From assembly GCF_014279815.1 (NCBI RefSeq), contig NZ_CP047941.1, forward strand, positions 992,001 through 1,056,000: a stretch of 64,000 bases of DNA, in the 5' to 3' direction. Positions within the stretch are counted from its first letter, which is position 1, and each line of letters starts with the position of its first letter. Positions 1-64,000 of this stretch are shown here, in pieces. This DNA comes from Synechococcus sp. NOUM97013. GTDB lineage: Bacteria; Cyanobacteriota; Cyanobacteriia; PCC-6307; Cyanobiaceae. Below the pieces are notes generated by a model that was not told the DNA's origin, ran no database searches, and saw nothing but the letters and a program-made list of their open reading frames with translations. The translations under genes and the position numbers were made by a program.

Positions 1-2
1 AA

Positions 3-545
3 GCCAAGCTGCTGGAAACGGCGTTGCTGGAAGAGCGCCGCATGAGTCAGCCCCTGTCCAGTGTTGGCCTGCTCGAACGTCGTGGCGGGGTGCTGGGATC
101 TGCTCCGGTTTCGTCTGAGCAACGGGACGACACTCCAGGCATCAGTCCCCGCCTGCTGATTCAGCACAGCACCCGAGAATTCCTCAGCCTGCTCACTTTG
201 CTGGTGTTGGGGAGTGCCTTGGCTGCGTTGGTTCAGACCTGGCTGCCGCGCAGTTGGCTGCTGGCCCTCGGTAGTGCACCGACGTTGTCGGTGATTGCGC
301 TCATGCTCCTGGCTTTGGTGGTGTCGGTCTGCTCGAGCGTCGATGCTTTCCTGGCGCTTGGGTTTGCCGCTCAGGTCACCCCCGGGGCTCTGTTGGCCTT
401 CCTGTTGCTTGGGCCTGTGGTGGATCTCAAGCTTGCTGGGTTGTTCACGGTGTTGCTGACGCCAAGAGCCATCGCGATCACCGCGGCATCAGCCTCGCTG
501 ATGGTGTTGTTGATCGGTCAGTGGGTGAATCTCCTTCAGCTGTGA
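3..545 (+). CDS. DUF318/YraQ-type permease, C-terminal part
   Basis: The reading frame is already open at the left edge, so only the C-terminal 180 residues or so are present. They contain three to four hydrophobic segments, including the SVCSSVDAFLALGF stretch whose small residues and Cys are typical of the DUF318 (YraQ, ArsP_2) permease core. The gene ends 7 bases before a TIGR03943 gene; these two families usually sit together and are thought to form an inner-membrane transporter of unknown substrate. The zinc uptake genes downstream suggest a metal role, which is inference. Confidence 0.75.
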   Translation, partial: AKLLETALLEERRMSQPLSSVGLLERRGGVLGSAPVSSEQRDDTPGISPRLLIQHSTREFLSLLTLLVLGSALAALVQTWLPRSWLLALGSAPTLSVIALMLLALVVSVCSSVDAFLALGFAAQVTPGALLAFLLLGPVVDLKLAGLFTVLLTPRAIAITAASASLMVLLIGQWVNLLQL

Positions 546-552
546 TGTCGTG

Positions 553-1251
553 ATGGCCCCAATGACACGAAAGCCGCGATTTCTGCGTTCTCCTCTGCTT
601 CCACCCCTGGTTGTGGGGCTCTGGGGATGGGTGCTGTTGTGGAGCACGCTTTCGGGACGACTTGATCTCCTCTTGAATGCGGCCTTTCATCCCGTCGTTG
701 GCATTGCCGGGGTGGTGTTGCTTGTTCTGTCCGTCCTGCAGTTGCGCTGGGCCATCAAGCAACGCAACGTGATGGCATCCAGGGGGTGGTTGTTTTCAGG
801 TCTGGTGGCTGTCGCGATTCTGGTGGTGCCTCCTGAACCGTCCTTCAGCGATCTGGCGGCTAGTCGTCCTGACAGTCTTCCGGAGGCACCTCAACTCAGC
901 TTTTTCCTGCCGCCTGAACAGCGAACGCTGACGGAATGGGTGCGGTTGCTGCGCAGCCAGCCCGATCCTGAACTGCATGCGGGTGACCCGGTGCGCATCA
1001 GTGGCTTTGTGCTGAAGCGTCCTGGAGAAACTCCCGAATTGGCCCGCCTCACGGTGCGTTGCTGCCTCGCGGATGCCACACCGGCAGGGATTCCCATTCT
1101 CTGGCCGGAGGATGCCAACCCTGAAGCGGATCAGTGGCTTGAGATCGAGGGAACCTTGGTCGTGCAGGAACGTGATGGCGTGCCAGTGAATGTGGTCCAG
1201 CCCACCAGCATTGAGGAGATTCCCCGTCCAGAGAGGCCGCTGGAGCCATGA
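553..1251 (+). CDS. TIGR03943/DUF1980 family membrane protein
   Basis: The protein is about 232 residues. It has two N-terminal hydrophobic segments (about residues 15-35 and 45-65), a third near 80-95, and a soluble C-terminal domain carrying RISGFVLKRPGE and VRCCLADATPAGIPI, where the paired Cys are typical of the family. It is the usual partner of the DUF318 permease just upstream. GTG at 550 is an alternative start. Its last bases overlap the next start as ATGA, so the three genes look translationally coupled. Transported substrate is unknown; a divalent metal is plausible from the neighbours. Confidence 0.75.
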   Translation: MAPMTRKPRFLRSPLLPPLVVGLWGWVLLWSTLSGRLDLLLNAAFHPVVGIAGVVLLVLSVLQLRWAIKQRNVMASRGWLFSGLVAVAILVVPPEPSFSDLAASRPDSLPEAPQLSFFLPPEQRTLTEWVRLLRSQPDPELHAGDPVRISGFVLKRPGETPELARLTVRCCLADATPAGIPILWPEDANPEADQWLEIEGTLVVQERDGVPVNVVQPTSIEEIPRPERPLEP

Positions 1252-2633
1252 CGTCACCGCGTCCGATCGCTCCCATGCGTCTGCTGTTGGGGTGTCTTGC
1301 CGCTCTATCCGCGCTGGCTGTTGTGCAACAGCAGGTTCTGTTGCGACGACCGCCTCGCTTGCAGTCGGTGGGCATTCAGCCGATTCGATCCGGAGCGGCG
1401 GCCTTGGACGTGGTGTTCAGCCGGCCGATGAATCCAGATTCTGTTGCTCAGAGTGGGTTGCTTCCTGATGTCGCTCACCGCTGGTTTGGCGTTCAGGACC
1501 GACTTCGACTGCTGGTCGCTCCAGGGCAGGCGTTGCAGAGTCCTCTGCGATTGAACCTGTTGGGCCGGGATCTCAGGCAGCTGTCGTTGCCTCCCCAGCA
1601 ACTCTGGTGGGACCCGCGACCTCATCTCCTTGCTGTGGTGCCCTCGGAGGAGGGTGAGAGCCTGCAGATGCAGTTGCGAGATGGGCAGTGGCAGGCCCTG
1701 GCCCCTGCTCAGCAGACCATCCTTCAGATCGAACCGCTTGGCAATGGTGCGGGTGTTGCCTTAGTCAGTGATGACGATGAAGCGCGTCAGCGCGTGCTCT
1801 TGCGTGCGTTGGATCAGCGCGCCTTGAGTGCCCGTCGGACTGGGCTGCGTGACCCGCAGCTTGGATCCCTGGAGGAGCTTGAATCCGGCGCATCGGGGGC
1901 GTTGTTGTTTGCTCATTTGAGTAGCAACCAACGCGGAGATCTGCTGGTGCAATTGGGGGGCTTCGATCCCGTCAGCGATCGCATCTGGATTCAGTCGGCG
2001 CAGCAAAAGACGCGTGTCCTGGATCTTGAACCCAGTGGTGCCTTGCGCTTGCTTCCCGATGGAGGTGGTTTGGTGATGCCGTCGTACGACGGGTTGGAAC
2101 TGCTGGCGCTTGATGCTCGCGATGCGGCATCCACCCGACAGTCCTTGCCTGGACGTCGTGAGGTCAAAGCATTCTGTTCCGGTTCCGGGCGCGCATTGTT
2201 GATCCGTCATTGGCCGGATTACAGGCGATCCATTGAGCTGGTGATTCCTTCTCGACCGCCGCGTGAAGTGTGGTTAGGCGACGCCGGCGTGATGGCAGCG
2301 GCCTGCAACACCGCGGGGGACCGGCTGTGGGTGGTGCTCAGGGAAGCGGGCCGCAGCACAGATGATCGCTTGCTGCTGTTGGATAGCGAGGGCAACCAAC
2401 TCAACAGTGTGTCCCTGGGGACATGGCGTCTGACGTCAGGAGCTGAACTCGATTACGACCCGGTGAGCAACCGTCTGCTCACCGTGGTGAAACAGTCGGA
2501 TGCCGCCGATGGCCGGGTGGCTTTGATCGATGCCGGCACCCTGAAGCTCGAGGTGCTCAATCAGCCGGCTGTGCTGGCGCGTTGGTTGCCGGCCGGCGGA
2601 GAGCTCACTGACGTTTCCTCCCCCTCTCGATAG
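1248..2633 (+). CDS. exported beta-propeller-like protein, unknown function
   Basis: This 461-residue protein has an N-terminal hydrophobic segment (about residues 12-27) acting as a signal or anchor. An Ig-like part follows, with VVFSRPMNP resembling the sequence seen in bacterial Ig domains. Then comes a long beta-rich stretch with repeated motifs such as LLALDARDA, LLLLDSEGN and VALIDAGTL, as in YVTN/WD-type propellers. The start codon overlaps the TIGR03943 stop by 4 bases. It lies between that permease pair and znuCB, so a periplasmic part in metal uptake is possible but unproven. I do not recognise a named family. ATG 1275 is an alternative start. Confidence 0.7.
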   Translation: MTSPRPIAPMRLLLGCLAALSALAVVQQQVLLRRPPRLQSVGIQPIRSGAAALDVVFSRPMNPDSVAQSGLLPDVAHRWFGVQDRLRLLVAPGQALQSPLRLNLLGRDLRQLSLPPQQLWWDPRPHLLAVVPSEEGESLQMQLRDGQWQALAPAQQTILQIEPLGNGAGVALVSDDDEARQRVLLRALDQRALSARRTGLRDPQLGSLEELESGASGALLFAHLSSNQRGDLLVQLGGFDPVSDRIWIQSAQQKTRVLDLEPSGALRLLPDGGGLVMPSYDGLELLALDARDAASTRQSLPGRREVKAFCSGSGRALLIRHWPDYRRSIELVIPSRPPREVWLGDAGVMAAACNTAGDRLWVVLREAGRSTDDRLLLLDSEGNQLNSVSLGTWRLTSGAELDYDPVSNRLLTVVKQSDAADGRVALIDAGTLKLEVLNQPAVLARWLPAGGELTDVSSPSR

Positions 2634-2639
2634 GTTGAG

Positions 2640-2654
2640 TGGGAATCGTTCTCA
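2640..2654. promoter_or_regulatory. Zur/Fur-like box before znuC
   Basis: The sequence TGGGAATCGTTCTCA is a near palindrome matching the cyanobacterial Zur/Fur consensus of the TGATAATNATTATCA type. It ends 6 bases before the ATG chosen for znuC and begins 6 bases after the previous stop. By family knowledge Zur with bound zinc would repress the transporter here; Fur cannot be excluded from sequence alone. Confidence 0.65.
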
Positions 2655-2660
2655 TGCCCT

Positions 2661-3368
2661 ATGGGGGTTGCCCCCCTTGTTGCGCAGGGCCTGACTGTGG
2701 CCTACGGCGAGCGCACCGTTCTTGATGATGTGTCGCTCACGCTGCAGAGCGGAACGCTGACGGCGCTTGTCGGTGCCAATGGAGCCGGGAAGTCCACCTT
2801 GCTGCACTTGCTGCAGGGGCGTCTCACCCCCACTGCTGGACAGGTCGCCTGCGATGGGATGCCGATTCAGGGGTGCCGCGATCGGGTGGTGTTGATGCCT
2901 CAGCGCGGCCGGATCGACTGGTCGTTTCCCATCACCGTGCGGGAGTTCGTGGCGCTTGGAGCGATGTCGCGTCGATCGTTTGCGTGTTGCGATCGTGATG
3001 CGGCCTTGCAACGGGTCGGCCTTGGGTCCCTGGCCGACCGACGTTTGGATGCACTCTCTGGAGGCCAGCAGCAACGGGCCCTTCTGGCAAGGACGCTCGT
3101 GCAGCCCTCGCGTGTGCTGCTGTTGGATGAACCCTGTGCGGCCATTGATCCGCCAACGCGCGATCAGTTGCTCTCACTGATGCGTCAGCTTGCCGATGCG
3201 GGGCAGACCCTGCTTGTCAGTAGTCATGACTGGGGCACGGCCTTGGATCACTACGACCGGGTGATCGTTCTGGATGGCCGTGTGCTGGCCGATGGTCCCC
3301 CTGAACAAGTGCGCCAGTTGCTGGGCCAGCAGATCAATCCAGGAGCGCAATGCCATGACTGCGCTTGA
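2661..3368 (+). CDS. znuC: zinc ABC transporter ATP-binding protein
   Basis: The 235-residue ATPase has Walker A GANGAGKST (about residues 36-44), the signature LSGGQQQR (about 132-139), Walker B VLLLDEP and a switch His in SSHDWG. It matches the MntB/ZnuC family in length. It overlaps the permease gene by 14 bases, the substrate-binding gene follows, and a Zur-like box sits just upstream. Together these favour zinc over manganese. No good ribosome binding site is visible because the operator occupies the leader. Confidence 0.88.
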   Translation: MGVAPLVAQGLTVAYGERTVLDDVSLTLQSGTLTALVGANGAGKSTLLHLLQGRLTPTAGQVACDGMPIQGCRDRVVLMPQRGRIDWSFPITVREFVALGAMSRRSFACCDRDAALQRVGLGSLADRRLDALSGGQQQRALLARTLVQPSRVLLLDEPCAAIDPPTRDQLLSLMRQLADAGQTLLVSSHDWGTALDHYDRVIVLDGRVLADGPPEQVRQLLGQQINPGAQCHDCA

Positions 3369-4143
3369 TCTCTGGCTGATTCCGTTGCTGATGGCGTTGC
3401 TTGTGGGCATTGTGTGTCCCGTCACTGGCACCTTGCTGGTGACGCAGCGGCGCGTGCTGCAGGCCAATTTGATTTCACACGCTGTTCTTCCTGGTGTGGC
3501 AGTCGCTGTGGCGATGGGAATTGACCCTGCCATTGGCGGAGTGGTCAGTGGTTTGTTGGGCTCCTTGATGTCTGAGCGCATGCAGCGAGCGCAACCGGCT
3601 GGACAGGAAGCCGTGATCAACACCGTGCTTGCCGGTTTCTTGGGCCTTGGGGTGCTGTTGATCCCTTTGCTGGACCTGCGCCTCGATCTCGAAGCTCTGT
3701 TGTTCGGTGATCTGCTGATCGTCGATTGGTACGACTTGGTGCGGGTGTTGGTGGCTGCGGCGGCGTTGCTGCTGCTGCTGCTCACCCGTTACTCCCAGCT
3801 CGTGTTTGTTGGGGTGGATCCCGATGGAGCCGTTGCCGCTGGCTTGCCAGTGAAGACCCTGCAGTTGGTGCAGGCGCTGGTGACCTCCATGGTGATCGTC
3901 AGCGCCATGGCAGCCGTGGGCGTGATTCTCGTGATCGGTCTGCTGTGTGCCCCAGTGCTGCCAGGGCTCTGGCGGGTGAGCAGTCTGCGGGCCGCGATGC
4001 TGCAGTCGGCGTTGGTGGGATTGGCGTTGAGCGCCGTTGGCTTTTTGCTGGCTGTGCCGCTGAATCTGCCTCCAGGGCCTCTGATCGGCGTGGTTTGCAT
4101 GCTGCTGCTGTGCATACCTCGCCTCAGGCCAGCGAATTCGTAG
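3355..4143 (+). CDS. znuB: zinc ABC transporter permease
   Basis: This ABC-3 family permease has about 262 residues and eight or so hydrophobic segments. The N-terminus MTALDLWLIPLLMALLVGIV and the motif LISHAVLPGVAVA are typical of the family. The ATG at 3355 lies inside the end of znuC, which fits coupled translation. An in-frame upstream ATG at 3274 would add a segment lying wholly within znuC and was rejected. It should form the membrane channel for ZnuC and ZnuA. Confidence 0.88.
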   Translation: MTALDLWLIPLLMALLVGIVCPVTGTLLVTQRRVLQANLISHAVLPGVAVAVAMGIDPAIGGVVSGLLGSLMSERMQRAQPAGQEAVINTVLAGFLGLGVLLIPLLDLRLDLEALLFGDLLIVDWYDLVRVLVAAAALLLLLLTRYSQLVFVGVDPDGAVAAGLPVKTLQLVQALVTSMVIVSAMAAVGVILVIGLLCAPVLPGLWRVSSLRAAMLQSALVGLALSAVGFLLAVPLNLPPGPLIGVVCMLLLCIPRLRPANS

Positions 4144-4160
4144 CGTGCTGGACGACGCCG

Positions 4161-4199
4161 TGAGAATGATTATCATTCGTGGAGTGATAATCATTCTCA
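4161..4199. promoter_or_regulatory. paired perfect inverted Zur boxes at znuA
   Basis: TGAGAATGATTATCA (4161-4175) and TGATAATCATTCTCA (4185-4199) are exact reverse complements separated by 9 bases; each is also a near-palindromic Zur/Fur-type box. The second box runs into the ATG at 4199. GATTAT or GATAAT inside the boxes could serve as -10 elements, so bound regulator would block promoter and start region together. The arrangement implies two cooperating dimers. Confidence 0.8.
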
Positions 4200-5092
4200 T
4201 GTCTGTCGCGGTCATCACCTCAGCGGCAGGGGTGCTGCTGGCAGCGGCGACCTCCACCCCCACCATCGTTGCCGCGGATGGCATCCTTTGCGATCTCACC
4301 AAGAAGTTGGTGGCGAACGACGCCAAGGTGATCTGCTTGATCCCCGCCGGCGCGGATCCCCACACCCTGGCCTTGCGTCCGGCAGACCGCACCAGCCTGG
4401 GGAAAGCCAATCTGGTGCTTCTCAACGGTTACAACCTGACGCCGGCATTGAAAGGCGTCAAAGCGGGTGGTCCCGTGGTGTCGTTGGGTGAGATCGCTCT
4501 GCCCAACAATCCTCAGAACGATCCCCACCTGTGGCATGACCCGGCCAACGTCGCGGCGATGGCCAACGTCAGCGTGCTCAAGTTCAAGCCCTTGTTCAGC
4601 GGTCAGCAAATCGCAGCGATTAACCAGCGGCGTACGGCCATGGCTGGGGTGTTGAACTCTCTGGGGAGTTGGACGGCCCAACAGGTCGCAACGGTTCCCG
4701 AGCCCCAGAGGGTTCTGGTGACGGGGCACCGTGCCTATTCGTTTCTCTCGAAACGCTATGGCATTCGTGAGCTGCCAGTGATCGATGAGTACGCCACAGG
4801 CGGGCGCATGCGCCCCTCCAGCTTGAACGCCATCAGCAAAGCGATTAAAGCTTCGGGAACCAAGGTGATTTTTCCGGAATCCCTACCTCCTTCGAAAACC
4901 ATGCGGCGCATCAGTCGTGCCAGCGGCATTCCCTTGGCGAGCAAAGCGTTGGTGGCTGACGGCCTGGCCCCTGGCAAAAGCCTGATCCAAACGGCAACCA
5001 GCAATGTCTGCACCTTCGTGGTGGCTCAGGGAGGACGCTGTGACCAGCAAGCTGCAGCGCAGCTTCAACAGCGCTGGTCTGCGATTCGCTGA
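4199..5092 (+). CDS. znuA: zinc ABC transporter substrate-binding protein
   Basis: This cluster A-I metal-binding protein carries the three expected His ligands in ADPHTLAL, NDPHLWHD and VTGHRAYSF, plus the C-terminal FPESLPPSKTMRRI region. It lacks the His-rich loop found in many ZnuA proteins. A signal peptide precedes about residue 28. The start is uncertain. ATG 4199 abuts the second operator and gives a signal peptide without a basic residue. ATG 4166 or GTG 4145 would add an Arg but put the operators inside the coding region. It should deliver zinc to ZnuBC. Confidence 0.85.
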   Translation: MSVAVITSAAGVLLAAATSTPTIVAADGILCDLTKKLVANDAKVICLIPAGADPHTLALRPADRTSLGKANLVLLNGYNLTPALKGVKAGGPVVSLGEIALPNNPQNDPHLWHDPANVAAMANVSVLKFKPLFSGQQIAAINQRRTAMAGVLNSLGSWTAQQVATVPEPQRVLVTGHRAYSFLSKRYGIRELPVIDEYATGGRMRPSSLNAISKAIKASGTKVIFPESLPPSKTMRRISRASGIPLASKALVADGLAPGKSLIQTATSNVCTFVVAQGGRCDQQAAAQLQQRWSAIR

Positions 5093-5136
5093 CTAAAGAG
5101 CACTTTTAAACCCACCACTTCTCCCCCTCTTTTGTG

Positions 5137-6297
5137 ATGAACAGCTTCAAGTTCAAGTTGCTGAAAGCTGCCTCTTTTTTGGCCCTGCTTGCAGCCGGAG
5201 ATTCAGCTCTCCAGCAGGTTCGTGCTCATGGTTCCGCCGGCGGCGAAGAGCCTTTGCCTCCCGGAGAGTTTCGTGCCATTCCTGTGATGACGATCGAGGG
5301 GCATGGAGGTTTTGAGAACAATCTGGAGGGGCACCCTGAGCATTACGCCATCGATGGGCAATTCGGTGTTGTTTTGGAGTGGGGGCTTCCCAATGAGGGA
5401 AGTTTCGCCATTGAAGCGTCTCTTGGCCCTGCGCTTGTCTGGGGAGAAGCGGAACATTTCTATGGCCGTGTTCACGTGGAGTCCGGCGATCACGATGCTC
5501 ACGAAGGCAGTGATGAACACGAAGGCCACGATGATCACGAGGAGCATGAGGAACATGCGGGCGATCATGGCGACCACGACGATCACGACGAGCATGAAGA
5601 CCATGCGGAAGAACATGGTGATCACGAAGGCCACGAGGATCACGACGAGCATGAAGATCATGCGGAAGAGCATGATGATCACGAGGATCACGACGATGGC
5701 CATGACGACCACGCGGGTCATGCAGGCCATGGCCATGGATCAGGGGCTCCATTCCGTCGCACGGACATCAAGGGGTATCTCCAAGCCCGATACCAACCCA
5801 ACGACCGCTTGGAGTTATCCCTCGCCTGGATGCCTTACTACGTCACTGGCGAAGGCGAGGATTTCGGCACTGGTCTGAAAAATGAGGTGGGTGCCAAGGT
5901 GGTCTACGCCTTTGGCGATGGCGATGTGAATTTCGCTCTGGGTGATGGTCTTCAGGATGTGATTGACGGTGTTTTTGTGTCGGTTGAAAACCGCACGGGC
6001 TGGGAATCGGATGGCACCTACATCGGGAACTACACCGACCTGTGGCCTGGATTTGGTTTCAACATCGACCTTCTGAACATCACCCTGTCCGGTGGTCCTC
6101 GCTTCTACATGCCTGGTGATTATTCAGGATTGTCTCAGCGCACTGACTGGGGTGGTGAGATTGAGTTGGAATATCCAGTGGCTGAAAATGTTGTTCTCTT
6201 CGCTCATTGGGAACCCGTTTACAGCACTGAGGGTGGTTCAGGATGGGGCGTTGGCTTCCAGCATCATGTGGGTACAGGCGTCACGATTGCATTCTGA
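5137..6297 (+). CDS. histidine-rich outer-membrane beta-barrel protein
   Basis: The 386-residue protein has a signal peptide (about 1-30), alternating beta-strand segments and a terminal Phe (VTIAF), all as in outer-membrane barrels. Between about residues 119 and 200 lies an extraordinary loop of His, Asp and Glu, with more than 25 His. It follows znuA by 44 bases, so co-transcription and zinc control are likely. Inference: an outer-membrane zinc binder or channel whose loop concentrates metal at the surface. It is not a TonB receptor, since no plug domain is seen. GTG 5134 is an alternative start. Confidence 0.75.
   Translation: MNSFKFKLLKAASFLALLAAGDSALQQVRAHGSAGGEEPLPPGEFRAIPVMTIEGHGGFENNLEGHPEHYAIDGQFGVVLEWGLPNEGSFAIEASLGPALVWGEAEHFYGRVHVESGDHDAHEGSDEHEGHDDHEEHEEHAGDHGDHDDHDEHEDHAEEHGDHEGHEDHDEHEDHAEEHDDHEDHDDGHDDHAGHAGHGHGSGAPFRRTDIKGYLQARYQPNDRLELSLAWMPYYVTGEGEDFGTGLKNEVGAKVVYAFGDGDVNFALGDGLQDVIDGVFVSVENRTGWESDGTYIGNYTDLWPGFGFNIDLLNITLSGGPRFYMPGDYSGLSQRTDWGGEIELEYPVAENVVLFAHWEPVYSTEGGSGWGVGFQHHVGTGVTIAF
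5581..5690 (+). repeat. 57-bp imperfect tandem repeat in His-rich loop
   Basis: Two copies of a unit beginning GATCACGACGAGCATGAAGA (5581 and 5638) encode HDEHEDHAEEH-type peptide. The unit length is 57 bases, so copy number changes keep the frame and would lengthen or shorten the metal-binding loop. Confidence 0.75.
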
Positions 6298-6371
6298 TTG
6301 CCGCCATATTTTTGATTTGGTGATTGAACTCCCGTGACTTTTTAAGTCACTCGACTGCTTAAAGAGACGCG

Positions 6372-6411
6372 ACCTCGATTGACCTCTTGATGGGGTTGAT
6401 CGAGGTTTTTT
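6372..6411 (+). terminator. rho-independent terminator after zinc operon
   Basis: ACCTCGAT (6372-6379) pairs with ATCGAGGT (6399-6406) and is followed by a T run. A smaller perfect hairpin, GTGACTT-TTT-AAGTCAC, lies at 6334-6350. Together they end the transcript of the His-rich barrel gene. The stretch 6412-6552 shows nothing else. Confidence 0.7.
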
Positions 6412-6552
6412 GTTGATGCTTGATGGGTCTGGAAGGATAGTTTGCTTTGTCTGACTCGGTTTTAAAAGTTGGTTTTTGATGGTTGCTTGCCCTGGTGTGT
6501 GTGTGGGTGCAAGTGTTCAGCATTCATTTCGTTTGGAAGGCGCGTCGGACGC

Positions 6553-6590
6553 AAAAAAGTCCTGCCAACACCCGTTGGCAGGACTTTTGA
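6553..6590 (-). terminator. terminator of hupE
   Basis: A perfect 14-bp stem, AAAGTCCTGCCAAC with its complement at 6574-6587, has a 4-base loop and A/T runs on both sides. It lies 33 bases past the hupE stop and could also act on the plus strand. Confidence 0.8.
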
Positions 6591-6622
6591 GTGATCTCTG
6601 ATCCGTTGGATGGATGTAATCG

Positions 6623-7258
6623 TCAGTCGACGAGAGCGACCCAGGAAAACGCCAAGCCAATACCAATCCAGATGCCGGCGCCAAGGCGTTGACCCTGGAC
6701 TCCCAAGCGTTCAATTAGCCCTTTCGACCAAGCGGTGACGAGAAGCAGCAGAGCTCCCTGCCCCAGAAGAAGTCCAAGGAAATACGTGGTGAGGGGTGTG
6801 GCTTCAGCCCCCACAATCGTGCTGCCAAGCAGGAAGCCGTGCAAGGCAATCAGCGGCAGCAGCCATGCTGCGGAAAGCACCGTCAGTGCAATCAGGCCCT
6901 CCGCGGCAAGACTCAGGGACACCAGGGCTTCTGCCCAGGGTGCGATGGCTTCAGGAAGAGGAACGAATTGCGACAGCACACTGCCGAATAGGCCCACGGC
7001 GAGAAGGGGCAGCACCCAGGCCAGGGGGCGCTTCAGACCAATGAAGGCAATGGCCACCAGAAACAGCAGGTGGTCAGGGCCCAGCAGGGGATGGCCAATG
7101 CCACTCAGCAGCCCCTGCCAAGCCGACAGGTTGGCACTGTCACCCATGCCAAAGGGGTGATGAGCGCTTGCGGGAGCGGCAAGTGATGCAGCCAGCACAA
7201 CAGGAAGTGCAATGGCGCTGACCCTTTTCAAGGTCTTGGGTGCATGCAAAGAGAGCAA
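6623..7258 (-). CDS. hupE: HupE/UreJ family metal transporter
   Basis: The protein has about 211 residues with a signal peptide ending near APASAHH, then about six hydrophobic segments. The motif GIGHPLLGPDHLLFL is the HupE/UreJ signature His-Asp-His. The family is thought to move nickel or cobalt. A cobalamin riboswitch upstream favours cobalt uptake for B12 synthesis. TTG is chosen as start because no ATG is available before the signal peptide and GAGGA lies at suitable spacing. The gene is monocistronic, ending in a strong terminator. Confidence 0.85.
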   Translation of the reverse strand: MLSLHAPKTLKRVSAIALPVVLAASLAAPASAHHPFGMGDSANLSAWQGLLSGIGHPLLGPDHLLFLVAIAFIGLKRPLAWVLPLLAVGLFGSVLSQFVPLPEAIAPWAEALVSLSLAAEGLIALTVLSAAWLLPLIALHGFLLGSTIVGAEATPLTTYFLGLLLGQGALLLLVTAWSKGLIERLGVQGQRLGAGIWIGIGLAFSWVALVD

Positions 7259-7277
7259 GTCGATCCTCGTCGAGTTG

Positions 7278-7415
7278 TATTTCTGGCGGGCGTTCTGACT
7301 TTCTCCACCAATGGGGGAGCATCACAGCTGCGGGACAGTGACGGATTTTCACCGTGCTTTCCCCGTTTCCATCAGCGGCTGATCCCCGCTGAAACCAGAC
7401 AGACACTTGTAGCAC
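7278..7415 (-). promoter_or_regulatory. cobalamin (B12) riboswitch
   Basis: Read on the minus strand, the leader contains GTGAAAATCCGTCACTGTCC, CCGCAGCTGTGA and AGTCAGAACGCCCGCC in the order and spacing of the conserved adenosylcobalamin aptamer core and B12 box. It ends about 20 bases before the hupE start, so it probably controls translation or termination of hupE when B12 is plentiful. Confidence 0.85.
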
Positions 7416-7949
7416 GATGGCTCGGCATCAAATTCTTCTTTTCTTTTTATCGCGATGACTAGCTGTCGTTGTTGCAGTCTTGATTTCCAGGGATTTTTGA
7501 TTTACGGCTCATGAATTGCTTCGTCTTGGTGATGAAATCACCTTTCTTTTTTTTGATTCTTGAACGACTTAAGAATCCTGATGTTGACCGCTTCGATTGG
7601 TTTTGGAGTTGGTTGGGCTGCTGCGATCAGCGCGTGCCCAGCTCTTCGCTGGGGTGATGCTGCTCAGGTGGTCTCATCGCTGTTGAGAACGAATGGCCCA
7701 CCAACGCTCTCCGTCTGGCTGCGGATTGGGTCTTCAGGGACAGAAGCACTCGAGAAGCGCCCTGTTGAGCGTTTCGATTCTTTGATGTTGTGGGGTTGGG
7801 AGTGGATGCGGTTTGACAGGGCGATTGCAGCAGCTTTGTCGTTCGAATCCCGCAGCAGGCCTTGCATTTAGATGCCTGTGCCCATGCATAGATCACGCGT
7901 TTGTGTTGCTGTCAGGGGGGCTTGGCTGTGCGCTTATTGCAACTGCTGC
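7416..7949. other. intergenic region without a convincing gene
   Basis: A weak plus-strand hairpin GGTGAT-GAA-ATCACC with a T-rich tail sits at 7528-7554. An open frame at 7560-7871 starts with TTG, has no ribosome binding site and resembles no family I know. The stretch may hold a short RNA ending at the hairpin, but nothing else supports this. Confidence 0.4.
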
Positions 7950-8004
7950 TGAGAATCGCTTGCAGCAAGCCCCGTTTTCCCTCTATAGTTGCACTCGATT
8001 CTCA
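7950..8004. promoter_or_regulatory. inverted-repeat operator before Crp-type gene
   Basis: TGAGAATCGCTTGCA (7950-7964) and TGCACTCGATTCTCA (7990-8004) are inverted copies matching at 13 of 15 positions, 25 bases apart, with CTATAGT between them as a likely -10. The TGAGAATC half resembles the Fur/Zur half-site, but the TTGCA half does not, so the regulator may differ. Confidence 0.55.
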
Positions 8005-8025
8005 ATAGCAGGATGCCTGTCATCC

Positions 8026-8631
8026 ATGACCCTCTCGGCCTACCGATTTCTGCCTGACGCTCCCGTGGCGCTGATGTCCATGCCGCGGCATCAGACCGTG
8101 CTGATCGACCCGGCATCGGCGGGTCAGGGCAGCATCCTTGAAGTGCACGAGGGTTTTTGCAGGGTGTATTGCCCCTGTGAGGACACCGAGGGCATGACTT
8201 TGGCTTTCCTCCAGGCAGGAGATCGGTTGCGTACCGATCGTCTCTGCAGTGAGGGCATCTGCGTGGAGGCCTTGACGGATCTGCGTCTTGCTCGCAGTGC
8301 CGCCTCCGATCAGGAGGTTGGGATGGATGCTGTGAATGAGTGGACGCTTCAGCTGCTTCGCATTCGTCATTACGGTCAAGCTGAAAAGCGTCTTCATGCA
8401 CTCTTCGCTCTGTTGGTGAACCGGTTGGGTAAGCGCTGCAGCGATTGTTTCCAGCTGCCCTTTCGCCTCACCCATGACCGTCTTGGCGAGCTCATCGGTG
8501 CAACCCGGGTGACGACAACCCGTCAAGTGTCGAAGTGGCGAAATCTCGATGAAATGAATTGCTCAGGCGGCGAGTTCACCATGAATTTCTCCGTCGACAT
8601 GATCAACTCGGCACCCTTCTCGCACCTCTGA
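8026..8631 (+). CDS. Crp/Fnr family transcriptional regulator
   Basis: The protein is about 201 residues, near the usual Crp size. An N-terminal beta-roll-like part is followed by a helical segment (EKRLHALFALLVNRLGKR) and a winged helix whose recognition region reads RLTHDRLGELIGATRVTTTRQVSKW. It belongs with the divergent Crp-type regulators of marine picocyanobacteria. Some of these respond to iron or phosphate; the signal here is unknown. ATG 8026 fits the domain start. The next gene begins on the last base of its stop. Confidence 0.8.
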   Translation: MTLSAYRFLPDAPVALMSMPRHQTVLIDPASAGQGSILEVHEGFCRVYCPCEDTEGMTLAFLQAGDRLRTDRLCSEGICVEALTDLRLARSAASDQEVGMDAVNEWTLQLLRIRHYGQAEKRLHALFALLVNRLGKRCSDCFQLPFRLTHDRLGELIGATRVTTTRQVSKWRNLDEMNCSGGEFTMNFSVDMINSAPFSHL

Positions 8632-8921
8632 TGCCAATGAATCGTTTGGGTGGTGAGAATTTAATGGTTGCGCTGTGTCGTGACCTTGATCAGTGTCGTC
8701 GTCGTCATTTGCAAATTGAGTATCAGTGTGGTCATGCGCTGAGCCGTTGTCTTGTTGACCGTCTCAGGATTGAGCAGCGTTCTCTGGCGATGAGAGTTCG
8801 AGAGCTGCAGCGGTCCGTCGCAGAGATCAAGCGGCACGCGAGCCTCGATCCAATGTCTGTGGCCTTTCTGAGCGAAGTGGCTCGTCGTTCCTGGGGACCG
8901 ATGCGCTGTTCGCTCGGTTGA
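8631..8921 (+). CDS. small unknown protein coupled to regulator
   Basis: The 96-residue protein is rich in Arg, Leu and Cys. Its central part (LVDRLRIEQRSLAMRVRELQRSVAEIKRH) is predicted helical or coiled coil. Its ATG shares the A of the regulator stop TGA, which implies co-translation. No family is recognised. It might be an accessory or target of the Crp-type regulator. Confidence 0.6.
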   Translation: MPMNRLGGENLMVALCRDLDQCRRRHLQIEYQCGHALSRCLVDRLRIEQRSLAMRVRELQRSVAEIKRHASLDPMSVAFLSEVARRSWGPMRCSLG

Positions 8922-9121
8922 TCGGCTGGATTTCCCTTGTGGATCTGGGTGGCGGTCCGCTTTTGCATGCCTCGATGCAGGGTCTGAGCAGCTGCCTGGC
9001 TGCTGCAGGTGGTGGATTGCCCTTGTATCAAATGTACCTTCGTTGCTCGATTTACCAGTGATTGCTTGGTTTCTCGGGAATGATCGCTATAGAATGAGAC
9101 GCATTCGCATTAAGGCGAGCC

Positions 9122-9214
9122 GTGCCGGTTACCCAGCCTCAGAAGAAAAAAGGGTGCAAAAAGTCGAAGTGCTCGAAGTGGAAAGGCGGCCAGTGCAAGT
9201 GCGGTCGGGGTTGA
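9122..9214 (+). CDS. 30-residue Cys/Lys-rich peptide
   Basis: A GTG start at 9122 is preceded by AAGG at ideal spacing and by TTGCTT and TATAGA as possible promoter elements (9063, 9088). The peptide has many Lys and four Cys arranged CX4CX7CXC, ending in KCGRG. This could bind metal or nucleic acid. It was found by reading the frame directly. Whether it is conserved cannot be checked here. Confidence 0.5.
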   Translation: MPVTQPQKKKGCKKSKCSKWKGGQCKCGRG

Positions 9215-9236
9215 CCCCGCGGTCAATCGCTCAGGG

Positions 9237-9431
9237 CTAAATCCGCACCTTTCCGACCTCCGCTCTCAGGGGAGCGCGCCCTGTGCCAATAAGGATGGGT
9301 TGTCGCGTGAAAATTTCGACGCGGATTCCAGAACGTGCCACTGCAATTACGGCTCTGCTGGCCACCAGCGTCGAAAGGATCACGGCAATGGGCCAGCGCC
9401 AAGCTGTGAGCAAGCTGATGGTCTCTGCCAT
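9237..9431 (-). CDS. small single-TM hypothetical protein
   Basis: From ATG 9431 the 64-residue protein has one hydrophobic segment (about residues 10-30, TAWRWPIAVILSTLVASRAV) and a beta-like tail with alternating hydrophobic residues. The layout resembles short cyanobacterial anchored proteins of unknown role. The opposite strand has an overlapping frame (9283-9507) that looks less protein-like, so strand assignment is tentative. Confidence 0.4.
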   Translation of the reverse strand: MAETISLLTAWRWPIAVILSTLVASRAVIAVARSGIRVEIFTRQPILIGTGRAPLRAEVGKVRI

Positions 9432-9553
9432 GGCGTGTTGGGGTGTCGTTTCTTTCTGGTTAGCAAGGCTTGGCTTTGGCTTCGCCGTCGCGGGTTTCAA
9501 GGGGTGACGGATGGGTCACTTCCAGGCACGATGAATCACCCATTCCGGTTCTC

Positions 9554-10381
9554 ATGCGACGCATCGGTTTGCTGTTGGGGCTCGTCTCGCTGGTGGCCAT
9601 GCCCGTCTCAGCGGCGGGTCTGATGGAGTTGCTCGACAGCATGCAACCCGTCAGAGAGCAGAGGTTGGTTCCACAGCTGCCACCAGTTCCACGCATTCCA
9701 GGCCGCGGCAAAAACTGGACAGGCGATCGAATGCCGAAGGAAGGTGTGCCGATTCTCGTGCTTGCCGGTCATGCGGATTCGCAGCGCATGTATGGCTCCG
9801 GTACTCCAGGTCAGGCTGTTGGTGTCGCAGGTGCAGCTCCGATGCAGAGAGGCATCACTGATGAGTTGTATTGGAATCTGCTCACGGCAAAGGCTGTGGT
9901 GGCGGAAGGCACCCGGCAGGGATTGGACATCACCTTTTACGACCCGGGTGTGCGCACCATTCGCAACGAAAAGGATCCCCGCACCAACTGGTCGGTGGGA
10001 TATGAGCATGCATCAAAAGGTGGCTATGCGTTTGAAATTCACTACGACGCGTATGCACCCCACGGCATCGGACCGGGGGTCATCCCCGCGGTTGCCTTTG
10101 GTTTTTCGGTGATGGATGAAGCCTTAGCCAAAGAGTTTGGTGCCTATCCCTACGACTATCGAGGCATGCTCGGTGCTCCCCGACGTGGTGTCTCCATGTT
10201 GGAAATCGGCTTGCTCGATGGTGCCCTGGAGCGGAATCTGCGTGACCCCAACCAGCGTGATGCCACGCTGAATCGCATCGCTAAGCGTGTCGTGTTTGCG
10301 TTGCGCCAGGGACTTGAGCAGGGCCCATCGCTGAAGGCCAGCTGCACCGCCTCCGCTGCCATCAACGCTGTCTGTCGATGA
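9554..10381 (+). CDS. Amidase_3-like zinc hydrolase
   Basis: The 275-residue exported protein has a signal peptide (about 1-21). Four residues match the zinc site of N-acetylmuramoyl-L-alanine amidases in order: His73 in LAGHADS, Glu104 in ITDELYWN, His163 in EIHYDA and catalytic Glu217 in MLEIGLLD. The surroundings of these motifs differ from standard Amidase_3, so the substrate may not be peptidoglycan. Such genes are often mislabelled dehydrogenase. ATG 9554 is chosen for the signal peptide; the longer frame from 9470 lacks one. Confidence 0.7.
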   Translation: MRRIGLLLGLVSLVAMPVSAAGLMELLDSMQPVREQRLVPQLPPVPRIPGRGKNWTGDRMPKEGVPILVLAGHADSQRMYGSGTPGQAVGVAGAAPMQRGITDELYWNLLTAKAVVAEGTRQGLDITFYDPGVRTIRNEKDPRTNWSVGYEHASKGGYAFEIHYDAYAPHGIGPGVIPAVAFGFSVMDEALAKEFGAYPYDYRGMLGAPRRGVSMLEIGLLDGALERNLRDPNQRDATLNRIAKRVVFALRQGLEQGPSLKASCTASAAINAVCR

Positions 10382-10388
10382 CATCGGT

Positions 10389-11108
10389 ATGAATCTGATC
10401 CTGCTCCGCGCCGATGATGCCTGGACAGGCGATCGGTTGGTGCGTCTGACTGATCGGCGGGCGGACCATATTCGCGCTGTGCTTCGGGCCCAAGTGGGCG
10501 ATGCGCTGCGCGTGGGCTTGTTGTCGGGGAACCAAGGTCGTGCCGAGGTTCAATCCATCGATGCCGCTGGCGTCGTGCTGTCGGTGCAGCTTTCGGATCC
10601 ACCTCCGTTGCGGCACCGCTTTGATGTGGTGTTGGCCTTGCCGCGTCCCAAAATGCTGCGCCGCATTCTGCGCACCGTTGCGGAGTTCGGTGTTGGACAT
10701 CTGTATCTGATCAACAGTGCCCGCGTGGATAAGAGTTACTGGCAAAGTCCACTGCTTGCGGATCACAAGCTTGAAGAAGCGCTGTTGGCAGGCATGGAGA
10801 GGTCGCGCGACACGATTCAACCCGAGGTGCATCGCCATCAGCGCTTTCGCCCCTTCGTTGAGGATCAGTTGTCTTTGATTTGTGCCGGTCGGCCCTGCTG
10901 GATCGCCGATCATGGTGCGCCTCTGGCGTTGAGTCACACACCACCCGGGCCAGCAATTGTGATGATCGGTCCAGAGGGGGGGTTTGTCCCTTTCGAGATT
11001 GAATTGGCCTGCGCTATGGGTGCCCAACGCGCGCATCTGGGAGAGCGGATCCTCAGTGTGGACACGGCTGTTCCATCGGCTCTGGCCCAAGGATTGATGG
11101 CTGCTTGA
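10389..11108 (+). CDS. rsmE: 16S rRNA m3U1498 methyltransferase
   Basis: The 239-residue SPOUT methyltransferase has the RsmE PUA-like N-terminus (HIRAVLRAQVGDALRV). The C-terminal knot carries MIGPEGGFVPFEIELA and LGERILSVDTAVPSAL, the SAM-binding motifs. It methylates N3 of U1498 in 16S rRNA. It begins 7 bases after the amidase-like gene, probably in one transcript. Confidence 0.92.
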   Translation: MNLILLRADDAWTGDRLVRLTDRRADHIRAVLRAQVGDALRVGLLSGNQGRAEVQSIDAAGVVLSVQLSDPPPLRHRFDVVLALPRPKMLRRILRTVAEFGVGHLYLINSARVDKSYWQSPLLADHKLEEALLAGMERSRDTIQPEVHRHQRFRPFVEDQLSLICAGRPCWIADHGAPLALSHTPPGPAIVMIGPEGGFVPFEIELACAMGAQRAHLGERILSVDTAVPSALAQGLMAA

Positions 11109-11166
11109 TGAAAAGCTGCTTGATGGAAAGCTCCTGGATCACAAGCCGCCTCCTGGAGGTCAGTCG

Positions 11167-11568
11167 TTAGTTCCAGTTCAGGTTGATGTCGATCTGTGGA
11201 TCCAGGCTGCGTTTGACCGGGCATTGGGCGGCCACCCGCTGCAGCAATAAGCGTTGCTCGCTGTTGAGTCCGGTGGGAAGCGTCAGATTCACCGTCAGGC
11301 TCTCCACTCGGCGAGGTCCCTCCTGGGTCATGCGTTTCTCTACGTCAGCCTGGGTTCCCTCCATCGACCATCCCCTGCTTTTTGCCGTGATGCCCATGAT
11401 CGTGAGGATGCAGGTGGCCAGTGCGGTGGCCAACAGATCGGTTGGAGAAAACTGCTCGCCGAGTCCTTGATTGTCGATCGGGGCATCCGTGCTCAGCAGA
11501 GCCCCCGATGCTGTGTGAATGGCTTCGCAGTGAAGGTTGCCGGTGTAACGGCAGGACACAGTGGCCAT
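11167..11568 (-). CDS. OsmC family protein
   Basis: The 133-residue protein has the OsmC/Ohr fold signature with two Cys in LATCILTIMG and AAQCPVKRSL, and the phrase FSPTDLLATALATC typical of the OsmC branch. These proteins reduce organic hydroperoxides through the Cys pair. It converges on rsmE and its promoter region (11569-11708) is shared with the next plus-strand gene. Confidence 0.88.
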   Translation of the reverse strand: MATVSCRYTGNLHCEAIHTASGALLSTDAPIDNQGLGEQFSPTDLLATALATCILTIMGITAKSRGWSMEGTQADVEKRMTQEGPRRVESLTVNLTLPTGLNSEQRLLLQRVAAQCPVKRSLDPQIDINLNWN

Positions 11569-11708
11569 GGGCGGTTTGTCGCTGGCCCCATTCTTTCTCC
11601 TGACTCAAGTTGATTCCTGATCAAGGCTGATCGGGATGGTGTGTGCTGCGAAAATCGTCGTGGTTTCGGCTGAATATCCTTTGCTCTCACTAAAATCCGG
11701 GACCTGTC

Positions 11709-12032
11709 TTGTCTGTTGAATTGGACGCTGAAAGCCTCGCTGGACTCCAGGCCCTTGTTGCCGATGTGGGGACGGGCAATGTGATTGATGCTGAGTTGCT
11801 CGACGGTTGTCCCGTTGAAGCCCATGAGCTGGACGAGATGGATGAAGCTCAGGCAGCAACAGTGGCGGCCCATTGCTTTGCCGTGCTGTTTGACCATCGT
11901 GTTCAAGACAGTGTCGGCGCTGAGGCTGATCAGGTGTCCGGCATTTGGCGCGGAACCTTGGATGGTTTTGCTTACGTGATTCGGCGCGATGATCTCGGCG
12001 ATTTAGTGCTCGACTTCTCTGTGCCTGCTTGA
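11709..12032 (+). CDS. conserved hypothetical acidic protein
   Basis: This 107-residue acidic protein has no signal or membrane segment. Its N-terminal two thirds are helical (AESLAGLQALVADVGTGN) and it ends with a beta-rich part (GIWRGTLDGFAYVIRR). A stop at 11691 limits the start; TTG 11709 is the only good candidate. It overlaps the next gene by one base (TGATG), so the two probably act together. No function is recognised. Confidence 0.6.
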   Translation: MSVELDAESLAGLQALVADVGTGNVIDAELLDGCPVEAHELDEMDEAQAATVAAHCFAVLFDHRVQDSVGAEADQVSGIWRGTLDGFAYVIRRDDLGDLVLDFSVPA

Positions 12033-12271
12033 TGGGAATTGATGATCTTCGGCAGGACTTGTCCGAGCGTCTCGGCAAGCGCGTCGCCACGTTGTTGACG
12101 CGTGATGGCGCTCCTGTTTCCGAGATGGTCGACCTGTATCAACCCTCTCCTGCCGGCTTTGGTGGACGTTTGGTTCTGCGCGATGGGACGGTGATGACTT
12201 GGGAGCTTTGGCATGAAGACCGTGAAGCTTGGAACTTTCATGCGTCGGTGCTGCCTGATCGTTCTGAATGA
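12032..12271 (+). CDS. conserved hypothetical protein
   Basis: The 79-residue soluble protein has a helical N-terminus (DDLRQDLSERLGKRVATLL) and beta-like remainder (FGGRLVLRDGTVMTWELW). ATG 12032 shares one base with the stop of the preceding gene. It is a small partner protein of unknown role. No membrane segment is seen. Confidence 0.6.
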   Translation: MGIDDLRQDLSERLGKRVATLLTRDGAPVSEMVDLYQPSPAGFGGRLVLRDGTVMTWELWHEDREAWNFHASVLPDRSE

Positions 12272-12303
12272 TCTTTGCCTGATTGTTGGACAACAAATTC
12301 AAC

Positions 12304-12963
12304 TCACCTGTTGATCATGTCTTCCAGGTTTTGCATGAGTGGGTTGCTGTTGGTCCAAGCCTGATTGGGTTCGCAGCAAAGGCAGGATTCACCTTCATCG
12401 CAGCCGACCGAAGCACGTTGTTCCGCATCCAGTTTCAGAAGCTCTTTGGTGTATGGCGCCCTGAGGTCCCATTCGCTCCAGGTTTTGACACCTTGCTCAT
12501 CCACATCTTCTGGGAAAGCAATTTGAAGGTGAAGCCAGCGTTTCTGGCTGACTGGTTTGAAACTTACAAGCCAGTCTTGATCTGGATCTGATCCCTGGCC
12601 TCTGGCGGCATTCAACATCGCATCCATGGCGTGTTGCGCCCCTGGTTCGCGTCTTTCGCGCCACTGGCGCAGCGGTTTGATGCAGGCATCGTCGGCCGCG
12701 ACCCCTACGCGTAAGAGACCATTGGATCTGTCGGCAATTTCTTGTTCAGAGGCCATCGTCCTGCGGATGCCGTTGGCATCGGCCCAGCTGGGATAGGCCA
12801 TTGGTTCATAGAACTCTGCCTTGGTGAACCAGACCACCGGTTGCGTTCGCGGATCCAAACCGATGCACAATGGCTTGAGCGCGCGTGTCTTGATTAAGGG
12901 AAGTAATCGAGTGGCCGTTGTGTAGTGCCAGGCAATCTCAATCTTGCGGCCAAATCCTTTCAT
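12304..12963 (-). CDS. unknown protein behind a Zur/Fur-like box
   Basis: The 219-residue soluble protein opens with a beta strand and IAWHYTTATRLLPLIKTRALKP, followed by VVWFTKAEFYEP. This HYT-then-WF(S/T) layout recalls small ADP-ribosyltransferase-like folds, but that is a loose resemblance. The C-terminus has a Cys cluster (VGCDEGESCLCCEP) that might bind metal. A Zur/Fur-like palindrome lies about 40 bases upstream of its ATG, which suggests metal control together with bmtA on the other side. Confidence 0.6.
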   Translation of the reverse strand: MKGFGRKIEIAWHYTTATRLLPLIKTRALKPLCIGLDPRTQPVVWFTKAEFYEPMAYPSWADANGIRRTMASEQEIADRSNGLLRVGVAADDACIKPLRQWRERREPGAQHAMDAMLNAARGQGSDPDQDWLVSFKPVSQKRWLHLQIAFPEDVDEQGVKTWSEWDLRAPYTKELLKLDAEQRASVGCDEGESCLCCEPNQAWTNSNPLMQNLEDMINR

Positions 12964-13002
12964 CTAGCCAATCTAGATCAGGCGATTCGCTGGAAAAAGA
13001 AA

Positions 13003-13017
13003 TGAGAATCATTCTCG
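13003..13017. promoter_or_regulatory. Zur/Fur-like box, minus-strand gene side
   Basis: TGAGAATCATTCTCG is an almost perfect palindrome of the same type as at znuA. It is 40-54 bases upstream of the minus-strand gene start at 12963, a position compatible with direct repression. Confidence 0.7.
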
Positions 13018-13070
13018 CATCGGTTCTTGGCTGTGCCTGCGTGAGGCAGCCCTTCAGGGATCGAATTGTA

Positions 13071-13085
13071 TGAGAATGATTCTCG
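13071..13085. promoter_or_regulatory. Zur/Fur-like box, bmtA side
   Basis: TGAGAATGATTCTCG lies 80-95 bases before the bmtA ATG. It sits upstream of a plausible promoter rather than over it. For Synechococcus WH8102, Zur has been reported, as I recall, to activate its metallothionein gene; the geometry here fits an activator site. Confidence 0.7.
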
Positions 13086-13107
13086 TGTTTTGTGTTGATT
13101 GGTGCGT

Positions 13108-13137
13108 TTGGTCTTGCAATTGGCGATGCGATATTGA
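13108..13137 (+). promoter_or_regulatory. possible bmtA promoter
   Basis: TTGGTC (13108-13113) and TATTGA (13132-13137) are spaced by 18 bases, placing a start near 13144 and the upstream box at about -73 to -59. The assignment is by eye only. Confidence 0.4.
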
Positions 13138-13165
13138 TGATGACGTCTGATCGTTGCCTTGAATA

Positions 13166-13336
13166 ATGTCTCCCTCCATGCGTTGCGCTTGTCCTGAATG
13201 CGTGTGTGAAGTCGAGCACTCCACAGCTGTTGTACGGGAGGGTCAGAGCTTCTGTTCGGATGCCTGTGCAACGGGGCATCCCAACCATGAGCCCTGTCAT
13301 GGAACTGGTTCCTGTGGATGCAAGTGCTCTGACTGA
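13166..13336 (+). CDS. bmtA: SmtA/BmtA-type bacterial metallothionein
   Basis: The 56-residue protein has ten Cys, in CACPECVC near the N-terminus, CSDAC in the centre and CGCKC at the end, plus several His. Order and length match Synechococcus SmtA, which binds zinc in a Cys/His cluster and contains a zinc-finger-like fold. Expected role: buffering or storing zinc and resisting cadmium. The gene stands alone between a Zur/Fur-like box and a strong terminator. ATG 13178 is a second possible start. Confidence 0.9.
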   Translation: MSPSMRCACPECVCEVEHSTAVVREGQSFCSDACATGHPNHEPCHGTGSCGCKCSD

Positions 13337-13365
13337 GGCTTCAGCAGCGCCCTATTAGGGGTGCA

Positions 13366-13402
13366 AACCAGCCATCCAGAACGGATGGCTGGTTGTTTTA
13401 TT
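13366..13402. terminator. bidirectional terminator
   Basis: AACCAGCCATCC (13366-13377) pairs perfectly with 13383-13394 around a 5-base loop and is followed by a T-rich run. It lies between the convergent bmtA and acid phosphatase genes and may serve both. Confidence 0.8.
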
Positions 13403-13409
13403 TGCTCTT

Positions 13410-14261
13410 TTATTGCTTGAAAGCTTCGATCTCCAGTGAGCAATAGGTGACATCAGGCGTCTGTCCTTGTTCTCGCAACGCCTTCACTTCCAATGCTGCT
13501 GCACGTAGATCGGCTCTGAACACAGGATCGGTGTGAAGCTGTGCCACAGCGGCCGAGCCGATGATTTGGCTGGCCTGCACATCACTGAGCCAGTGCACAT
13601 TGCAGATGCTACGGCTTTTGCCGTACTCGATTCCGCGGGCCACCAATTGATCTCGCCGTTCGGGTGCCACCTCACTCAAGACCAATGCCCAAGCCCAGCC
13701 GGCTGCGGTGTGACCTGAGGGATAAGACCCATCATTTCGGAGGCCCTTTTCATCCTCAGGAGTGCACATGGGCTGATTGTTGACCGTGAAGGGGCGTGGG
13801 CGTTGGTAGTGATTTTTTGCGCTGTAGGTGGCTAGCCCGGCATCGGTGAGCACCCGACGCAACAGCGTATAAAGCCGCGGTGTCTCCTCTTTGGAGATGG
13901 GAACACCCAAGGCACAGGAATAGATGGATGCGGCAGCAGGAAAATTCAAGTTGGCATCACGTGCCGATAGCTCCCAGCGCGGTGTGCCCCGCAGCGGAAA
14001 CGTGGCTTCTGCTGTTTCCACATCCAGTGCATAGGCAGTGGAGCCGGGTTTGGGTGGAGCTGGCAGCAGTTCAAGTGAATTGGGAAGTGAGCTGGGGGGC
14101 AGATAACCCTCCACCAGACCATGCTTCAGCTCTTTGAGAGTGTCTGGAGAACCAACATTGGATTCGCAGTGCTGTGCTGGCTCGGCTGCAGCTGGACCTC
14201 CCAAGAGGGTGATCGTTGCTGCGATGGCAAGCATGCTGCCGGCGATGCGGTTCAAAGCCAT
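13410..14261 (-). CDS. class A nonspecific acid phosphatase (PAP2)
   Basis: The 283-residue exported protein has a signal peptide (about 1-25) and the PAP2 triad: KNHYQRPRP, then PSGHTAAGWAWA, then SRSICNVHWLSD, which matches the SR-X5-H-X3-D motif. Length and motif spacing fit class A bacterial acid phosphatases such as PhoN. It releases phosphate from organic esters in the periplasm. ATG 14261 gives the signal peptide; the frame extends to 14306. No phosphate box was recognised upstream. Confidence 0.85.
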   Translation of the reverse strand: MALNRIAGSMLAIAATITLLGGPAAAEPAQHCESNVGSPDTLKELKHGLVEGYLPPSSLPNSLELLPAPPKPGSTAYALDVETAEATFPLRGTPRWELSARDANLNFPAAASIYSCALGVPISKEETPRLYTLLRRVLTDAGLATYSAKNHYQRPRPFTVNNQPMCTPEDEKGLRNDGSYPSGHTAAGWAWALVLSEVAPERRDQLVARGIEYGKSRSICNVHWLSDVQASQIIGSAAVAQLHTDPVFRADLRAAALEVKALREQGQTPDVTYCSLEIEAFKQ

Positions 14262-14343
14262 GGTCTGGCAATTCACTTCTGTGTAGGTAGCAATGCCTGG
14301 CTGCATTGCCTACATGTGCAGGTGAACGAGCCGAGATGCGTAC

Positions 14344-14371
14344 AAAAAAAACGCTCCTCTGCCGAGGAGCG
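14344..14371 (-). terminator. terminator downstream of DUF3764 gene
   Basis: An 8-bp GC-rich stem (CGCTCCTC with GAGGAGCG) has a TGCC loop and, read on the minus strand, eight U after it. It separates the DUF3764 gene from the acid phosphatase. Confidence 0.75.
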
Positions 14372-14484
14372 CCGTCCGTGTTGTGGGTGTATTTAAAGCC
14401 CTACCTCCGCATCAGCCAAGCGCTCACTCATGACCAACCATGACTCAAGCCCTGGCCTCCGGCGGTGGTACCCGTTGCCCTTCT

Positions 14485-14766
14485 CTACTCAGCCATCCAG
14501 CGGGTGATCACGGTGCCGTCATAGACATGGCCTGATGCTTCGACGATGGGCTTGGTTTCAGGTGCCATGAAGATGTCGTACAGCACGTTTTCGGGGCCTT
14601 GAAACATCACAGTTGCTCGGGTTGGATCGTCATGACTCACACCGATGTAGAAGATCTTGACGCCCATGGTTTTGAACATGGCTTGCTGTTCTGGCGCATG
14701 CATGTGAGCGCGATAGCTTTCGAATGTGGTGCTGAGCTTGAAGTCCAGAACCGTGGTTTCTGTCAT
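14485..14766 (-). CDS. DUF3764 family protein
   Basis: The 93-residue protein matches the DUF3764 family of marine picocyanobacteria, with VLDFKLSTTFESYRAHMHAP, KIFYIGVSHDDPTRATVMFQ and IFMAPETKPIVEASGH. The fold is probably a ferredoxin-like alpha/beta barrel; function is unknown. Its ATG overlaps the putative ATG of the divergent DUF411 gene by two bases, so one of the two starts or promoters must lie inside the other gene. Confidence 0.8.
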   Translation of the reverse strand: MTETTVLDFKLSTTFESYRAHMHAPEQQAMFKTMGVKIFYIGVSHDDPTRATVMFQGPENVLYDIFMAPETKPIVEASGHVYDGTVITRWMAE

Positions 14767-15310
14767 GAGATTGTCGAGCGATAGAAAAATTGGATCACAC
14801 CCTGTCAATGGATGGGCATGGGTTGGCGGGGTTGGGGCGCTAATGCTTTCGGTGTTGTTTTGGTCCTCCCCGCCCGTTATGGCGCATGGCACCAGCGGTG
14901 GACCGGAATCCATGCCCAACACGACCCATGCCGACGGTCCAGAAATCACGGTCTATCGCTCAGCCAGCTGTGGGTGTTGCGCCCAGTGGGGATCACACCT
15001 TGCCGCAGCTGGGTTCCGCATCGATGACCAGGTGACGGAAGCCATCGATGGTGTAAAGGAGCAGCACGGCATCGAACCGGATCGCGCGTCCTGTCACACG
15101 GCCATTGTTGAGGGCTACGTCATTGAGGGGCATGTACCCGTCGCTTCCATTCAACGGTTGTTGACTGAGCGTCCTGAGATTCGAGGGCTCGTGGTGCCAG
15201 GCATGCCCATGGGTTCCCCCGGCATGGAAATGGAGGGAGTGAAGGCTGAGCGCTTTGACGTGATGGCCATCGCCCATGACGGCAGCATGGCGCTGTTTGA
15301 TCGCTACTGA
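14765..15310 (+). CDS. DUF411 family metal-binding protein
   Basis: The exported protein has a hydrophobic signal segment (about residues 19-43), then ITVYRSASCGCCAQWGSHL with the CXCC motif and a second Cys plus His in DRASCHTAIVEGYVIEGHVP, the hallmarks of COG3019/DUF411. GMPMGSPGMEME near the end is Met-rich. Members are linked to copper handling. The true start may be TTG 14771 or ATG 14843, because ATG 14765 overlaps the divergent DUF3764 start. Confidence 0.8.
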   Translation: MRLSSDRKIGSHPVNGWAWVGGVGALMLSVLFWSSPPVMAHGTSGGPESMPNTTHADGPEITVYRSASCGCCAQWGSHLAAAGFRIDDQVTEAIDGVKEQHGIEPDRASCHTAIVEGYVIEGHVPVASIQRLLTERPEIRGLVVPGMPMGSPGMEMEGVKAERFDVMAIAHDGSMALFDRY

Positions 15311-15332
15311 GATCGCAGCCGCAAGTTCAACG

Positions 15333-15605
15333 TCAACGCTGCGGCTTCAACAACATGGCGAGGCCTGAAGCAGTCACCACGATGGTGAGTACTCCGAGCA
15401 GGATGGGATACACCGGTTGGAGATTGATCCAGCCAAACTGGCCTGTGTGCAGCTTGAGCAACCAGAAAGCATCAATCCCCTGCTCCAGCAACAAGCTGTA
15501 GATCGAACCTGTGCTGGCTGTGATCAAGAGCGGTAGGGCCGCGATCGGGACGAGCCAGCGATGCAGCTTTCGAGCTTGGCGTTGGGACGTCGCTCTTGAT
15601 TTCAT
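15333..15605 (-). CDS. small two-TM PepSY-associated-type protein
   Basis: The 90-residue protein has a basic N-terminus (RQARKLHRWLVPIAALPLL) and two membrane segments separated by a loop with KLHTGQFGW. This resembles PepSY-associated membrane helices, where HRW and LHTG recur. Its start overlaps the end of the DUF3721 gene by 4 bases, so the two are coupled. The role is unknown; the adjacent DUF411 gene suggests metal handling. Confidence 0.65.
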   Translation of the reverse strand: MKSRATSQRQARKLHRWLVPIAALPLLITASTGSIYSLLLEQGIDAFWLLKLHTGQFGWINLQPVYPILLGVLTIVVTASGLAMLLKPQR

Positions 15606-15811
15606 TGCTTTCGCAGCTGCTGGTGCAGTTCCTGTTCATTCGCACAGGGCATCCAACGATTGTTGTTTTGATGCGTGCTGCTGCAGCCCAGTTGTTCTGC
15701 GCGTTCCTGGGCTTCGGCTTCAGTGGCATACAACCCTTTGCCGTGGGTGAGGCCTGGAGAACCGCTGAGGAACAGGGCAATCAGTGACAGGACCAATGGG
15801 GAGAACGCCAT
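15602..15811 (-). CDS. DUF3721 family secreted protein
   Basis: The 69-residue protein has a signal peptide (about 1-22) followed by the DUF3721 core: GKGLYATEAEAQERAEQLGC and a second Cys in RWMPCANEQELHQQL. The two Cys probably form a disulfide. The family is common in marine Synechococcus and often lies near DUF411 or copper genes. It is first in a two-gene operon. Confidence 0.8.
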   Translation of the reverse strand: MAFSPLVLSLIALFLSGSPGLTHGKGLYATEAEAQERAEQLGCSSTHQNNNRWMPCANEQELHQQLRKQ

Positions 15812-15823
15812 GATCTCAAGACA

Positions 15824-15949
15824 GTGATCTCTAAGAGCCCTCGCAGAGTTCGACGGCGTCTAGATCCTCATCTTGCCTTGGCTGCTCTGACTCTGGGCAT
15901 GGGCTGCGGAATTCTCCGTTTGGCTCAACCAAACCCTCGACCGCTTTGA
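15824..15949 (+). CDS. possible 41-residue single-TM protein
   Basis: From GTG 15824 the frame encodes a strongly basic N-terminus (SKSPRRVRRRLDP) and one hydrophobic helix (LALAALTLGMGCGILRL). The pattern looks like a genuine small membrane protein. It overlaps the end of the convergent phosphoesterase gene by 25 bases. The ribosome binding site is weak, so this is tentative. Confidence 0.4.
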   Translation: MISKSPRRVRRRLDPHLALAALTLGMGCGILRLAQPNPRPL

Positions 15950-16635
15950 GCGCGACTCGGGTCGACATTCAGGAACGCGAGGTGATCTGTGGCTGGGTCA
16001 TAGAGGGTGTAGTGATCGCCTCCTCCAATGCCGATCACGCTGCGCTTGGGCACGGCCTGTTCGGCTTTGTGCTCACCGCTGTGATCGGTCACCTTGGATT
16101 GAATCTGACCGCCGGTCAGCTCCAGCCGGAATTGACGACCGCTGCGGGCTGTGAATAGACGGTTGACGTCGAGACGTGTGAGCCGATCCATCAGGATCAG
16201 CGGTGAAGTGGCTTCCGTCAGGCGATCAGCCACATCGGCTGAGCTGCCATGGATGAGCGCGCAGTCGAGTTCGATGAATCCGAATTGCAGTGATGCCAGC
16301 CAATCGAGATGGTCGGGATCCACGGCTGCCAACAAGTTGGACACGGAAGCCTCACCTTCTTGTTGTTTCAAGTCATCCGCCTTGCGCTCACCGCGGTAAC
16401 CGCACTCGGCCAACAATTGGTCGTCTCTCCAGCCGTAGATGCAGTCCGGCGCAAGATCACTTGGCCTGGGTCGCCTCAACCGCTCCAGCAAACCGTTGCA
16501 AGACGGGTGGGCTCCCACCAGGTCACCCAACACAAACAAGCTGGCGACGCCACGCTGACGTTTGAGGTCGCGTTGGATCCGCTCATACAGATCAAGGTCT
16601 CCGTTCAGACCACTCACCAGTGCCCAGCGTTCCAT
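15925..16635 (-). CDS. degenerate metallophosphoesterase-like protein
   Basis: This 236-residue protein follows the fold order of the neighbouring phosphoesterase but has lost most metal ligands. The first DXH is replaced by LNGD, GDLVG is kept, the GNHD block reads GWRDD, one HG motif (LIHGSS) remains, and GHTH is absent. It is probably a non-catalytic paralogue or partner. Its ATG shares one base with the preceding stop, so it is co-translated as the third gene of the Zur-box operon. Confidence 0.65.
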   Translation of the reverse strand: MERWALVSGLNGDLDLYERIQRDLKRQRGVASLFVLGDLVGAHPSCNGLLERLRRPRPSDLAPDCIYGWRDDQLLAECGYRGERKADDLKQQEGEASVSNLLAAVDPDHLDWLASLQFGFIELDCALIHGSSADVADRLTEATSPLILMDRLTRLDVNRLFTARSGRQFRLELTGGQIQSKVTDHSGEHKAEQAVPKRSVIGIGGGDHYTLYDPATDHLAFLNVDPSRAQSGRGFG

Positions 16636-17453
16636 CAGCGCTCACACACGTGGCTGGCATCATCGGCTCGTTCGGCATATTCAAAGCCGTGGCTGAGCCT
16701 CCAGGCAAAGACCTCTGGTAGGCCTGCATCGACGATGGCGCGGCATGTTTTGGCGACGTCGTACGCCACTTCGCGGATGCTGACTTCTCCTGTGGTGTCG
16801 TTGTGAATCACATAGGTGGCTTTGGTGCTTCCATGACGTGGTTCACCGACGGAACCTGCATTGACGATGCGGCGCATTGGCAATGTGAGTTCCTCATCCC
16901 TGACTGGTTGGTTCTCGTTTCCTTGCTGGACTCTGACGCGGATGCTGCCGCCACTGAGCTCTCGCACGTAGGGCTGATGGGTGTGCCCGCAAAACAGGGT
17001 TTCCGCTCCTGCTGTTTCCACGCGTTCCAGCGCGGCGAACGCATTCATGTCAGGCAGCAGGTATTCATGCTGGCTGTTGGGACTGCCATGAACAAACAGT
17101 GATGCTCCTCTGCGCAGCGTCATGGGTAGCTCGGCCAGAAAAGCCTTGTTGGATTCCGTCAGGGTTGCGGCTGTCCAGTGATGCGCTCGGTGACCGCGGC
17201 GTTCCGCCAATTGGGAGGGATAGCTGCATTCGCAGGCGTTTAAGCCATCGATGATGTCTTCGTCCCAACAGCCTTGGCAGGACGCAATTCCCCGCTCTCT
17301 CACGAGCTCCACCACTTCGTTGGGCTGTGGCCCGTAGCCGACCAGATCGCCCAGGCAAGTAATGGTTTGAATTCCTTGAGAGTCGATGTCTGCGAGCACC
17401 GCCTCAAGAGCCGCCAGGTTTGCGTGTAAGCAGGAGATCACTGCTTGGTTCAT
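16635..17453 (-). CDS. metallophosphoesterase with Cys at metal site
   Basis: The 272-residue calcineurin-like protein has recognisable motif blocks: SCLHAN (residues 7-12), GDLVGYGP (35-42), GCWDED (61-66), VHGSP (121-125) and GHTHQPY (156-162). In relatives the first and third blocks read SDXHGN and GN(H/W)D, so Asp8 and Asn62 are both Cys here while the remaining His and Asp ligands are kept. This suggests an altered metal preference, perhaps zinc. It lies 6 bases after the CobW-like gene in the same operon. The substrate is unknown. Confidence 0.8.
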   Translation of the reverse strand: MNQAVISCLHANLAALEAVLADIDSQGIQTITCLGDLVGYGPQPNEVVELVRERGIASCQGCWDEDIIDGLNACECSYPSQLAERRGHRAHHWTAATLTESNKAFLAELPMTLRRGASLFVHGSPNSQHEYLLPDMNAFAALERVETAGAETLFCGHTHQPYVRELSGGSIRVRVQQGNENQPVRDEELTLPMRRIVNAGSVGEPRHGSTKATYVIHNDTTGEVSIREVAYDVAKTCRAIVDAGLPEVFAWRLSHGFEYAERADDASHVCER

Positions 17454-17459
17454 GGTGAA

Positions 17460-18233
17460 TCAGCCTTGGGTTGAGGGTTCGGGGAGTTGGTGTTGCTGCA
17501 TGGCCAGCACGTCATCGCTGAGCAAACAGTCGTCAATCGTGGATTGGATTCCACCTGGATCAAGCGCTTTGCCCTGGACGACCAAGGCAGAGGGGCGCTC
17601 TGGTCGTCCTGAGGCAGGAGCGACGCTGTTCAAGGGCAGAAACTGTGACTCCTGCTGGCTAACCATCCAGTTGCAGAAAAACGCTCGACCATCCGGAAGA
17701 TTCATCAAGCCCTTGGCGCGATACACATCGCCGTAGGCCCCATTGACGAGCTCAAACCAGAAACTGCTGAGGCTGTTGGGATCCCAGACGATGCGCTCAA
17801 GGTTGACGTGCCAAGCCTCGAGTTTGGAGAACTCCAGAGTGTCGTGAGTGGGCAACACTGAATCCCGGCCGAAGTGCAAGATCTGATCCGGTTGCAGGTT
17901 GAGTGCATCCAATCGCTCACGGATGCTGGCTGAGAAGCCATCCAGGTCATGCGTTTCTGGAGCGCGAAACTGTTGGACCTCGATCAAGGTGAGTGGGGCC
18001 TCAGGGTGGAGCGCCTCTCCGGCTGGAGATGGCTTTAGCGCAATCAGTTCAGGGATCTGATCCTTGAGCCAAGCCAGATCGATCCCGCCATCGACACCTT
18101 GTTCCAGACCCTCAAGACGATCTCCCTCCAGGCGCAGGAAAGCGCAAGCTCCCTGGTGCTGTTTCAAGGTTTCAAGCACCCATGTGGTTTTGCCGCATCC
18201 GGGAGGACCTGAAACCAGGCACACCTGACCCAT
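17460..18233 (-). CDS. CobW-like P-loop protein, Zur-box controlled
   Basis: The 257-residue protein has Walker A GPPGCGKTT (residues 9-17). Its C-terminal region, YGDVYRAKGLMNLPDGRAFF, resembles the CobW C-terminal domain. The CXCC metal-binding motif of standard COG0523 GTPases is missing, so it is a divergent member. Related proteins act as metallochaperones, and several are induced under zinc shortage. A Zur-like box ends 22 bases upstream of its ATG. It heads an operon with two phosphoesterase-like genes. Confidence 0.7.
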   Translation of the reverse strand: MGQVCLVSGPPGCGKTTWVLETLKQHQGACAFLRLEGDRLEGLEQGVDGGIDLAWLKDQIPELIALKPSPAGEALHPEAPLTLIEVQQFRAPETHDLDGFSASIRERLDALNLQPDQILHFGRDSVLPTHDTLEFSKLEAWHVNLERIVWDPNSLSSFWFELVNGAYGDVYRAKGLMNLPDGRAFFCNWMVSQQESQFLPLNSVAPASGRPERPSALVVQGKALDPGGIQSTIDDCLLSDDVLAMQQHQLPEPSTQG

Positions 18234-18254
18234 ACGCCAACCTTCCTCTGGAAG

Positions 18255-18269
18255 TGGGAATCATTCTCA
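18255..18269. promoter_or_regulatory. Zur/Fur-like box before CobW-like operon
   Basis: TGGGAATCATTCTCA matches the other boxes of the window closely (compare 2640 and 13003). It lies immediately upstream of the minus-strand operon start at 18233, where it would cover the promoter. Confidence 0.7.
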
Positions 18270-18384
18270 TGATGGCCTGCTGGACGCTGGCCCGTCCACC
18301 CCAGTCGCGATCAGCTCCGGCAGCATCGGGCACAGGCGGGACCTGAAACCCTCGCTAGGGTCACTGCACGTCGGGTGATCTCTG

Positions 18385-18654
18385 ATGCAGGCAATGGAAC
18401 TCCTTGCTCTGGTGCTGGTGAACCTCGCTCTTTTGATTCACCTCTCCGAAAAAGCGTCCGGGTGGTGGAAAGAACGGCGTCGCTTGGACCGGCTGGTGAA
18501 TGATCATCCGGAGATGAAGGGGATTCATCCCGATGAAGAAAGTCTGTTCGTCTTTGAAAGCGACGACTCTCTGAAAGCGTTGGTTCTGAGTAATGACGAG
18601 CCTGGCTCGAGTGAACCTTTTTACGTTTCTGACGAAGATTTCGATCAGGATTAA
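18385..18654 (+). CDS. small membrane-anchored acidic protein
   Basis: The 89-residue protein has an N-terminal membrane segment (about residues 4-20, MELLALVLVNLALLIHL), a basic stretch (KERRRLDRL), then an acidic tail rich in Asp, Glu and Ser. The tail should face the cytoplasm or periplasm as a flexible arm. No family is recognised. It stands alone, diverging from the CobW-like operon. ATG 18394 is an alternative start. Confidence 0.6.
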   Translation: MQAMELLALVLVNLALLIHLSEKASGWWKERRRLDRLVNDHPEMKGIHPDEESLFVFESDDSLKALVLSNDEPGSSEPFYVSDEDFDQD

Positions 18655-18794
18655 GGCTTAGTTTTTGCAGAAGTCGCTTGATTTTTATAGTTTCTCGTTT
18701 TTTGTATTCGCGACCTTTGTCTTGACAATATTTCAACCGTAGAAGTTTTGATGAATTGCTCCTTGTAGGCCTGGATGACTTGAGGGGGGCTTGT

Positions 18795-20549
18795 TCAGAA
18801 GGCGCCCTCATTGCCATTCGATGCTGAAGGCAGTGAAGCATCAGGTGTTGTTGTCTGATGCATGGTTTCGATGACCTCCTCGGCGAGAGGTTGACTTTCT
18901 TCAGCAGGAATCATCACCTCAAGATAGGCAGCTCCTTGATGTGCATTGATGGCGGCCAATGATTGCTCCAGTTCAGCAACGGTCGTCGCCCTTCCGCACC
19001 ACCATCCTTGGCATCCCAGTGCTGCAGGAATGTCTGCATAACGCCAAGCTGGCAACACGTTGTAGGCATGCCCTGTCTCACTGATCAAGGCCTCCACCCC
19101 ATAGAGCCCATTGTTGAGCACGATCACGACAGGTTTGATCTGCATGAATCCCATGACGCCCACTTCTTGCACCGTGAGTTGGTGGGCTCCATCACCCGTG
19201 ACCAGTACGACGCGTCGCTCGGGGTCTGCCAGCGCACAGCCCAGCGCTGCCGGTGTGCCCCATCCAATTGAAGACCAGAGCGTTTGGCTTTCCATGTCGA
19301 CGCCTGACGGTAGTCGTATGGCATTCAGTTTCAGTAGGCAGGTGCCTGTGTCTGACACCAGGACATCGTTGGGCCGAAGGAATCCCTGCAGGCGTGGATA
19401 AAAGCTCGATGAATCGGTGGGTTGATGCTGCTCTCCCTGAAGGGGAAGGATCGGATCGGGATGGACGGGGCGATGGTCATCCCATAGGCAGTGTCGTGTT
19501 GATGATTGCTCCAAACGCTTGGTGATGCCTATCAGCACATCACTGATGCTGACGCTCGTGAACACTTGATGGCCGGCTTGGACCCAGTCGGCATGCATGG
19601 CAATGATTGTCTTGGGATCGAGTGATCCACTCCAGAGCCCTGTGTTCAGATCCTCCAGAACCAACCCGCCGAAGTCGACGACAAGATCGGCGTCTTCCAC
19701 CACGCCACGTAAGGCTGCGGGTGTTGACCGAGCACCGTTGTACATCCCCAAGAAGGCGGGGTGCTCTTCGCTGAGCAGTCCCTTATCCATGGGAGTTGTT
19801 GCATAGGCCAGCCCCGAGGCGTTCAAAAAGCGTTCGAAGGTCTTGACGAGTCCGAAACGCTTCAAGGTGATGGTTGGCAGCACCACCGGCTTGGATGCAG
19901 CCCTGATCCGCGTTTCGAGGAGATCGAGTACTGCTTCGAGTTCTCCTTCAACACTGGCGTGCTGATGAATCGCTCCAATCGGAGAGCCTTGAATTGGCGT
20001 GCCGGTGATGGGCATGAGTGCCAGATCCATCGGAAAGGTGAGATAAGCCGGTCTGGATTCCTCCAAGGCCTTATCGATCACGCGTTCCAATTCGACGACG
20101 ACATTGTCGGGTGTGAGCCTTGCGCTGACGCAGCTGGCGGAGGCGGAGATCGCTTCGAAGCGGTCATAGGCACGATCGCCAAGGGTGTGATGGCAGATCA
20201 GCCCTTGACGCACAATCCTCAGGCTCGGTGTTCCCACGAGGTGAAACACGGGTAGACGCTCTGCCATGGCTCCCATCAGGCCATTCAGTGCACTCAGTTC
20301 ACCAACTCCATAGGTGGTGCACACCACGGCAGCCCCTCGACGGCGGGCATAACCATCCGCTGCGTAAGCCGCGTTCAGCTCATTGGCTGATGGCACCCAG
20401 CTCAACCGGGGATGCACCTCCACTGCATCGTTGATGGGAAAGGAGTAATCACCTGGCACTCCAAACACGTGGCCAATGCCGAGATCAGCGAGACGATCAA
20501 GGGCGTAAGTCACCACAGATGGTGTCATTTGGCCTTTTTGAATAACCAT
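18795..20549 (-). CDS. ThDP-dependent 2-oxo-acid decarboxylase
   Basis: The 584-residue protein follows the pyruvate/indolepyruvate decarboxylase layout. The N-terminal ThDP domain has GVPGDYSFP and the catalytic-type Glu in SANELNAAYAADGYAR, the pair of active-site His appears in LICHHTLGDR, and the C-terminal ThDP motif runs from GDGAHQLTVQEVG to NNGLYGVE. It decarboxylates a 2-oxo acid to an aldehyde; pyruvate versus indolepyruvate or branched substrates cannot be told. It stands alone and is not universal in picocyanobacteria, so gain by transfer is possible. Confidence 0.85.
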   Translation of the reverse strand: MVIQKGQMTPSVVTYALDRLADLGIGHVFGVPGDYSFPINDAVEVHPRLSWVPSANELNAAYAADGYARRRGAAVVCTTYGVGELSALNGLMGAMAERLPVFHLVGTPSLRIVRQGLICHHTLGDRAYDRFEAISASASCVSARLTPDNVVVELERVIDKALEESRPAYLTFPMDLALMPITGTPIQGSPIGAIHQHASVEGELEAVLDLLETRIRAASKPVVLPTITLKRFGLVKTFERFLNASGLAYATTPMDKGLLSEEHPAFLGMYNGARSTPAALRGVVEDADLVVDFGGLVLEDLNTGLWSGSLDPKTIIAMHADWVQAGHQVFTSVSISDVLIGITKRLEQSSTRHCLWDDHRPVHPDPILPLQGEQHQPTDSSSFYPRLQGFLRPNDVLVSDTGTCLLKLNAIRLPSGVDMESQTLWSSIGWGTPAALGCALADPERRVVLVTGDGAHQLTVQEVGVMGFMQIKPVVIVLNNGLYGVEALISETGHAYNVLPAWRYADIPAALGCQGWWCGRATTVAELEQSLAAINAHQGAAYLEVMIPAEESQPLAEEVIETMHQTTTPDASLPSASNGNEGAF

Positions 20550-20869
20550 GACTCGATTCTGAGGCGGGTCGTCTCATCGAGCCATCGACCGGCGGTTTGT
20601 GCAGTCACGAGACTCACTGTTCAGGGCGATTCGTTGAGATTGTGGTGATCAGGAGCAGCCACTGTTTTGGTCCTGGCTCGAACCATGTGTCGGACGGATC
20701 CAGTGATCGAATACGGCTTGGGCTGACCAACGAATGATGTGATTGACGCAGCCGCATGGCTCCTTGCCGGCTGGCAGAGAGGGCATTCCTACTTACTGAC
20801 GCCTTTTCAAGCGCTCAATAGGTTTGAAGCGTTGGTGTCGCGCCAACACCGTTTTGATGCATTCAGGCC
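20550..20869. other. divergent intergenic region
   Basis: This 320-base stretch separates the decarboxylase from the NosZ-like gene and must hold both promoters. A short inverted repeat (GTTGG ... CCAAC) lies near 20831-20847, about 25 bases before the NosZ-like start. No clear Zur/Fur-like box or riboswitch is seen. Confidence 0.4.
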
Positions 20870-22540
20870 ATGACAAAGTCCGAACAGCAGTCATCGGGTA
20901 TGAGCAGGCGCCAGAGCCTTCAGCTCGGAGCCTTGTCGATGCTGGGACTGCTCACGACGGGAGGTGCAAAAGCTGCTGACGCGGCGTCTTCGGCGACGGC
21001 GACTGGCAATGGCGCCACGACCGGTGATGCTCACAAGCTCGTCCCCGACCAGGGGGTGCGTGTCACCGAACGCCCGAAGGATTACATCACACCCAAGGGG
21101 CTCAAGGTTGAGCGTGAAATTGTCAATATCAGTGATCTCAAATTCAATCTGAATGGTTACGACCTGGGCAATCGCATTCTTGTGATGCCGCAGAAGATGG
21201 GTGGAGGTGTCAATCTGCTCGATCTCGGCACTGGCCGTGCTTTGGCATCACTCTGGTATTGGAACTATGGGGATTACAACCCCATCAGTCACCATATTCA
21301 GGCTTTCCCGAGCAAGAACCCTTATCAGGAGTTTGAGTTCATCAACAGCTGCCAGGGCGGCATGAACTCCCTGATCTACGGGATGCCCACCTCGGTCACC
21401 GATCCCCCTCCCGGATTCAATATGTACCGCGTTCGCTTTAATGGCGATGTGATGGAGCTGGAGGAGAACATTTCCGAGACCACTGGACTTGGCTTGGGAG
21501 TGCACACCACCATTCGTCCCTCCGATGCGAAGAGTTACTGCATCTCCGATGGTCAGAAGGATATCTTTGCCTGGTTTGATCGCGCTTCAACCAAGGTTCT
21601 TCAAGCTTTCCGTTATGACTGGGAGGGTAGTTCCTCCGATCTGGCTGATAACTGGAGTGGTGGTGGTGTTTTGAAGATCCACCGCATTAAACCCAACCCG
21701 CTGACGGATCAATTTGATCTTCGTGGCACGAAAGGGATCAAGATCAACTGGGAAATGGTTCCCATGGGTGAACTCTTCGTGCCGGAAGGGAAAATCCCCG
21801 GACCGAATGTGCGAGCACTCACAGGTGCTGACGCATTTGTGTGGCATCCCAGTGGGAAATGGGGAGCCGAAATCATTCGAATGCTTGGTGGGTGTGTGAT
21901 TCACGAGGTCGAGAATGGGATGACGCCTGTGGCCTACTGCGCCTTCCCGAGCGAGTCTCCAGACACCTACCCCGTTGAACAAATTGATGAAGACACATGG
22001 CAGGTGGTGATCGATAAGGTCTATTCACCAGGACATGAGCTTGGCTTCTCACCCGATGGCAATCATCTCGTGATGATGAATAACGGACTTGAGAACAGCG
22101 TCGGCATTTTTGACAGCTCAGATCCTGATCCCACCCAATGGAAAAAGATCAAGCAGATCATTGATCCCACCTGGGGGAAGCGCTACCCAAGCCCCTTCCA
22201 TATGGCCTTCACTCCGGATAGCAAAAAGATGTACTTGGTGGTGCTGAATCCTGCACCAGGTCGCAGTGGAATCATGGTGGTGGATACAGCCACTTGGACT
22301 CCGATCAAAGAACTGCAGAACATCACGCAAGACATGCAGTCCTGCACGGTGACACCAGACGGAAAGTTTCTCCTCGTCGCTGTGGGTGGTTTCCAGCGCT
22401 ACGCCTCAGGGGTGTTTGTGTTGGATGTGGAGAAGGATGAGCCTGTGGGCTTCATTCCCAACCCTGGAGGTCATCACGACCTCACCCTGGTGCCGACCAG
22501 CGTGAACCAGTTGCCCTTCTCCCGTTCCTGCGCCATGTGA
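20870..22540 (+). CDS. Tat-exported NosZ-like beta-propeller protein
   Basis: The 556-residue protein has a Tat signal (SRRQSLQLGA, residues 12-21) and a seven-bladed-type propeller with SPDGNHL, TPDSKKM and TPDGKF blade motifs. Histidines fall where nitrous oxide reductase places its CuZ ligands: His141-142 (SHHI), His212 (VHTT), His389 (GHELGFSPDG), His444 (FHMAF) and His535-536 (GHHDL). One of the seven expected positions, near residue 490, is not His, and the C-terminal CuA cupredoxin domain is absent. It may be a copper or other metal oxidoreductase. An ABC exporter gene overlaps its stop. Confidence 0.6.
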   Translation: MTKSEQQSSGMSRRQSLQLGALSMLGLLTTGGAKAADAASSATATGNGATTGDAHKLVPDQGVRVTERPKDYITPKGLKVEREIVNISDLKFNLNGYDLGNRILVMPQKMGGGVNLLDLGTGRALASLWYWNYGDYNPISHHIQAFPSKNPYQEFEFINSCQGGMNSLIYGMPTSVTDPPPGFNMYRVRFNGDVMELEENISETTGLGLGVHTTIRPSDAKSYCISDGQKDIFAWFDRASTKVLQAFRYDWEGSSSDLADNWSGGGVLKIHRIKPNPLTDQFDLRGTKGIKINWEMVPMGELFVPEGKIPGPNVRALTGADAFVWHPSGKWGAEIIRMLGGCVIHEVENGMTPVAYCAFPSESPDTYPVEQIDEDTWQVVIDKVYSPGHELGFSPDGNHLVMMNNGLENSVGIFDSSDPDPTQWKKIKQIIDPTWGKRYPSPFHMAFTPDSKKMYLVVLNPAPGRSGIMVVDTATWTPIKELQNITQDMQSCTVTPDGKFLLVAVGGFQRYASGVFVLDVEKDEPVGFIPNPGGHHDLTLVPTSVNQLPFSRSCAM

Positions 22541-23748
22541 ACGTCGCTCGGGTGTTTTTCGTACGACTCGTTCTCCGAAACATCAGCCGCCGCCTGGTCC
22601 GATCGATGGTGTTGATCACCGCGGTCGGACTCGTGGCGGCTATGGGGTTTCTCAGCGTGCTCGATCTGGGGGGATTGCAGCAATCCATGGAGCTCGGTTT
22701 CGAGCGTCTTGGCGCCGACTTGCTGGTGGTCGATCGCACCGCCAAGGTCAATCTCACGCAAGCGCTGTTGGCTGTTGAGCCCGATACGCCTGCTTTGCCA
22801 ATGGAGGTGTTGGAGGCCGCAGCGCAACTGCCGCCGTCGATCCTTTTGAGCACTCAACGCGCTGTGCGAGGCGATGCCGAGTTCGCCACCAATATGGGCT
22901 TGTCTCACGGGGCCAGCATCCCGCTCTATGGAATCGACCCGGAGCACGACAGCACTGTGCAGCCCTGGCTGAATGAGCAGCGTGGCATTGACTTTCAAGA
23001 TGGCCAGGTGATTCTCGGCCACCGATTGCGGGGGCGTCTCGGAGATCGACTTCGCTTGCAGGGGCAAACATTCCAGATCTACGGCCACTTGGCAGCAAGC
23101 GGTGTTCCTTCCCACGAGCATGGCCTGTTTTTCACACTCCGCGATCTCAACAACCTTGTTCCGAGTGGTGATCCGGACACCCTCGGCATCAACGGTCTGC
23201 TGGTGCAGGCGCCTCCGGAGTTCACGATTGAGCGATTGCGTTTCAGCTTGTTAGCTCAACTTCCTGATGCCTCGGTGACAGGAGGGCGGACCCTGCTGGC
23301 GATGGTGCGCCAGGGGGGGCAGTTGAGCCTGAAGCTGGTGAGTGCTTTCAGCGTCCCTTTGCTGAGCAGCGTTTTGCTGTTGATCAGCCTTTACAGCTTT
23401 GGCATCGCCGCTGAACGGCGGCAAGAGCTGGGGTTGCTGCTCAGTCTTGGGGCGACACCTCGGCAGTTGATGGGGTTACTCACCGCTGAGACCAGTCTTC
23501 TTTGCGCTGCGGGCAGTGGGTTGGGCATCGGGCTCGCTTCGCTCCTGCGTCAGCCGCTGGAGCAACTGCTTGCACTGCGCCTGCTCGAAGCAGGTCTCAC
23601 GTTGCCCCATCCCTCCCCCGCGCAACTGGTTCGCGATGGGCTTGTGATCTGGCTTTTGATCACCGCGGTTGGGACCATCGCCTCGGCGCTGTCGGCGTTG
23701 GTGTTGGTGGGTTCCGATCCGCTGCGGTTGGTGCAGAGCGATGGGTGA
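22537..23748 (+). CDS. FtsX/MacB-type ABC permease
   Basis: The 403-residue protein has one N-terminal membrane segment (about 20-40), a periplasmic domain of about 200 residues, and three C-terminal segments around SVLLLISLYSFGIA, the FtsX-like arrangement of LolCE and MacB. GTG 22537 overlaps the NosZ-like stop by 4 bases and its end overlaps the ATPase by 8, so the three genes form one operon. Such transporters move lipoproteins, peptides or small molecules or power periplasmic partners, here perhaps the NosZ-like protein. Confidence 0.82.
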   Translation: MNVARVFFVRLVLRNISRRLVRSMVLITAVGLVAAMGFLSVLDLGGLQQSMELGFERLGADLLVVDRTAKVNLTQALLAVEPDTPALPMEVLEAAAQLPPSILLSTQRAVRGDAEFATNMGLSHGASIPLYGIDPEHDSTVQPWLNEQRGIDFQDGQVILGHRLRGRLGDRLRLQGQTFQIYGHLAASGVPSHEHGLFFTLRDLNNLVPSGDPDTLGINGLLVQAPPEFTIERLRFSLLAQLPDASVTGGRTLLAMVRQGGQLSLKLVSAFSVPLLSSVLLLISLYSFGIAAERRQELGLLLSLGATPRQLMGLLTAETSLLCAAGSGLGIGLASLLRQPLEQLLALRLLEAGLTLPHPSPAQLVRDGLVIWLLITAVGTIASALSALVLVGSDPLRLVQSDG

Positions 23749-25084
23749 GTGTGTGCTGGAGGCCAGCGGTCTGCGGCGTCGTTACGACACTGTTGGTGTG
23801 CTCGATGCCAGCATCAACGTCGCCGCCTGCGAGTCGGTGGCGGTGCTCGGTCGATCAGGCTCTGGCAAGTCCACGCTTGTGGCCATGCTGGCGGGACTGT
23901 GCCGGCCGCAATCGGGAACAGTGACGCTGCACATCGATCAACCTTGTGATCTGTGGAGCCTCACAACGGCTGAGCGCTGTCGGTTAAGGCGCGGTCCCAT
24001 CGGGTTTGTCAGCCAGTTCACCAGCCTGTTGCCGGCCTTCACCACGCTTGAAAACCTCATGCTCCCGGCCCAACTGGCCGGAAAGGACGGCCAATTAGAC
24101 CTTCAGGCCATGGCCTTGGATGGGCTGAAGGCCGTGGGTCTCGAGCATCGGCGTGACACCTTGGCATCTCAGCTCTCCGGGGGTGAGCAGAGACGAGCCA
24201 TCGTTGCTCGTGGCTTGATGGCTCGACCGCGGCTGTTGCTAGCTGATGAACCCACCAGCAACCTGGATGAAGCCAGCGAAGAAGACGTGTTTCGCTGCAT
24301 ACAGCAGCTTTGCACCAGCGCAGGCACGGCACTGGTGATGGTGACCCACAACCAGGAGTTGGCGAAGCGCTGTGATCGCATGTTGATCTTGGATCAAGGT
24401 GTGTTGCGCGAGCCCGGCAGCGCCTGTGTTCCTGCACCCGCCAGAGCAACCAAACACCCCGATGGAGTTCACAAGGATGTTGCCGATCCGCAGCGACGTC
24501 GTCTGCTATTGGGAGGCTTCACCGTTGCCATGGCACTGACGGGAGCCACCGGGTTGGCAACGCGTGCTCTTGAGCAGCGGAAGGAGGTGGCTCACCAAGC
24601 TGGCAATCAAATTCAGCGTTTGGCTTTCAGTGGTCTCTCCGCTGAACTGACCAGCGTGGAACGGATGGGATCCAATGGGTACCGGGGCACGATCGCGGTG
24701 GAGAACCTTGATGCTCTGCAGTCGCTCTATCTGCTGCCCTTAGACGTGCAGATCTACGTCCAGCAGGGCAACCGATGGAATCCTTTTGCGGCCACCTGGA
24801 GTGACGCCAGCCGTGGAGTTGTGCAGCTGCGTCAACCTGAAGTCCTGCAATTTGAACTGCGCGAGCTGCCGGCGCAATTCACGGAATTGGTTCCGGGCTA
24901 CCTCCATGTTCGCGTCGACGTCACCTATGCCATCGCCGATGGTCCTGATCCTGAACAGAACCCCGTCGAGCGACGGGACTCGTTCTTCGTTTACCTGCTG
25001 CCACTCCGGCCTGATGCTGAAAAACTGGCCCAGAACAATTTTCCAGGGGATCCTCCACTGTTCATTCCGATGCCTCCCCATTAA
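23741..25084 (+). CDS. ABC ATPase fused to TM and periplasmic domain
   Basis: The 447-residue protein begins with a complete LolD/MacB-type ATPase: Walker A GRSGSGKST (37-45), signature LSGGEQRR (145-152), Walker B LLLADEPT (165-172) and switch His203. After a linker and a basic patch (QRRR, 251-254) comes one hydrophobic helix (about 255-274). A beta-rich domain of about 170 residues follows, not recognised from any family. By the positive-inside rule it lies in the periplasm. This fusion is unusual. A frameless gene merger by sequencing error is unlikely because the frame is continuous. Confidence 0.75.
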   Translation: MGECVLEASGLRRRYDTVGVLDASINVAACESVAVLGRSGSGKSTLVAMLAGLCRPQSGTVTLHIDQPCDLWSLTTAERCRLRRGPIGFVSQFTSLLPAFTTLENLMLPAQLAGKDGQLDLQAMALDGLKAVGLEHRRDTLASQLSGGEQRRAIVARGLMARPRLLLADEPTSNLDEASEEDVFRCIQQLCTSAGTALVMVTHNQELAKRCDRMLILDQGVLREPGSACVPAPARATKHPDGVHKDVADPQRRRLLLGGFTVAMALTGATGLATRALEQRKEVAHQAGNQIQRLAFSGLSAELTSVERMGSNGYRGTIAVENLDALQSLYLLPLDVQIYVQQGNRWNPFAATWSDASRGVVQLRQPEVLQFELRELPAQFTELVPGYLHVRVDVTYAIADGPDPEQNPVERRDSFFVYLLPLRPDAEKLAQNNFPGDPPLFIPMPPH

Positions 25085-25237
25085 CCACTGGCCCAACATG
25101 CCGAGACCGTTGTCCTCGATGTGACAACGGCACCATTGACAGTTTGGGATGTCGTGATCTGCTCAGCAGTCGTTTTGCCTTCGGGTGGTTCTGTTCGGCG
25201 CCGAAGGAGTGGTTCGCCGCTGGCCTGATCCATTCCT

Positions 25238-25352
25238 CTGCAGGATCACTGCATTGATGGGGAGTGTGGTGGCTGGAGCTGGTGTGAATCCTGCTGATCA
25301 ACGCTGGGGTTTCTGGCCGCTGCTGCCACTTAGCTCCCAGTTGCAGGAATAG
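25238..25352 (+). pseudogene. truncated copy of DUF4336 gene start
   Basis: From 25268 to 25327, 55 of 60 bases match the start of the DUF4336 gene (29241-29300), and weaker similarity extends back to CTGCAG at 25238. The frame from GTG 25269 encodes VNPADQRWGFWPLLPL and then stops at 25352 after unrelated sequence. It is a remnant left by insertion or duplication, and forms the left arm of a direct repeat around the efflux genes. Confidence 0.75.
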
Positions 25353-25489
25353 GTCTGAGGGGCTTGTCCATGAGTTGTCCCTGGAATCTTGTGCAACTGG
25401 ATTTGACGATGTGCAACTGAGGTTTCCTTCGCAGGTTGTTGAGTCCCATCAATCAGCCGAGAATTGGGCGTCGTCTGCTCTTTGAGCGC

Positions 25490-26080
25490 ATGCGTGCGTT
25501 CGTTCTCAGCTGTGCAATGCTCTGCGGTGGTGTTCAGGGCTTTGTTGTTACCCCTGCCGCGCTGGGCCATTCCGGCCATGGCGATGAGTTCGTTCAGAAC
25601 GGCGAGGTCGGTCAAGTGAAGGCCTCGCCTGAGCAGGATCAGCTCTTGGGCATCACCACTGCTGCACCGCAGAGCGAGCTTGATGGGCAGTTGACACTGC
25701 CGACTGTTGCCATCGTTGATGCAAATGGAAAATCACTGGTGTTCGTTCGCAGTGGCAACACCTATGACCCGGTCTTCGTCGTTCTTGGAGCTGTAAAGGG
25801 AGATCGCACGGTTGTTCTGGAGGGCGTCAGCGCCAATGAACAGGTGGTTGTTTCAGGTGCTCTCTCGCTTTATGCCGAGTCTCAGAAGAAGGATCGCGTT
25901 CCTGTTGAGGCAAGCCCAGCAAGCACCGCTTCGGCCAAGCCAGCTCAGGCTGACGATCAATCGGCACAAACCAGGACTCCGGCATGGCTACTCCCGGGAG
26001 GTGTTGGTGTTGCTGTGCTCGTGATCCTTGCTGTGGGATTGAGCCTTCGCAGCCGTGGTTCTGGATCCAAGCAAAGCTGA
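25490..26080 (+). CDS. short RND periplasmic adaptor-like protein
   Basis: The 196-residue protein has a signal peptide and the His-containing GHSGHGDEF typical of heavy-metal adaptor N-termini. It passes within a few residues to the C-terminal membrane-proximal domain (LVFVRSGNTYDPVFVVLGAVKGD) and ends in a membrane helix (LLPGGVGVAVLVILAVGL). The lipoyl-like and helical-hairpin domains of normal adaptors (about 350-450 residues) are missing. It is probably an internal-deletion product and may be inactive. It precedes the CzcA/CusA-type pump gene by 12 bases. Confidence 0.6.
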   Translation: MRAFVLSCAMLCGGVQGFVVTPAALGHSGHGDEFVQNGEVGQVKASPEQDQLLGITTAAPQSELDGQLTLPTVAIVDANGKSLVFVRSGNTYDPVFVVLGAVKGDRTVVLEGVSANEQVVVSGALSLYAESQKKDRVPVEASPASTASAKPAQADDQSAQTRTPAWLLPGGVGVAVLVILAVGLSLRSRGSGSKQS

Positions 26081-26092
26081 TCGGACACCCCG

Positions 26093-29000
26093 ATGTTGAC
26101 CAGGCTGCTGAATGCCATCTTGCGTGCTTCGATTGCGCGCCGCTGGCTGGTTGTTTTCTGCTCGCTGTTGATCAGTGTTTGGGGTGTTCTGAACCTTGTT
26201 CAGATGCCCCTGGATGTGTTTCCTCCCTTCGCGCCGCCGCAGGTGGAAATCCAAACAGCTGCTCCTGGTTTGGCACCGGAGCAGGTTGAGCGGCAGATCA
26301 GTGCGCCGATTGAGGCAGCTGTGAATGGTTTGCCAGGTGTGGAGGTGGTGCGCTCAGCATCCAAACCTGGCCTCTCGATGGTGCAGGTGGTGTTCCGCGA
26401 TGCCGCGCAGTTGCAGAACGCCCGCCAGTTGGTGTCTGAACGGTTGCAGCAGCTCCGCACACAGTTGCCAGCCTCGGCCGATTCGCCGGACATTTCCCCA
26501 CCGCTTTCGCCCCTCGGCACCGTTCTCCAATAAGCCTTCACCCTGCCGGATTCGGCGACGGCAGATGAGCAATTGCGACTGCGCTCATTGGTTCAAACCA
26601 CCTATGAGAACGCTTTGCTTGCCATCCCTGGCGTAGCCCAGGTGACGATCTACGGCGGTGACCTGCCGCAGACACAAGTGCAGCTGAACCTTGCGGCACT
26701 GCAGCAGCGCGATCTTGCTCTCGCTGATGTTGTTCAGGCGATTCGCGATTCTCTGTTCAACGGCCGCGGTGGTGTTCAGGTTGCTGGCGGTCAAGAACGT
26801 TTGATCCTTCCTCCCACCTTCAGCACGAGCAGTGCTGATCTGGAACGGGCACCGGTGCGTTCAGCAACTGGTGAGATCAGCTCGTTAGGCGATGTTGCCG
26901 AGATTCGCTCCGGTTCAGCCATGCGGCGTGGGGAAGCCACATTCAATGCCAAGCCCGCTGTGGTGTTGATGATCAACAAACAGCCCGATGTGGATACCCC
27001 GCGGCTGACGCGGGCTGTGGAACAACGGGTTGAACAGCTCAATGCATCCCTGCCGGAGGGTGTGCAGGTGCATCAGACCTTCCGGCAGGCCCAGTTCATC
27101 GACATTGCCATCCGCAATGTGAGTGAGTCACTGCTGCTCGGCGTAGTGATCGTGGCGGCCGTGTTGGTGCTGTTTCTGATGAATTGGCGCACAGCCTTGA
27201 TCACCCTCAGCGCCATTCCGTTGTCGTTGTTGGTGGGTTTGTTGTTGATGCGCTGGCTCGGGCTGCAGCTCAACACCATGACCCTTGGTGGTTTGGTGGT
27301 TGCCATTGGGTCGGTGGTCGATGACGCCATCGTCGACATGGAGAACTGCTACCGGGGCCTGCGCCGCAATCGCCAGTTGCCCTCACCCCAAGACTCTTTG
27401 GAGGTGGTGTTTCGCACGTCAGTTGAGGTGCGTCAGCCGGTGCTGTTCTCCACCTTGATCATCGTGGTGGTGTTTGCCCCGATCTTCACGCTCACGGGCG
27501 TGGAAGGGCGCATTTTTATGCCGATGGGCATTGCCTACGTGCTGTCGATTGTGGCGTCGACGCTGGTGGCGCTCACCCTTTCACCAGCCCTCTGTGCTTT
27601 GTTGCTGAGTCGGGCTCCGCTGCCAGCTGAAAGCTCTTGGATTGAGCACACGGCAGCACGGCTCTACACACCGATCCTCAATCTGGCTTTGGCCACGCCG
27701 CGCCGTGTTTTGGCCCTTGCCCTGGCAACGGTGGTGGCGGCTGTCTTGATTCTCCCTGGGCTTGGGCGGGTGTTCTTGCCGGAGTTCCGCGAGCAATCCC
27801 TGGTGAACTCGATGGTGCTCTACCCGGGTGTGTCGCTCGAGATGACCAGCCGCGCCGGCACAGTTCTCTCAGAACGCCTCCAGTCCAGCGACGATGTCGA
27901 CTGGATTCAGGTGCGCTCCGGGCGCGCCCCAGGAGATGCCGATGGTGCGGGCGTGAACATCGCCCATGTGGATCTTGAACTGAGTGATCAGGCCATGGCT
28001 GATCGCCCGGCTGCCATTACGCGGATCCGTGAGGCCTTTCTCGCGCTGCCTGGTGTGGCCCCCAACATCGGTGGGTTCATCTCCCATCGGATGGATGAAG
28101 TGCTTTCTGGCGTACGCAGTGCCATCGCCATCAAGATTTCCGGCCCTGATCTCAATGAACTGCGCCGTCTTGGTGAACAGGTTCGTGATGTGGTGGCGGA
28201 TGTGCCAGGTGTGGTCGATCTTCAGCTTGAGCCTCTGCTGCCTGTGCCCCAGATCCAGCTGACGCTTGATCGTGAACGGGCGCTGCAGGACGGAGTCAGC
28301 CTTGCCTCGCTAGCCGAAGCGATCGACGTTGCTCTGCACGGTGCAGGCATCAGTCCAGCTGAGCCCGCCAGTGGCCGTGATCCCCTGGTTGTGACGCTCC
28401 CTCCTGAGCAACGCAGTGATTTGGATGCGTTGCGAAGCCTGCCGATTCGAACCGCCTCCGGCGTGCTCAAACCGCTTGGCGATTTCGTCTTGGTGGCCTC
28501 GACCCGTGGCCCGAATGAGATCAACCGTGAGGACGTGGCTCGCCGGATCGTGGTGTCGGCCAATGTGTCCGGCCGCCCTTTGGGCCCTGTGGTGAACGAC
28601 ATTCGCAGCCAGGTGGCCAAGGACATCCGGCTTCCGGTTGGCTACAGCATTCGCTACGGAGGTCAATTCGAATCAGAGCAACGCGCAACCCGTGCCTTGG
28701 TTCTCTACAGCCTTGTGGCCGCTGTGGTGATTGCGGGTTTGATGCTGGTGGCGGTGCGTTCCTGGCCGGCCACGGTGGCCATCCTGATCAATCTGCCCTT
28801 GGCCCTGGTTGGTGGGCTCGTCGCCGTTTTGATCAGTGGTGGGGTGCTGTCGGTGGCGTCCTTGATCGGTTTCATCACCTTGTTCGGAGTGGCCGTTCGC
28901 AATGGCCTGTTGCTGGTGGACAACTTCAATCGGCGTCATCAAAACGGTGAGCCACCAATGGAGTTGATCCGGAACGGCAGCCTCGAAAGGCTCAATGCGA

Positions 29001-29197
29001 TCTTGATGACGGCACTGACCTCATCCCTTGGCATGGTGCCGTTGGCGCTTGCTTTTGGCGCCGGCAATGAAATCCTTCAGCCTCTCGCCATCGTTGTGCT
29101 CGGAGGGTTGATCACCTCAACTCTGCTCACGTTGGTGGTGATTCCGGCGTTGTATGCATCCTATGGGCGATGGCTTCTGCCTTCTGAGGCTCGTTAA
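26093..29197 (+). pseudogene. heavy-metal RND efflux pump, CzcA/CusA type, in-frame stop
   Basis: Two open frames, 26093-26533 and 26573-29197, are in the same reading frame and are separated by one TAA at 26531-26533. Together they give about 1034 residues, the normal length for HME-RND pumps. The N-terminal part has RRWLVVFCSLLISVWGV and PPQVEIQTAAPGLAPEQVE; the second has VGSVVDDAIVDMENCYR (membrane helix 4 motif) and twelve-helix topology overall. The stop truncates the protein at residue 146. A sequencing error is possible, but the short adaptor next to it supports decay. Confidence 0.8.
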
Positions 29198-29208
29198 ACC
29201 ACGGGTGC

Positions 29209-29300
29209 CTGCAGAATCACGGCAGTGAAAGGGCGATCTCGGTGGCTGGAGCTGGTGTAAATCCTGCTGATCAGTACTGGGGTTTTTGGCCGCTGCTGCC
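29209..29300 (+). repeat. right copy of direct repeat around efflux genes
   Basis: This is the intact partner of 25238-25327. It covers the short leader and first 19 codons or so of the DUF4336 gene. The two copies are in direct orientation about 4 kb apart, so recombination between them would delete the efflux module. Confidence 0.7.
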
Positions 29301-30414
29301 GTTGTATCCCTACGGCCGCCGTGCCACGCACTTTGAAGAGCTGATTCCTGGCCAGGTCTGGAGCTTCGAGCAGCTTCAGGGGGTGTATTACGTCGCCGTG
29401 CCGATTCGGCTCACAGTGGTGAAGGTGCCAGGCGGCTTGATGCTGGTGAATCCATTGCCGCCGACACGGGAACTTCGCGCTGGCATTGCTGCTCTAGAAG
29501 CTGAATATGGATCGGTGCGCACGATCGTCCTTCCCACCGCTTCAGGGTTGGAGCACAAGCTTCCCCTTGGTCCCCTGGCCCGCGCTTTCCCGAATGCGGA
29601 GGTGTGGGTGTGTCCAGGCCAGTGGAGTTTCCCGCTGCAGCTACCCCTGTCATGGCTTGGGGTGCCGGCCCGTCGCACCAAGGTGTTGCTCGACGATGGC
29701 GTTCCCCATGGCGATGTCTGCCGCTGGATCTCCCTTGGACCTCTTGATCTGGGCGTTGGTCGCTTTCAGGAGATCAGCTGTCTGCATCGCCCTTCGGGTG
29801 CCCTGCTGGTGACCGATGCCCTGGTGGGCATTGCTGCCGAACCTCCCGCTGTGTTTGATGCCGATCCCGCTCCCTTGCTGTTTCACGCCCGTGATCGGGG
29901 TGATCAACCGTTGGTTGACACACCGGCCAACAGGCAGAGGGGCTGGGCGCGCTTGGTGCTGTTTGCCTCGTATCTGCGTCCGGAACCCCTTGAGGTGCCT
30001 GGGATTCTTGATGTGATTCGCCAGGCGTTCAAGCCTGGGTTGCGTTCAGCACGGGCTCACTTCGGTTTGTATCCCTTCGCCTGGACACCGGGCTGGCAGG
30101 ACGCTGCGGCCGTTCTGATCGGCGATCACAGCCCCAAACTGCAGGTGGCACCTGTGTTGGAACGGCTTGTGTTGCCGCGTGCCCGTGAAGCCCTGTTGGA
30201 GTGGCTGCTGGAGCTCGAGCAACAGCTGGATTTGCGGTGGCTGGTTCCAGCCCACTATTCAGCTCCGCTGGCCTTCACGCCGCAAGTGGTGTTTGAGCTT
30301 CGCCAACAGATTGAGGCGAGAATCTGGGCTCCCAGTGATGGCAACTGGGAATTCCTGGGGGGAATTGATCAAAAACTGCTGGATCTCGGTGTGGTTCCTC
30401 AGAATCCCCGCTAG
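29242..30414 (+). CDS. DUF4336 domain protein
   Basis: The 390-residue protein matches the cyanobacterial/plant DUF4336 family, related in fold to metallo-beta-lactamases. Conserved blocks include GFWPLLPLYPYGRRAT, VPIRLTVVKVPGGLMLVNPLPPT, SGLEHKLPLGPLARAFP and a C-terminal LVPAHYSAP. Function is unknown. GTG 29242 is the start, preceded by AAAGGG at a somewhat long spacing. Its first part is duplicated near 25.3 kb. Confidence 0.82.
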   Translation: MAGAGVNPADQYWGFWPLLPLYPYGRRATHFEELIPGQVWSFEQLQGVYYVAVPIRLTVVKVPGGLMLVNPLPPTRELRAGIAALEAEYGSVRTIVLPTASGLEHKLPLGPLARAFPNAEVWVCPGQWSFPLQLPLSWLGVPARRTKVLLDDGVPHGDVCRWISLGPLDLGVGRFQEISCLHRPSGALLVTDALVGIAAEPPAVFDADPAPLLFHARDRGDQPLVDTPANRQRGWARLVLFASYLRPEPLEVPGILDVIRQAFKPGLRSARAHFGLYPFAWTPGWQDAAAVLIGDHSPKLQVAPVLERLVLPRAREALLEWLLELEQQLDLRWLVPAHYSAPLAFTPQVVFELRQQIEARIWAPSDGNWEFLGGIDQKLLDLGVVPQNPR

Positions 30415-30438
30415 CCGAGATCAGCGATTCGGCTCAAG

Positions 30439-30786
30439 TCAGAGCTTGATGTCGTCGTCGATGACCATGTCGTCATCACCAAAGAGGGTTTCCTCCAGCT
30501 CCTTGCGCTGCTCCATCTGGCGCAGGAAATAACCGGTCATCATCGCCGAGGCCAACATGTTGGCCAGGTTGTCGCGGTTGGCCGTCACCTTCACTTCAAA
30601 CTGTTCGCCGGGGAGCATGCCCAGCAAGCCCTGAACGTTGTGGCGAATGATGTCTTGAATGTCGTTGCTTGCAGACTTAGCGACCCGTTGCAGCACATCA
30701 GGAGATTGATCCTGGAGGTACTGAATCAAGCCATTCACAGGCTGGCCGTCTTGGTTGTCGGTGGTCAAAAACTCAGGGTTGAACAT
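30439..30786 (-). CDS. DUF760 family protein
   Basis: The 115-residue soluble protein matches DUF760, a family of cyanobacteria and plastids, with LIQYLQDQSPDVLQRVAKSA, IIRHNVQGLLGMLP and MMTGYFLRQMEQR. It ends in an acidic tail. The function is not established. It may share a transcript with lepB upstream, 12 bases away. Confidence 0.88.
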   Translation of the reverse strand: MFNPEFLTTDNQDGQPVNGLIQYLQDQSPDVLQRVAKSASNDIQDIIRHNVQGLLGMLPGEQFEVKVTANRDNLANMLASAMMTGYFLRQMEQRKELEETLFGDDDMVIDDDIKL

Positions 30787-30798
30787 CCCACCGCTCCG

Positions 30799-31416
30799 TC
30801 ATGTCACAGACCTTATCGCAGCTGGGCTCATCGTCACAGTTGATGACGGTTGGGAGAACCGTATTGGACCGAACCGTTGGAGGGGCCAATAACGCCAAAC
30901 CGCGGTGCCAATGACATCGTCTTCTGGCAGCGGGCCCCAAAGGTGAGAATCCAGGCTGGCATTGCGGTTGTCTCCCATCACCCACAGTTCACCCTGGGGC
31001 ACTTCAACGGGAGCCATGGCGTAATCAATCGGCTCCGCGATCCACGGTTCCTCAACGAGGCTTCCGTTTCTAAACAGCTGTCCCTCTTTCACCTCCAGCT
31101 GGTCACCCGGTCGACCCACCACCCGTTTGATCAAGGCTGCGTCTGGGTCATAGCCCGCCTGCACCAGCTGTTCGGGGACGCGGAACACCACGACGCTGTT
31201 GAGCGGCAAGGCTTGATGCCGCAGGCGCTCAAGCCGTGGACGCAGTTTCTCCACCAGGATTCGGTCCTGCAGTTGCAGGGTCGGCAGCATCGAGCCGGAG
31301 GGAATCCAGCGTGGCTCCATCACCTGCCAGCGCAGCAGCAGAGCCAGCAGCACCCACACCAGCAGCGATCGCCAGCCACCGCGGTGTTGATTCGATTGCG
31401 TGGACTGATCGCTCAT
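30799..31416 (-). CDS. lepB: signal peptidase I
   Basis: The 205-residue protein has one N-terminal membrane segment, the catalytic Ser in PSGSMLPTL, the catalytic Lys in LIKRVVGRPGDQL, and MGDNRNASLDSHLWGPLP, the S26 family box. It cleaves Sec signal peptides at the outer face of the inner or thylakoid membrane. The start at ATG 31416 leaves 56 bases to the divergent menD; the frame extends further upstream but overlaps menD. Confidence 0.92.
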   Translation of the reverse strand: MSDQSTQSNQHRGGWRSLLVWVLLALLLRWQVMEPRWIPSGSMLPTLQLQDRILVEKLRPRLERLRHQALPLNSVVVFRVPEQLVQAGYDPDAALIKRVVGRPGDQLEVKEGQLFRNGSLVEEPWIAEPIDYAMAPVEVPQGELWVMGDNRNASLDSHLWGPLPEDDVIGTAVWRYWPLQRFGPIRFSQPSSTVTMSPAAIRSVT

Positions 31417-31472
31417 CAAGGGTCCTGGTTGGGCAAGGTGGTGGTGCCTGATCGAGGATCGCATCAGCACCG

Positions 31473-33248
31473 ATGTCTGGCCTGAGCCTCGCCACCGACA
31501 ACCTGAGAGCAGCCATCCGACTGTTGCTGCAACTCCAGCAGCTTGGTCTTCAACACGTGGTGCTGTGCCCTGGTAGCCGATCAGCACCGCTGGCCCTCGC
31601 CGCCGGTGGACTGGCTGAGCGGGGCTTGCTGGATCTGGTGACGGCCATTGATGAGCGCTCAGCAGGGTTTCACGCCCTGGGTTTGGCAGCGGCTTCAGGC
31701 CGGCCTGTGGCCGTGATCACCACCTCCGGCACAGCGGTCGCCAACCTGCTGCCCGCAGCAGTCGAGGCCGACCGTTCCAGCATTCCCCTGCTGTTCCTGA
31801 CGGGCGATCGCCCGGAACGTCTCAAGAACTGTGGCGCCAATCAGACGGTCAATCAGGAGGACTTTCTCACCAGTGCCTGCCGTTGGATGGCGAGTGGTCC
31901 CGTCGATGGTTTGCATGGACTGCTTGCTGAGGAGCTGCGCTCTTTGACAGCCCAGGCCTGGGAGCGGTCACTCCAACCCCCCGGTCCTGTGCATCTCAAT
32001 CTTCCTTTTGAGGAGCCGCTGCATCCGAGTGCAGAGCAACAGCAGCAGCTCTGGTCGAGGATGGCGATGCCAAGCGATGCCCGGGTGCCCTTGTCTCGCC
32101 CGGCCATCACCCCACATCGCTCTGGCGTTTTGAGAGGTCCCGACTGGTCCCGCCCAGGTGTGGTGGTGGCAGGTCCATGGCGGGGACTGGCTGCAGATCT
32201 GCCGGCCTACCAGCAGGCCTTGCAAGAGCTGATGGACCGCACTGGCTGGCCGCTGCTGGCGGATCCGCTGGCTGCAGTCCCTTACCAGCTCTCTGGATTG
32301 ATTCGCCACTGGGATCTACTGCTGCCCACTGATCTCGGTGATCAATTCGGTTCCCTTCAGGTGCTGCGCCTCGGACCTCTTCCGGCTAGCCGCCGGCTTG
32401 AGGCCTGGCTGCGCTTTCAGGGTTCGGGGCAATGGTTGATCACAGAGGGCGACGCCCGTTGCCTCGACCCACTCGGACTCAGCCACCAAGACAGCCATGG
32501 GCTTGCGCGCTGGTGGCAGGCCAACCGTGATGGTGTTCGCTTTGCACCGCAGCGCTCTGCTGACCTGCTCCGCGGTTGGCAGCAAGCCGATCACCGCCTT
32601 CACACCAGGCTGCAATCGCTGCTGCCTCCTGCAGGCGCCATCAGCGAGCCAGCGTTGATGACTGCTCTGCCGGATTGTCTGCCGAAGCGGCTGCCAGTGA
32701 TGCTCGCAGCGAGTAGCCCAGTGCGGGATTGGCAGGCTTTTGCCGCAGCCGACATCGGCGCACGTCGTTGTTACAGCTTTCGTGGTGCCTCCGGCATTGA
32801 TGGCACGTTGTCGCTGGCGCTTGGGTTGGCGAAAGTTCTTGGCCCGACTCTGTTGATTAGCGGAGATCTGGCCCTCCAGCACGACAGCAACGGTTGGTTG
32901 CTGGCCAGTGCATCGGTGCTGCCGCTGGTGGTGCTGCTGATCGACAACGGTGGCGGCGGCATCTTCGGCCAGCTGCCCATCCCTGCGACATCGCCTGCTG
33001 CGTTCGATCAACTGTTTGCGATGCCGCAACGCTGCGATCCGCTGGCTCTGGCTGCCGCCCATGGTGTGCCAGGCAGGCAGATCAGCTGTCTGGATGATCT
33101 CCCTGCAGCGCTCGAGTGGGGCTTGGCGCAGCAGTCCACCGTGCTGCTGCGGGTCTGCACCGACCGTGTTGACGATGCTGAGCTTCGTCGCCATTGGCGT
33201 GATGCGCTCATCAACGCATCAGCGCGGGGGGGTACAACGGATGGCTGA
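31473..33248 (+). CDS. menD: SEPHCHC synthase
   Basis: The 591-residue ThDP enzyme has MenD signatures: [61 protein letters not shown] and C-terminal [15 protein letters not shown] with [12 protein letters not shown]. It joins isochorismate and 2-oxoglutarate in phylloquinone synthesis for photosystem I. menB follows 14 bases after, in one operon. Confidence 0.95.
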
Positions 33249-33262
33249 TCGACGTCCTCGTC

Positions 33263-34138
33263 ATGGCTGATCCGGTCTCATCCCCTGTGCTTCCCGGCGA
33301 TCCTGGTGTGATCTGGCATCCCTGGACGCAATACGAGGACATCCGGCTGGATCGCGCCGAGCCAGGCATCGCCCGTGTGGCCATCGATCGCCCCCAGAAA
33401 CGCAATGCCTTCCGCCCACGCACCGTGGCTGAGCTTTGCGATGCCTTCGCGCGCATCCGTGATGACAGCAGTATCGGGGTGGTGCTGCTCACCGGGGTCG
33501 GACCCGCGGATGACGGCGGCTATGCCTTCTGTGCCGGAGGTGATCAAAGCGTTCGCGGCGATGGTGGTTACCTCGATGAGCAGGGACTGCCACGCCTAAA
33601 TGTGTTGGATCTGCAGCGTCTGATCCGCAGCCTTCCCAAGGTGGTGATCGCATTAGTGGCGGGCTATGCCATCGGCGGTGGACAGGTGCTGCACCTGCTC
33701 TGTGACCTCAGCCTGGCGGCGGACAACGCTGTGTTCGGGCAGACCGGACCGCGGGTGGGAAGCTTCGATGGAGGATTCGGCGCCGGGTATTTGGCTCGGG
33801 TGGTCGGACAGCGCAAAGCGAGGGAGATCTGGTTTCTCTGCCGCCGCTACGGCGCTGAGCAAGCACTGGAGATGGGTCTGGTGAATGCGGTGGTTCCCCT
33901 TGAGCAGCTTGAGGCTGAAGGCGTGCGTTGGGCCAAAGAGGTGCTGCAACACAGTCCAACGGCCATTCGTTGCCTGAAAGCCGCCTTCAATGCGGAAACC
34001 GATGGTTTGGCCGGCATCCAGGAGTTGGCAGGACAAGCCACCCACCTCTTCTATCGAACGGAGGAGGGGCAGGAGGGACGCAATGCCTTCCTGGAAAAAC
34101 GAGATCCTGACTTCTCGTCCTCACCCTGGTTGCCGTAG
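33263..34138 (+). CDS. menB: 1,4-dihydroxy-2-naphthoyl-CoA synthase
   Basis: The 291-residue crotonase-fold enzyme carries [49 protein letters not shown] and [14 protein letters not shown], which together identify MenB. It closes the naphthoate ring of phylloquinone. It is co-transcribed with menD. ATG 33263 agrees with family length. Confidence 0.95.
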
Positions 34139-34172
34139 CTAGATAACGGTTGGGGTGTGCAATCGCATCAGA

Positions 34173-34793
34173 ATGTCTGTCCGCAATCGTTCATGGCTTG
34201 GGCTGTCCGCTCTTGCTGCGTTGGCATGCCTGACTCCGAGTGGAGTGCTGGCTGAGACGGTCGAGCGCGAACCCGACCCCATTCCCCCCCTGGCGGAACC
34301 GGTGACCGATGCGGAATCGATGGCCAGGGTTCCCAATGATCTGCGGCTCAGTGTGGGGTTGCAGCTGGTGCTGGATCGTCAGCACCGCCAACTGCTGGTG
34401 CTCAACGATGGTGTGTTGACGCGGAGGTTCCCCGCGGCTGTTGGCACGGTGGGTTGGGAAACCCCAGCGGGGCGTTTTCGGGTCATGCAGAAGGTGAAGG
34501 AGCCGGTCTGGACCCATCCAGTGAGCGGCCAGAAACGTGGTCCTGAGGATGCGACCAATCCTCTCGGCAGCCGTTGGATTGGCTTCTATCGCGATTGCAA
34601 GGGGCGTGAAGGTTGGGATGGCGAGCAGTACCTCGATATTGAGGGCTGCACGGTGGCTGGGTTCCACGGAACGCCCTACCGCTGGACGGTGGGACGAGCG
34701 GTCTCCCACGGTTGTGTGCGTCTTTACGAGGAAAACGTTCAGGAGATTTTTGAAATGGTGCGCGTTGGCACTCCCGTGACCGTCTTGCCGTAA
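34173..34793 (+). CDS. L,D-transpeptidase (YkuD) family protein
   Basis: The 206-residue exported protein has a signal peptide (about 1-27) and the YkuD catalytic signature HGTPYRWTVGRAVSHGCVRL, where the final Cys is the nucleophile. It should form 3-3 peptidoglycan cross-links or attach proteins to peptidoglycan. The frame is open from GTG 34155, but ATG 34173 gives the better signal peptide. It lies between menB and glgA. Confidence 0.88.
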   Translation: MSVRNRSWLGLSALAALACLTPSGVLAETVEREPDPIPPLAEPVTDAESMARVPNDLRLSVGLQLVLDRQHRQLLVLNDGVLTRRFPAAVGTVGWETPAGRFRVMQKVKEPVWTHPVSGQKRGPEDATNPLGSRWIGFYRDCKGREGWDGEQYLDIEGCTVAGFHGTPYRWTVGRAVSHGCVRLYEENVQEIFEMVRVGTPVTVLP

Positions 34794-34852
34794 TGCTTCT
34801 GATCCCAGGCGATTGCGCTTAAAGTCGCGCCGCCGAACGGGTTTGATCGTCC

Positions 34853-36415
34853 ATGCGTGTGCTGTTTGCCGCCGCCGAATGTGCACCGATGGTGAAGGTT
34901 GGCGGTATGGGCGATGTGGTCGGATCCCTGCCGCCGGCCTTGGCTGCGCTCGATCACGACGTGCGGCTGATCATGCCCGGCTACAGCAAGCTCTGGAGCC
35001 AGCTCGACATTCCGCCTGAGCCCATCTGGCGTGCTCAGACCATGGGCACTGAATTTGCGGTGTTCGAAACCCGGCACCCCACCAATGGTCTTCCGCTCTA
35101 TTTGGTGGGCCACCCTGTTTTCGATCCGGAGCGGATCTACGGCGGCGAAGACGAAGACTGGCGCTTCACCTTCTTTGCCAGTGCCGTTGCGGAATTCTCC
35201 TGGAACATGTGGAAGCCGCAGGTTCTGCACTGCCATGACTGGCACACCGGCATGATTCCAGTGTGGATGCATCAAGACCCTGAGATCAGCACGGTCTTCA
35301 CCATCCACAACCTCAAATACCAGGGCCCCTGGCGCTGGAAGCTGGACCGCATGACTTGGTGCCCCTGGTACATGCAGGGTGATCACACCATGGCCGCGGC
35401 ATTGCTTTACGCCGATCGCGTCAATGCGGTGTCCCCCACCTATGCCCAGGAGATCCGCACGTCTGAATACGGCGAAAAGCTTGAGGGATTGCTGAACTAC
35501 ATCTCCGGCAAGTTGCGCGGCATCCTCAACGGCATCGATCTGGAGGCCTGGAATCCAGCCACTGATAAGACCCTGCCTGCCAATTACGACGCTCAGGATC
35601 TGTCCGGCAAGGCCGTGTGCAAAAAGGTCTTGCAGGAGCGCATGGGCCTGGAGATGCGTGACGACGCCTTTGTGCTCGGCATGGTGAGCCGACTCGTCGA
35701 TCAGAAAGGTGTCGATCTGCTTCTGCAGGTCGCCGATCGACTGCTTGCCTACACCGATACCCAGATCGTGGTGCTTGGCACCGGTGATCGTGGGCTCGAG
35801 TCAGGGCTCTGGCAGCTCGCCTCCCGCCATCCTGGCCGAGTGTCGGTGTTCCTCACCTACGACGATGCCCTGTCGCGCTTGATCTACGCCGGTAGTGATG
35901 CGTTCCTGATGCCCAGTCGCTTCGAGCCCTGCGGGATCAGTCAGCTCAATGCGATGCGCTACGGCTGCGTTCCGGTCGTGCGCAAAGTCGGTGGTCTGGT
36001 CGACACCGTGCCGCCCCATGACCCGCGCAACCAGGTTGGTACAGGCTTCTGCTTCGACCGTTTCGAGCCGGTGGATTTCTATACCGCCCTCGTGCGTGCC
36101 TGGGAGGCTTACCGCCATCAGGAGAGTTGGATGCAGCTGCAACGTCGCGGCATGCTCCAGGACTACAGCTGGGATCGTTCAGCGCTGGAGTACGACCGCA
36201 TGTACCGGGATGTCTGCGGAATCAAGGAACCCGGACCGGACGCTGCTGAAGTGGAACAGTTCTCCCAGGGACAAGACGCAGACCCTTCGCGCAATGGAGC
36301 CCTGCCGCTTGAAGCCAGCAAGGATGCTCCCAAAGAGAAGGCTGCTCCCGAAGAGAGCTCTGAACGCAACAGCCGCAATCCCCTGGCGCGCCTCCTGCGT
36401 CAATCGAGAAAATGA
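34853..36415 (+). CDS. glgA: glycogen (ADP-glucose) synthase
   Basis: The 520-residue GT5 glycosyltransferase begins [20 protein letters not shown], with the ADP-glucose-binding KXGG motif as KVGG. C-terminal motifs include [12 protein letters not shown] and [18 protein letters not shown]. It extends alpha-1,4-glucan chains. A tail of about 45 residues rich in Pro, Glu and Ser follows the catalytic domain and looks disordered; this adds to the usual length of about 480. Confidence 0.95.
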
Positions 36416-36476
36416 GACCTGACCCCTGTCGTCTCACGCTGTCCTCGGGCAACGTGGGACGAGCAGAGCTTTCCCA

Positions 36477-37262
36477 GTGATGCCGGATCCGTCCTCGTCT
36501 GACGAGCGCTCTCTACCGGTGCCTTACCAGAGTCCCTGGGAGGCACTGCGGGAGGACATTCCGGCAGCTGTTGCTGACCTGCGCTTGCGTCTACAAGAGC
36601 TCTGGCGCCGCAACCGAGAGGGGGATTTGTCCACCCCGGGGTTTTGGCCCACGGATCTGGCTCCGCTGTTCTGGCCGGTGGTGCTCGCTTTGACGCTGAT
36701 CGTTGCGGCCTTGGGCGTGATCCAGCTGACACTGGCCTTGCAGGCCACTGACGACACACCGGCACCGGGCATCGAGACGATTCGCACCACACCGCTCCCT
36801 GAGGCTCGCACCCTCCGGGCAGACCCTGAACCAGCTTTGGAGGCACCCCAGCTCCCTGGGCAACCCATGGCGAAGGAGCTGGATCCACCGTCGCTGAGGA
36901 CTGAGCAGGCTCCTGCCGAGCCTGAATCCCCCGAACCGCAGCCATCGCCACCACCGACTCTTCAGGTGGACCCGTTGCTCAGCCTGCTGGCTCAGGCTGA
37001 TGCGGATGTCTCAGTCCCTGAGGGGTTGTTGCTTGCGGCACGCCCCTTGCCTGAGCGCAACGCTGCCGTGTTGGTGCTGGATGCAGTGTTGTGGGAGGGC
37101 CTGTCCGCGGCCTCACGCCGAAGCTCTGCAGAGATGTGGTGGGACATGCTCGACGATCAGGGCTACGACGACATCTCCCTGGAAGATGCGGATCACCGTT
37201 TACTGGCGCGGCCAGCTCGCGTCGGTGGGGGCATGATCATGTTCGATCCGCCGCAATTGTGA
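36477..37262 (+). CDS. unknown Pro-rich membrane protein
   Basis: The 261-residue protein has a cytoplasmic N-terminus, one membrane helix (about residues 63-85, LFWPVVLALTLIVAALGVI), a long Pro/Glu-rich linker (about 95-165) and a C-terminal helical domain of about 90 residues. It overlaps murF by one base, so a cell-envelope role is possible. ATG 36480 is an alternative start. No family is recognised. Confidence 0.7.
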   Translation: MMPDPSSSDERSLPVPYQSPWEALREDIPAAVADLRLRLQELWRRNREGDLSTPGFWPTDLAPLFWPVVLALTLIVAALGVIQLTLALQATDDTPAPGIETIRTTPLPEARTLRADPEPALEAPQLPGQPMAKELDPPSLRTEQAPAEPESPEPQPSPPPTLQVDPLLSLLAQADADVSVPEGLLLAARPLPERNAAVLVLDAVLWEGLSAASRRSSAEMWWDMLDDQGYDDISLEDADHRLLARPARVGGGMIMFDPPQL

Positions 37263-38668
37263 TGACGCTGCAGCTTGCCCAGCTCGCAGAGCTCTGGGGG
37301 CCGCCGGTGCTCAAAAACGGTCAGCATCCAGACCTGTCGGTAGCGGTGGGTCCGGTCTGTACGGACAGTCGTGAACTCCAGGCTGGAGCTCTGTTCATTC
37401 CGCTTCGGGGTGAACGGTTCGATGGTCATACGTTTCTGGAGCGCGCATCAGAGCTGGGTGCCCAGGCCGCCCTGGTGGCAAGCGACTGGGATCAGCCTCT
37501 GCCGGATGGATTGCTGCACTGGCGAGTCGAAAACACCCTCTGGGCTTATCAGCAACTGGCCACCTTGCATCGACGTCAGCTGGCTGCAAGGGTTGTGGCG
37601 GTGACGGGCTCAGCGGGCAAGACCACCACGCGAGAGCTGATTCGTGCTGCATTGCGCCCCCTGGGCGAAGTGCAGGCCAGCATCAGCAACAACAACAACG
37701 ATGTTGGTGTGCCCCTCACCTTGATGGGTGCTGAGCCTCACCATCGAGCGGTGGTGGTGGAGATGGGCATGCGCGGCCTCGGTGAGATTGAGCGGTTGTC
37801 GCGTTGCGCCGAACCCGACATTGCTGTGATCACGAACATCGGCACGGCCCACATCGGTCGCCTTGGCAGCAGGGCTGCCATTGCCACAGCCAAGTGCGAG
37901 ATCACGTCTGCTCTGGCAACTCGTGGGGTTGTGGTGATTCCAGCAGGCGATGCGCTTCTTGAGGATGCCTTGGCGCGTTGCTGGACAGGTCGCATCGTGC
38001 GTGTGGCCTTGGAGGGCGACAGACCACTGGATGGACCTGATGTGGTGGGGCTTGAGGCCAGCGCCTTACCCGCCGCCGATTGGGTCGGTGTTCACGATCC
38101 AACCGCGGGGGTGCTCGTTGTGGATGGTGTGTGCGTGAGCTGTCCTCTGGACGGTCGGCACAACGCCCGCAATCTGATGCTGGCGCTCGCGGTTGCAGCT
38201 GAATTGGGTGTGCCGCTGACGGAGCTTCAATCCATTGCGGTGGAGGTGCCGGGTGGACGCAACCGCCGTCTCAGCGTCGGCAGCCTCAAGGTGTTGGATG
38301 AGACCTACAACGCCTCTCCTGAGGCAGTGTTGGCGGCGCTGGAGCTGCTGGCGCAGCAGCCCGGTCGCCGTTTTGCTGTGCTTGGCACGATGCTTGAACT
38401 TGGCGACAGCAGTGTTGCGCTTCACCGGGCTGTGGTGGAGAGGGCCGTTGCGCTCAATCTGGATGGACTGGTGGCTGTGGCATCGGGGGCTGAGGGTGCT
38501 GCCATGGAGGTCGCTGCTGCGTCGCTGGGCTGCTTTGAGCGTGTGGATGCTCCTGAACAGGCGGCTGACCCACTGCGACGCTGGTTGCGCCCCCACGACA
38601 CCGTGCTGCTCAAGGCCAGCCGAGGTGTGGCATTGGAGCGTTTGATGCCTTTATTGCCATCGCTTTAA
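37262..38668 (+). CDS. murF: UDP-MurNAc-tripeptide D-Ala-D-Ala ligase
   Basis: The 468-residue Mur ligase has the ATP loop VTGSAGKTTTRELI, NNNNDVGVPLTLM, AVVVEMGMRGLGEI and DETYNASPEAVLAAL. It adds D-Ala-D-Ala to the peptidoglycan precursor. The ATG at 37262 overlaps the preceding stop by one base. The frame upstream is open to 37091 but only as a shadow of the previous gene. Confidence 0.95.
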   Translation: MTLQLAQLAELWGPPVLKNGQHPDLSVAVGPVCTDSRELQAGALFIPLRGERFDGHTFLERASELGAQAALVASDWDQPLPDGLLHWRVENTLWAYQQLATLHRRQLAARVVAVTGSAGKTTTRELIRAALRPLGEVQASISNNNNDVGVPLTLMGAEPHHRAVVVEMGMRGLGEIERLSRCAEPDIAVITNIGTAHIGRLGSRAAIATAKCEITSALATRGVVVIPAGDALLEDALARCWTGRIVRVALEGDRPLDGPDVVGLEASALPAADWVGVHDPTAGVLVVDGVCVSCPLDGRHNARNLMLALAVAAELGVPLTELQSIAVEVPGGRNRRLSVGSLKVLDETYNASPEAVLAALELLAQQPGRRFAVLGTMLELGDSSVALHRAVVERAVALNLDGLVAVASGAEGAAMEVAAASLGCFERVDAPEQAADPLRRWLRPHDTVLLKASRGVALERLMPLLPSL

Positions 38669-38677
38669 GGCGCGCCG

Positions 38678-38872
38678 TCACGCCGTCATCCGCGCGGTCT
38701 GATCGTCCTCGCAGCGGATCAGATCGATGGCGTTTGGATGAGTTTTGATGAAGGGAATGCCCTCCATGGCCAGCACCCTGGCCTCAAATGCATCGCCTGC
38801 ATAGAGACATTCTTCCACTCGCTGACTGCCGGCATCGCGATAGCGCACCGTGTAGCGCTTCTTGTTCGGCAT
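38678..38872 (-). CDS. small conserved cyanobacterial protein
   Basis: The 64-residue soluble protein starts MPNKKRYTVRYRDAGSQRVE and looks like a compact beta-alpha-beta domain (VEECLYAGDAFEARVLAMEG). It converges on murF with a 9-base gap. The pattern is typical of small conserved proteins of picocyanobacteria. Function is unknown. Confidence 0.6.
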   Translation of the reverse strand: MPNKKRYTVRYRDAGSQRVEECLYAGDAFEARVLAMEGIPFIKTHPNAIDLIRCEDDQTARMTA

Positions 38873-38972
38873 GGCTCTGCAGACTGAATGCACCCAAGCT
38901 CCCGCAGTTTCAACGTCTGACCATCAGAGGTGTCTGAAGAGAATCCGTGGATTGAACGGCACCGCTTTTCCT

Positions 38973-40520
38973 CTACAGCGGCAGGTCGATGGTGTCCATC
39001 GCGTGTTGGGTCCATTCCTGGTCTTGACGACTCGAAACCAGCGGCGTCAAACGGATCTTCAGCGGACGACCGGAGCTGATGTCGACGCGTAGCGCGCTGT
39101 AGGCCGCCCCGCCGCCGCTCTCAGCCTGTGGCCAGCCACGGCCGATATAGAGCTCGCTGCGGGCCATCAGCTTCTGCTCACCTTGAGACTCGCTTTCTTT
39201 GATCTCAGGACCTTCCTTTCTTTGGTTGCGCAGGCTGTAACCGCTGCCACCGCAGACCACCCAGTTGGTGTGGGCATCACCGTGCCCGGTGTCGTGGGTG
39301 CGCAGCACCTCCAGGCAATGGGCATGGCCGCTCAGCACAAGATCAACGATGCGCGACTTTTCTCCCTCGCCCTCCAGTTGGGTTTGCACGTCATCGAGTA
39401 CAGCTCGCAATCGATGGCGAACCGCCAACGTGTCGGCTTGAGACCACTTGGTTCGCTCCGTCACGTAGGGCGGGTGATGCAGCGTCAGGATTCGTCCGCG
39501 TGCCTGGGAGTCTCGGTGCGACGCGATCAGCCCGTCACGCAACCAATTGAGTTGTTGGCTGTCGACCGGTTGCGATGGTTGCAAGCGTCGCTGCAGATCC
39601 AGCTGTTCTTCCTGAAGTGTTTCCAGGTCTTCGAGCAAGCCATCACGCTCAGTTTCGTTCTGACTTGCATTGGAGAGGGCTTTCAGGCAGCGCAGCTGCT
39701 CGGTCTCGAGTGATTTCAGCCGCTGTTGCAGCAACCAACGATCGCCCGCCGACGTCACCGGAGCAATCAGGGTGTTGGAGTCGAGGGCAAACACGTCGAC
39801 ACCGGCGTGGCGAAACCGGTAGTAGCGGTTCGGAAGACGGGTATGGAGATTCGGTTGATAGCGCAGGCAGCGCTGACCATCCCATTCGGCGGTGTAGTGG
39901 TGGTCGAGATGGGCTTCCAGCTGATTGGCCGGTATGTCCGACAACACATCCAGAAAGGCTTGGGCAAAGGCCCCGCCTTGATCGGACCCTTGCCAGCCGG
40001 TGTCCACGTCATGAAGCCATTGAAGACGGGAACGCAACGGCAGAGTGATCGCTGCTACGGCCGAGATCAGAGGATGTAGGTCGTAGTAGTCGTGATTGCC
40101 CAGCACTGGCAGAAATGGCTGGTTGAACAGCAGGCCCTGTGGGCTGAGTTGCTGCCATTGCTCGCCATGGCTGAGCCATTCGCGATAGGGCCGCAGGAAG
40201 TTGTTGCGGTACTGAGCGGCAGCACCGACGAGGTAGACGACGTCTCCGGTGTGGAGCAGAAAGGCCGCGGCGCTTTTGTGCTCGAGCAGGCGTTCGGCCA
40301 CGTGCCGCGGTGGACTGTGGCGTCGATGGCGGCCGGTGCCGCTGTCGCCCAGCACCAGAAAATGAAAGCCCCCCTCATCGAGGGTTCCTGCATTGGTCGA
40401 GTCCAGCACCAAGCGCGTCTGGTCGATGTTGCGGGATTGAATCGCAGGATGCCCCTGTCGGATGCGAGTCGCCATCCGCGCCATCTTGCGTGTGATTGGT
40501 GGATCGGAAGCGAGGTTCAA
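38973..40520 (-). CDS. calcineurin-like metallophosphoesterase
   Basis: The 515-residue protein has the complete metal-site order: LGDSGTG, HTGDVVYLVG, LGNHDYYD, LHHPPY and SGHAHCLEV, with a helical insertion of about 70 residues (about 275-345) between the third and fourth blocks. No signal peptide is seen. TTG 40520 overlaps the stop of the lipid kinase gene by 4 bases, giving coupling; ATG 40484 is an alternative. Substrate unknown. Confidence 0.82.
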   Translation of the reverse strand: MNLASDPPITRKMARMATRIRQGHPAIQSRNIDQTRLVLDSTNAGTLDEGGFHFLVLGDSGTGRHRRHSPPRHVAERLLEHKSAAAFLLHTGDVVYLVGAAAQYRNNFLRPYREWLSHGEQWQQLSPQGLLFNQPFLPVLGNHDYYDLHPLISAVAAITLPLRSRLQWLHDVDTGWQGSDQGGAFAQAFLDVLSDIPANQLEAHLDHHYTAEWDGQRCLRYQPNLHTRLPNRYYRFRHAGVDVFALDSNTLIAPVTSAGDRWLLQQRLKSLETEQLRCLKALSNASQNETERDGLLEDLETLQEEQLDLQRRLQPSQPVDSQQLNWLRDGLIASHRDSQARGRILTLHHPPYVTERTKWSQADTLAVRHRLRAVLDDVQTQLEGEGEKSRIVDLVLSGHAHCLEVLRTHDTGHGDAHTNWVVCGGSGYSLRNQRKEGPEIKESESQGEQKLMARSELYIGRGWPQAESGGGAAYSALRVDISSGRPLKIRLTPLVSSRQDQEWTQHAMDTIDLPL

Positions 40521-41824
40521 GGGGTCAGGCGAATCGGCGCGACGACGGTTAGCGCACCCTGGATCACCGACACCTCCAGGTGTTCCGTTTCCGTGATCTC
40601 TCCATCCACCACCATGGTTTGTGCGGTTGGCAGCTTGATGCTCAGCTGCGGTGTCCGCAGACAGAGGATGTCGGCATTGTTGGCGCTGTTCTTGAGCATG
40701 GCGGAGCGAGCCAGGCTGGAAAGCATCGAGAGGCCACCCATGCGACCGCGTGGTGAGGCGATGATCACTTCCAGCTGACCATCGTCGGGAATCACCTGCC
40801 CGAAGCCCTGTGCCATTACTGATGTGGCCGGTGCGGCATTGGCCACGGTGATGGCACTGGCGTGCACGTTCATCGCTTCGCCGTCGATGACGACATGGGC
40901 ATCAAAGGGCTGCTGGGCCATCAGCTGCCTGGCACCGGAAAAGATGTAAGCCATCGGACCCAAGACATTCTTCAGTTCACGACTGGCCTTATTCACCATC
41001 CCTGCTTCAAAGCCAATGCCGGCCAGCAGGATCATGGGTGTGTCATTGCAGAGCGCCACATCCACTTGACGGGTGTTGCCCAGCAGAAGGTTCGTGCAGG
41101 CTGCTTTCAGTCCTGTGGGGATCCCTAGCGCGACCGAGAAGGCATTGGCTGTTCCGCGCGGAATGATGCCCAGGGGAATGCCGGTGCCCTGCAAGGCGCT
41201 GGCCACAGCACCAACGGTGCCGTCTCCACCTGAGGCAATAAGAATCGACTCGCCGCCCCCATCACGTTCGAAGGCTCGGATTTCCTCGATTAGTTGACGG
41301 GCCTGTTCTCCCGGATCCAGCTCCGGTTTGGTCATCCATACCTGCAGCATGATCTGGGGTTCCAGATGGCTGCGGATCTCTGCGAGTTCACTGACGGGGT
41401 CCCCTTGTCCCGAAATCGGATTGAAGATCAGATAGCCCCGCCGTGTTCCCTTGATGCCGCGCACCAGTGCCGAAGCGCTGGCCGGATTGAGAGCGATCGG
41501 CAGATTGCTCAGCAGTGCAGCGCGCAGCAGGGGTGCCGTTAAGACATCACCCGCTCGATCACCGCTGGGCGCCGGGAAATGAATCAGTCCGCTGACGTCG
41601 CCTTCGAGAATCGTTGAGGCCAGCTCGATGTCGCCACCCTCAACGATGGCTCGGGATGGGGTGACCTTGAGTTGTCCGAGCTCCCCATAGCTGTTCAGCT
41701 TGCTCAGAACATCCGAGGCGATCCTCAGTTCAAACCCTTTGAGCAGCTCTCGGTTGTTGCCGATCCAGGTTCGAAGTGCCGGGGCAACGCTGAGGTCGGC
41801 ATTCAGAACGAGGTTGGACGGCAT
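40517..41824 (-). CDS. MGS-like domain fused to YegS-type lipid kinase
   Basis: The 435-residue protein has an N-terminal domain of about 125 residues resembling methylglyoxal synthase (LRTWIGNNRELLKGFELRIA and GLIHFPAPSGD). A diacylglycerol kinase catalytic domain follows, with IFNPISGQGDP, ASGGDGTVGAV and IPRGTANAFSVALGIP. The kinase should phosphorylate a lipid. The N-terminal domain may sense phosphate or a metabolite rather than be catalytic. It sits between glmU and a phosphoesterase. ATG 41824 is chosen; the frame extends to 41869. Confidence 0.82.
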   Translation of the reverse strand: MPSNLVLNADLSVAPALRTWIGNNRELLKGFELRIASDVLSKLNSYGELGQLKVTPSRAIVEGGDIELASTILEGDVSGLIHFPAPSGDRAGDVLTAPLLRAALLSNLPIALNPASASALVRGIKGTRRGYLIFNPISGQGDPVSELAEIRSHLEPQIMLQVWMTKPELDPGEQARQLIEEIRAFERDGGGESILIASGGDGTVGAVASALQGTGIPLGIIPRGTANAFSVALGIPTGLKAACTNLLLGNTRQVDVALCNDTPMILLAGIGFEAGMVNKASRELKNVLGPMAYIFSGARQLMAQQPFDAHVVIDGEAMNVHASAITVANAAPATSVMAQGFGQVIPDDGQLEVIIASPRGRMGGLSMLSSLARSAMLKNSANNADILCLRTPQLSIKLPTAQTMVVDGEITETEHLEVSVIQGALTVVAPIRLTP

Positions 41825-41849
41825 GGTTGTTCGGCGCTGACAACAGTCG

Positions 41850-43214
41850 TCAGGAGCCGGATGGCGCACTGCGCGAATTCCAGCCTTCTCTCACGTTCTG
41901 GCGGGCGCGACCGATGGCGAGAGATCCATCACTGACATCCTTGGTGATAGTGGATCCTGCAGCGATCGTCACCTCCTGCCCGATGCTGACGGGGGCGACA
42001 AGGACGGAATTGGCGCCTGTCTTGCTGCGCGCGCCGATCACCGTGCGGTGCTTGTTCACACCGTCGTAATTGGCGGTAATGGTGCCGGCACCCACATTGA
42101 CGTGTTCACCCAGCTCGGCATCGCCGATGTAGCTGAGGTGATTCACTTTGCTGCCAGCAGCGATCGTGCTCTTCTTCACTTCAACGAAGTTGCCGATCTT
42201 GCAGTCGTCGCCGATGTTGGCGGCAGGGCGGAGATGAGCAAACGGGCCGATCGCCACCTGGTGACCGACGCACGCCTGCTGAATCACGGAGTGCAGCACG
42301 GTGACGCCATCACCGATGTCAGCGTCTTGAATCAAACTGCCGGGTCCAAGCCTGCAGTTGTTGCCCACATTGCAGACTCCTCGCAGATGAGTCTGTGGCT
42401 CGATCACCACATCACGACCGAAGCGGCAGTCTTCACTCAGCGTGCAGCTGCCTGGATCCACGAAGGTGACACCTTCATCCATCCAGTGGTCTCGAAGCCG
42501 TTGCTGAAGGAGTGCCTCGCACTGCGCCAGTTGGCGTCGGTTATTGATGCCGTTCACTTCATCAGCATCGGCCACTTCCACATGCATGGCCCGTTCGAGC
42601 ATGGCCACAGTGTCGGTGAGATAAAGCTCTCCCTGGTCGTTGTCGGTGCTCAGTTGCGGTAAGACTGCGGCGAGGCGCTCCCAGTTGAAGCAGTAGATGC
42701 CTGCATTAGTGAGGTTGTTGTTGCGTTGCTGCTCACTGCAGTCGCGATGCTCAACGATGGCGCTGACGCAGCCTTCGCCATCCACAAACACACGGCCATA
42801 TCCCGTTGGATCGTCCAGCCGGGCGGTTAACAAGGTGACGTCCGCGCCGCTGCTGCGATGGGTGCTGACGAGCTGATCGATGGTTTCGGCCCTTAACAGC
42901 GGCACATCCCCATTCAGCACCAGTAATTCGCCAGAAAATCCCTCCAGAGGATGCATCAACTGCTGAACAGCATGTCCGGTGCCGTTTTGCGGTTGCTGCA
43001 ACACGAATTCGAGTCCTTCAACGTGGCTCAGCTGCTGTTCGACCCGCTCGGCCTGGTGGCCCACGATCAAGACCCGACGCTCTGGCTCAAGGTTGCGGGC
43101 GCTCGCCAGGACGCGTTCTACGAGGGTGGCCCCTGCCAAGGGCTGCAGCACCTTGGGGAGGGCGCTTTTCATGCGCGTGCCTTTTCCTGCGGCCAGAACG
43201 GCGACGGCGAGCAT
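41850..43214 (-). CDS. glmU: bifunctional GlcNAc-1-P uridyltransferase/acetyltransferase
   Basis: The 454-residue protein has the uridyltransferase signature [20 protein letters not shown], then a left-handed beta-helix with hexapeptide repeats ([39 protein letters not shown]). It makes UDP-GlcNAc for peptidoglycan and lipopolysaccharide. ATG 43214 follows GTG 43220 by two codons and fits family N-termini better. Confidence 0.95.
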
Positions 43215-43287
43215 GAACACACAAGCGGAACGGCCGGAATCTACCGGGACTTGCTGACGCAGCCCAGAACTGCATGTGATCTCTTGT

Positions 43288-43500
43288 TCAGTGACCGAGG
43301 AGGGTGCAACTGGGTTGCCGGATCAAGGCATGGGCCCGCTGCCTAGTGCAGTCCATCGGTTGCAGCACCGTGCTGAGGCGTTCACCGTCGCGCCGCAGTG
43401 CTTCGAGGACGAGGAGGCTTCCGCAACACACGATCTGAAAGGTCCAGGCATCAAAGCCAGAGAGCGTGAATGTCATGGCTGAAATGTCCAGCACCTTCAC
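43288..43500 (-). CDS. small hypothetical protein upstream of glmU
   Basis: From GTG 43500, preceded by GGGGGAG at good spacing, the frame encodes 70 residues. One amphipathic or hydrophobic segment ([19 protein letters not shown]) is followed by a basic, Cys-containing tail. It lies upstream of glmU in the same orientation (74 bases). The strong ribosome binding site supports it. Family unknown. Confidence 0.55.
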
Positions 43501-43581
43501 CAGCGTGCTCCCCCACCGCTCCAATGCATGTGACCATCTGAACCTTTCTGGCTGATTCCTCGCCCAACTCAGCTGACAGTT

Positions 43582-43773
43582 GTGTTTTTGCTTTCTGCCT
43601 TGACCATTGTCCCGGTGAATGGACTGCTGAGCTGCGCACTTCCTGCTGATTGGCCCGAGCATGGTGCGCTTGATTGTGGATTGGAGTCTGACCAGTCATG
43701 CGATGACTTGGATCAGGATGGAGGCTGGGGGTTGATCGATGCCCGTGAGTATGTGTTTGCTCAATCATGTTGA
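43582..43773 (+). CDS. possible small secreted Cys-containing protein
   Basis: From GTG 43582 the 63-residue frame has a hydrophobic N-terminus (FLLSALTIVPVNGLLSC) and an acidic, Cys-bearing remainder (LDCGLESDQSCDDLDQDGG). The signal lacks basic residues and the ribosome binding site is weak. It could be a small secreted protein or a chance frame. Confidence 0.35.
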   Translation: MFLLSALTIVPVNGLLSCALPADWPEHGALDCGLESDQSCDDLDQDGGWGLIDAREYVFAQSC

Positions 43774-43880
43774 ATAGCCCACCTCAGGGACTATTCGTTT
43801 TCCATCTGGCATCGGCCTGATGTGTGCTGGCATCAGGCGATCCGTGCAGACAAGATGAATCCGGATAGCGTCGATTCGTC

Positions 43881-44645
43881 GTGAGCTCATTTCGAGAGAA
43901 ACTTTTCCAAGCGTTGTATGGCGAGGAGGACAAGCGCAAAGCAACAGTGACTGTGCAGGTCCTGGGATTGCTGATCGGCTTCTCGATTGTTCTGGCGATT
44001 GTTGCGACTGAGCCCGTCGTTCGATCCTCACAGGGTGATCTGCTCGTCAACCTCGACATTGCAGTTGCAGTTATTTTCCTGATCGAATATTTCTCCAGGA
44101 TGTGGGTTGCACCTTTGAAGAAAGGTGCAAGACGAGGCCTTCGTGGTGCTTGCGACTTTGCGCTGACGCCTTTAGCAATCCTGGATCTGATTGCCATTGC
44201 TCCAACCATCCTCGGTTTTATTACGCCTGAACTGTATTTACTCAGGATCGTTCGTTTGGTCAGAATCGGTCGTGTGGGTCGTTCAAAACGTTTTCGTCAA
44301 AGCATTAAGTACTTCAATCGGGCGATTGCCGCGAAGAAAGAAGCATTACTCATCTCCGCTGTGTATTCAGGTATTGTCATCACTATCAGCAGTATTTTGA
44401 TGTTCCTGGCAGAAGGAAGCATCCAGAATGAGCAGTTCGGCTCTATCCCTCGTTGTCTCTGGTGGTCGATTATCACTGTTACTACCGTTGGCTATGGCGA
44501 TACTTATCCTGTTACCGCATTAGGGAAAATCATTGCATCCTTGACAGCGATTTGCGGAATCGCTGTTATTGCAATTCCCATTGGAATTATTTCCGCAGGC
44601 TTTACGGAATCACTTGGTTCGGAGACGTGCAATGAAGAGGTATGA
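43881..44645 (+). CDS. voltage-gated potassium channel-type protein
   Basis: The 254-residue protein has six hydrophobic segments. The fourth carries regularly spaced Arg (LLRIVRLVRIGRVGR) like an S4 voltage sensor. The pore has SIITVTTVGYGDTYPVT with the K-selective TVGYGD filter. It belongs to the six-TM ion_trans family and should conduct potassium at the plasma membrane. GTG 43881 is chosen. It marks the start of an AT-richer accessory region. Confidence 0.88.
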   Translation: MSSFREKLFQALYGEEDKRKATVTVQVLGLLIGFSIVLAIVATEPVVRSSQGDLLVNLDIAVAVIFLIEYFSRMWVAPLKKGARRGLRGACDFALTPLAILDLIAIAPTILGFITPELYLLRIVRLVRIGRVGRSKRFRQSIKYFNRAIAAKKEALLISAVYSGIVITISSILMFLAEGSIQNEQFGSIPRCLWWSIITVTTVGYGDTYPVTALGKIIASLTAICGIAVIAIPIGIISAGFTESLGSETCNEEV

Positions 44646-44829
44646 ATCTTTCCTGACGAAAACTCAGGGTCTCACTCACGATGCTTCTCTATGAAATTGT
44701 CACACATCTTGTTAGGTTAATCCCGATCTATAGAATCTCGGCCAACTTCCTATATCTCTCTTCAATCAGTCCATCGTTGATCAGTCACTCAATAACCCTG
44801 GATCCTCACCAAATGATTGGATCATTTTG
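44646..44829. other. AT-rich gap with nothing recognised
   Basis: No coding pattern, hairpin with T tail or known operator is visible between the channel gene and the next small membrane protein. Base composition is visibly richer in A and T than the core regions. Confidence 0.4.
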
Positions 44830-45252
44830 ATGCACTTTGAAGTAGGCTTGCTCAATCGCTCGAAACATCTAATGCAGATAGTGCAGTATCTAAAGGATAA
44901 ATTCAATCCCTCTAGGCCTATGGGGAGAAAGAATTTTGTTTGGAGCTATCTTCTTACCATATGTGTCTATGCACCCATCGCGTGGAACTTGCCTGGCATG
45001 GATGAAATGCCAGCCTCTGCTACTACGATTCTGTTGCTTCAATTGATCAGTATCCCTCAAAACTTACTGCTCTTTCGACGGTCTAGTGCTGCGGGAATTC
45101 CAACAGCACTTGTGATTTTATGTTGGTTCCTTACGCCGATTCATCTTATGGCAGAAGGAGGCTTGCTCGAATTTGCTATCCATTGGTATCAATTTGTGCT
45201 GATGCTGTTCATTTTATTTAAAAAGAACATAGTAGATCCGGTTGCTCCATGA
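44830..45252 (+). CDS. small four-TM protein, unknown
   Basis: The 140-residue protein has a soluble N-terminus (SKHLMQIVQYLKDKFNPSRP) and about four membrane segments (from WSYLLTICVYAPIAW to WYQFVLMLFILF). RPMGRKNFVWSYL resembles the start of DUF805-type proteins, but the match is weak. The codon use is AT-rich, like the rest of the island. Confidence 0.6.
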   Translation: MHFEVGLLNRSKHLMQIVQYLKDKFNPSRPMGRKNFVWSYLLTICVYAPIAWNLPGMDEMPASATTILLLQLISIPQNLLLFRRSSAAGIPTALVILCWFLTPIHLMAEGGLLEFAIHWYQFVLMLFILFKKNIVDPVAP

Positions 45253-45446
45253 AGCTGATTTTTTCACACATCATCCATTCAATTCTTTTATCCTCTAATA
45301 TCTTTGAGGTTCTGTTCAGTAGGTTTTCAAGGTTTGGCTCTCTTGGTGGCCTGAATCTATGTCTTGCGAGTTTCATCTGAATGATCCAGGAGACTAGGCT
45401 AAGCTCCTTGGTTAATCAGCTTCTTGATGAGAACAGCTTTATATCT

Positions 45447-45584
45447 TTAAATGTTCCTGTCTTCAATCTCTTCTAACTTAAAGTATTGGAGACAGTGATA
45501 GTCCCGGTACTCGCGACTTCGGATGACATCAGTCAGAAAGCTCTTCCAGGTGTTCAGAATGTCTTGTACTGGATCGGTTACCAT
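45447..45584 (-). CDS. possible 45-residue protein or remnant
   Basis: From ATG 45584 the frame encodes a charged, aromatic-rich peptide (DPVQDILNTWKSFLTDVIRS then EYRDYHCLQYFKLEE). Open frame continues upstream to a stop without another ATG, so it may be the end of a decayed larger gene. It was found by reading both strands of an otherwise empty 570-base stretch (45253-45825). Confidence 0.4.
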   Translation of the reverse strand: MVTDPVQDILNTWKSFLTDVIRSREYRDYHCLQYFKLEEIEDRNI

Positions 45585-45720
45585 TCGATGGTTTCCAACA
45601 GGACGACGACGAGGGGTTTGAGTTGTCTGTGAGTTACTGATTTCAATACTTGTTTAGAGATCACCTAAATAACAGTGGTTATCACGATATGACGCCTACA
45701 AATCCAGGGTTGGGCTATTG

Positions 45721-45774
45721 GCACACAAGAGGGGGGATTGAATTTCCTCTATAGGTCAGTCCCCTTTTGTGTGT
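45721..45774. other. long imperfect hairpin
   Basis: CACACAAGAGGGG pairs with CCCCTTTTGTGTG (one mismatch or wobble) across a 26-base loop. It lies 52 bases before a small membrane-protein gene. It might be a terminator, an RNA structure or a trace of a mobile element. Confidence 0.4.
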
Positions 45775-45825
45775 CTACATTCGGGTAGTGGTTGCTTCAC
45801 AACCCTGGATCTCTAGGATGAGCTT

Positions 45826-46152
45826 TTGAGTAATCAAGGTTTAATGTTTGCAGTAATCCTTCTTCCTCCACTTCTCTTTGCGGTTGTGGGTGGTCTCGGT
45901 GTTTCCATCCTTGCAGTTGGGTTTTTAGGTCAAAAGAAGCCGTGGTTCGGCAAAAACGACCTGCTTTGTTTCTTGGGGATCTGTCTTGGTGCTTTTATCT
46001 GGGTGTTATTGATCGCGTTGATTCCTGTTGGTCAGGTCGGTTCAAACAGCTTGGAAGGTTATCCAGCACTGTTGCTGAAAGCTTTAATGCTTGGCCTGGC
46101 ACCTGTATCTGCACTACCCGCACTTATGGCTTACGGCCCTAGAAAGAAATAA
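45826..46152 (+). CDS. small three-TM protein, unknown
   Basis: The 108-residue hydrophobic protein has three membrane segments (LLPPLLFAVVGGLGVSILAV; LCFLGICLGAFIWVLLIAL; LLLKALMLGLAPVSALPAL) and a basic end. TTG 45826 has AGGA at good spacing; ATG 45844 with AAGG is the alternative. No family is recognised. Confidence 0.6.
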   Translation: MSNQGLMFAVILLPPLLFAVVGGLGVSILAVGFLGQKKPWFGKNDLLCFLGICLGAFIWVLLIALIPVGQVGSNSLEGYPALLLKALMLGLAPVSALPALMAYGPRKK

Positions 46153-46229
46153 CTTAATACTTTTGTGCTCCAAAGACTAGGGATATGGTTTTAACATATC
46201 AAGCAAATCGGATACAAGAAAGAATGTGG

Positions 46230-46564
46230 TTAGAAGAAGGCATCGAGACCTTGACGATAGTTTTGTAGAGTAGAATCAATGTTTTCCTGACTACCTGAGC
46301 GAGAAATATCCCCATTACGTTGAAGAGTCATATATGAATATTCCTCGTCATGAAGGTGGAATCCTCCACATCTGATATCAGGGCTTTAGACGATAGTCAC
46401 CGGAAGTTGTGTTGTAGTAGAGAGCACCTGCTGCAACATCACCAGTCCCTGCTGTCGAGTCATCAGAATATTCACCAATACCCAAAAGGGTTCTGGTTGC
46501 CGATGCCTAGCCTCCAGCACACAATCTAGTCGACATCGCAAAACTCATACCATTCCATGCTGAC
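46230..46564 (-). pseudogene. frameshifted, interrupted remnant of phage-like protein
   Basis: Between the TPR gene stop and 46230 the minus strand reads as protein if two lesions are repaired. The first segment, NGMSFAMSTRLCAGG, ends at TAG (46507-46509). It resumes as SATRTLLGIGEYSDDS and GALYYNTTSGDYRL to a frameshift near 46385. It then continues as GFHLHDEEYSYMTLQRNGD and ends IDSTLQNYRQGLDAFF at TAA 46230. The Gly/Ser/Tyr-rich style recalls phage structural or surface proteins, but the family was not identified. Confidence 0.55.
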
Positions 46565-47251
46565 TTATTTGCAGGCGTCGGGATTGCTTTCAAGGATTCC
46601 GATTGCCACTGGATCACCAAGTGATGCTGCTTTCTTGAAGTCTTTGCAGGCGTCAGTGACATTGCCTTGCCTGTTGTAGTTCTTTGCGCGATGTAGGTAA
46701 GCGCGTTCGTAATTGGGATCTATTTCTATCGCCTTGTTCAAATCGATAAGTGCTTCATCATAGTTCCCAAGCGCTGACTTCATTTCGCCTCGGTTGCTAT
46801 AAGCACTTGTAAAGTTTTCATTGAGGCCAATTGCTTTATTCATGTCAAGGATTGCACCGCCTGGATTATCCAGCATTGCCTTTGCAACGCCACGCGTTTC
46901 ATACGCCTCTGGGATGTTTGGATCAAGTTCTATTGCTTTGTTGGCGTCACCCAGCGCTTCTTGTGGTTTATTTAACCCTAATAGCGCTGATGCTCGTGAG
47001 AAGTATGCATACCCATTATTGGGTTCTTCCTTGATGAGTTCGTTGAAATCTTCTAGTGCACCTTGGTAGTCACCTGAGTGCCATTTCTCTTCACCGCTTA
47101 TTTGCAAAGGGTTCAGTTCCTTTGAAGGGAAATTGAACCAAGGCGTTTTAATCGATGGACCCTCGAAGGTTATGGATGTATTCCCGCAACCCGTTGTGCT
47201 CAAAGTGCAGAGTGCCAGTGCGAGTGCTGCCAGGGATCTATGGAGAGGCAT
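46565..47251 (-). CDS. TPR-repeat lipoprotein
   Basis: The 228-residue protein has a lipoprotein signal (LCTLSTTGC, Cys22) and four to five tetratricopeptide repeats from about residue 55 on (GDYQGALEDFNELIKEEPNN, ALGDANKAIELDPNIPEAYE, ALIDLNKAIEIDPNYERAYL). It should be anchored at the outer face of a membrane and mediate protein contacts. Partner unknown. Confidence 0.82.
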   Translation of the reverse strand: MPLHRSLAALALALCTLSTTGCGNTSITFEGPSIKTPWFNFPSKELNPLQISGEEKWHSGDYQGALEDFNELIKEEPNNGYAYFSRASALLGLNKPQEALGDANKAIELDPNIPEAYETRGVAKAMLDNPGGAILDMNKAIGLNENFTSAYSNRGEMKSALGNYDEALIDLNKAIEIDPNYERAYLHRAKNYNRQGNVTDACKDFKKAASLGDPVAIGILESNPDACK

Positions 47252-47323
47252 CTGCTTAGGTGTCCGCTGTTCCTAAGGTAGGAAGGATCTTGAATCAGGC
47301 ATGCAAGTGCTCTTGAGGCGCTT

Positions 47324-47782
47324 TTACTCAAAGACCTCTTTCTGCGGAGCCTCGTATGCAGATTTGTTTGATGCTTCACAACTACCGCGGAAACTGCCTG
47401 AGTCTTCAATAAAGCGGTCTCTATCATTTTGGTAGATAGTTCCAACTACTCCTCCTGGAGTTTCGTATTGAAGATGTGTTGTGTATTCTTCATAGATACT
47501 TCCACTCTCCTTCACTGTTTTCCAAGCAATTTGCCTTTGGTTTATATCCGTCGTGAATTCATTTGCAACCTCTGGTTCAGTTGAGTCAAACACTACATCC
47601 TCCTTGGTGTCGATTTTGTAATGGATTACATCATCTGTCTCCCTTTTGGATATCTGTTCGCCGAGGTTCCAGTCAAATACAGTTCTCTCGATAGTTACTT
47701 CGCATTTCAGGTATAAAAAGTCATCAGCAAGCGCAGGTGATGTTGTAAGAAGCAGGGTTGTGATGAGTAGTGGGAGTTTCAT
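47324..47782 (-). CDS. secreted hypothetical protein
   Basis: The 152-residue protein has a clear signal peptide (LPLLITTLLLTTSPALA) and a beta-rich, charged mature part with two Cys (LKCEV and GSCEAS) that may form a disulfide. No family is recognised. It is the first of the small secreted genes of the island. Confidence 0.65.
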   Translation of the reverse strand: MKLPLLITTLLLTTSPALADDFLYLKCEVTIERTVFDWNLGEQISKRETDDVIHYKIDTKEDVVFDSTEPEVANEFTTDINQRQIAWKTVKESGSIYEEYTTHLQYETPGGVVGTIYQNDRDRFIEDSGSFRGSCEASNKSAYEAPQKEVFE

Positions 47783-48218
47783 TCTCAGAGTCTAGGTAAA
47801 GGAATTGGGTTTGTTTGTGGATGGATCATGCTGAACACCGTGCTTTGTCCTGTTTGAAGGAGAAAGGGGAATGCTTTAGATAGTCACATGACACCCAAGG
47901 ACCAATGACATCTTGATGACCCTCTACATCTTGGAGAACTGGTTTCAGCGCAACGAGCCAATGCCCCCAGAGGCTTAAGCCCTGGCTTTCCATTGGTCGC
48001 CGAGACCTAGGGGAAACCGGCAGTGGAGGTGATAAGACTGGACTGGATCGACTCCGTGATGACCGAGGCAGAGTCAGACTGACCTACAGCCTGGAGCCTA
48101 GGAGTCTGTATGTGATCGGTATCCTCATATGGGGGATGTAGTTTTGGAGCCCCATAAGAGACAATCCACCAATGCAATTGCCTTCTGCCTTCGGTTTGAA
48201 GTGTTGCGATTCCGCCTA
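47783..48218. other. 436-base gap with only weak coding traces
   Basis: A 20-residue frame (ATG 47916 to TAA 47978, MTLYILENWFQRNEPMPPEA) looks protein-like but has no close ribosome binding site. A second frame is open to 48141 without a start codon. No structured RNA or operator was recognised. Confidence 0.35.
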
Positions 48219-48605
48219 CTAAAACTGGAAGGTTGTTTTGACGTGCACGAAACCATCATCAGGGTCTGTGACAGTGGTGGTTACTGGCAAACCATTTAAC
48301 ATTTTCGTATCACACATCGGCCCTATCTCTATAGGTGTTCCATCCTTTATCTCAAAAAAGATTCGCCCCCTGCACTGATAGTCAGTTCTGCGACCTTTGA
48401 AGTTGCCCTTGCTAAACACTTCGTAGAAAGTGACGGTGTTTGTCTCTGAGTTCCAAGTCGCATCATTACCTGTTGTTGTGCTGGGTTCAGAATTCAGGAA
48501 GTAATAAATGCTGACAAACGAACCCTTTACAGCTGGAACTGGATCTACTGCTACTGCAGGAGCTGATACGAGTGCCCATAGGGCAAGGAGAATTCCTGTC
48601 TTCAC
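48219..48605 (-). CDS. secreted hypothetical protein
   Basis: From GTG 48605, with GAGG 9 bases upstream, the 128-residue protein has a signal peptide (KTGILLALWALVSAPAVA) and a beta-rich mature domain with two Cys (YQCRGRIFFEI and GPMCDTK). The longer start TTG 48620 would weaken the signal peptide. Family unknown. Confidence 0.6.
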   Translation of the reverse strand: MKTGILLALWALVSAPAVAVDPVPAVKGSFVSIYYFLNSEPSTTTGNDATWNSETNTVTFYEVFSKGNFKGRRTDYQCRGRIFFEIKDGTPIEIGPMCDTKMLNGLPVTTTVTDPDDGFVHVKTTFQF

Positions 48606-48641
48606 TGGGTTCTGCCTCAAAGACTCCTTAAGTGATACCCG

Positions 48642-48905
48642 CTATCTAGGGTCAGTGGGCACCAACTTCCACTGGGCGTTAGCAGGGACCTCAGGTCCAG
48701 CGTTCATGTTCTCTGGTTCCTTGAAGGTGACCCTCCAGTCAGCAACCCTGCAAGGGACGTAATCACCACGCTCAATACGGACGCCGCCCAGGACAGAAGG
48801 GGCTCCCTGGAAACCGCCGATCCATTCGCTATCAACACCCAGTCCACCACGGAACCAGACCCAGCACCTGGCGTTGGGCTGTGTTGTGGATTGCTTGGCT
48901 GCCAC
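48642..48905 (-). CDS. small hypothetical protein
   Basis: From GTG 48905, preceded by GGGAG at good spacing, the 87-residue protein contains RCWVWFRGGLGVDSEWIGGF and YVPCRVADWRVTF. The many Trp and Gly and two Cys give a compact beta-rich look. No signal peptide. It lies 36 bases upstream of the secreted-protein gene in the same direction. Confidence 0.55.
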   Translation of the reverse strand: MAAKQSTTQPNARCWVWFRGGLGVDSEWIGGFQGAPSVLGGVRIERGDYVPCRVADWRVTFKEPENMNAGPEVPANAQWKLVPTDPR

Positions 48906-49030
48906 GTGGGCTCCCGTTGTGAGCAGACCTTAATGAGCATTAGTCAATGAGCGGTCTTTCTCAGGTATTTGTTCCCAGTCCTATGCCAGAACAAAAGGGT
49001 CCACGGTGAGTGGATTCCAAATGGGTTGGG

Positions 49031-49062
49031 AGGTCGACCACGGGGGTGGTCGGCTCTTTTTT
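49031..49062 (+). terminator. orphan plus-strand terminator
   Basis: CGACCAC-GGGG-GTGGTCG is followed by CTCTTTTTT on the plus strand. No plus-strand gene lies upstream in this stretch, so it may end a short unannotated RNA. Confidence 0.5.
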
Positions 49063-49111
49063 ATGAATTGCGGTGGTTGTCAAGGATCAATTCTGAATAG
49101 GAATTCAGACA

Positions 49112-49136
49112 ATAAAAAAGCCCGCTAAATGCGGGC
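49112..49136 (-). terminator. distal terminator of first Nif11 cassette
   Basis: GCCCGC-TAAAT-GCGGGC has six A before it on the plus strand, giving a U run on the minus-strand transcript. It is nearly identical to the terminator at 49618. Confidence 0.7.
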
Positions 49137-49191
49137 GATGGTGCCAGGTATTGACGGCTGATTGATGGGGTTAATCAGACGATTGAAGCAA

Positions 49192-49216
49192 TAAAAACCC
49201 CTGTCAATGCAGGGGC
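49192..49216 (-). terminator. proximal terminator of first Nif11 cassette
   Basis: CCCCTG-TCAATG-CAGGGG followed on the minus strand by a U run lies 52 bases after the first precursor gene stop. With the distal one it makes a tandem terminator. Confidence 0.65.
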
Positions 49217-49267
49217 TTTGGGAGCGTAGGATCTCAAAAACCGCCGCTGCACCTCCCCACTAGTCTC

Positions 49268-49558
49268 TCAGCGATCCTGCTGTCCTGGGTAGCCAGCCAT
49301 AGGTAAATCAAAACACCCAAAAATCTCAACCTCCAAGACGCTTAAATGACCGCCACCAGCTGCAGCTTCCAGCTCATCGTCTGACACTTCTCCCGATTGC
49401 GATTGCATTGATTGAATATCTTCTGCGGTAATTGAAAATCCAGCTTCTTTGGCGATTTGAAGAGCAGCTTCAGGAGTGGTTGCTGCCTTGAGCTTTTCCT
49501 GCAATTCGGTATCAGATTTAACCTTTTCTGGAAATGCCTTGAGTTGCTCTTCTGGCAT
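49268..49558 (-). CDS. Nif11-type leader precursor peptide
   Basis: The 96-residue protein starts PEEQLKAFPEKVKSDTELQE and ends its leader with DDELEAAAGG (residues 60-69), the Nif11 leader with double-Gly cleavage site seen in prochlorosin precursors. The core of 27 residues or so has one Ser (in HLSVLE) and one Cys (IFGCFD), so at most one lanthionine ring. A Pro at position 10 replaces the usual Leu. No modifying LanM is in the window; a distant ProcM-type enzyme would be required. Confidence 0.75.
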   Translation of the reverse strand: MPEEQLKAFPEKVKSDTELQEKLKAATTPEAALQIAKEAGFSITAEDIQSMQSQSGEVSDDELEAAAGGGHLSVLEVEIFGCFDLPMAGYPGQQDR

Positions 49559-49617
49559 TGGAAGGTGTGGAGCTACAGGCTTGTCATAGCAACAGTCGGC
49601 AGCAATGTCAGTTGGCA

Positions 49618-49642
49618 ATAAATAAGCCCGCTAAGTGCGGGC
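49618..49642 (-). terminator. terminator of second Nif11 cassette
   Basis: GCCCGC-TAAGT-GCGGGC with AATAAATAA on one side differs by few bases from the copy at 49112, showing that the cassette was duplicated with its terminator. Confidence 0.7.
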
Positions 49643-49715
49643 GTGTGGCACCTCTGCTACATCGTATATGGGCTTCAAAGATTTTTGTTATTTTTTATCG
49701 GGACTAATGCTGACT

Positions 49716-49955
49716 TCATTGACATAATTCCGATTCCGATGGTCTAATAATCCAAATACCACCAGCCGCTGCTTCTAGTTCGGCGTCAGAGACTTCTGAT
49801 TGAGCCTTCTTCAAGTCATCAGCTGAAATCATAAAGCCAGCGTCTTTTGCCATCGCCACAACAGCATCGGCATCAGCAGCTGCCTTGAGCTTCTCCTGAA
49901 GACCAGTGTCTCCTTTGACTTTTTCCAGGAACGCTCTGAGTTGCTCTTCTGACAT
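49716..49955 (-). CDS. Nif11-type leader precursor peptide
   Basis: The 79-residue protein has a textbook Nif11 leader (SEEQLRAFLEKVKGDTGLQE, then ISADDLKKAQSEVSDAELEAAAGG). It is cleaved after Gly66 to release a 13-residue core, IWIIRPSESELCQ. Two Ser precede one Cys, so a single thioether ring is possible, as in prochlorosins. Sequence 5' of its ATG is nearly the same as that of the first precursor, implying tandem duplication. Confidence 0.8.
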   Translation of the reverse strand: MSEEQLRAFLEKVKGDTGLQEKLKAAADADAVVAMAKDAGFMISADDLKKAQSEVSDAELEAAAGGIWIIRPSESELCQ

Positions 49956-50026
49956 TGGAGGGCGTGGAGCTACAGCCTTGTCATAGCAACGGTCGGCAGC
50001 AGTATTCAGCCCTAGTGCGTCAATGC

Positions 50027-50593
50027 TCAGGCAGGAATGAGCTGATCTCCAAAACAAGGCCAAGTGCCGATATTCATGCTGCCGTCCGGGCAGGTTGTTC
50101 GGTAATAAATCGCCGAAAATGCATTACGTGCTTGACCCAAATTGAACGCACGCCACAGGTCCGCATCCCTCAGGTCTGCACGCTCCAGGTCCGCACCCCT
50201 CAGGTCCGCACTCCTCAGGTCCGCACGCCACAGGTCCGCACCCCTCAGGTCCGCCTCCCTCAGGTCCGCATGTATTAGGAACGCATTCCTCAGGTCCGCC
50301 TCCCTAAGGTCCGCCCAGCTCAGGTTTGCATCAAAGAAATTTCTCCGTGCGCCATCTGGGAACCATTCAGGTTGCCATCTCACACCAGGTCCTTGATAAG
50401 TGGTCGGAAGGCTTTCGGCACCAATGATCTCGTCGTCTTCTGCCTCTTTGCCAAAGAAGCTTTCAAGAGGCCCGATCAGGGAGTCGGTGGGGGTCCCTGG
50501 CTTATCGCAATCACAATCTTCTGCTTTCTCTATTGGCGTCGTCTCTGAAAAGGGATCCGAATCGAAGTAGTAGAACCAGTTGGCATTTGCCAT
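50027..50593 (-). CDS. pentapeptide-repeat protein
   Basis: The 188-residue protein has an acidic N-terminus with paired Cys (EDCDCDKPG), then about 14 pentapeptide repeats of A(D/N)LRX type (about residues 85-160, for example ADLREADLRGADLWRADLRS), which fold as a right-handed quadrilateral helix. Cys residues also occur near the end (TTCPDGS, WPCFGD). No signal peptide is seen. It is in line with the Nif11 cassettes, 72 bases upstream of the second one. Confidence 0.82.
   Translation of the reverse strand: MANANWFYYFDSDPFSETTPIEKAEDCDCDKPGTPTDSLIGPLESFFGKEAEDDEIIGAESLPTTYQGPGVRWQPEWFPDGARRNFFDANLSWADLREADLRNAFLIHADLREADLRGADLWRADLRSADLRGADLERADLRDADLWRAFNLGQARNAFSAIYYRTTCPDGSMNIGTWPCFGDQLIPA
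50150..50335 (-). repeat. 15-bp unit DNA repeats within pentapeptide gene
   Basis: The unit CTCAGGTCCGC recurs about every 15 bases, encoding one pentapeptide each. It is coding repeat structure, not a CRISPR array, since there are no unique spacers. Confidence 0.8.
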
Positions 50594-50775
50594 AACAGGC
50601 AACAGACAATCAATAGCGATTTGATAGCAGTGTTGGATGTCTGCTGAAGCCGATTGTCAGCTAACGGGCTTGGGTCTGGCTGGCAGCGGCTGCAACGACT
50701 CAAACGCTCTGGGGTGAGCCACCAAAGAGCCATTCCCTCATCGGACGCATGCCAGGGCAACGCCCCCAGGGCTCG

Positions 50776-51051
50776 TCATGGGCGCATGTGATTGCTTCTC
50801 ATTCGACTACCAGCCATGGCAGCGAGAGCTACAGCATTCAGCTCGTTGTCATCGCACTTGTCGTCGTCGTTCATTTGCCTGAGGAAGCCCCTCACCTCAT
50901 CTGAGGTCACCGTCATCCCTTTCTCTGCAGCGATCTTCACCATGCGGCGAATCGAGGCATCAGGGTCAGCGGTCATCAGCTTGTACAGCTCACCTTGCAC
51001 CGCAGTAGGCACCCCATCACGCAGTGCCTTGAACTCTTCAAGCGTTGCCAT
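50776..51051 (-). CDS. Nif11-like leader relative, atypical end
   Basis: The 91-residue protein has the same helical plan as Nif11 leaders (EEFKALRDGV, then IRRMVKIAAEKGMTVTSDEV and DDNELNAVALAAMAG). Double Gly is replaced by Ala-Gly. The tail after it is about ten residues, basic, without Cys or Thr. It may be a decayed precursor or a leader-derived protein. It lies upstream of the other peptides in the same direction. Confidence 0.55.
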   Translation of the reverse strand: MATLEEFKALRDGVPTAVQGELYKLMTADPDASIRRMVKIAAEKGMTVTSDEVRGFLRQMNDDDKCDDNELNAVALAAMAGSRMRSNHMRP

Positions 51052-51216
51052 CAGTGGAACTGCAGCGGAACGGTCAGAAAGCTTGTCCTAGCTCGGACAT
51101 ACGACATAGAAAAAGAGCCAACCCCAACAGGTGACCCTTGGAGTACGAACATCTTTATGGCCAAAAAAAATAGGGCCAGCTCGACGCTGACCCCAAGTGC
51201 AAAATGCTTACAACGA

Positions 51217-51534
51217 TTAGGACATCTTGGCGAAAAGCTTCTTGTGGTAATCAACCACATCCTGACAACCGATTACAGGAGTGAAGTCCATTTCAATGCC
51301 GAACTGAGCACGCCATGGCGCGAAGTGCTCAAAGATTTGAGCATCACTTTCAGCTTTGAAGAGGATGGTCACTCGGCCAGCGCCAGGGGCGTGCACGCGG
51401 AACAACATTTCAAAGCCATCAAAGTTGTCCAGCTTTGCCATTTCGCCTGAATCCCACAGCTCACAGAAGCTCTTGTAAGCAGCCAGTTGGCCTTCAATCT
51501 CAGGGAAAACGCAATCCGCGAGATACATCTGCAT
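51217..51534 (-). CDS. DUF3303 family protein
   Basis: The 105-residue soluble protein matches the DUF3303 family: QMYLADCVFPEIEGQLAAYK, GFEMLFRVHAPGAGRVTILF and HFAPWRAQFGIEMDFTPVIG. It has a probable dimeric ferredoxin-like fold. Function is unknown. No other gene is evident between it and the Nif11-like gene (51052-51216). Confidence 0.85.
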   Translation of the reverse strand: MQMYLADCVFPEIEGQLAAYKSFCELWDSGEMAKLDNFDGFEMLFRVHAPGAGRVTILFKAESDAQIFEHFAPWRAQFGIEMDFTPVIGCQDVVDYHKKLFAKMS

Positions 51535-52235
51535 GGGAGCCCAAAAGATAAGGGAACAACCATGTCGTAGCCATCCCCAAGGGTTGCAACTGTTCAGGTG
51601 CTCAGGTCGTAACAGGAGGGCTATGCGATTGCGCCCTGAATCGCAGAACAGAGGCCAAAGAGGGAGGCCGCCCCTCCTGGATAGGAGAGACGGCCTAGCG
51701 CGCTCGTTTGTGCATCGTTCAACCCATCACGTTTGGAACGACAGAAAGGGTCGAAGCTTCTGGCTTGAGGCGCCCTGGGGCCATGCGCTCTAGGAATTGG
51801 GTCGTCTTCTCCGAGGGCACCTCGGGCGGTGCAAGTGGAGCGTCGATTGGCGTGGCTTACCTCTGCGTGCCTACCAAAGGACCGACCCGGATCGTTGTTG
51901 AGACTGTTGGAGCAGGGGCCAGAAAGTCAGTCTGCTTCTTTGTTCTGCTGTGTTGGACCGTCGTCTTGCATGGACGCCTCCGATCTCGTTGGGCTTACTT
52001 TCCACCCTTGAGGCGCGTGTTGGCATCGGTCAAATCGCGCATTGCCTTCTGAGGGGAAAAAGCCGAAAGTCAGAACGGCGTGCCAAACGCGGCGCCTTGA
52101 GGCCATCGATCTGCATGTCGTGCCTGCGTCTTGCCGATCTCCAATGGTTTTGGAAAACGTGACAAGTCTGCGCTGCTCAGCCATGTGCAGTTGCCACAGC
52201 AGCAATCGTGGACGCCACATCTTGTGGGCAAGTGG
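51535..52235. other. 701-base gap without a convincing gene
   Basis: Open frames exist (for example plus strand 51708-52052), but they lack ribosome binding sites and recognisable motifs. GC-rich short inverted segments occur near 51660-51695. This may be decayed sequence at the edge of the accessory island. Confidence 0.35.
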
Positions 52236-52349
52236 TCAGCGCACTTCGGTCGTGAGTTCTTCTTGGGCGGATGGAATTGATCCCTGTGTCATTCCTAAGG
52301 CAATGAGACCTGTGATCATGCAGATATTGATCAATGCGTAGCGTTTCAT
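52236..52349 (-). CDS. possible 37-residue secreted peptide
   Basis: From ATG 52349 the frame has a basic start and hydrophobic segment (KRYALINICMITGLIALGMT) and a short polar tail ending EELTTEVR. It looks like a signal peptide with a small mature part. The ribosome binding site is weak. It is not assigned to any family. Confidence 0.35.
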   Translation of the reverse strand: MKRYALINICMITGLIALGMTQGSIPSAQEELTTEVR

Positions 52350-52582
52350 GGATTCGAGCATCGACCAACGGTTGTTCTAAATTACAGCCCTGAACGGAAA
52401 TAGAATGTCTGATCTATTACAGCGTGCTTAGGGACGCTCGGTGATGAAACGGGTGTCGAGGCAAGGCACCCCAAGCCGTGCGCTTGATGAGCTCTGTGAT
52501 CAAAATCACAGAGTGAAATAATCTCGATCACAACATGCATCATCAGTCTGGGGCATCTTGTGATGATTAACAGGACATGTTC

Positions 52583-52744
52583 ATGGAAGATTTCAAGAAT
52601 GTGATCTCGTTCGCAGCCGATTCCATCATTGTTGTGAGTCTTTCCGTTGTTGTGGGTGTTGCCTTTGGACAGGCTTACCCTCAAGCTCCAAGCCAACTTG
52701 AAATCCTTCAATATCCGATAACAACCAGTTCTGCTCATGATTGA
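52583..52744 (+). CDS. 53-residue single-TM protein
   Basis: ATG 52583 has AGGA seven bases upstream. The protein has a polar N-terminus (EDFKNVISFAADS), one hydrophobic helix (IIVVSLSVVVGVAFG) and a polar tail. The good ribosome binding site and clean topology support a real small membrane protein. A minus-strand frame overlapping it looks less protein-like. Confidence 0.5.
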   Translation: MEDFKNVISFAADSIIVVSLSVVVGVAFGQAYPQAPSQLEILQYPITTSSAHD

Positions 52745-52790
52745 GCCGTTCTTCAATTCACAGCAGATTGAATGATCTCTTGATCACTCG

Positions 52791-53708
52791 TTATTTGAGC
52801 ATGTTGTTGCGCCACCTGCGCTGCCAGGCGCTGGTGCTTTCACTTCTGCAAGTTTGTTGCTCTTGTACACGTCTTATCCGAATCTGCTTTGCATCATCGT
52901 GACCATCGGGATCTCGATAGGGCACCGCTGCTCTGGTGTTGAGATGTTCTTCCTCCATCGTGCACAGCGGGTTCCATCCGGGGCCTCTGTAGGCGAGAGG
53001 TTTTGGTCCACCCGGTTTTGTGGCCAGAGTTCCGGAACTCCACTCCAGCCGTTGTCCAGGGGCTGGTTGTAAGGAGCGCAGCTCCAGCCCAGCGCGACGC
53101 AAGCTCCCTCGGATCGCCGCCGATCTGGAATACGTCAACAGCCTTCCTCCAGCGGCCAGTCGCTTGGCGAGGGCACCGAGAAACTCTTCGCTCCAGAGTT
53201 CAGGGCATCGCCCGGGCGAGAAGGCATCCATCAGGATCAAGTCTGCCTGCCACTGCTCAGGAAGGTCCTTCACGGTGCTTCGGGCATCGCCCCAGAGAAC
53301 GGTTCCCTCTGATTGCCTGTCGGTCCAGCTGCTGTTCCTGTTGAGCTGCTCGAGTCGCCTCAACACTTCTGGGGACCAGAGCGTGCAAAAAGAGTGGTGA
53401 GTCAGCGCCAAAGACAGAGGGCGTGGATCCAACTCCAGTCCCCACCATTGAAGGGCTGGTGCATTCTGCTTGGGCAGTGCGTTCATCACTGCGGCGCTGT
53501 TATATCCGAGTCCGACGCACACATCGAGAACCCGCAAGCTGCCCGCTCCGCAAAACCGTTCCAGTTGGGATGGTCGGACAAATTTGGCTTCTGCTTCAGC
53601 GAGCGCGCCTACGGAACTGTGAAAGGCTTCGTCAAATCGCTCGCTATGAAGACTCAGGCTTCCATCTGCTGTCTGCAGCGCGCTGAGCTCACCGAGCGGG
53701 TGGCTCAA
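52791..53708 (-). CDS. MnmD/DUF752-type tRNA methyltransferase
   Basis: The 305-residue SAM-dependent enzyme has [15 protein letters not shown] as SAM motif, [11 protein letters not shown], and [20 protein letters not shown], which is typical of the MnmC N-terminal domain. It probably methylates nm5U to mnm5U in tRNA wobble positions. The FAD oxidase half of MnmC is absent. Its ATG overlaps the aroA stop by 4 bases. About 60 C-terminal residues beyond the domain are basic and uncharacterised. Confidence 0.82.
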
Positions 53709-55024
53709 CGGTGCAGCCTTTTGAGGTCATCCCAAAACGTGGGGTAACTCACGGCTGCGGCGTCACTGCGCATCAGGGTTGAATCACCTTCCGCCAACAA
53801 TGCCGCCACCGCCAGACTCATGGCCACGCGGTGATCAGTTTCGCTGTCGAGGGATACCCCCCTCAGCGGACGGCCACCCCGGATGGTGAGCCCATCGTCG
53901 TGTTCATCGATGTCGGCACCCATCGCTTTGAGCTGTCGTGCCATCACAGCCAGTCGGTCTGTTTCCTTGACCCGCAGTTCTGAAGCGCCCGTGATGCGGC
54001 TTTCTCCGTCACAGAAGCATGCTGCAACGCTGAGGATCGGCACTTCATCCACCAGGCGGGGCATGATTTCCTCCCCGAACACGAAGGGCTTGAGGGGGCC
54101 ATGGGTGACTCTGAGATCACCTACAGGTTCCCCTGCGACATCCCGCTCATTGAGCACTTCAATCTGTGCTCCCATTTGCTGAAGCACCTCGAGGACTCCA
54201 GTGCGGGTGGGATTCAAGCCCACGTTTTCGACCGTCAAATCGGCGCCGGGCACCAAAGCACCGGCCACCAGCCAGAAGGCTGCTGAACTGATGTCACCCG
54301 GTACCACAACATGCTGGCCCGTGAGGGTTGCGCCTGGCCGAACGCTGATGTGACGCCCCATTTCTCCCCCCACCTCGAGGTCCGCCCCGAAGGCTTTCAG
54401 CATCCGTTCGCTGTGGTCCCTGGAATGAGCCGGTTCGATCACGGTGGTCGCCCCATCAGCGGTCAGTGCCGCTAGCAACAACGCTGACTTCACTTGCGCA
54501 CTGGCGACGGGGGTACCGACGATGGCCCCTCTCAGCTTGCGACCAGCGACTGCCAGCGGGGCGAAGTTTCCGCCTCCGCGGCCTCGGACTTCGGCTCCAA
54601 GCATGGACAGGGGCTGGCCGACCCGTTGCATGGGTCGCCGGCGCAGGGATGCATCACCGCTCAGAACGAAATGGCGGCCATCCCTGCCGGCCAGCAAACC
54701 CAGCATCAGACGCATGGTGGTGCCGGAATTTCCGCAATCGAGCACCTCCGAGGGCTCTTGCAGCCCATCAAGGCCAACCCCCTGCACGGTGATGGTTTCT
54801 CCATCTTTGATGGGGCTGATGGTCACCCCCATTGCTCTCAGGCAAGCAGCGGTGCTGATCGGGTCTTCCGCTGGCAACAAACCTTCGATCGTTGTTTGTC
54901 CTTCAGCAATGGCACCGAACAGCAATGCACGGTGTGAGATGGATTTATCCCCAGGAACTCTCACGTGACCGCTGAGGGAGCCACCGGATTTGAGTGGACG
55001 GGCCTCTTCAGTGGTTCCCGGCAC
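53705..55024 (-). CDS. aroA: EPSP synthase
   Basis: The 439-residue enzyme shows [35 protein letters not shown] and [16 protein letters not shown], the AroA signatures. It makes 5-enolpyruvylshikimate-3-phosphate. The residues near the active site (Gly in LDCGNSGT, Ala in the [10 protein letters not shown] block) look like a class with Ala at the position linked to herbicide sensitivity; this was not aligned. Confidence 0.95.
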
Positions 55025-55807
55025 AGCGTCTGAACAGATGTGAGGCGAGTCTATTCAGTCACCTGTGCCCGACTTTCCTCGGCTTGGCTCATCCTTCAAT
55101 GGAGTGGCCGTAGTCCGGAGTTTTGAGCATTAATCAATTTTTCAGATCCAGGCTTTTGTTAGTGCCGTGACTCTCACTGCTGAACCAAGAGCCGATCATT
55201 CAATTTGCTTGTCTTGCGATTCCGTTGGCTGTCTCAGTGAGTGTTGCTCAACTTGGCTGTGACCGACTGAATCAATCCCAACGATTTACCTCTCTTGAAA
55301 GCTGCTGCAGAACTATCCAACAAACTGTTAAGTGTGGTGGGTTTGAATTCTTGATGGTTCAGTCATTGATGTGAGAAAGGGGCAGATGTTATTTGCAATG
55401 CGCCCTGATCGCGTTGCAATGTCTGATCAGTGTGCCTTCAGTTCTGGTCATGGATCTGGCGCAACCACTGGGAGCCATTGCCTGTTCTCCATCTCCAGGG
55501 TTAAGGGCTGGTTAGTCCAGGTAATGAAAACTTTAAGGAGCTGTAAATTGCATCTCAAGAGCTCTTGATTGTCAGCTTTTGGTTCAATTTGGGTCCACTT
55601 TTCGAGTTGACACTCGTGATGCTCGGGGTTCGCGATTCGATCAAGTGGTGATGCGGCTTTTCAGCGGTGAAATGGTGTGATCGAATGCAGTTTCGGTTGG
55701 TTTGCTCCTTTGGCGCCTTCGTTTTGTGTGGCATTCGAGCAAGTCCAGCCGCTTGAATGCCCTCGAGGTCAAAGGCCTCTTCCTCTTCTCTCGGTGTGAG
55801 GGCTTCC
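55025..55807. other. long upstream region of porin gene
   Basis: Nearly 780 bases precede the porin start. No tRNA, operator of the Zur type or good open frame is evident; a frame at 55371-55568 has no ribosome binding site. The region probably holds a strong promoter and a long leader, as is usual for abundant porins. Confidence 0.4.
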
Positions 55808-57451
55808 ATGAAACTTTTCAAGCAACTGCTGGTTGCTCCCGCTGCCCTGGGTCTTCTGGCTCCTGTGGCCGCCGGTGCGACTGAAGTCAACGTTGCCGGT
55901 GTTGCCGACTACGCCTCGAGCTCTTCAGGGAGCAGCCTCGAGCAGGTCACCAGCATCACTCAGTTCTCTGATGTCTATCCGACGGACTGGGCTTATCAGG
56001 CTCTGAGCAACCTGATCGAGCGCTATGGCTGCGTCGCTGGCTATCCCAACGGCACCTACCGCGGCAACCGTGCGATGACCCGCTTTGAAGCGGCCGCACT
56101 GCTGAACGCTTGTCTCGACCGCGTCACCGAAGTGACCGATGAGCTGAAGCGCCTGATGAAGGAGTTCGAAAAGGAGCTCGCCATCCTCAAGGGCCGCGTG
56201 GACGGTCTGGAAGCGCGCGTGGGCGAACTGGAAGCAACCCAGTTCTCCACCACCACCAAGCTGAGAGGCAAGGTGGACTTCGTGATGGGTGGCGTCAGCT
56301 ACACCGGTGAGGATTACGACCTGGGCGAAGGCAAGGACTATCGCGGTGAAGATGCGGTCACTTTCAACTACCGCACCACCCTGAATCTCAACACCAGCTT
56401 CACGGGTAAGGATCTGCTTTATACCCGTCTGCGCGCTGGTAACTTCGGCGAGGGTGCTTTCTCCGGTAAGGGTTACACCGGCAACCAAACGCAGTTGGAT
56501 GTAGCCAAGGAAACTGGCAACACCCTCAAGGTCGACAAGCTCTGGTATCAATTCCCAGTCGGTGATGACCTTCAGGTTTTTGTTGGTCCTCTGATTGAGA
56601 ACTACTACATGCTCGGTGCTGCTCCGAGTGTGTATCGCCAGATTCTCAAGCAGTTCAAGCTTGGTGGTTATTACGGCGTTTATGGCGCTTCCACAGCTCC
56701 CGGTGCTGGTGTCGTCTGGAAACCGAATAGCAACGTCAATCCTTTCGATCCCAAGTTCAGCATTTCTCTGAATTACACCGCTAAAGGGGGTGCAAGCTCA
56801 GATCCTCAAAAAGGTGGTATTGGCACCGATGCCTCCAGGGGTAAGTTCTTGGCGCAGGTGGCTTATGGCGGCCCACAGTGGTCTCTCTCTGCGGCCTATG
56901 CCTACATTCAAAACGGTGCAACGGTTGGCTACGGAACCCCTCTGGGTGCTTCGACCACCGTTGTTGGTGGCAGTGACTCCTCCTTCTCCCGTGGCTTTAA
57001 AGATGCCAACGCCGTTGCTCTGCGTGCCTGGTGGCAGCCTCAGGAGTCGGGTTGGATTCCCAGCATCAGTGCTGGTTGGGGTCTGACATCGTTCAACAGC
57101 AATGATTACGACCTGACTGAATTTGAGATTTCCCCGAAGGAAACATCGCAAGATTGGATGGTGGGTCTTGGTTGGAAGGATGCTTTCATCAAGGGCAACC
57201 TGCTGGGATTTGCCATTGGCCAGCCTCAGTTCGAGACAGCTCGCGATAGTGGTACTCCCGATGATGGTAACTACGCCATGGAGCTGTTCTATCAGTTCCA
57301 GGTGACTGACAACATCTCAGTCACTCCGGCCGCCTTCTATGTCTCCCGTCCATTCGGTGAACTGACAGGCACCAATGACAGCTACGGTGGCAAGGGTGCT
57401 GAATCTTTTGGCACCTTTGGCTATCTGGTGAAGACCTCCTTCAAGTTCTGA
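55808..57451 (+). CDS. SLH-domain outer-membrane porin (SomA type)
   Basis: The 547-residue protein has a signal peptide (about 1-22) and an SLH domain with FSDVYPTDWAYQALSNLIER and the GCVAGYPNGTYRG motif. A coiled coil follows (about 110-140, DELKRLMKEFEKELAILKGR), then an OprB-like barrel ending in FKF. Such porins dominate the cyanobacterial outer membrane, with the SLH domain binding the peptidoglycan-linked polymer. ATG 55808 fits the signal peptide. Confidence 0.9.
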   Translation: MKLFKQLLVAPAALGLLAPVAAGATEVNVAGVADYASSSSGSSLEQVTSITQFSDVYPTDWAYQALSNLIERYGCVAGYPNGTYRGNRAMTRFEAAALLNACLDRVTEVTDELKRLMKEFEKELAILKGRVDGLEARVGELEATQFSTTTKLRGKVDFVMGGVSYTGEDYDLGEGKDYRGEDAVTFNYRTTLNLNTSFTGKDLLYTRLRAGNFGEGAFSGKGYTGNQTQLDVAKETGNTLKVDKLWYQFPVGDDLQVFVGPLIENYYMLGAAPSVYRQILKQFKLGGYYGVYGASTAPGAGVVWKPNSNVNPFDPKFSISLNYTAKGGASSDPQKGGIGTDASRGKFLAQVAYGGPQWSLSAAYAYIQNGATVGYGTPLGASTTVVGGSDSSFSRGFKDANAVALRAWWQPQESGWIPSISAGWGLTSFNSNDYDLTEFEISPKETSQDWMVGLGWKDAFIKGNLLGFAIGQPQFETARDSGTPDDGNYAMELFYQFQVTDNISVTPAAFYVSRPFGELTGTNDSYGGKGAESFGTFGYLVKTSFKF

Positions 57452-57480
57452 TCGGAAGGTCCTTTCAAGTATTGGATCGG

Positions 57481-57504
57481 CTCCCTCAATGAGGGAGTTT
57501 TTTT
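57481..57504 (+). terminator. porin terminator
   Basis: CTCCCTC-AAT-GAGGGAG followed by seven T lies 30 bases after the porin stop. Confidence 0.85.
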
Positions 57505-57510
57505 ATGCGC

Positions 57511-57543
57511 AAAAAAAAGAGGGGTGTGAACCCCCTTTTTTCG
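57511..57543 (-). terminator. second terminator between convergent genes
   Basis: An A-rich run, then GGGGTGTGAACCCC and a T run form a symmetrical hairpin that can stop transcripts from either side. It serves the small secreted gene on the minus strand. Confidence 0.75.
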
Positions 57544-57565
57544 ACTCTTGGCTGGTTTTAGCGAA

Positions 57566-57805
57566 TCACCAGCAGTTCTCTCCTTCACCAATTGGGATGC
57601 AAATATCCTCTTCCGCCGCCTTGTCGGCTGCTCGTTGTGCATCAGCATCCTTCACTGCTTCAGCATCAAGATCCTGATCAGTGCTCCATTCAGTGAGGCC
57701 ACCACTAGGGGTGTCGGTATCAGCCAGACTTGCAGGTGTCGTGACTGCGCTGCTGAGTGCTGCGGCACCCGCAAGAAAAATAGAAAGGGTTGTGGAGCGC
57801 TTCAT
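57566..57805 (-). CDS. small secreted acidic protein
   Basis: From ATG 57805 the 79-residue protein has a signal peptide (KRSTTLSIFLAGAAALSSAV, cleaved near ASLA) and a very acidic mature part with many Ala and Asp and two Cys near the end (DICIP and ENCW). A disulfide is likely. Family unknown. Confidence 0.65.
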   Translation of the reverse strand: MKRSTTLSIFLAGAAALSSAVTTPASLADTDTPSGGLTEWSTDQDLDAEAVKDADAQRAADKAAEEDICIPIGEGENCW

Positions 57806-57862
57806 CGCAGGCAATTGTTTCAACGTTATCCCCACGATTTTAGGGTGAAAGGTGCCTGTCTT

Positions 57863-58522
57863 CTAGGTTCCTAATGATCTCAGTAAATTTGTATACGCGA
57901 GAAACACTTGATCCAATTCATCACTGCGTCCGTGCTTGGCGAGCAGTCCACGTGCACCACTGTCGAGTTGAAACAAAGTGACGCGATCGGTCTCGCTTTT
58001 GATGTAACTCTCGATCCAGCCAACGCAGACAATTCTTTCACCGTCGGTGACCTTTTTGACTCGATGCAATGTCGTGCTGGGGTAAATCACGATCTCACCT
58101 TGCTGAAGCGCTAGCTCGGTGGAGTCGCTGATGCTATCAACTTCAAGACTTCCCCCTTTGTAGCTGTTGGCATCGGAAAGGCAGAGTGTGAAGGAGAGAT
58201 CGCTTCTTCCGCTGCTCATGTAGGCGTTGTCGACATGGGTTTCATAGCCACCACCTTTACTTGTTTTACTTATCTGAAAACGATGCAGTTTTCGTGGCAA
58301 GCAGAAGCTTTTAATGGCTGGATTCTTCCACATTTCTGTTTGGGCGATGGTTTGAATTTCGATGCGTTCTGGTGATGAATGCTCGACTTGTTTGTTGATC
58401 TTTCCCGTGCTCGCTTGAGCGCCAGCTGTGGTTCGGCCATCGACCCATTCAGCTTGATTGAGCAGGTTGATGATTGATTCGCATTGCTCTCGTGAAAGTA
58501 GTGGAAGTTTGAGGTGATTCAT
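57863..58522 (-). CDS. piuC: PKHD-type Fe(II)/2-oxoglutarate hydroxylase
   Basis: The 219-residue protein matches the PiuC/YbiX family: LHRFQISKTSKGGGYETHVD carries the HXD iron ligands, and TTLHRVKKVTDGERIVCVGW carries the second His and the 2-oxoglutarate Arg. It is iron-regulated in many bacteria and paired with iron uptake. It diverges from idiA over a 100-base shared promoter region. Confidence 0.88.
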   Translation of the reverse strand: MNHLKLPLLSREQCESIINLLNQAEWVDGRTTAGAQASTGKINKQVEHSSPERIEIQTIAQTEMWKNPAIKSFCLPRKLHRFQISKTSKGGGYETHVDNAYMSSGRSDLSFTLCLSDANSYKGGSLEVDSISDSTELALQQGEIVIYPSTTLHRVKKVTDGERIVCVGWIESYIKSETDRVTLFQLDSGARGLLAKHGRSDELDQVFLAYTNLLRSLGT

Positions 58523-58622
58523 GGCAGAGCAAGCATTGGTATCAAATGATCATGTGGCCCGTATCGGCTGCACACGACGTGTGGTCGTCGCGTGAACAGC
58601 ATTGGGTGGGCTTTTGTGTTTT

Positions 58623-59624
58623 ATGAAGTTTCTCGCTGCCTCCCTGCTCGCGTCGCTCGCCTTCATGCCGCTATCGATTCATGCACGGGAAGTTCGTGTT
58701 TATTCAGGGCGTCACTACAATACGGACCGGCAGAGTTATAAGGCTTTTACAGAACAAACAGGCATCAAGGTTCGCCTGATTGAAGCCTCGGGGATCTCGC
58801 TTGTTGAACGTCTTAAGCGTGAGGGCTCCAACACGAAGGCCGATGTGATCATCCTTGTGGATGCCGCGCGCATCAACAATGCGGCAAAAGCCGGTCTGTT
58901 TCAGCCGATTGCATCGAGCAAACTTAAATCTGAGGTCCCTTCTCGCTATCGAGATCCGGGCAATCGTTGGTTCGGCCTGACGCGCAGGGTTCGGGCGATT
59001 GTTGTCAATCCAAACGTCGTAAATCCAGCCAAGGTGCGGACCTATGCCCAGCTGGCATCCCCGGATTTGAAGGGCAAGCTCTGCCTCAGGAATCGCAAAA
59101 ATGTCTACAACCAGTCCTTAGTGGCTGATCAGCTCGCACTCAGAGGTGAAGCGTCAACCAAGGCTTGGTTGAAAGGGGTGACAGCGAATGTCGCGCAGCC
59201 CTATTTCTCGGGAGATATTGGGCTGATTCGTGCGGTTGCCCAAGGCAAGTGTGGCGTGGGCGTCGTCAATCACTACTACTTGGCCCGCATGTTGTCAGGT
59301 GTGAATGGCACCAAAGATCAGCAGCTTGCGCGCCAGGTGTCGATCGTGATGCCCAATCCTGCTCACGTGAACATCAGTGCAGCAGCCGTCTCTCGCTACG
59401 CCAAAAACAAACCTGAAGCGATTCAGCTGATTGAATTTCTGGCATCGCCCAATGGCAGCGCTGGTCTTGCTGGACCGACATATGAATTTCCCCTTCGTGG
59501 CGTGGGTTCGTCGACTTACCTGAAGGGCATGACCAAATTCACGCCCGACAACGTCACCGTCTCTCAGCTGAGCGCCTTCAACCCCCAGGCGATTCGGCTC
59601 ATGGCCCAGGCCGGTTGGAAATGA
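58623..59624 (+). CDS. idiA: Fe(III) ABC transporter substrate-binding protein
   Basis: The 333-residue periplasmic protein has a signal peptide (about 1-21) and begins VRVYSGRHYNTDRQSYKAFT, the FutA/IdiA signature with His and Tyr iron ligands; another Tyr pair occurs in VGVVNHYYLARML. It captures ferric iron and is a strong iron-stress marker in cyanobacteria. No permease is nearby. Its end overlaps the convergent ubiD-family gene by 26 bases. ATG 58623 matches the signal peptide. Confidence 0.92.
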   Translation: MKFLAASLLASLAFMPLSIHAREVRVYSGRHYNTDRQSYKAFTEQTGIKVRLIEASGISLVERLKREGSNTKADVIILVDAARINNAAKAGLFQPIASSKLKSEVPSRYRDPGNRWFGLTRRVRAIVVNPNVVNPAKVRTYAQLASPDLKGKLCLRNRKNVYNQSLVADQLALRGEASTKAWLKGVTANVAQPYFSGDIGLIRAVAQGKCGVGVVNHYYLARMLSGVNGTKDQQLARQVSIVMPNPAHVNISAAAVSRYAKNKPEAIQLIEFLASPNGSAGLAGPTYEFPLRGVGSSTYLKGMTKFTPDNVTVSQLSAFNPQAIRLMAQAGWK

Positions 59625-61158
59625 GTTGATCCAGCAGGTAGCCGAACAACTCTGGATTCGGCTCCTGGTTGCTGATGTCACTTAACCCGAGTTCCTCAAG
59701 GCGATCCGTCACCTTCTGCTCGAGCTCCTCAGGCCGACTCAGCGGTTCGCCCCACTCATGATTTTTCTCCGGTCCGATCTTGGTGGTGGCATCGATGGCC
59801 AACCGACCGCCGAGCCCCAGTTGTTCGCTGGCGAAATCCAGAGTGTCGAAGGGCGTGTTTTCGAGGGTGAATAGATCGCGTTGAGGATCCACCTGTGCGG
59901 CGATGGCCCACACCACCTGGCGTGGGTCTCGAACGTTGATGTGGCTGTCGACCACCACCACGAATTTGGTGTAGGTGAACTGCGGCAAGGCACTCCAGAA
60001 CGCCATGGCTGCGCGTTTGGCTTGCCCTGGATAGGCCTTGTCGATGGAGATCACGGCGAGCTTGTAGCTCAAGGCTTCCATGGGCAGGAAGAAGTCCTTG
60101 ATCTCGGGAATCTGCTGCCGAAGAATCGGCGTGTAGATCCTGTTCAGGGCGATCGCCAGCATTGCCTCTTCCTTGGGAGGGCGGCCGCTGAACGTGGTCA
60201 AAAACATTGGGTCGCGCCGCTGCGTCATGCAGTGAAAGCGCACTAAGGGCGAATCCTCGACGCCGCCGTAGAACCCCATGTGATCACCGAAGGGACCATC
60301 GGGGAGCACTTCTCCGGGAGTGATCGTTCCCTCCAGCACAACTTCGCTGTGGCTGGGCACTTTGAGATCCAGGGTTTTGCAACGGCTCAGCCGCACGCCC
60401 TCACCGGCATAAATTCCCGCGAACAACCATTCACTCAGTTGCACCGGGATGGGAGTCGCGGCGGCCATCACCAGCAAGGGGTGAACGCCGATGGCAACAG
60501 CTACCTCCAGTTTCTTGCCCATGGCCGCCGCTTTGCGCAGGTGGCGAGCACCGCCACGAACGCTGAGCCAGTGCACGGTCATGGTGTTGACCGATTGCTT
60601 CTGCAGTCGATACACCCCGACGTTCGGAACCCCTGTTTCGGGGTCTTTGGTGATCACAAGTCCCAGGGTGATGACACCGCCGGCATCGCCGGGCCAGGGC
60701 CTGATCAGAGGAATGTTGTTCAGGTCGACCGCGTCCCCTTCAAACACCTGCTGTCTGCAGGGAGGAAGAAGGTCCAGATCAGGTCTGGCTTTTACCAGAT
60801 CCCAGAACACCCGGGCGAACTGCTTGGTCTCCCCCAAACCCTTCGGCGGTCTCGGTTGCTGCAGCAGAGCCAGCCGTTCTCCCAGTTCTTCGAGCTGTTG
60901 GGGGTGCTCCAGGCCCATGCTCCACACCACGCGTTCCACGGTGCCCAGCAGGTTCACGGCCACCGGCATGGAAGAACCGATCACGTTTTCGAACACCAGA
61001 CCAGGACCACCGCTGGCCAGCACCCGGTCCGCAATGGCGGCCAGTTCGAGATCGGGGTCAACGGGGGCCGTGATGCGTCTGAGCTGTCCCCGCTCTTCCA
61101 GCAACTGGATAAAAGCGCGCAGATCCCGGGTGCCCGGGCCGGGGCTGAACAGAGCCAT
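59599..61158 (-). CDS. UbiD family decarboxylase
   Basis: The 519-residue protein has UbiD features: PGDAGGVITLGLVITKDPET, PVQLSEWLFAGIYAGEGVRL, PDGPFGDHMGFYGGVEDSP and DKAYPGQAKRAAMAFWSALP. In cyanobacteria it probably decarboxylates 4-hydroxybenzoate-type prenylated rings in plastoquinone synthesis using prenylated FMN. It starts 64 bases before the divergent comB. Confidence 0.88.
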   Translation of the reverse strand: MALFSPGPGTRDLRAFIQLLEERGQLRRITAPVDPDLELAAIADRVLASGGPGLVFENVIGSSMPVAVNLLGTVERVVWSMGLEHPQQLEELGERLALLQQPRPPKGLGETKQFARVFWDLVKARPDLDLLPPCRQQVFEGDAVDLNNIPLIRPWPGDAGGVITLGLVITKDPETGVPNVGVYRLQKQSVNTMTVHWLSVRGGARHLRKAAAMGKKLEVAVAIGVHPLLVMAAATPIPVQLSEWLFAGIYAGEGVRLSRCKTLDLKVPSHSEVVLEGTITPGEVLPDGPFGDHMGFYGGVEDSPLVRFHCMTQRRDPMFLTTFSGRPPKEEAMLAIALNRIYTPILRQQIPEIKDFFLPMEALSYKLAVISIDKAYPGQAKRAAMAFWSALPQFTYTKFVVVVDSHINVRDPRQVVWAIAAQVDPQRDLFTLENTPFDTLDFASEQLGLGGRLAIDATTKIGPEKNHEWGEPLSRPEELEQKVTDRLEELGLSDISNQEPNPELFGYLLDQLISNRPGP

Positions 61159-61222
61159 CAGTAAGACACCTCAGGGGGCCGTGATCTCGGTACTGTGACG
61201 CACGCTGATCGTGACCGTGGCC

Positions 61223-61963
61223 ATGCAGGTTTCCTATTTCCACGTGGCCTCGGATGTGCCCGAGTCCGTCGGGACCGCTGATGGGCCTGATGCCGCAGTG
61301 GTGATTGATGTACTGCGGGCCACGACCACCATCGCCTGGGCCCTTCACAACGGCGCTGAGGCCGTGCAGGCGTTTGCCGATCTCGACCAATTGCGCGCCG
61401 AAGCCGATGCCTGGCCTGCCGAGCGCCGTCTTCTGGTGGGTGAACGCGGTGGCAGCAAAATTGCAGGCTTTGACCTGGGTAATTCACCGGTGGCGGTGAC
61501 TCCCGAGGTGGTGCAGGGCAAGCGGCTATTCATGAGCACCACCAATGGAACGCGGGCTCTGCAACGTGTCCGAGGGGTGTCCTGCCTGCTCACGGTGTCA
61601 CTCCCCAATCGACGTGCCGTTGCGGAGCGACTGCTTCAGGAACGCCATCAGCAAATCCTGATCTTGGGAAGTGGCTGGGAAGGCACCTATTCCTTGGAGG
61701 ACTCTCTGGCCGCCGGTGCTCTCGCTGCCTTGCTGGTGGAGGCCGGTGCCGCTGTCGCGAACGATGAACTCCAGGCTGCCCTGGCGCTGTGGAGGCAGTG
61801 GGAGCATGACCCTGAGGCCTGTTTACGCACGGCATCTCATGGTCAGCGCCTGATGGGTCTGGGCAATCACGATGCCGATTTCAGCTGTTGTGCCGGCTTG
61901 GATCAGTTGCCGGTGGTGCCCACGCAGGTGGAGCCCGGTGTCTTACGAGCTATTCGTGTCTGA
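61223..61963 (+). CDS. comB: 2-phosphosulfolactate phosphatase
   Basis: The 246-residue protein has [35 protein letters not shown] and [12 protein letters not shown], which are ComB signatures. In archaea it acts in coenzyme M synthesis; the role in cyanobacteria is not settled. ATG 61223 is chosen over GTG 61211. Confidence 0.9.
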
Positions 61964-62015
61964 CCACGCGTTGCTTGATCAGCAATACAGTTTCAGCGAC
62001 TGAACTCTGACCTCT

Positions 62016-62837
62016 GTGCGTGATTTCCTGGCTGCGGCCGTGCAACTCACCAGCAGCTCCGATCCCGAGCGCAATTTCGCCGCTGCCGAGGAACAGATCG
62101 ATCTCGCCACACGCCGTGGCGCTGAGCTGATCGGCTTGCCCGAAAACTTTGCCTTCATCGGTGATGACGCGCGGCGGCTGGAGATTGCTCCAACTCTTGC
62201 GGAACAGGCTTCGCGCTTTCTCGTCACCATGGCGCGCCGCTACCAGGTGGTGATTCTTGGCGGAGGCTTCCCTGTTCCCGTCGGGGACGATGCGCACACC
62301 TATCAGCGGGCCCAACTGGTGGGTCGTGATGGTCAGATTTTGTCCAGTTACGACAAGATCCACCTCTTCGACGTCGACCTGCCTGATGGCAGTTCCTATC
62401 GGGAGTCCGCAGGCTTCAGTTCCGGGGCTGAACTGCCACCTGTGGTGGATGTGCCAGGACTGTGCAGGGTGGGGGTGTCCATTTGCTACGACGTGCGCTT
62501 CCCTGAGCTCTACCGACATCTGATCGGAGCAGGAGCTGAGTTGCTGATGATTCCCGCCGCCTTTACGGCCTTTACGGGCAAGGATCACTGGCAGGTGCTG
62601 TTGCAGGCCCGTGCGATTGAAAACACGGCCTATGTGCTCGCACCCGCCCAGACAGGAACTCATGCCGGGCGCCGTCAGAGCCATGGTCACGCCATGGTGA
62701 TTGATCCGTGGGGAACGGTTCTGGCCGATGCCGGGGTCAGTGCCGGTGCTGCGATTGCCCCGGTCGATCTTGATCATCTCCAGCGCATCCGCACGCAGAT
62801 GCCCTGTCTGCAGCACCGCAGAACTGCCTTGTTCTGA
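62016..62837 (+). CDS. carbon-nitrogen hydrolase (Nit1/nitrilase-like)
   Basis: The 273-residue nitrilase-superfamily enzyme shows the triad: Glu in GLPENFAFIG, Lys in YDKIHLFDVD and Cys in GVSICYDVRFPELYR. The pattern agrees with the Nit1 branch that clears deaminated glutathione. GTG 62016 is the start. Confidence 0.9.
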   Translation: MRDFLAAAVQLTSSSDPERNFAAAEEQIDLATRRGAELIGLPENFAFIGDDARRLEIAPTLAEQASRFLVTMARRYQVVILGGGFPVPVGDDAHTYQRAQLVGRDGQILSSYDKIHLFDVDLPDGSSYRESAGFSSGAELPPVVDVPGLCRVGVSICYDVRFPELYRHLIGAGAELLMIPAAFTAFTGKDHWQVLLQARAIENTAYVLAPAQTGTHAGRRQSHGHAMVIDPWGTVLADAGVSAGAAIAPVDLDHLQRIRTQMPCLQHRRTALF

Positions 62838-62842
62838 CCCTG

Positions 62843-63934
62843 ATGCCTCGGCTTCCCCGTCGTCTCAGTGCTCTGCTGGTCGCTGCTGCCGTGCAGTCCA
62901 CAGGATTGTTGTGGTCTTTGCCAGCCCGTGCTGCCAGTGCTTTGGCGGCCTGGTCACTGGGCAGCGACGGTGTGTTGCAGCTGCGGACGGCCACGGGTGC
63001 ACGCCTGGATGCTTTTTTCGAAGCGGGTGAAGCGGGCCGGGGGCCCAGGGTCTGGATCGATTTCCCAGGGGAGCTGAGTCGACCTCGCAAACTGCGCGGT
63101 TCCGGCCCCGTTCGTGAGGTCCGTCTGGGCAAGCCCAATCCGGGCGCGACTCGGCTGGTGGTGGAGTTTCAGCCTGGGGTTCAACTCGATCCGGGGCAGC
63201 TTCGGCTGATCGGCACGTCACCAGATCGTTGGAAGTTGATGTTTGAGGGCCTGCCGACCCGGGGGTTGCGCACCATTGGCGAAGGTGATCTGAACCGTGC
63301 CAGTTCCGGTCAGTGGGGCGGCGTGCGCATCCAACCCACCAAAACGCCTGTGAATGCGGCGGGGCTTCCTGATGTGCCGCGCGGCCGTTATCGGGTGGTC
63401 ATCGATCCGGGCCACGGTGGACCTGACCCTGGGGCCGTGGGAATTCGAGGCATTCGTGAGGCTGAAATTGTCCTGGATATTTCCCTGCAAGTGGCTCGCT
63501 TGCTGGAAGCCAAGGGTGTTCAGGTCACCTTGACGCGAACGGCTGAAGTGGATGTGGACTTGCCTCCGCGCGTCGCTCTGGCCAACCGCCTCGGTGCCAC
63601 GGCCTTTGTGAGCATTCACGCCAATGCGATCAGCATGTCGCGCCCCGAGGTGAACGGCATTGAGACCTTCTACTTTTCTGATCCGCGCTCCGCGCGTCTG
63701 GCTGCCCACATTCAGCAGCAGGTGCTGAATGTGTCGCCCGGCAGTCCGAACCGTGGTGTTCGCAAGGGCCGCTTTTTCGTGATCCGCCGCACCACCATGC
63801 CCTCGGCCCTGGTGGAAACAGGATTTGTGACCGGAAACATCGATTCGCCGCGCCTGGCCGATCCAGCACATCGGCGTCGTTTGTCACTGGCGATCGCCAC
63901 CGGCATCCTCGAGTATCTGCAGGGCCTGCGATGA
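62843..63934 (+). CDS. N-acetylmuramoyl-L-alanine amidase, AMIN domain
   Basis: The 363-residue exported protein has a signal peptide, an AMIN-type domain (about 45-145) and an Amidase_3 catalytic domain with IDPGHGGPDPGAVG, REAEIVLDISLQVA, FVSIHANAISM and ALVETGFVTG. It cleaves the amide bond of peptidoglycan in cell separation. It begins 5 bases after the nitrilase gene. Its stop overlaps the murI start. Confidence 0.92.
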   Translation: MPRLPRRLSALLVAAAVQSTGLLWSLPARAASALAAWSLGSDGVLQLRTATGARLDAFFEAGEAGRGPRVWIDFPGELSRPRKLRGSGPVREVRLGKPNPGATRLVVEFQPGVQLDPGQLRLIGTSPDRWKLMFEGLPTRGLRTIGEGDLNRASSGQWGGVRIQPTKTPVNAAGLPDVPRGRYRVVIDPGHGGPDPGAVGIRGIREAEIVLDISLQVARLLEAKGVQVTLTRTAEVDVDLPPRVALANRLGATAFVSIHANAISMSRPEVNGIETFYFSDPRSARLAAHIQQQVLNVSPGSPNRGVRKGRFFVIRRTTMPSALVETGFVTGNIDSPRLADPAHRRRLSLAIATGILEYLQGLR

Positions 63935-64000
63935 GCATTCGTCTTGGCCTGTTCGACAGCGGCCTGGGAGGTCTCACCGTGCTCCGCCGTGTCCTGGAGC
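63931..64000 (+). CDS. murI: glutamate racemase, N-terminal fragment
   Basis: Only the first 23 codons are present before the window ends. They read SIRLGLFDSGLGGLTVLRRV, which contains the MurI N-terminal motif with the FDSGLGG loop and catalytic Asp region. ATGA overlap with the amidase stop implies one operon for peptidoglycan genes. Confidence 0.88.
   Translation, partial: MSIRLGLFDSGLGGLTVLRRVLE

Follow-up and report, generated by a model that had tools for sequence, protein, structure and literature searches.

A Zur-linked three-gene cassette of cyanobacteria encodes a metallophosphoesterase with cysteines at two metal-ligand positions

Among the metal ligands of the calcineurin fold are an aspartate in the D-x-H motif and an asparagine in the GN motif, and both are present in the metallophosphoesterase of Sphaerobacter (3RQZ) and in SapH (Spr1479; 3QFM, 3QFN), an asymmetric Ap4A hydrolase, while the ligand motifs of the archaeal Pyrococcus proteins PH1004 and Pfu-1218608 (2GJU, 1NNW) are degenerate in the alignment. 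The accessible part of one recent report describes Car1 of Rufibacter tibetensis, a protein of the same fold family, as an arsenate reductase in which Cys74 and Cys76 are essential, and cites a paper in which it is regarded as a metallophosphoesterase that has evolved into a redox catalyst (PMC12124457). Two systems of zinc homeostasis are also close to the locus described here: the cyanobacterial Zur regulon, with znuABC, folE2, hemB2, thrS2 and COG0523 genes, and the COG0523/CobW metal chaperones, of which COG0523 is defined, according to the accessible part of its description, by a CXCC motif present in all members (PMC2770081).

Within the window, which is the whole stretch of 64,000 nucleotides of Synechococcus sp. 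NOUM97013 that was analysed, three genes on the minus strand form a cassette, with a P-loop gene upstream, the gene of a metallophosphoesterase (MPE1) in the middle and that of a second, related protein (MPE2) downstream (Table 1); the plus strand opposite MPE1 is closed by stops. The arrangement is highly conserved, the P-loop gene being directly upstream of MPE1 in 169 of 171 distinct loci and MPE2 being at most 400 bp downstream in 160, farther downstream in seven and not found within the locus stretch in four. In three Cyanobiaceae loci MPE2 follows MPE1 only after 5-7 kb, which gives the impression of an insertion between the two. An earlier note on this DNA mentioned neither the conserved cassette nor the metal-less paralogue directly downstream of MPE1. 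No description of this Zur-linked cassette came up in the literature searched, and the accessible parts of the published accounts of the Zur regulon do not name MPE1 or MPE2 among its members.

Table 1. Positions in the window of the cassette, its functional motifs and the associated Zur-type boxes
Feature	Positions	Strand	Remarks
Zur-type box TGAGAATGATTCCCA	18255..18269	-	about 36 bp upstream of the cassette
P-loop NTPase-like protein, CobW_C domain, no CXCC	17460..18233	-	257 residues; CobW_C Pfam E 9.2e-6
MPE1	16635..17453	-	272-aa metallophosphoesterase, Cys8 and Cys62 at metal-ligand positions (translation, Metallophos_2, orthologues, AF2)
Codon of Cys8	17430..17432	-	Asp position of D-x-H; invariant (170/170)
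Codon of Cys62	17268..17270	-	Asn position of GNHD; invariant (170/170)
C74-x-C76, codons 74-76	17226..17234	-	170/170; in common with Car1-type ars-operon phosphoesterases
H-x-C of the C-terminal tail, codons 268-270	16644..16652	-	invariant (170/170); ars-type relatives lack the tail
MPE2	15925..16635	-	236-aa metal-less paralogue (predicted pseudoenzyme); overlaps the MPE1 stop by one base
Twin perfect Zur-type boxes, znuB/znuA junction	4161..4199	.	box scan; Pfam matches of znuA, znuB and znuC

MPE1 matches Metallophos_2 in a Pfam scan (E 1.6e-20, 74.1 bits against a cut-off of 27), and the best PDB match of its AlphaFold2 model (pLDDT 83.3) is 3RQZ (Z 26.5, rmsd 2.1 over 206 residues, 38% identity), followed by PH1004, Pfu-1218608 and then SapH (Z 24.9). 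In both profile and single-sequence alignments with 3RQZ and SapH (3QFM), Cys8 is opposite the D-x-H aspartate and Cys62 opposite the asparagine of GN(H/W)D/E. The earlier note had claimed that the two cysteines occupy metal-ligand positions and had set a homologue alignment beforehand as the check; the alignment with these solved relatives bears the claim out. Asp36, His122, His157 and His159 are retained, as had also been stated, and so is the previously unmentioned His10, so that MPE1 keeps five of the seven residues of the Asp-His-Asp-Asn-His-His-His ligand set. Although 3RQZ is the closest solved structure, it has the Asp/Asn pair, no CxC and a chain that stops short of the cysteine tail of MPE1, while SapH, which shares the fold, has Asp and Asn at the two sites and lacks the CxC in the alignment. 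Trp63 of MPE1, which replaces the His of GNHD, is not unusual among such proteins, because SapH also has Trp at this position and six ars-operon relatives have Tyr. The pLDDT falls below 50 at residues 66-74 and 262-272 of the model, and the C74-x-C76 loop and the H-x-C tail lie in or next to these low-confidence, probably mobile segments.

Cys8 and Cys62 are found in all 170 distinct full-length cyanobacterial orthologues, a set from which the length filter left out three broken or partial copies, and this constancy leads us to reject a sequencing error. Also invariant in the same 170 proteins are C74, C76, C155, C237, H91, H207, H268 and C270. Cys59 was considered as a ligand and rejected, being present in just 148 of the 170, and C33 and C155 were rejected as part of the change, both being found in Asp/Asn relatives too. 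In a collection of 238 loci, which overlap between searches, the Cys/Cys pair accompanies at least 50% identity and two readable sites in 216 cases, with two more sequences stopping short of the sites, while every relative below 50% identity with two scorable sites has Asp/Asn (16/16); among the remaining relatives below this level one has Asp8 with a gap at position 62 and one is unreadable, and two loci gave no match. Seven further distant relatives also have Asp/Asn. It is unusual for a binuclear phosphoesterase centre to have exchanged both Asp and Asn for Cys and for this exchange to be fixed in each of the orthologues examined; the literature searched, which included few subscription papers, yielded no account of cysteine ligands in a protein of this kind, or of MPE1.

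The protein most likely binds metal, since metal-capable residues occupy every ligand position, whereas those of MPE2 are mostly lost; moreover, all seven positions are metal-capable in 170 of 170 orthologues, which would be unexpected after metal loss. Sites composed of Cys, His and Asp would favour zinc. The reading that we tentatively prefer, while giving it somewhat less than an even chance, is that MPE1 is a soft-ligand (zinc-type) phosphoesterase of a redox lineage which, together with two partners, takes part in zinc handling during the low-zinc response.

A serious, albeit rather unlikely, alternative is that MPE1 is a thiol reductase of the Car1 type, in which the metal site places an oxyanion or disulfide substrate, C74 and C76 reduce it, Cys8 and Cys62 are extra redox or metal-thiolate groups and zinc control merely times expression. 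The closest non-cyanobacterial relatives among those fetched are indeed located in ars operons of three phyla, and include six CxC-containing phosphoesterases of the Car1 type from Bacteroidota, Actinomycetota and Bacillota. The C74-x-C76 motif, invariant in MPE1, is found in all six of the first copies in these operons; in a relative from Adhaeribacter with 38% identity to MPE1 it has the same residue numbers, and these are also the numbers of the two essential cysteines in the accessible description of Car1 (PMC12124457). The CxC is absent from a second Pedobacter copy, an Azospirillum relative and a phage relative; the second Pedobacter copy stands in tandem, reminiscent of the MPE1-MPE2 pair. 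On the other hand, the ars-type proteins differ from MPE1 in keeping Asp8 and Asn62 and in lacking the C-terminal H-x-C tail. The annotated cyanobacterial loci examined are zinc loci and not ars operons, with zinc-gene neighbours in four annotated records. Furthermore, the ars-type proteins form neither a sister group nor a clade with MPE1 in a tree of 41 rows, and for this reason common descent and parallel gain of the C74-x-C76 pair are both possible.

Zinc handling agrees with the setting of the cassette in the genome. The sequence TGANAATNATTNTCA, which we take to be the Zur consensus, was used to score boxes in a region reaching from 250 bp upstream of the P-loop gene to 30 bp into it, with the expectation drawn from windows of the same locus. 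Outside Cyanobiaceae, at least 11 of the 12 consensus positions were matched in 30 of 64 regions, 14 of these perfectly, where 1.2 were expected; within Cyanobiaceae, at least 10 of 12 were matched in 86 of 114 regions, where 5.3 were expected. The Zur-like box that the earlier note had placed ahead of the operon is thus confirmed, both at this locus and by the enrichment of such boxes across cassette loci. One group of freshwater Cyanobium-type loci has no Zur-type box within 250 bp. A sigma-70-like promoter was sought around the box and rejected, as none was found. The genome to which the window belongs has 14 sites with at most one mismatch to the consensus, five of them in the window, including two at znuB/znuA. 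The znuC-znuB-znuA set extends over 2661-5092 and is accompanied by a Zur-like box (2640-2654); the part of the genome around it is a zinc island. Directly after znuA, at 5134-6297, a secreted-looking protein of 387 residues, which is rich in His, Asp and Glu over a long stretch and matches no Pfam family, is possibly a zinc-scavenging surface protein; a 219-residue protein encoded on the minus strand at 12304-12963, also without a Pfam match, has upstream boxes at 13003-13017 and 13071-13085 with one mismatch each.

The neighbourhood of the cassette in other cyanobacteria shares genes with the Zur regulon, in addition to the Zur-type box itself. In the Trichormus variabilis ATCC 29413 record the cassette is accompanied by hemB, thrS, hisI, a COG0523-type gene and a zinc ABC transporter gene, in that of a Dolichospermum by thrS, folE and GTP-binding proteins, and in those of Picosynechococcus PCC 7117 and NIES-970 by folE and hemB. 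A match to folE, hemB, thrS, hisI, COG0523, znuA or znuB was found within about 6 kb at 26 of 40 loci outside Cyanobiaceae, and matches to COG0523 or znuA/B, at six of 19 loci, are rarer within the family; both are raw counts without a null and some of the znuA matches are weak. Deletion of zur in PCC 7002 upregulated hemB-II, folE-II, G0131 and G0132 and left G0129 ('phosphoesterase') and G0130 unchanged, as far as the accessible part of the transcriptome study goes (PMC4628125). By the gene order of plasmid pAQ7, SYNPCC7002_G0131 is the first gene of the cassette, in truncated form; in this stretch (positions 3125-4896 of the locus) MPE1 is missing, with an unrelated frame in its place, and MPE2 is reduced to a C-terminal remnant. 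Unlike PCC 7002, strains PCC 7117 and 73109 have the whole cassette. In its accessible part the transcriptome supports Zur control of the cassette promoter, but it says nothing on MPE1, because MPE1 is absent from that strain. The three-gene cassette seems to be induced by zinc shortage.

The same setting would also suit a zinc-starvation phosphoesterase, in which a tighter thiolate site or another metal allows MPE1 to replace an ordinary enzyme, as with folE2, hemB2 and thrS2. All of the metal positions are kept, Trp63 is compatible with catalysis, given that SapH, described as an Ap4A hydrolase, also has Trp, and the neighbours of the cassette are zinc-sparing paralogues. However, no ordinary close paralogue that could be replaced was found in the window genome, whose sole other Metallophos_2 match is distant, and such a role leaves the invariant CxC, the H-x-C of the tail and the constant pseudoenzyme partner unaccounted for; we consider it unlikely.

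That partner, MPE2, has no Pfam match and only 26% identity to MPE1 (E 8.7e-7), although the relationship is clear from profile-profile comparison (probability 99.9). Its AlphaFold2 model (pLDDT 90.7) has the fold of MPE1, with 2gju as the top match (Z 21.4), and the Pyrococcus proteins share its degenerate ligand motifs but are archaeal and have 13% identity to it. At the ligand columns of MPE1 it has Gly8 in 162 of 163 sequences, Trp62 in 157, Arg157 in 154 and His159 in one, keeping Asp36 in 162 and His122 in all 163; judged from these columns, MPE2 has lost most of the metal ligands. The first protein of the cassette resembles the COG0523/CobW chaperones in having a P-loop, found in 173 of 176 family members, and a CobW_C domain, above the Pfam cut-off in the four cassette proteins scanned. 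In contrast to them, its cobW nucleotide-binding domain is below the cut-off or absent from the matches, and CXCC is found in none of the 176. Since the motif is reported for all members of COG0523 in the accessible part of PMC2770081, the protein would be classed as COG0523-like and not as a COG0523 member, and a metal-chaperone role is for this reason a guess. Both flanking genes evolve faster than MPE1 and yet are constrained too when compared with the relative L091 (dN/dS values 0.069/0.39 for MPE2 and 0.087/0.36 for the P-loop gene).

For MPE1 itself, comparison with L091, its nearest relative, gave a dN of 0.033 and a dS of 0.49; the ratio of about 0.07, used alone because dS against a second relative (L092) was near saturation, points to strong purifying selection. 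Loss of function in a decaying gene, to which the change of two catalytic-site residues might have pointed, is refuted by the identity of both sites in 170 of 170 orthologues, by these rates and by the retention of the cassette across families, and is very improbable. The gene is patchy across Cyanobiaceae, where 107 of 300 genomes gave a match with E no higher than 1e-5 and 105 of them, once two weak matches are left out, have an orthologue. A search of the phylum at 1e-10 gave matches in 260 of 386 genomes; they were strong in 66 genomes that belong to the same class but not to Cyanobiaceae, three of these having broken copies, and the other distant matches were much weaker. Contigs of metagenome-assembled genomes titled Spirochaeta and Blastopirellula (three in all) carry MPE1 at 83-85% identity and are probably mis-binned cyanobacterial contigs. 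Phage origin or carriage was rejected, as a tblastn scan of viral contigs found no MPE1 relative and a phage collection gave a single distant match.

In the 41-row tree, in which the ligand columns were kept and the outgroup branches are long, the 24 MPE1 sequences included are separated from all other rows by a branch supported at 100/96; an earlier 60-row tree that included MPE2 gave a support of 70. As the orthologues form one clade, a single origin is the simplest explanation for the Cys8/Cys62 pair. The earlier note had favoured adaptation over decay, and with decay excluded this holds in part; an adaptation restricted to picocyanobacteria is rejected, because orthologues from many cyanobacterial families share Cys/Cys, which argues for an old feature of the lineage and not for a local adaptation. 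Its suggestion of zinc or redox control finds a zinc link in the Zur-type boxes and zinc genes and a redox argument in a C74-x-C76 like that of Car1, as the latter is described in the accessible part of its report; the sequence does not decide between the two.

Zinc handling is favoured over both the Car1-type reductase and the zinc-sparing phosphoesterase. According to this preferred reading, MPE1 would be a relative of the Car1-like redox metallophosphoesterases with a binuclear centre rebuilt with soft ligands, metal one being bound by Cys8, His10, Asp36 and His159 and metal two by Asp36, Cys62, His122 and His157. This zinc-preferring centre would lie beside the C74-x-C76 dithiol on a mobile loop. 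Zinc-loaded Zur would repress the cassette, which would be made when zinc is short; MPE1 would then pair with its metal-less paralogue MPE2, and the CobW_C-type P-loop protein might drive metal loading or transfer. Together, the three proteins may bind zinc when it is scarce, release it or shift it elsewhere, perhaps by redox reactions of thiols, and MPE1 itself could either pass on its zinc or work as a thiol-based redox enzyme. A bolder version, which we think decidedly unlikely, takes the cassette to be an undescribed zinc-mobilizing machine gated by MPE2 and powered by the CXCC-less NTPase, in which a metal-thiolate redox centre of Cys8, Cys62 and C74-x-C76, with H268-x-C270 of the tail as further ligands, would take up and release zinc through oxidation and reduction of its thiols.

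A role of MPE1 in zinc handling would connect a recently reported redox branch of the metallophosphoesterases with zinc starvation in the dominant primary producers of the ocean. With an active-looking member, a putative pseudoenzyme and an NTPase, the cassette provides a compact module for asking how cells move very scarce zinc.

Follow-up and report, generated by a model that had tools for sequence, protein, structure and literature searches.

Thiocyanate dehydrogenase (TcDH, EC 1.8.2.7), characterized in Thioalkalivibrio paradoxus and Pelomicrobium methylotrophicum, is a Tat-exported seven-bladed propeller with a trinuclear copper site. To our knowledge, it is a rare case of a copper enzyme that makes no use of oxygen, and it has so far come from a few sulfur bacteria. 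Thirteen active-site residues have been listed for it (K103, H135, H136, Q156, H206, E288, D314, H381, H437, H482, H528, D529 and R544; PMC6504805), and an electron exit path via Tyr164 and His528 has been proposed (PMC9456337). In Thioalkalivibrio the gene shares its operon with a MacB-type permease, an ATPase and a protein of the type called MPPH here (after its Met-Pro-Pro-His C-terminus). The genes of this operon, which we class as His-type, are upregulated on thiocyanate in T. thiocyanoxidans (PMC5744179), and the ABC genes have been proposed to act in copper acquisition or in some unspecified part of thiocyanate metabolism (PMC5328954, PMC5744179). A second type of TcDH, that of Thiohalobacter and Guyparkeria (a divergent gammaproteobacterial branch, probably our loci L092-L096), can be aligned at all 13 active-site positions and keeps His482, and differs in its long branch (1.6 changes per site) and in having no ABC/MPPH genes nearby; Cus genes were reported there instead (PMC6504805).

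The other described system that invites comparison is nitrous oxide reductase (NosZ) with its accessory proteins NosDFY, which likewise combines a seven-bladed copper propeller with, by analogy, ABC-linked assembly in the periplasm. The CuA domain is perhaps absent from some NosZ-like classes. MacB-type transporters act by mechanotransmission, and NosDFY is thought to do likewise.

Here we describe a locus in a window of 64,000 nucleotides from Synechococcus sp. NOUM97013 (contig NZ_CP047941.1, positions 992,001 to 1,056,000), the whole stretch of DNA analysed, whose numbering is used throughout. Its features of interest are:

20870..22540, + strand: Tat-exported propeller of the TcDH family, Gln branch, 556 aa (phmmer, AF2 model and residue set)
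20903..20977, + strand: twin-arginine signal MSRRQSLQLGALSMLGLLTTGGAKA (sequence, by eye)
22337..22339, + strand: codon of Gln490, at the position of TcDH His482 (alignments)
22537..23748, + strand: ABC permease of the FtsX/MacB_PCD type, 403 aa (Pfam FtsX 5e-10, MacB_PCD 1.8e-7)
23741..25084, + strand: ABC ATPase fused to a membrane-anchored periplasmic domain, 447 aa (ABC_tran 1.3e-27)
24443..25081, + strand: MPPH domain, a TM helix followed by an Ig-like beta-sandwich, about 210 aa (AF2 pLDDT 89)
25064..25081, + strand: C-terminal IPMPPH tail of the fusion (conserved MPPH-COOH)

Judged by its sequence and predicted fold, the propeller protein is a member of the TcDH family, from a branch with Gln at the seventh active-site His, and was misnamed when the original prediction called it NosZ-like. 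A phmmer search of solved structures matched it at E about 1e-130 to the TcDHs of T. paradoxus and P. methylotrophicum, with which it shares 43-46% of the residues in an alignment of about 455 aa. An AF2 model based on 25 relatives (mean pLDDT 78.6, mostly above 85 in the propeller) superposed on TcDH 8q9x with Z 55.4 and an rmsd of 1.7 A over 460 residues, the next-best fold being an unrelated propeller at Z 33. The similarity is full-length, the modelled fold is a seven-bladed propeller, and the N-terminus carries, judged by eye, an SRRQSL motif followed by a hydrophobic stretch, all as in the TcDH family. Neither Pfam nor NCBIfam assigned the protein to a family, both giving weak propeller matches only. 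Pfam found no CuA (cupredoxin) domain in it, and the protein stops with the propeller at residue 556.

The correspondence extends to the active site. Histidines 141, 142, 212, 389, 444, 535 and 536 align with TcDH H135, H136, H206, H381, H437, H527 and H528, and superposition on TcDH predicts that their side chains cluster. Twelve of the 13 active-site columns, including those of K103, E288, D314, Q156 and R544 (TcDH numbering), are kept in the window protein and do not vary in 66 aligned family members; H482 alone varies. The six-His pattern is thus not a matter of chance, since its columns are invariant in the 66 homologues and solved TcDHs are matched at the E-value given above. If TcDH is defined strictly, by all 13 residues including His482, the window protein stands at 12: its residue at that position is Gln490, with one extra residue inserted just before it. 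The original prediction was therefore sound as to the Tat signal, the missing CuA domain, the histidines at 141, 142, 212, 389, 444 and 535/536 and the one ligand position that is not His; it was also right about the kind of protein, a seven-bladed propeller whose copper site is made up of several His.

The H482 column divides the family a single time. Thioalkalivibrio, Pelomicrobium, three Nitrospirota genomes and the divergent gammaproteobacterial group have His there. Gln (with the engineered PDB entry 6sji counted in) occurs in picocyanobacteria, Reyranella, Ancylobacter, Methylocella, Chelatococcus, the Nitrospirota genome REEB37 and the cyanobacterium SZAS-4, with rare Glu in one other cyanobacterium (L004) and in a Methylococcaceae MAG (L049). 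In a maximum-likelihood tree all His-type rows fall on one side of a single branch and all Gln/Glu rows on the other (support 99/95), and the separation is still supported at 96/95 when the trait column and the adjacent indel are removed. Two extra members, reached through the operon instead of the propeller gene, likewise have Gln. Besides residue 490, the Gln/Glu branch is marked by Asn159, Met296, Met299 (Gly in TcDH), Gly319, Glu390, Leu459 (Trp in TcDH) and Ser466, which are nearly or fully fixed there, unlike in the His branch, with the exception of Glu390, which the divergent gammaproteobacterial group shares. The columns specific to the Gln/Glu branch showed no significant clustering near the active-site residues (p = 0.13).

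Exactly this exchange of His for Gln has been engineered into TcDH at the corresponding residue, according to the titles of PDB entries 6sji (H482Q) and 8yu5 and 8yu6 (H447Q, in the Pelomicrobium enzyme), although these mutants, unlike the window protein, are otherwise of the His type and lack the further residues that mark the branch. The Gln branch therefore carries in nature a ligand change made in the laboratory, and offers a direct test of the role of the seventh His. In the Gln/Glu branch as a whole, the change of ligand probably alters the nuclearity, the redox potential or the substrate of the site. In the literature searched we found no description of cyanobacterial members of the TcDH family or of the Gln/Glu branch, which is apparently undescribed; the family thus includes a seemingly unstudied branch in picocyanobacteria and many alphaproteobacteria. 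The suggestion of an undescribed metal enzyme accordingly holds for this branch, but not for TcDH itself, which has been described.

Based on these data, we think it probable that the window protein, as a member of the TcDH branch with a natural Gln or Glu in place of the seventh active-site His, is a periplasmic copper oxidoreductase, and that the ABC/MPPH genes deliver copper to it. In this mechanism, the six remaining His would hold copper inside the propeller tunnel, close to Lys109, Glu295 and Asp321. The enzyme would withdraw two electrons from a small anion that contains sulfur or nitrogen (thiocyanate or a related one) and pass them to a soluble carrier, which in a cyanobacterium would be cytochrome c6 or plastocyanin. 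The electrons would probably leave via Tyr170 and His536, the counterparts of Tyr164 and His528 in TcDH. By analogy with TcDH, the reaction is probably a two-electron oxidation, and its substrate may possibly be thiocyanate or another small anion. We put forward more tentatively, and with somewhat more doubt than belief, that the Gln/Glu branch is a separate class of copper enzyme, with altered nuclearity or ligation, a substrate other than thiocyanate, electrons going to the photosynthetic chain in picocyanobacteria, and an unnamed MacB-type ABC/MPPH loader in common with TcDH.

The alternative closest to this mechanism is that of an ordinary TcDH, which would turn thiocyanate into cyanate and sulfur, tolerate Gln490 and supply cyanate nitrogen to the cell through cyanase. 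The 12 conserved active-site residues are consistent with it, as are the cynS gene of the host genome and the retention of Tyr170, whose TcDH equivalent lies on the proposed electron path (PMC9456337); we nevertheless consider it rather unlikely, given that every lineage with a published TcDH or thiocyanate oxidizer, up to the most divergent branch, keeps the His (PMC6504805). As a sign that thiocyanate nitrogen is used, cyanase turned out to be uninformative: almost the whole genus has cynS (23 of 24 congeners sampled, with or without the propeller gene), while the gene is missing from several genomes of the Gln/Glu type (G042, G424, G425, G426 and G429), so the two genes are not linked.

A propeller that merely binds, stores or senses copper, without catalysis, would agree with the loss of one ligand and with copper-related genes not more than 10 kb away, those of a DUF411 protein and of a broken CusA-like pump. 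The catalytic neighbours of the copper site are, however, all invariant, relatives do not have these copper genes in their surroundings, and neither a signalling domain nor a regulator next to the gene was observed, which leaves the metal sensor of the original prediction without support and makes this explanation, in our judgement, improbable. Least credible by far is a NosZ-type enzyme that has lost its CuA domain: it shares the seven-bladed propeller and has His at comparable positions, but the structure and profile searches by which that identity was to be checked both spoke against it, as the best structures were all TcDH, no Pfam NosZ model matched at E <= 1, the NCBIfam model of lactonase-type L-NosZ left a below-threshold trace (17.3 bits vs a cut-off of 700), and the neighbours, instead of nosDFY, are a permease of the FtsX/MacB_PCD type and a third protein with an Ig-like MPPH domain.

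Returning to the copper oxidoreductase with its own loading genes, the ABC partner noted in the original prediction follows the propeller gene in overlapping frames, by 4 bases for the permease and by a further 8 bases between permease and ATPase, and a permease homologue lies directly downstream of the propeller gene in 51 of 54 relatives. Unlike in TcDH operons, the ATPase and the MPPH domain are fused in the window (as they also are in L005, L006, L007, L056 and L059, the proteobacteria having two separate genes), and no copCD or fccAB was seen beside them. All 46 homologues in the loci set end in Met-Pro-Pro-His, a second His being also invariant, and this C-terminus extends to the His-type operon of a Nitrospirota genome (L105) and to a T. 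paradoxus-type locus (L107). The free-standing MPPH homologue has no Pfam match, and a fold search with the AF2 model of the domain retrieved generic Ig-like sandwiches (best Z 8.8) and no specific relative.

The MPPH domain keeps close company with the propeller. Among 386 cyanobacterial genomes, the full domain occurs only in the two that are TcDH-positive (a partial match in a third, at 7e-4, looks spurious), and the order of G426, sampled with 397 genomes, has three full matches, each next to a TcDH gene of the Gln type. A fourth, partial match in that order (L119, 4604-4972, in G1092; 32 residues, E 7.6e-11) has no TcDH-like gene nearby and is possibly a remnant. The Thioalkalivibrio operon carries an MPPH protein as well (L050:15179-15925), which judging by gene order corresponds to G372_RS0106345 of T. 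thiocyanoxidans, a membrane-anchored gene known until now only as "hypothetical", whose expression rises on thiocyanate (PMC5744179).

Since the ABC/MPPH set is common to both branches and thus precedes the His/Gln split, it would more probably serve the copper loading of the exported propeller than the uptake of one substrate. The permease, the ATPase and the MPPH domain would then probably work together as a mechanotransmission device for bringing copper to the propeller, with the invariant Met and His residues as the sole pointer to the metal. Such a device would be comparable to NosDFY in role, and to this extent the analogy of the original prediction is a sensible one; it does not reach ancestry, as the permease is of another type and the propellers show no match between sequence families. 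The MPPH protein and its ABC partners are therefore candidates for the missing copper-loading apparatus of the TcDH family. In some cases the module is dispensable, as it is absent nearby in L048 and L049 (Gln/Glu type) and in the divergent gammaproteobacterial branch. In the Nitrospirota genome G661, the His-type operon (L105, 3234-9951) has three permeases resembling MacB, together with two paralogues of the MPPH domain, of which one is without the MPPH tail.

The propeller gene is patchily distributed, being found in 3 of 31 sampled congeners and in 2 of 386 sampled cyanobacterial genomes, and also in freshwater Synechococcus and Cyanobium strains. Compared with the nearest congener, its dN/dS is 0.035 (0.20 for the permease); the gene is thus under strong purifying selection and is not decaying. 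The flanking genes differ between most strains, none being conserved across the cyanobacteria outside the three-gene cassette, and the Methylocella tundrae homologue (annotated as a hypothetical protein) lies on a 304 kb plasmid (NZ_LR536451.1, 46622-48043). The simplest reading is a mobile cassette under strong selection. No relative was found in viral contigs. A MAG contig labelled "bacterium TMED88" (L005, TMED88, NHEP01000261.1), probably picocyanobacterial and misbinned, carries an operon with a propeller that shares 96% identity with the window protein.

Several observations concern the surroundings of the gene. A TPP enzyme resembling indolepyruvate decarboxylase (18798-20549, - strand) is divergent from the propeller gene, to which it is also adjacent in G004, while in G030 the distance stays below 10 kb; we considered it as a pathway partner and rejected it, as 15 of 31 congeners have it and most of these lack a TcDH-like gene. 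The DUF411 protein (PF04214; 14726-15310) lies 5.6 kb upstream of the copper-enzyme operon and belongs to a family that is presumably linked to the copper-resistance protein CopG. On the other side, an in-frame TAA (26531-26533) breaks the CusA-like heavy-metal RND pump (26093-29197), and the match of its adaptor (25436-26080) to adaptors of the CzcB/CusB type is confined to their C-terminal part; pump and adaptor make up a decayed metal-efflux locus adjoining the operon.

Among the relatives, alphaproteobacterial homologues (L009, L027, L034 and others) have about 100 aa before the export signal, an N-terminal extension that would be cytoplasmic if the predicted frame starts hold. Finally, a second, short TcDH-like fragment is found near the gene in L108 (11098-11409), reminiscent of the 52-aa TcDH-like fragment that lies upstream of the gene in Guyparkeria (PMC6504805).
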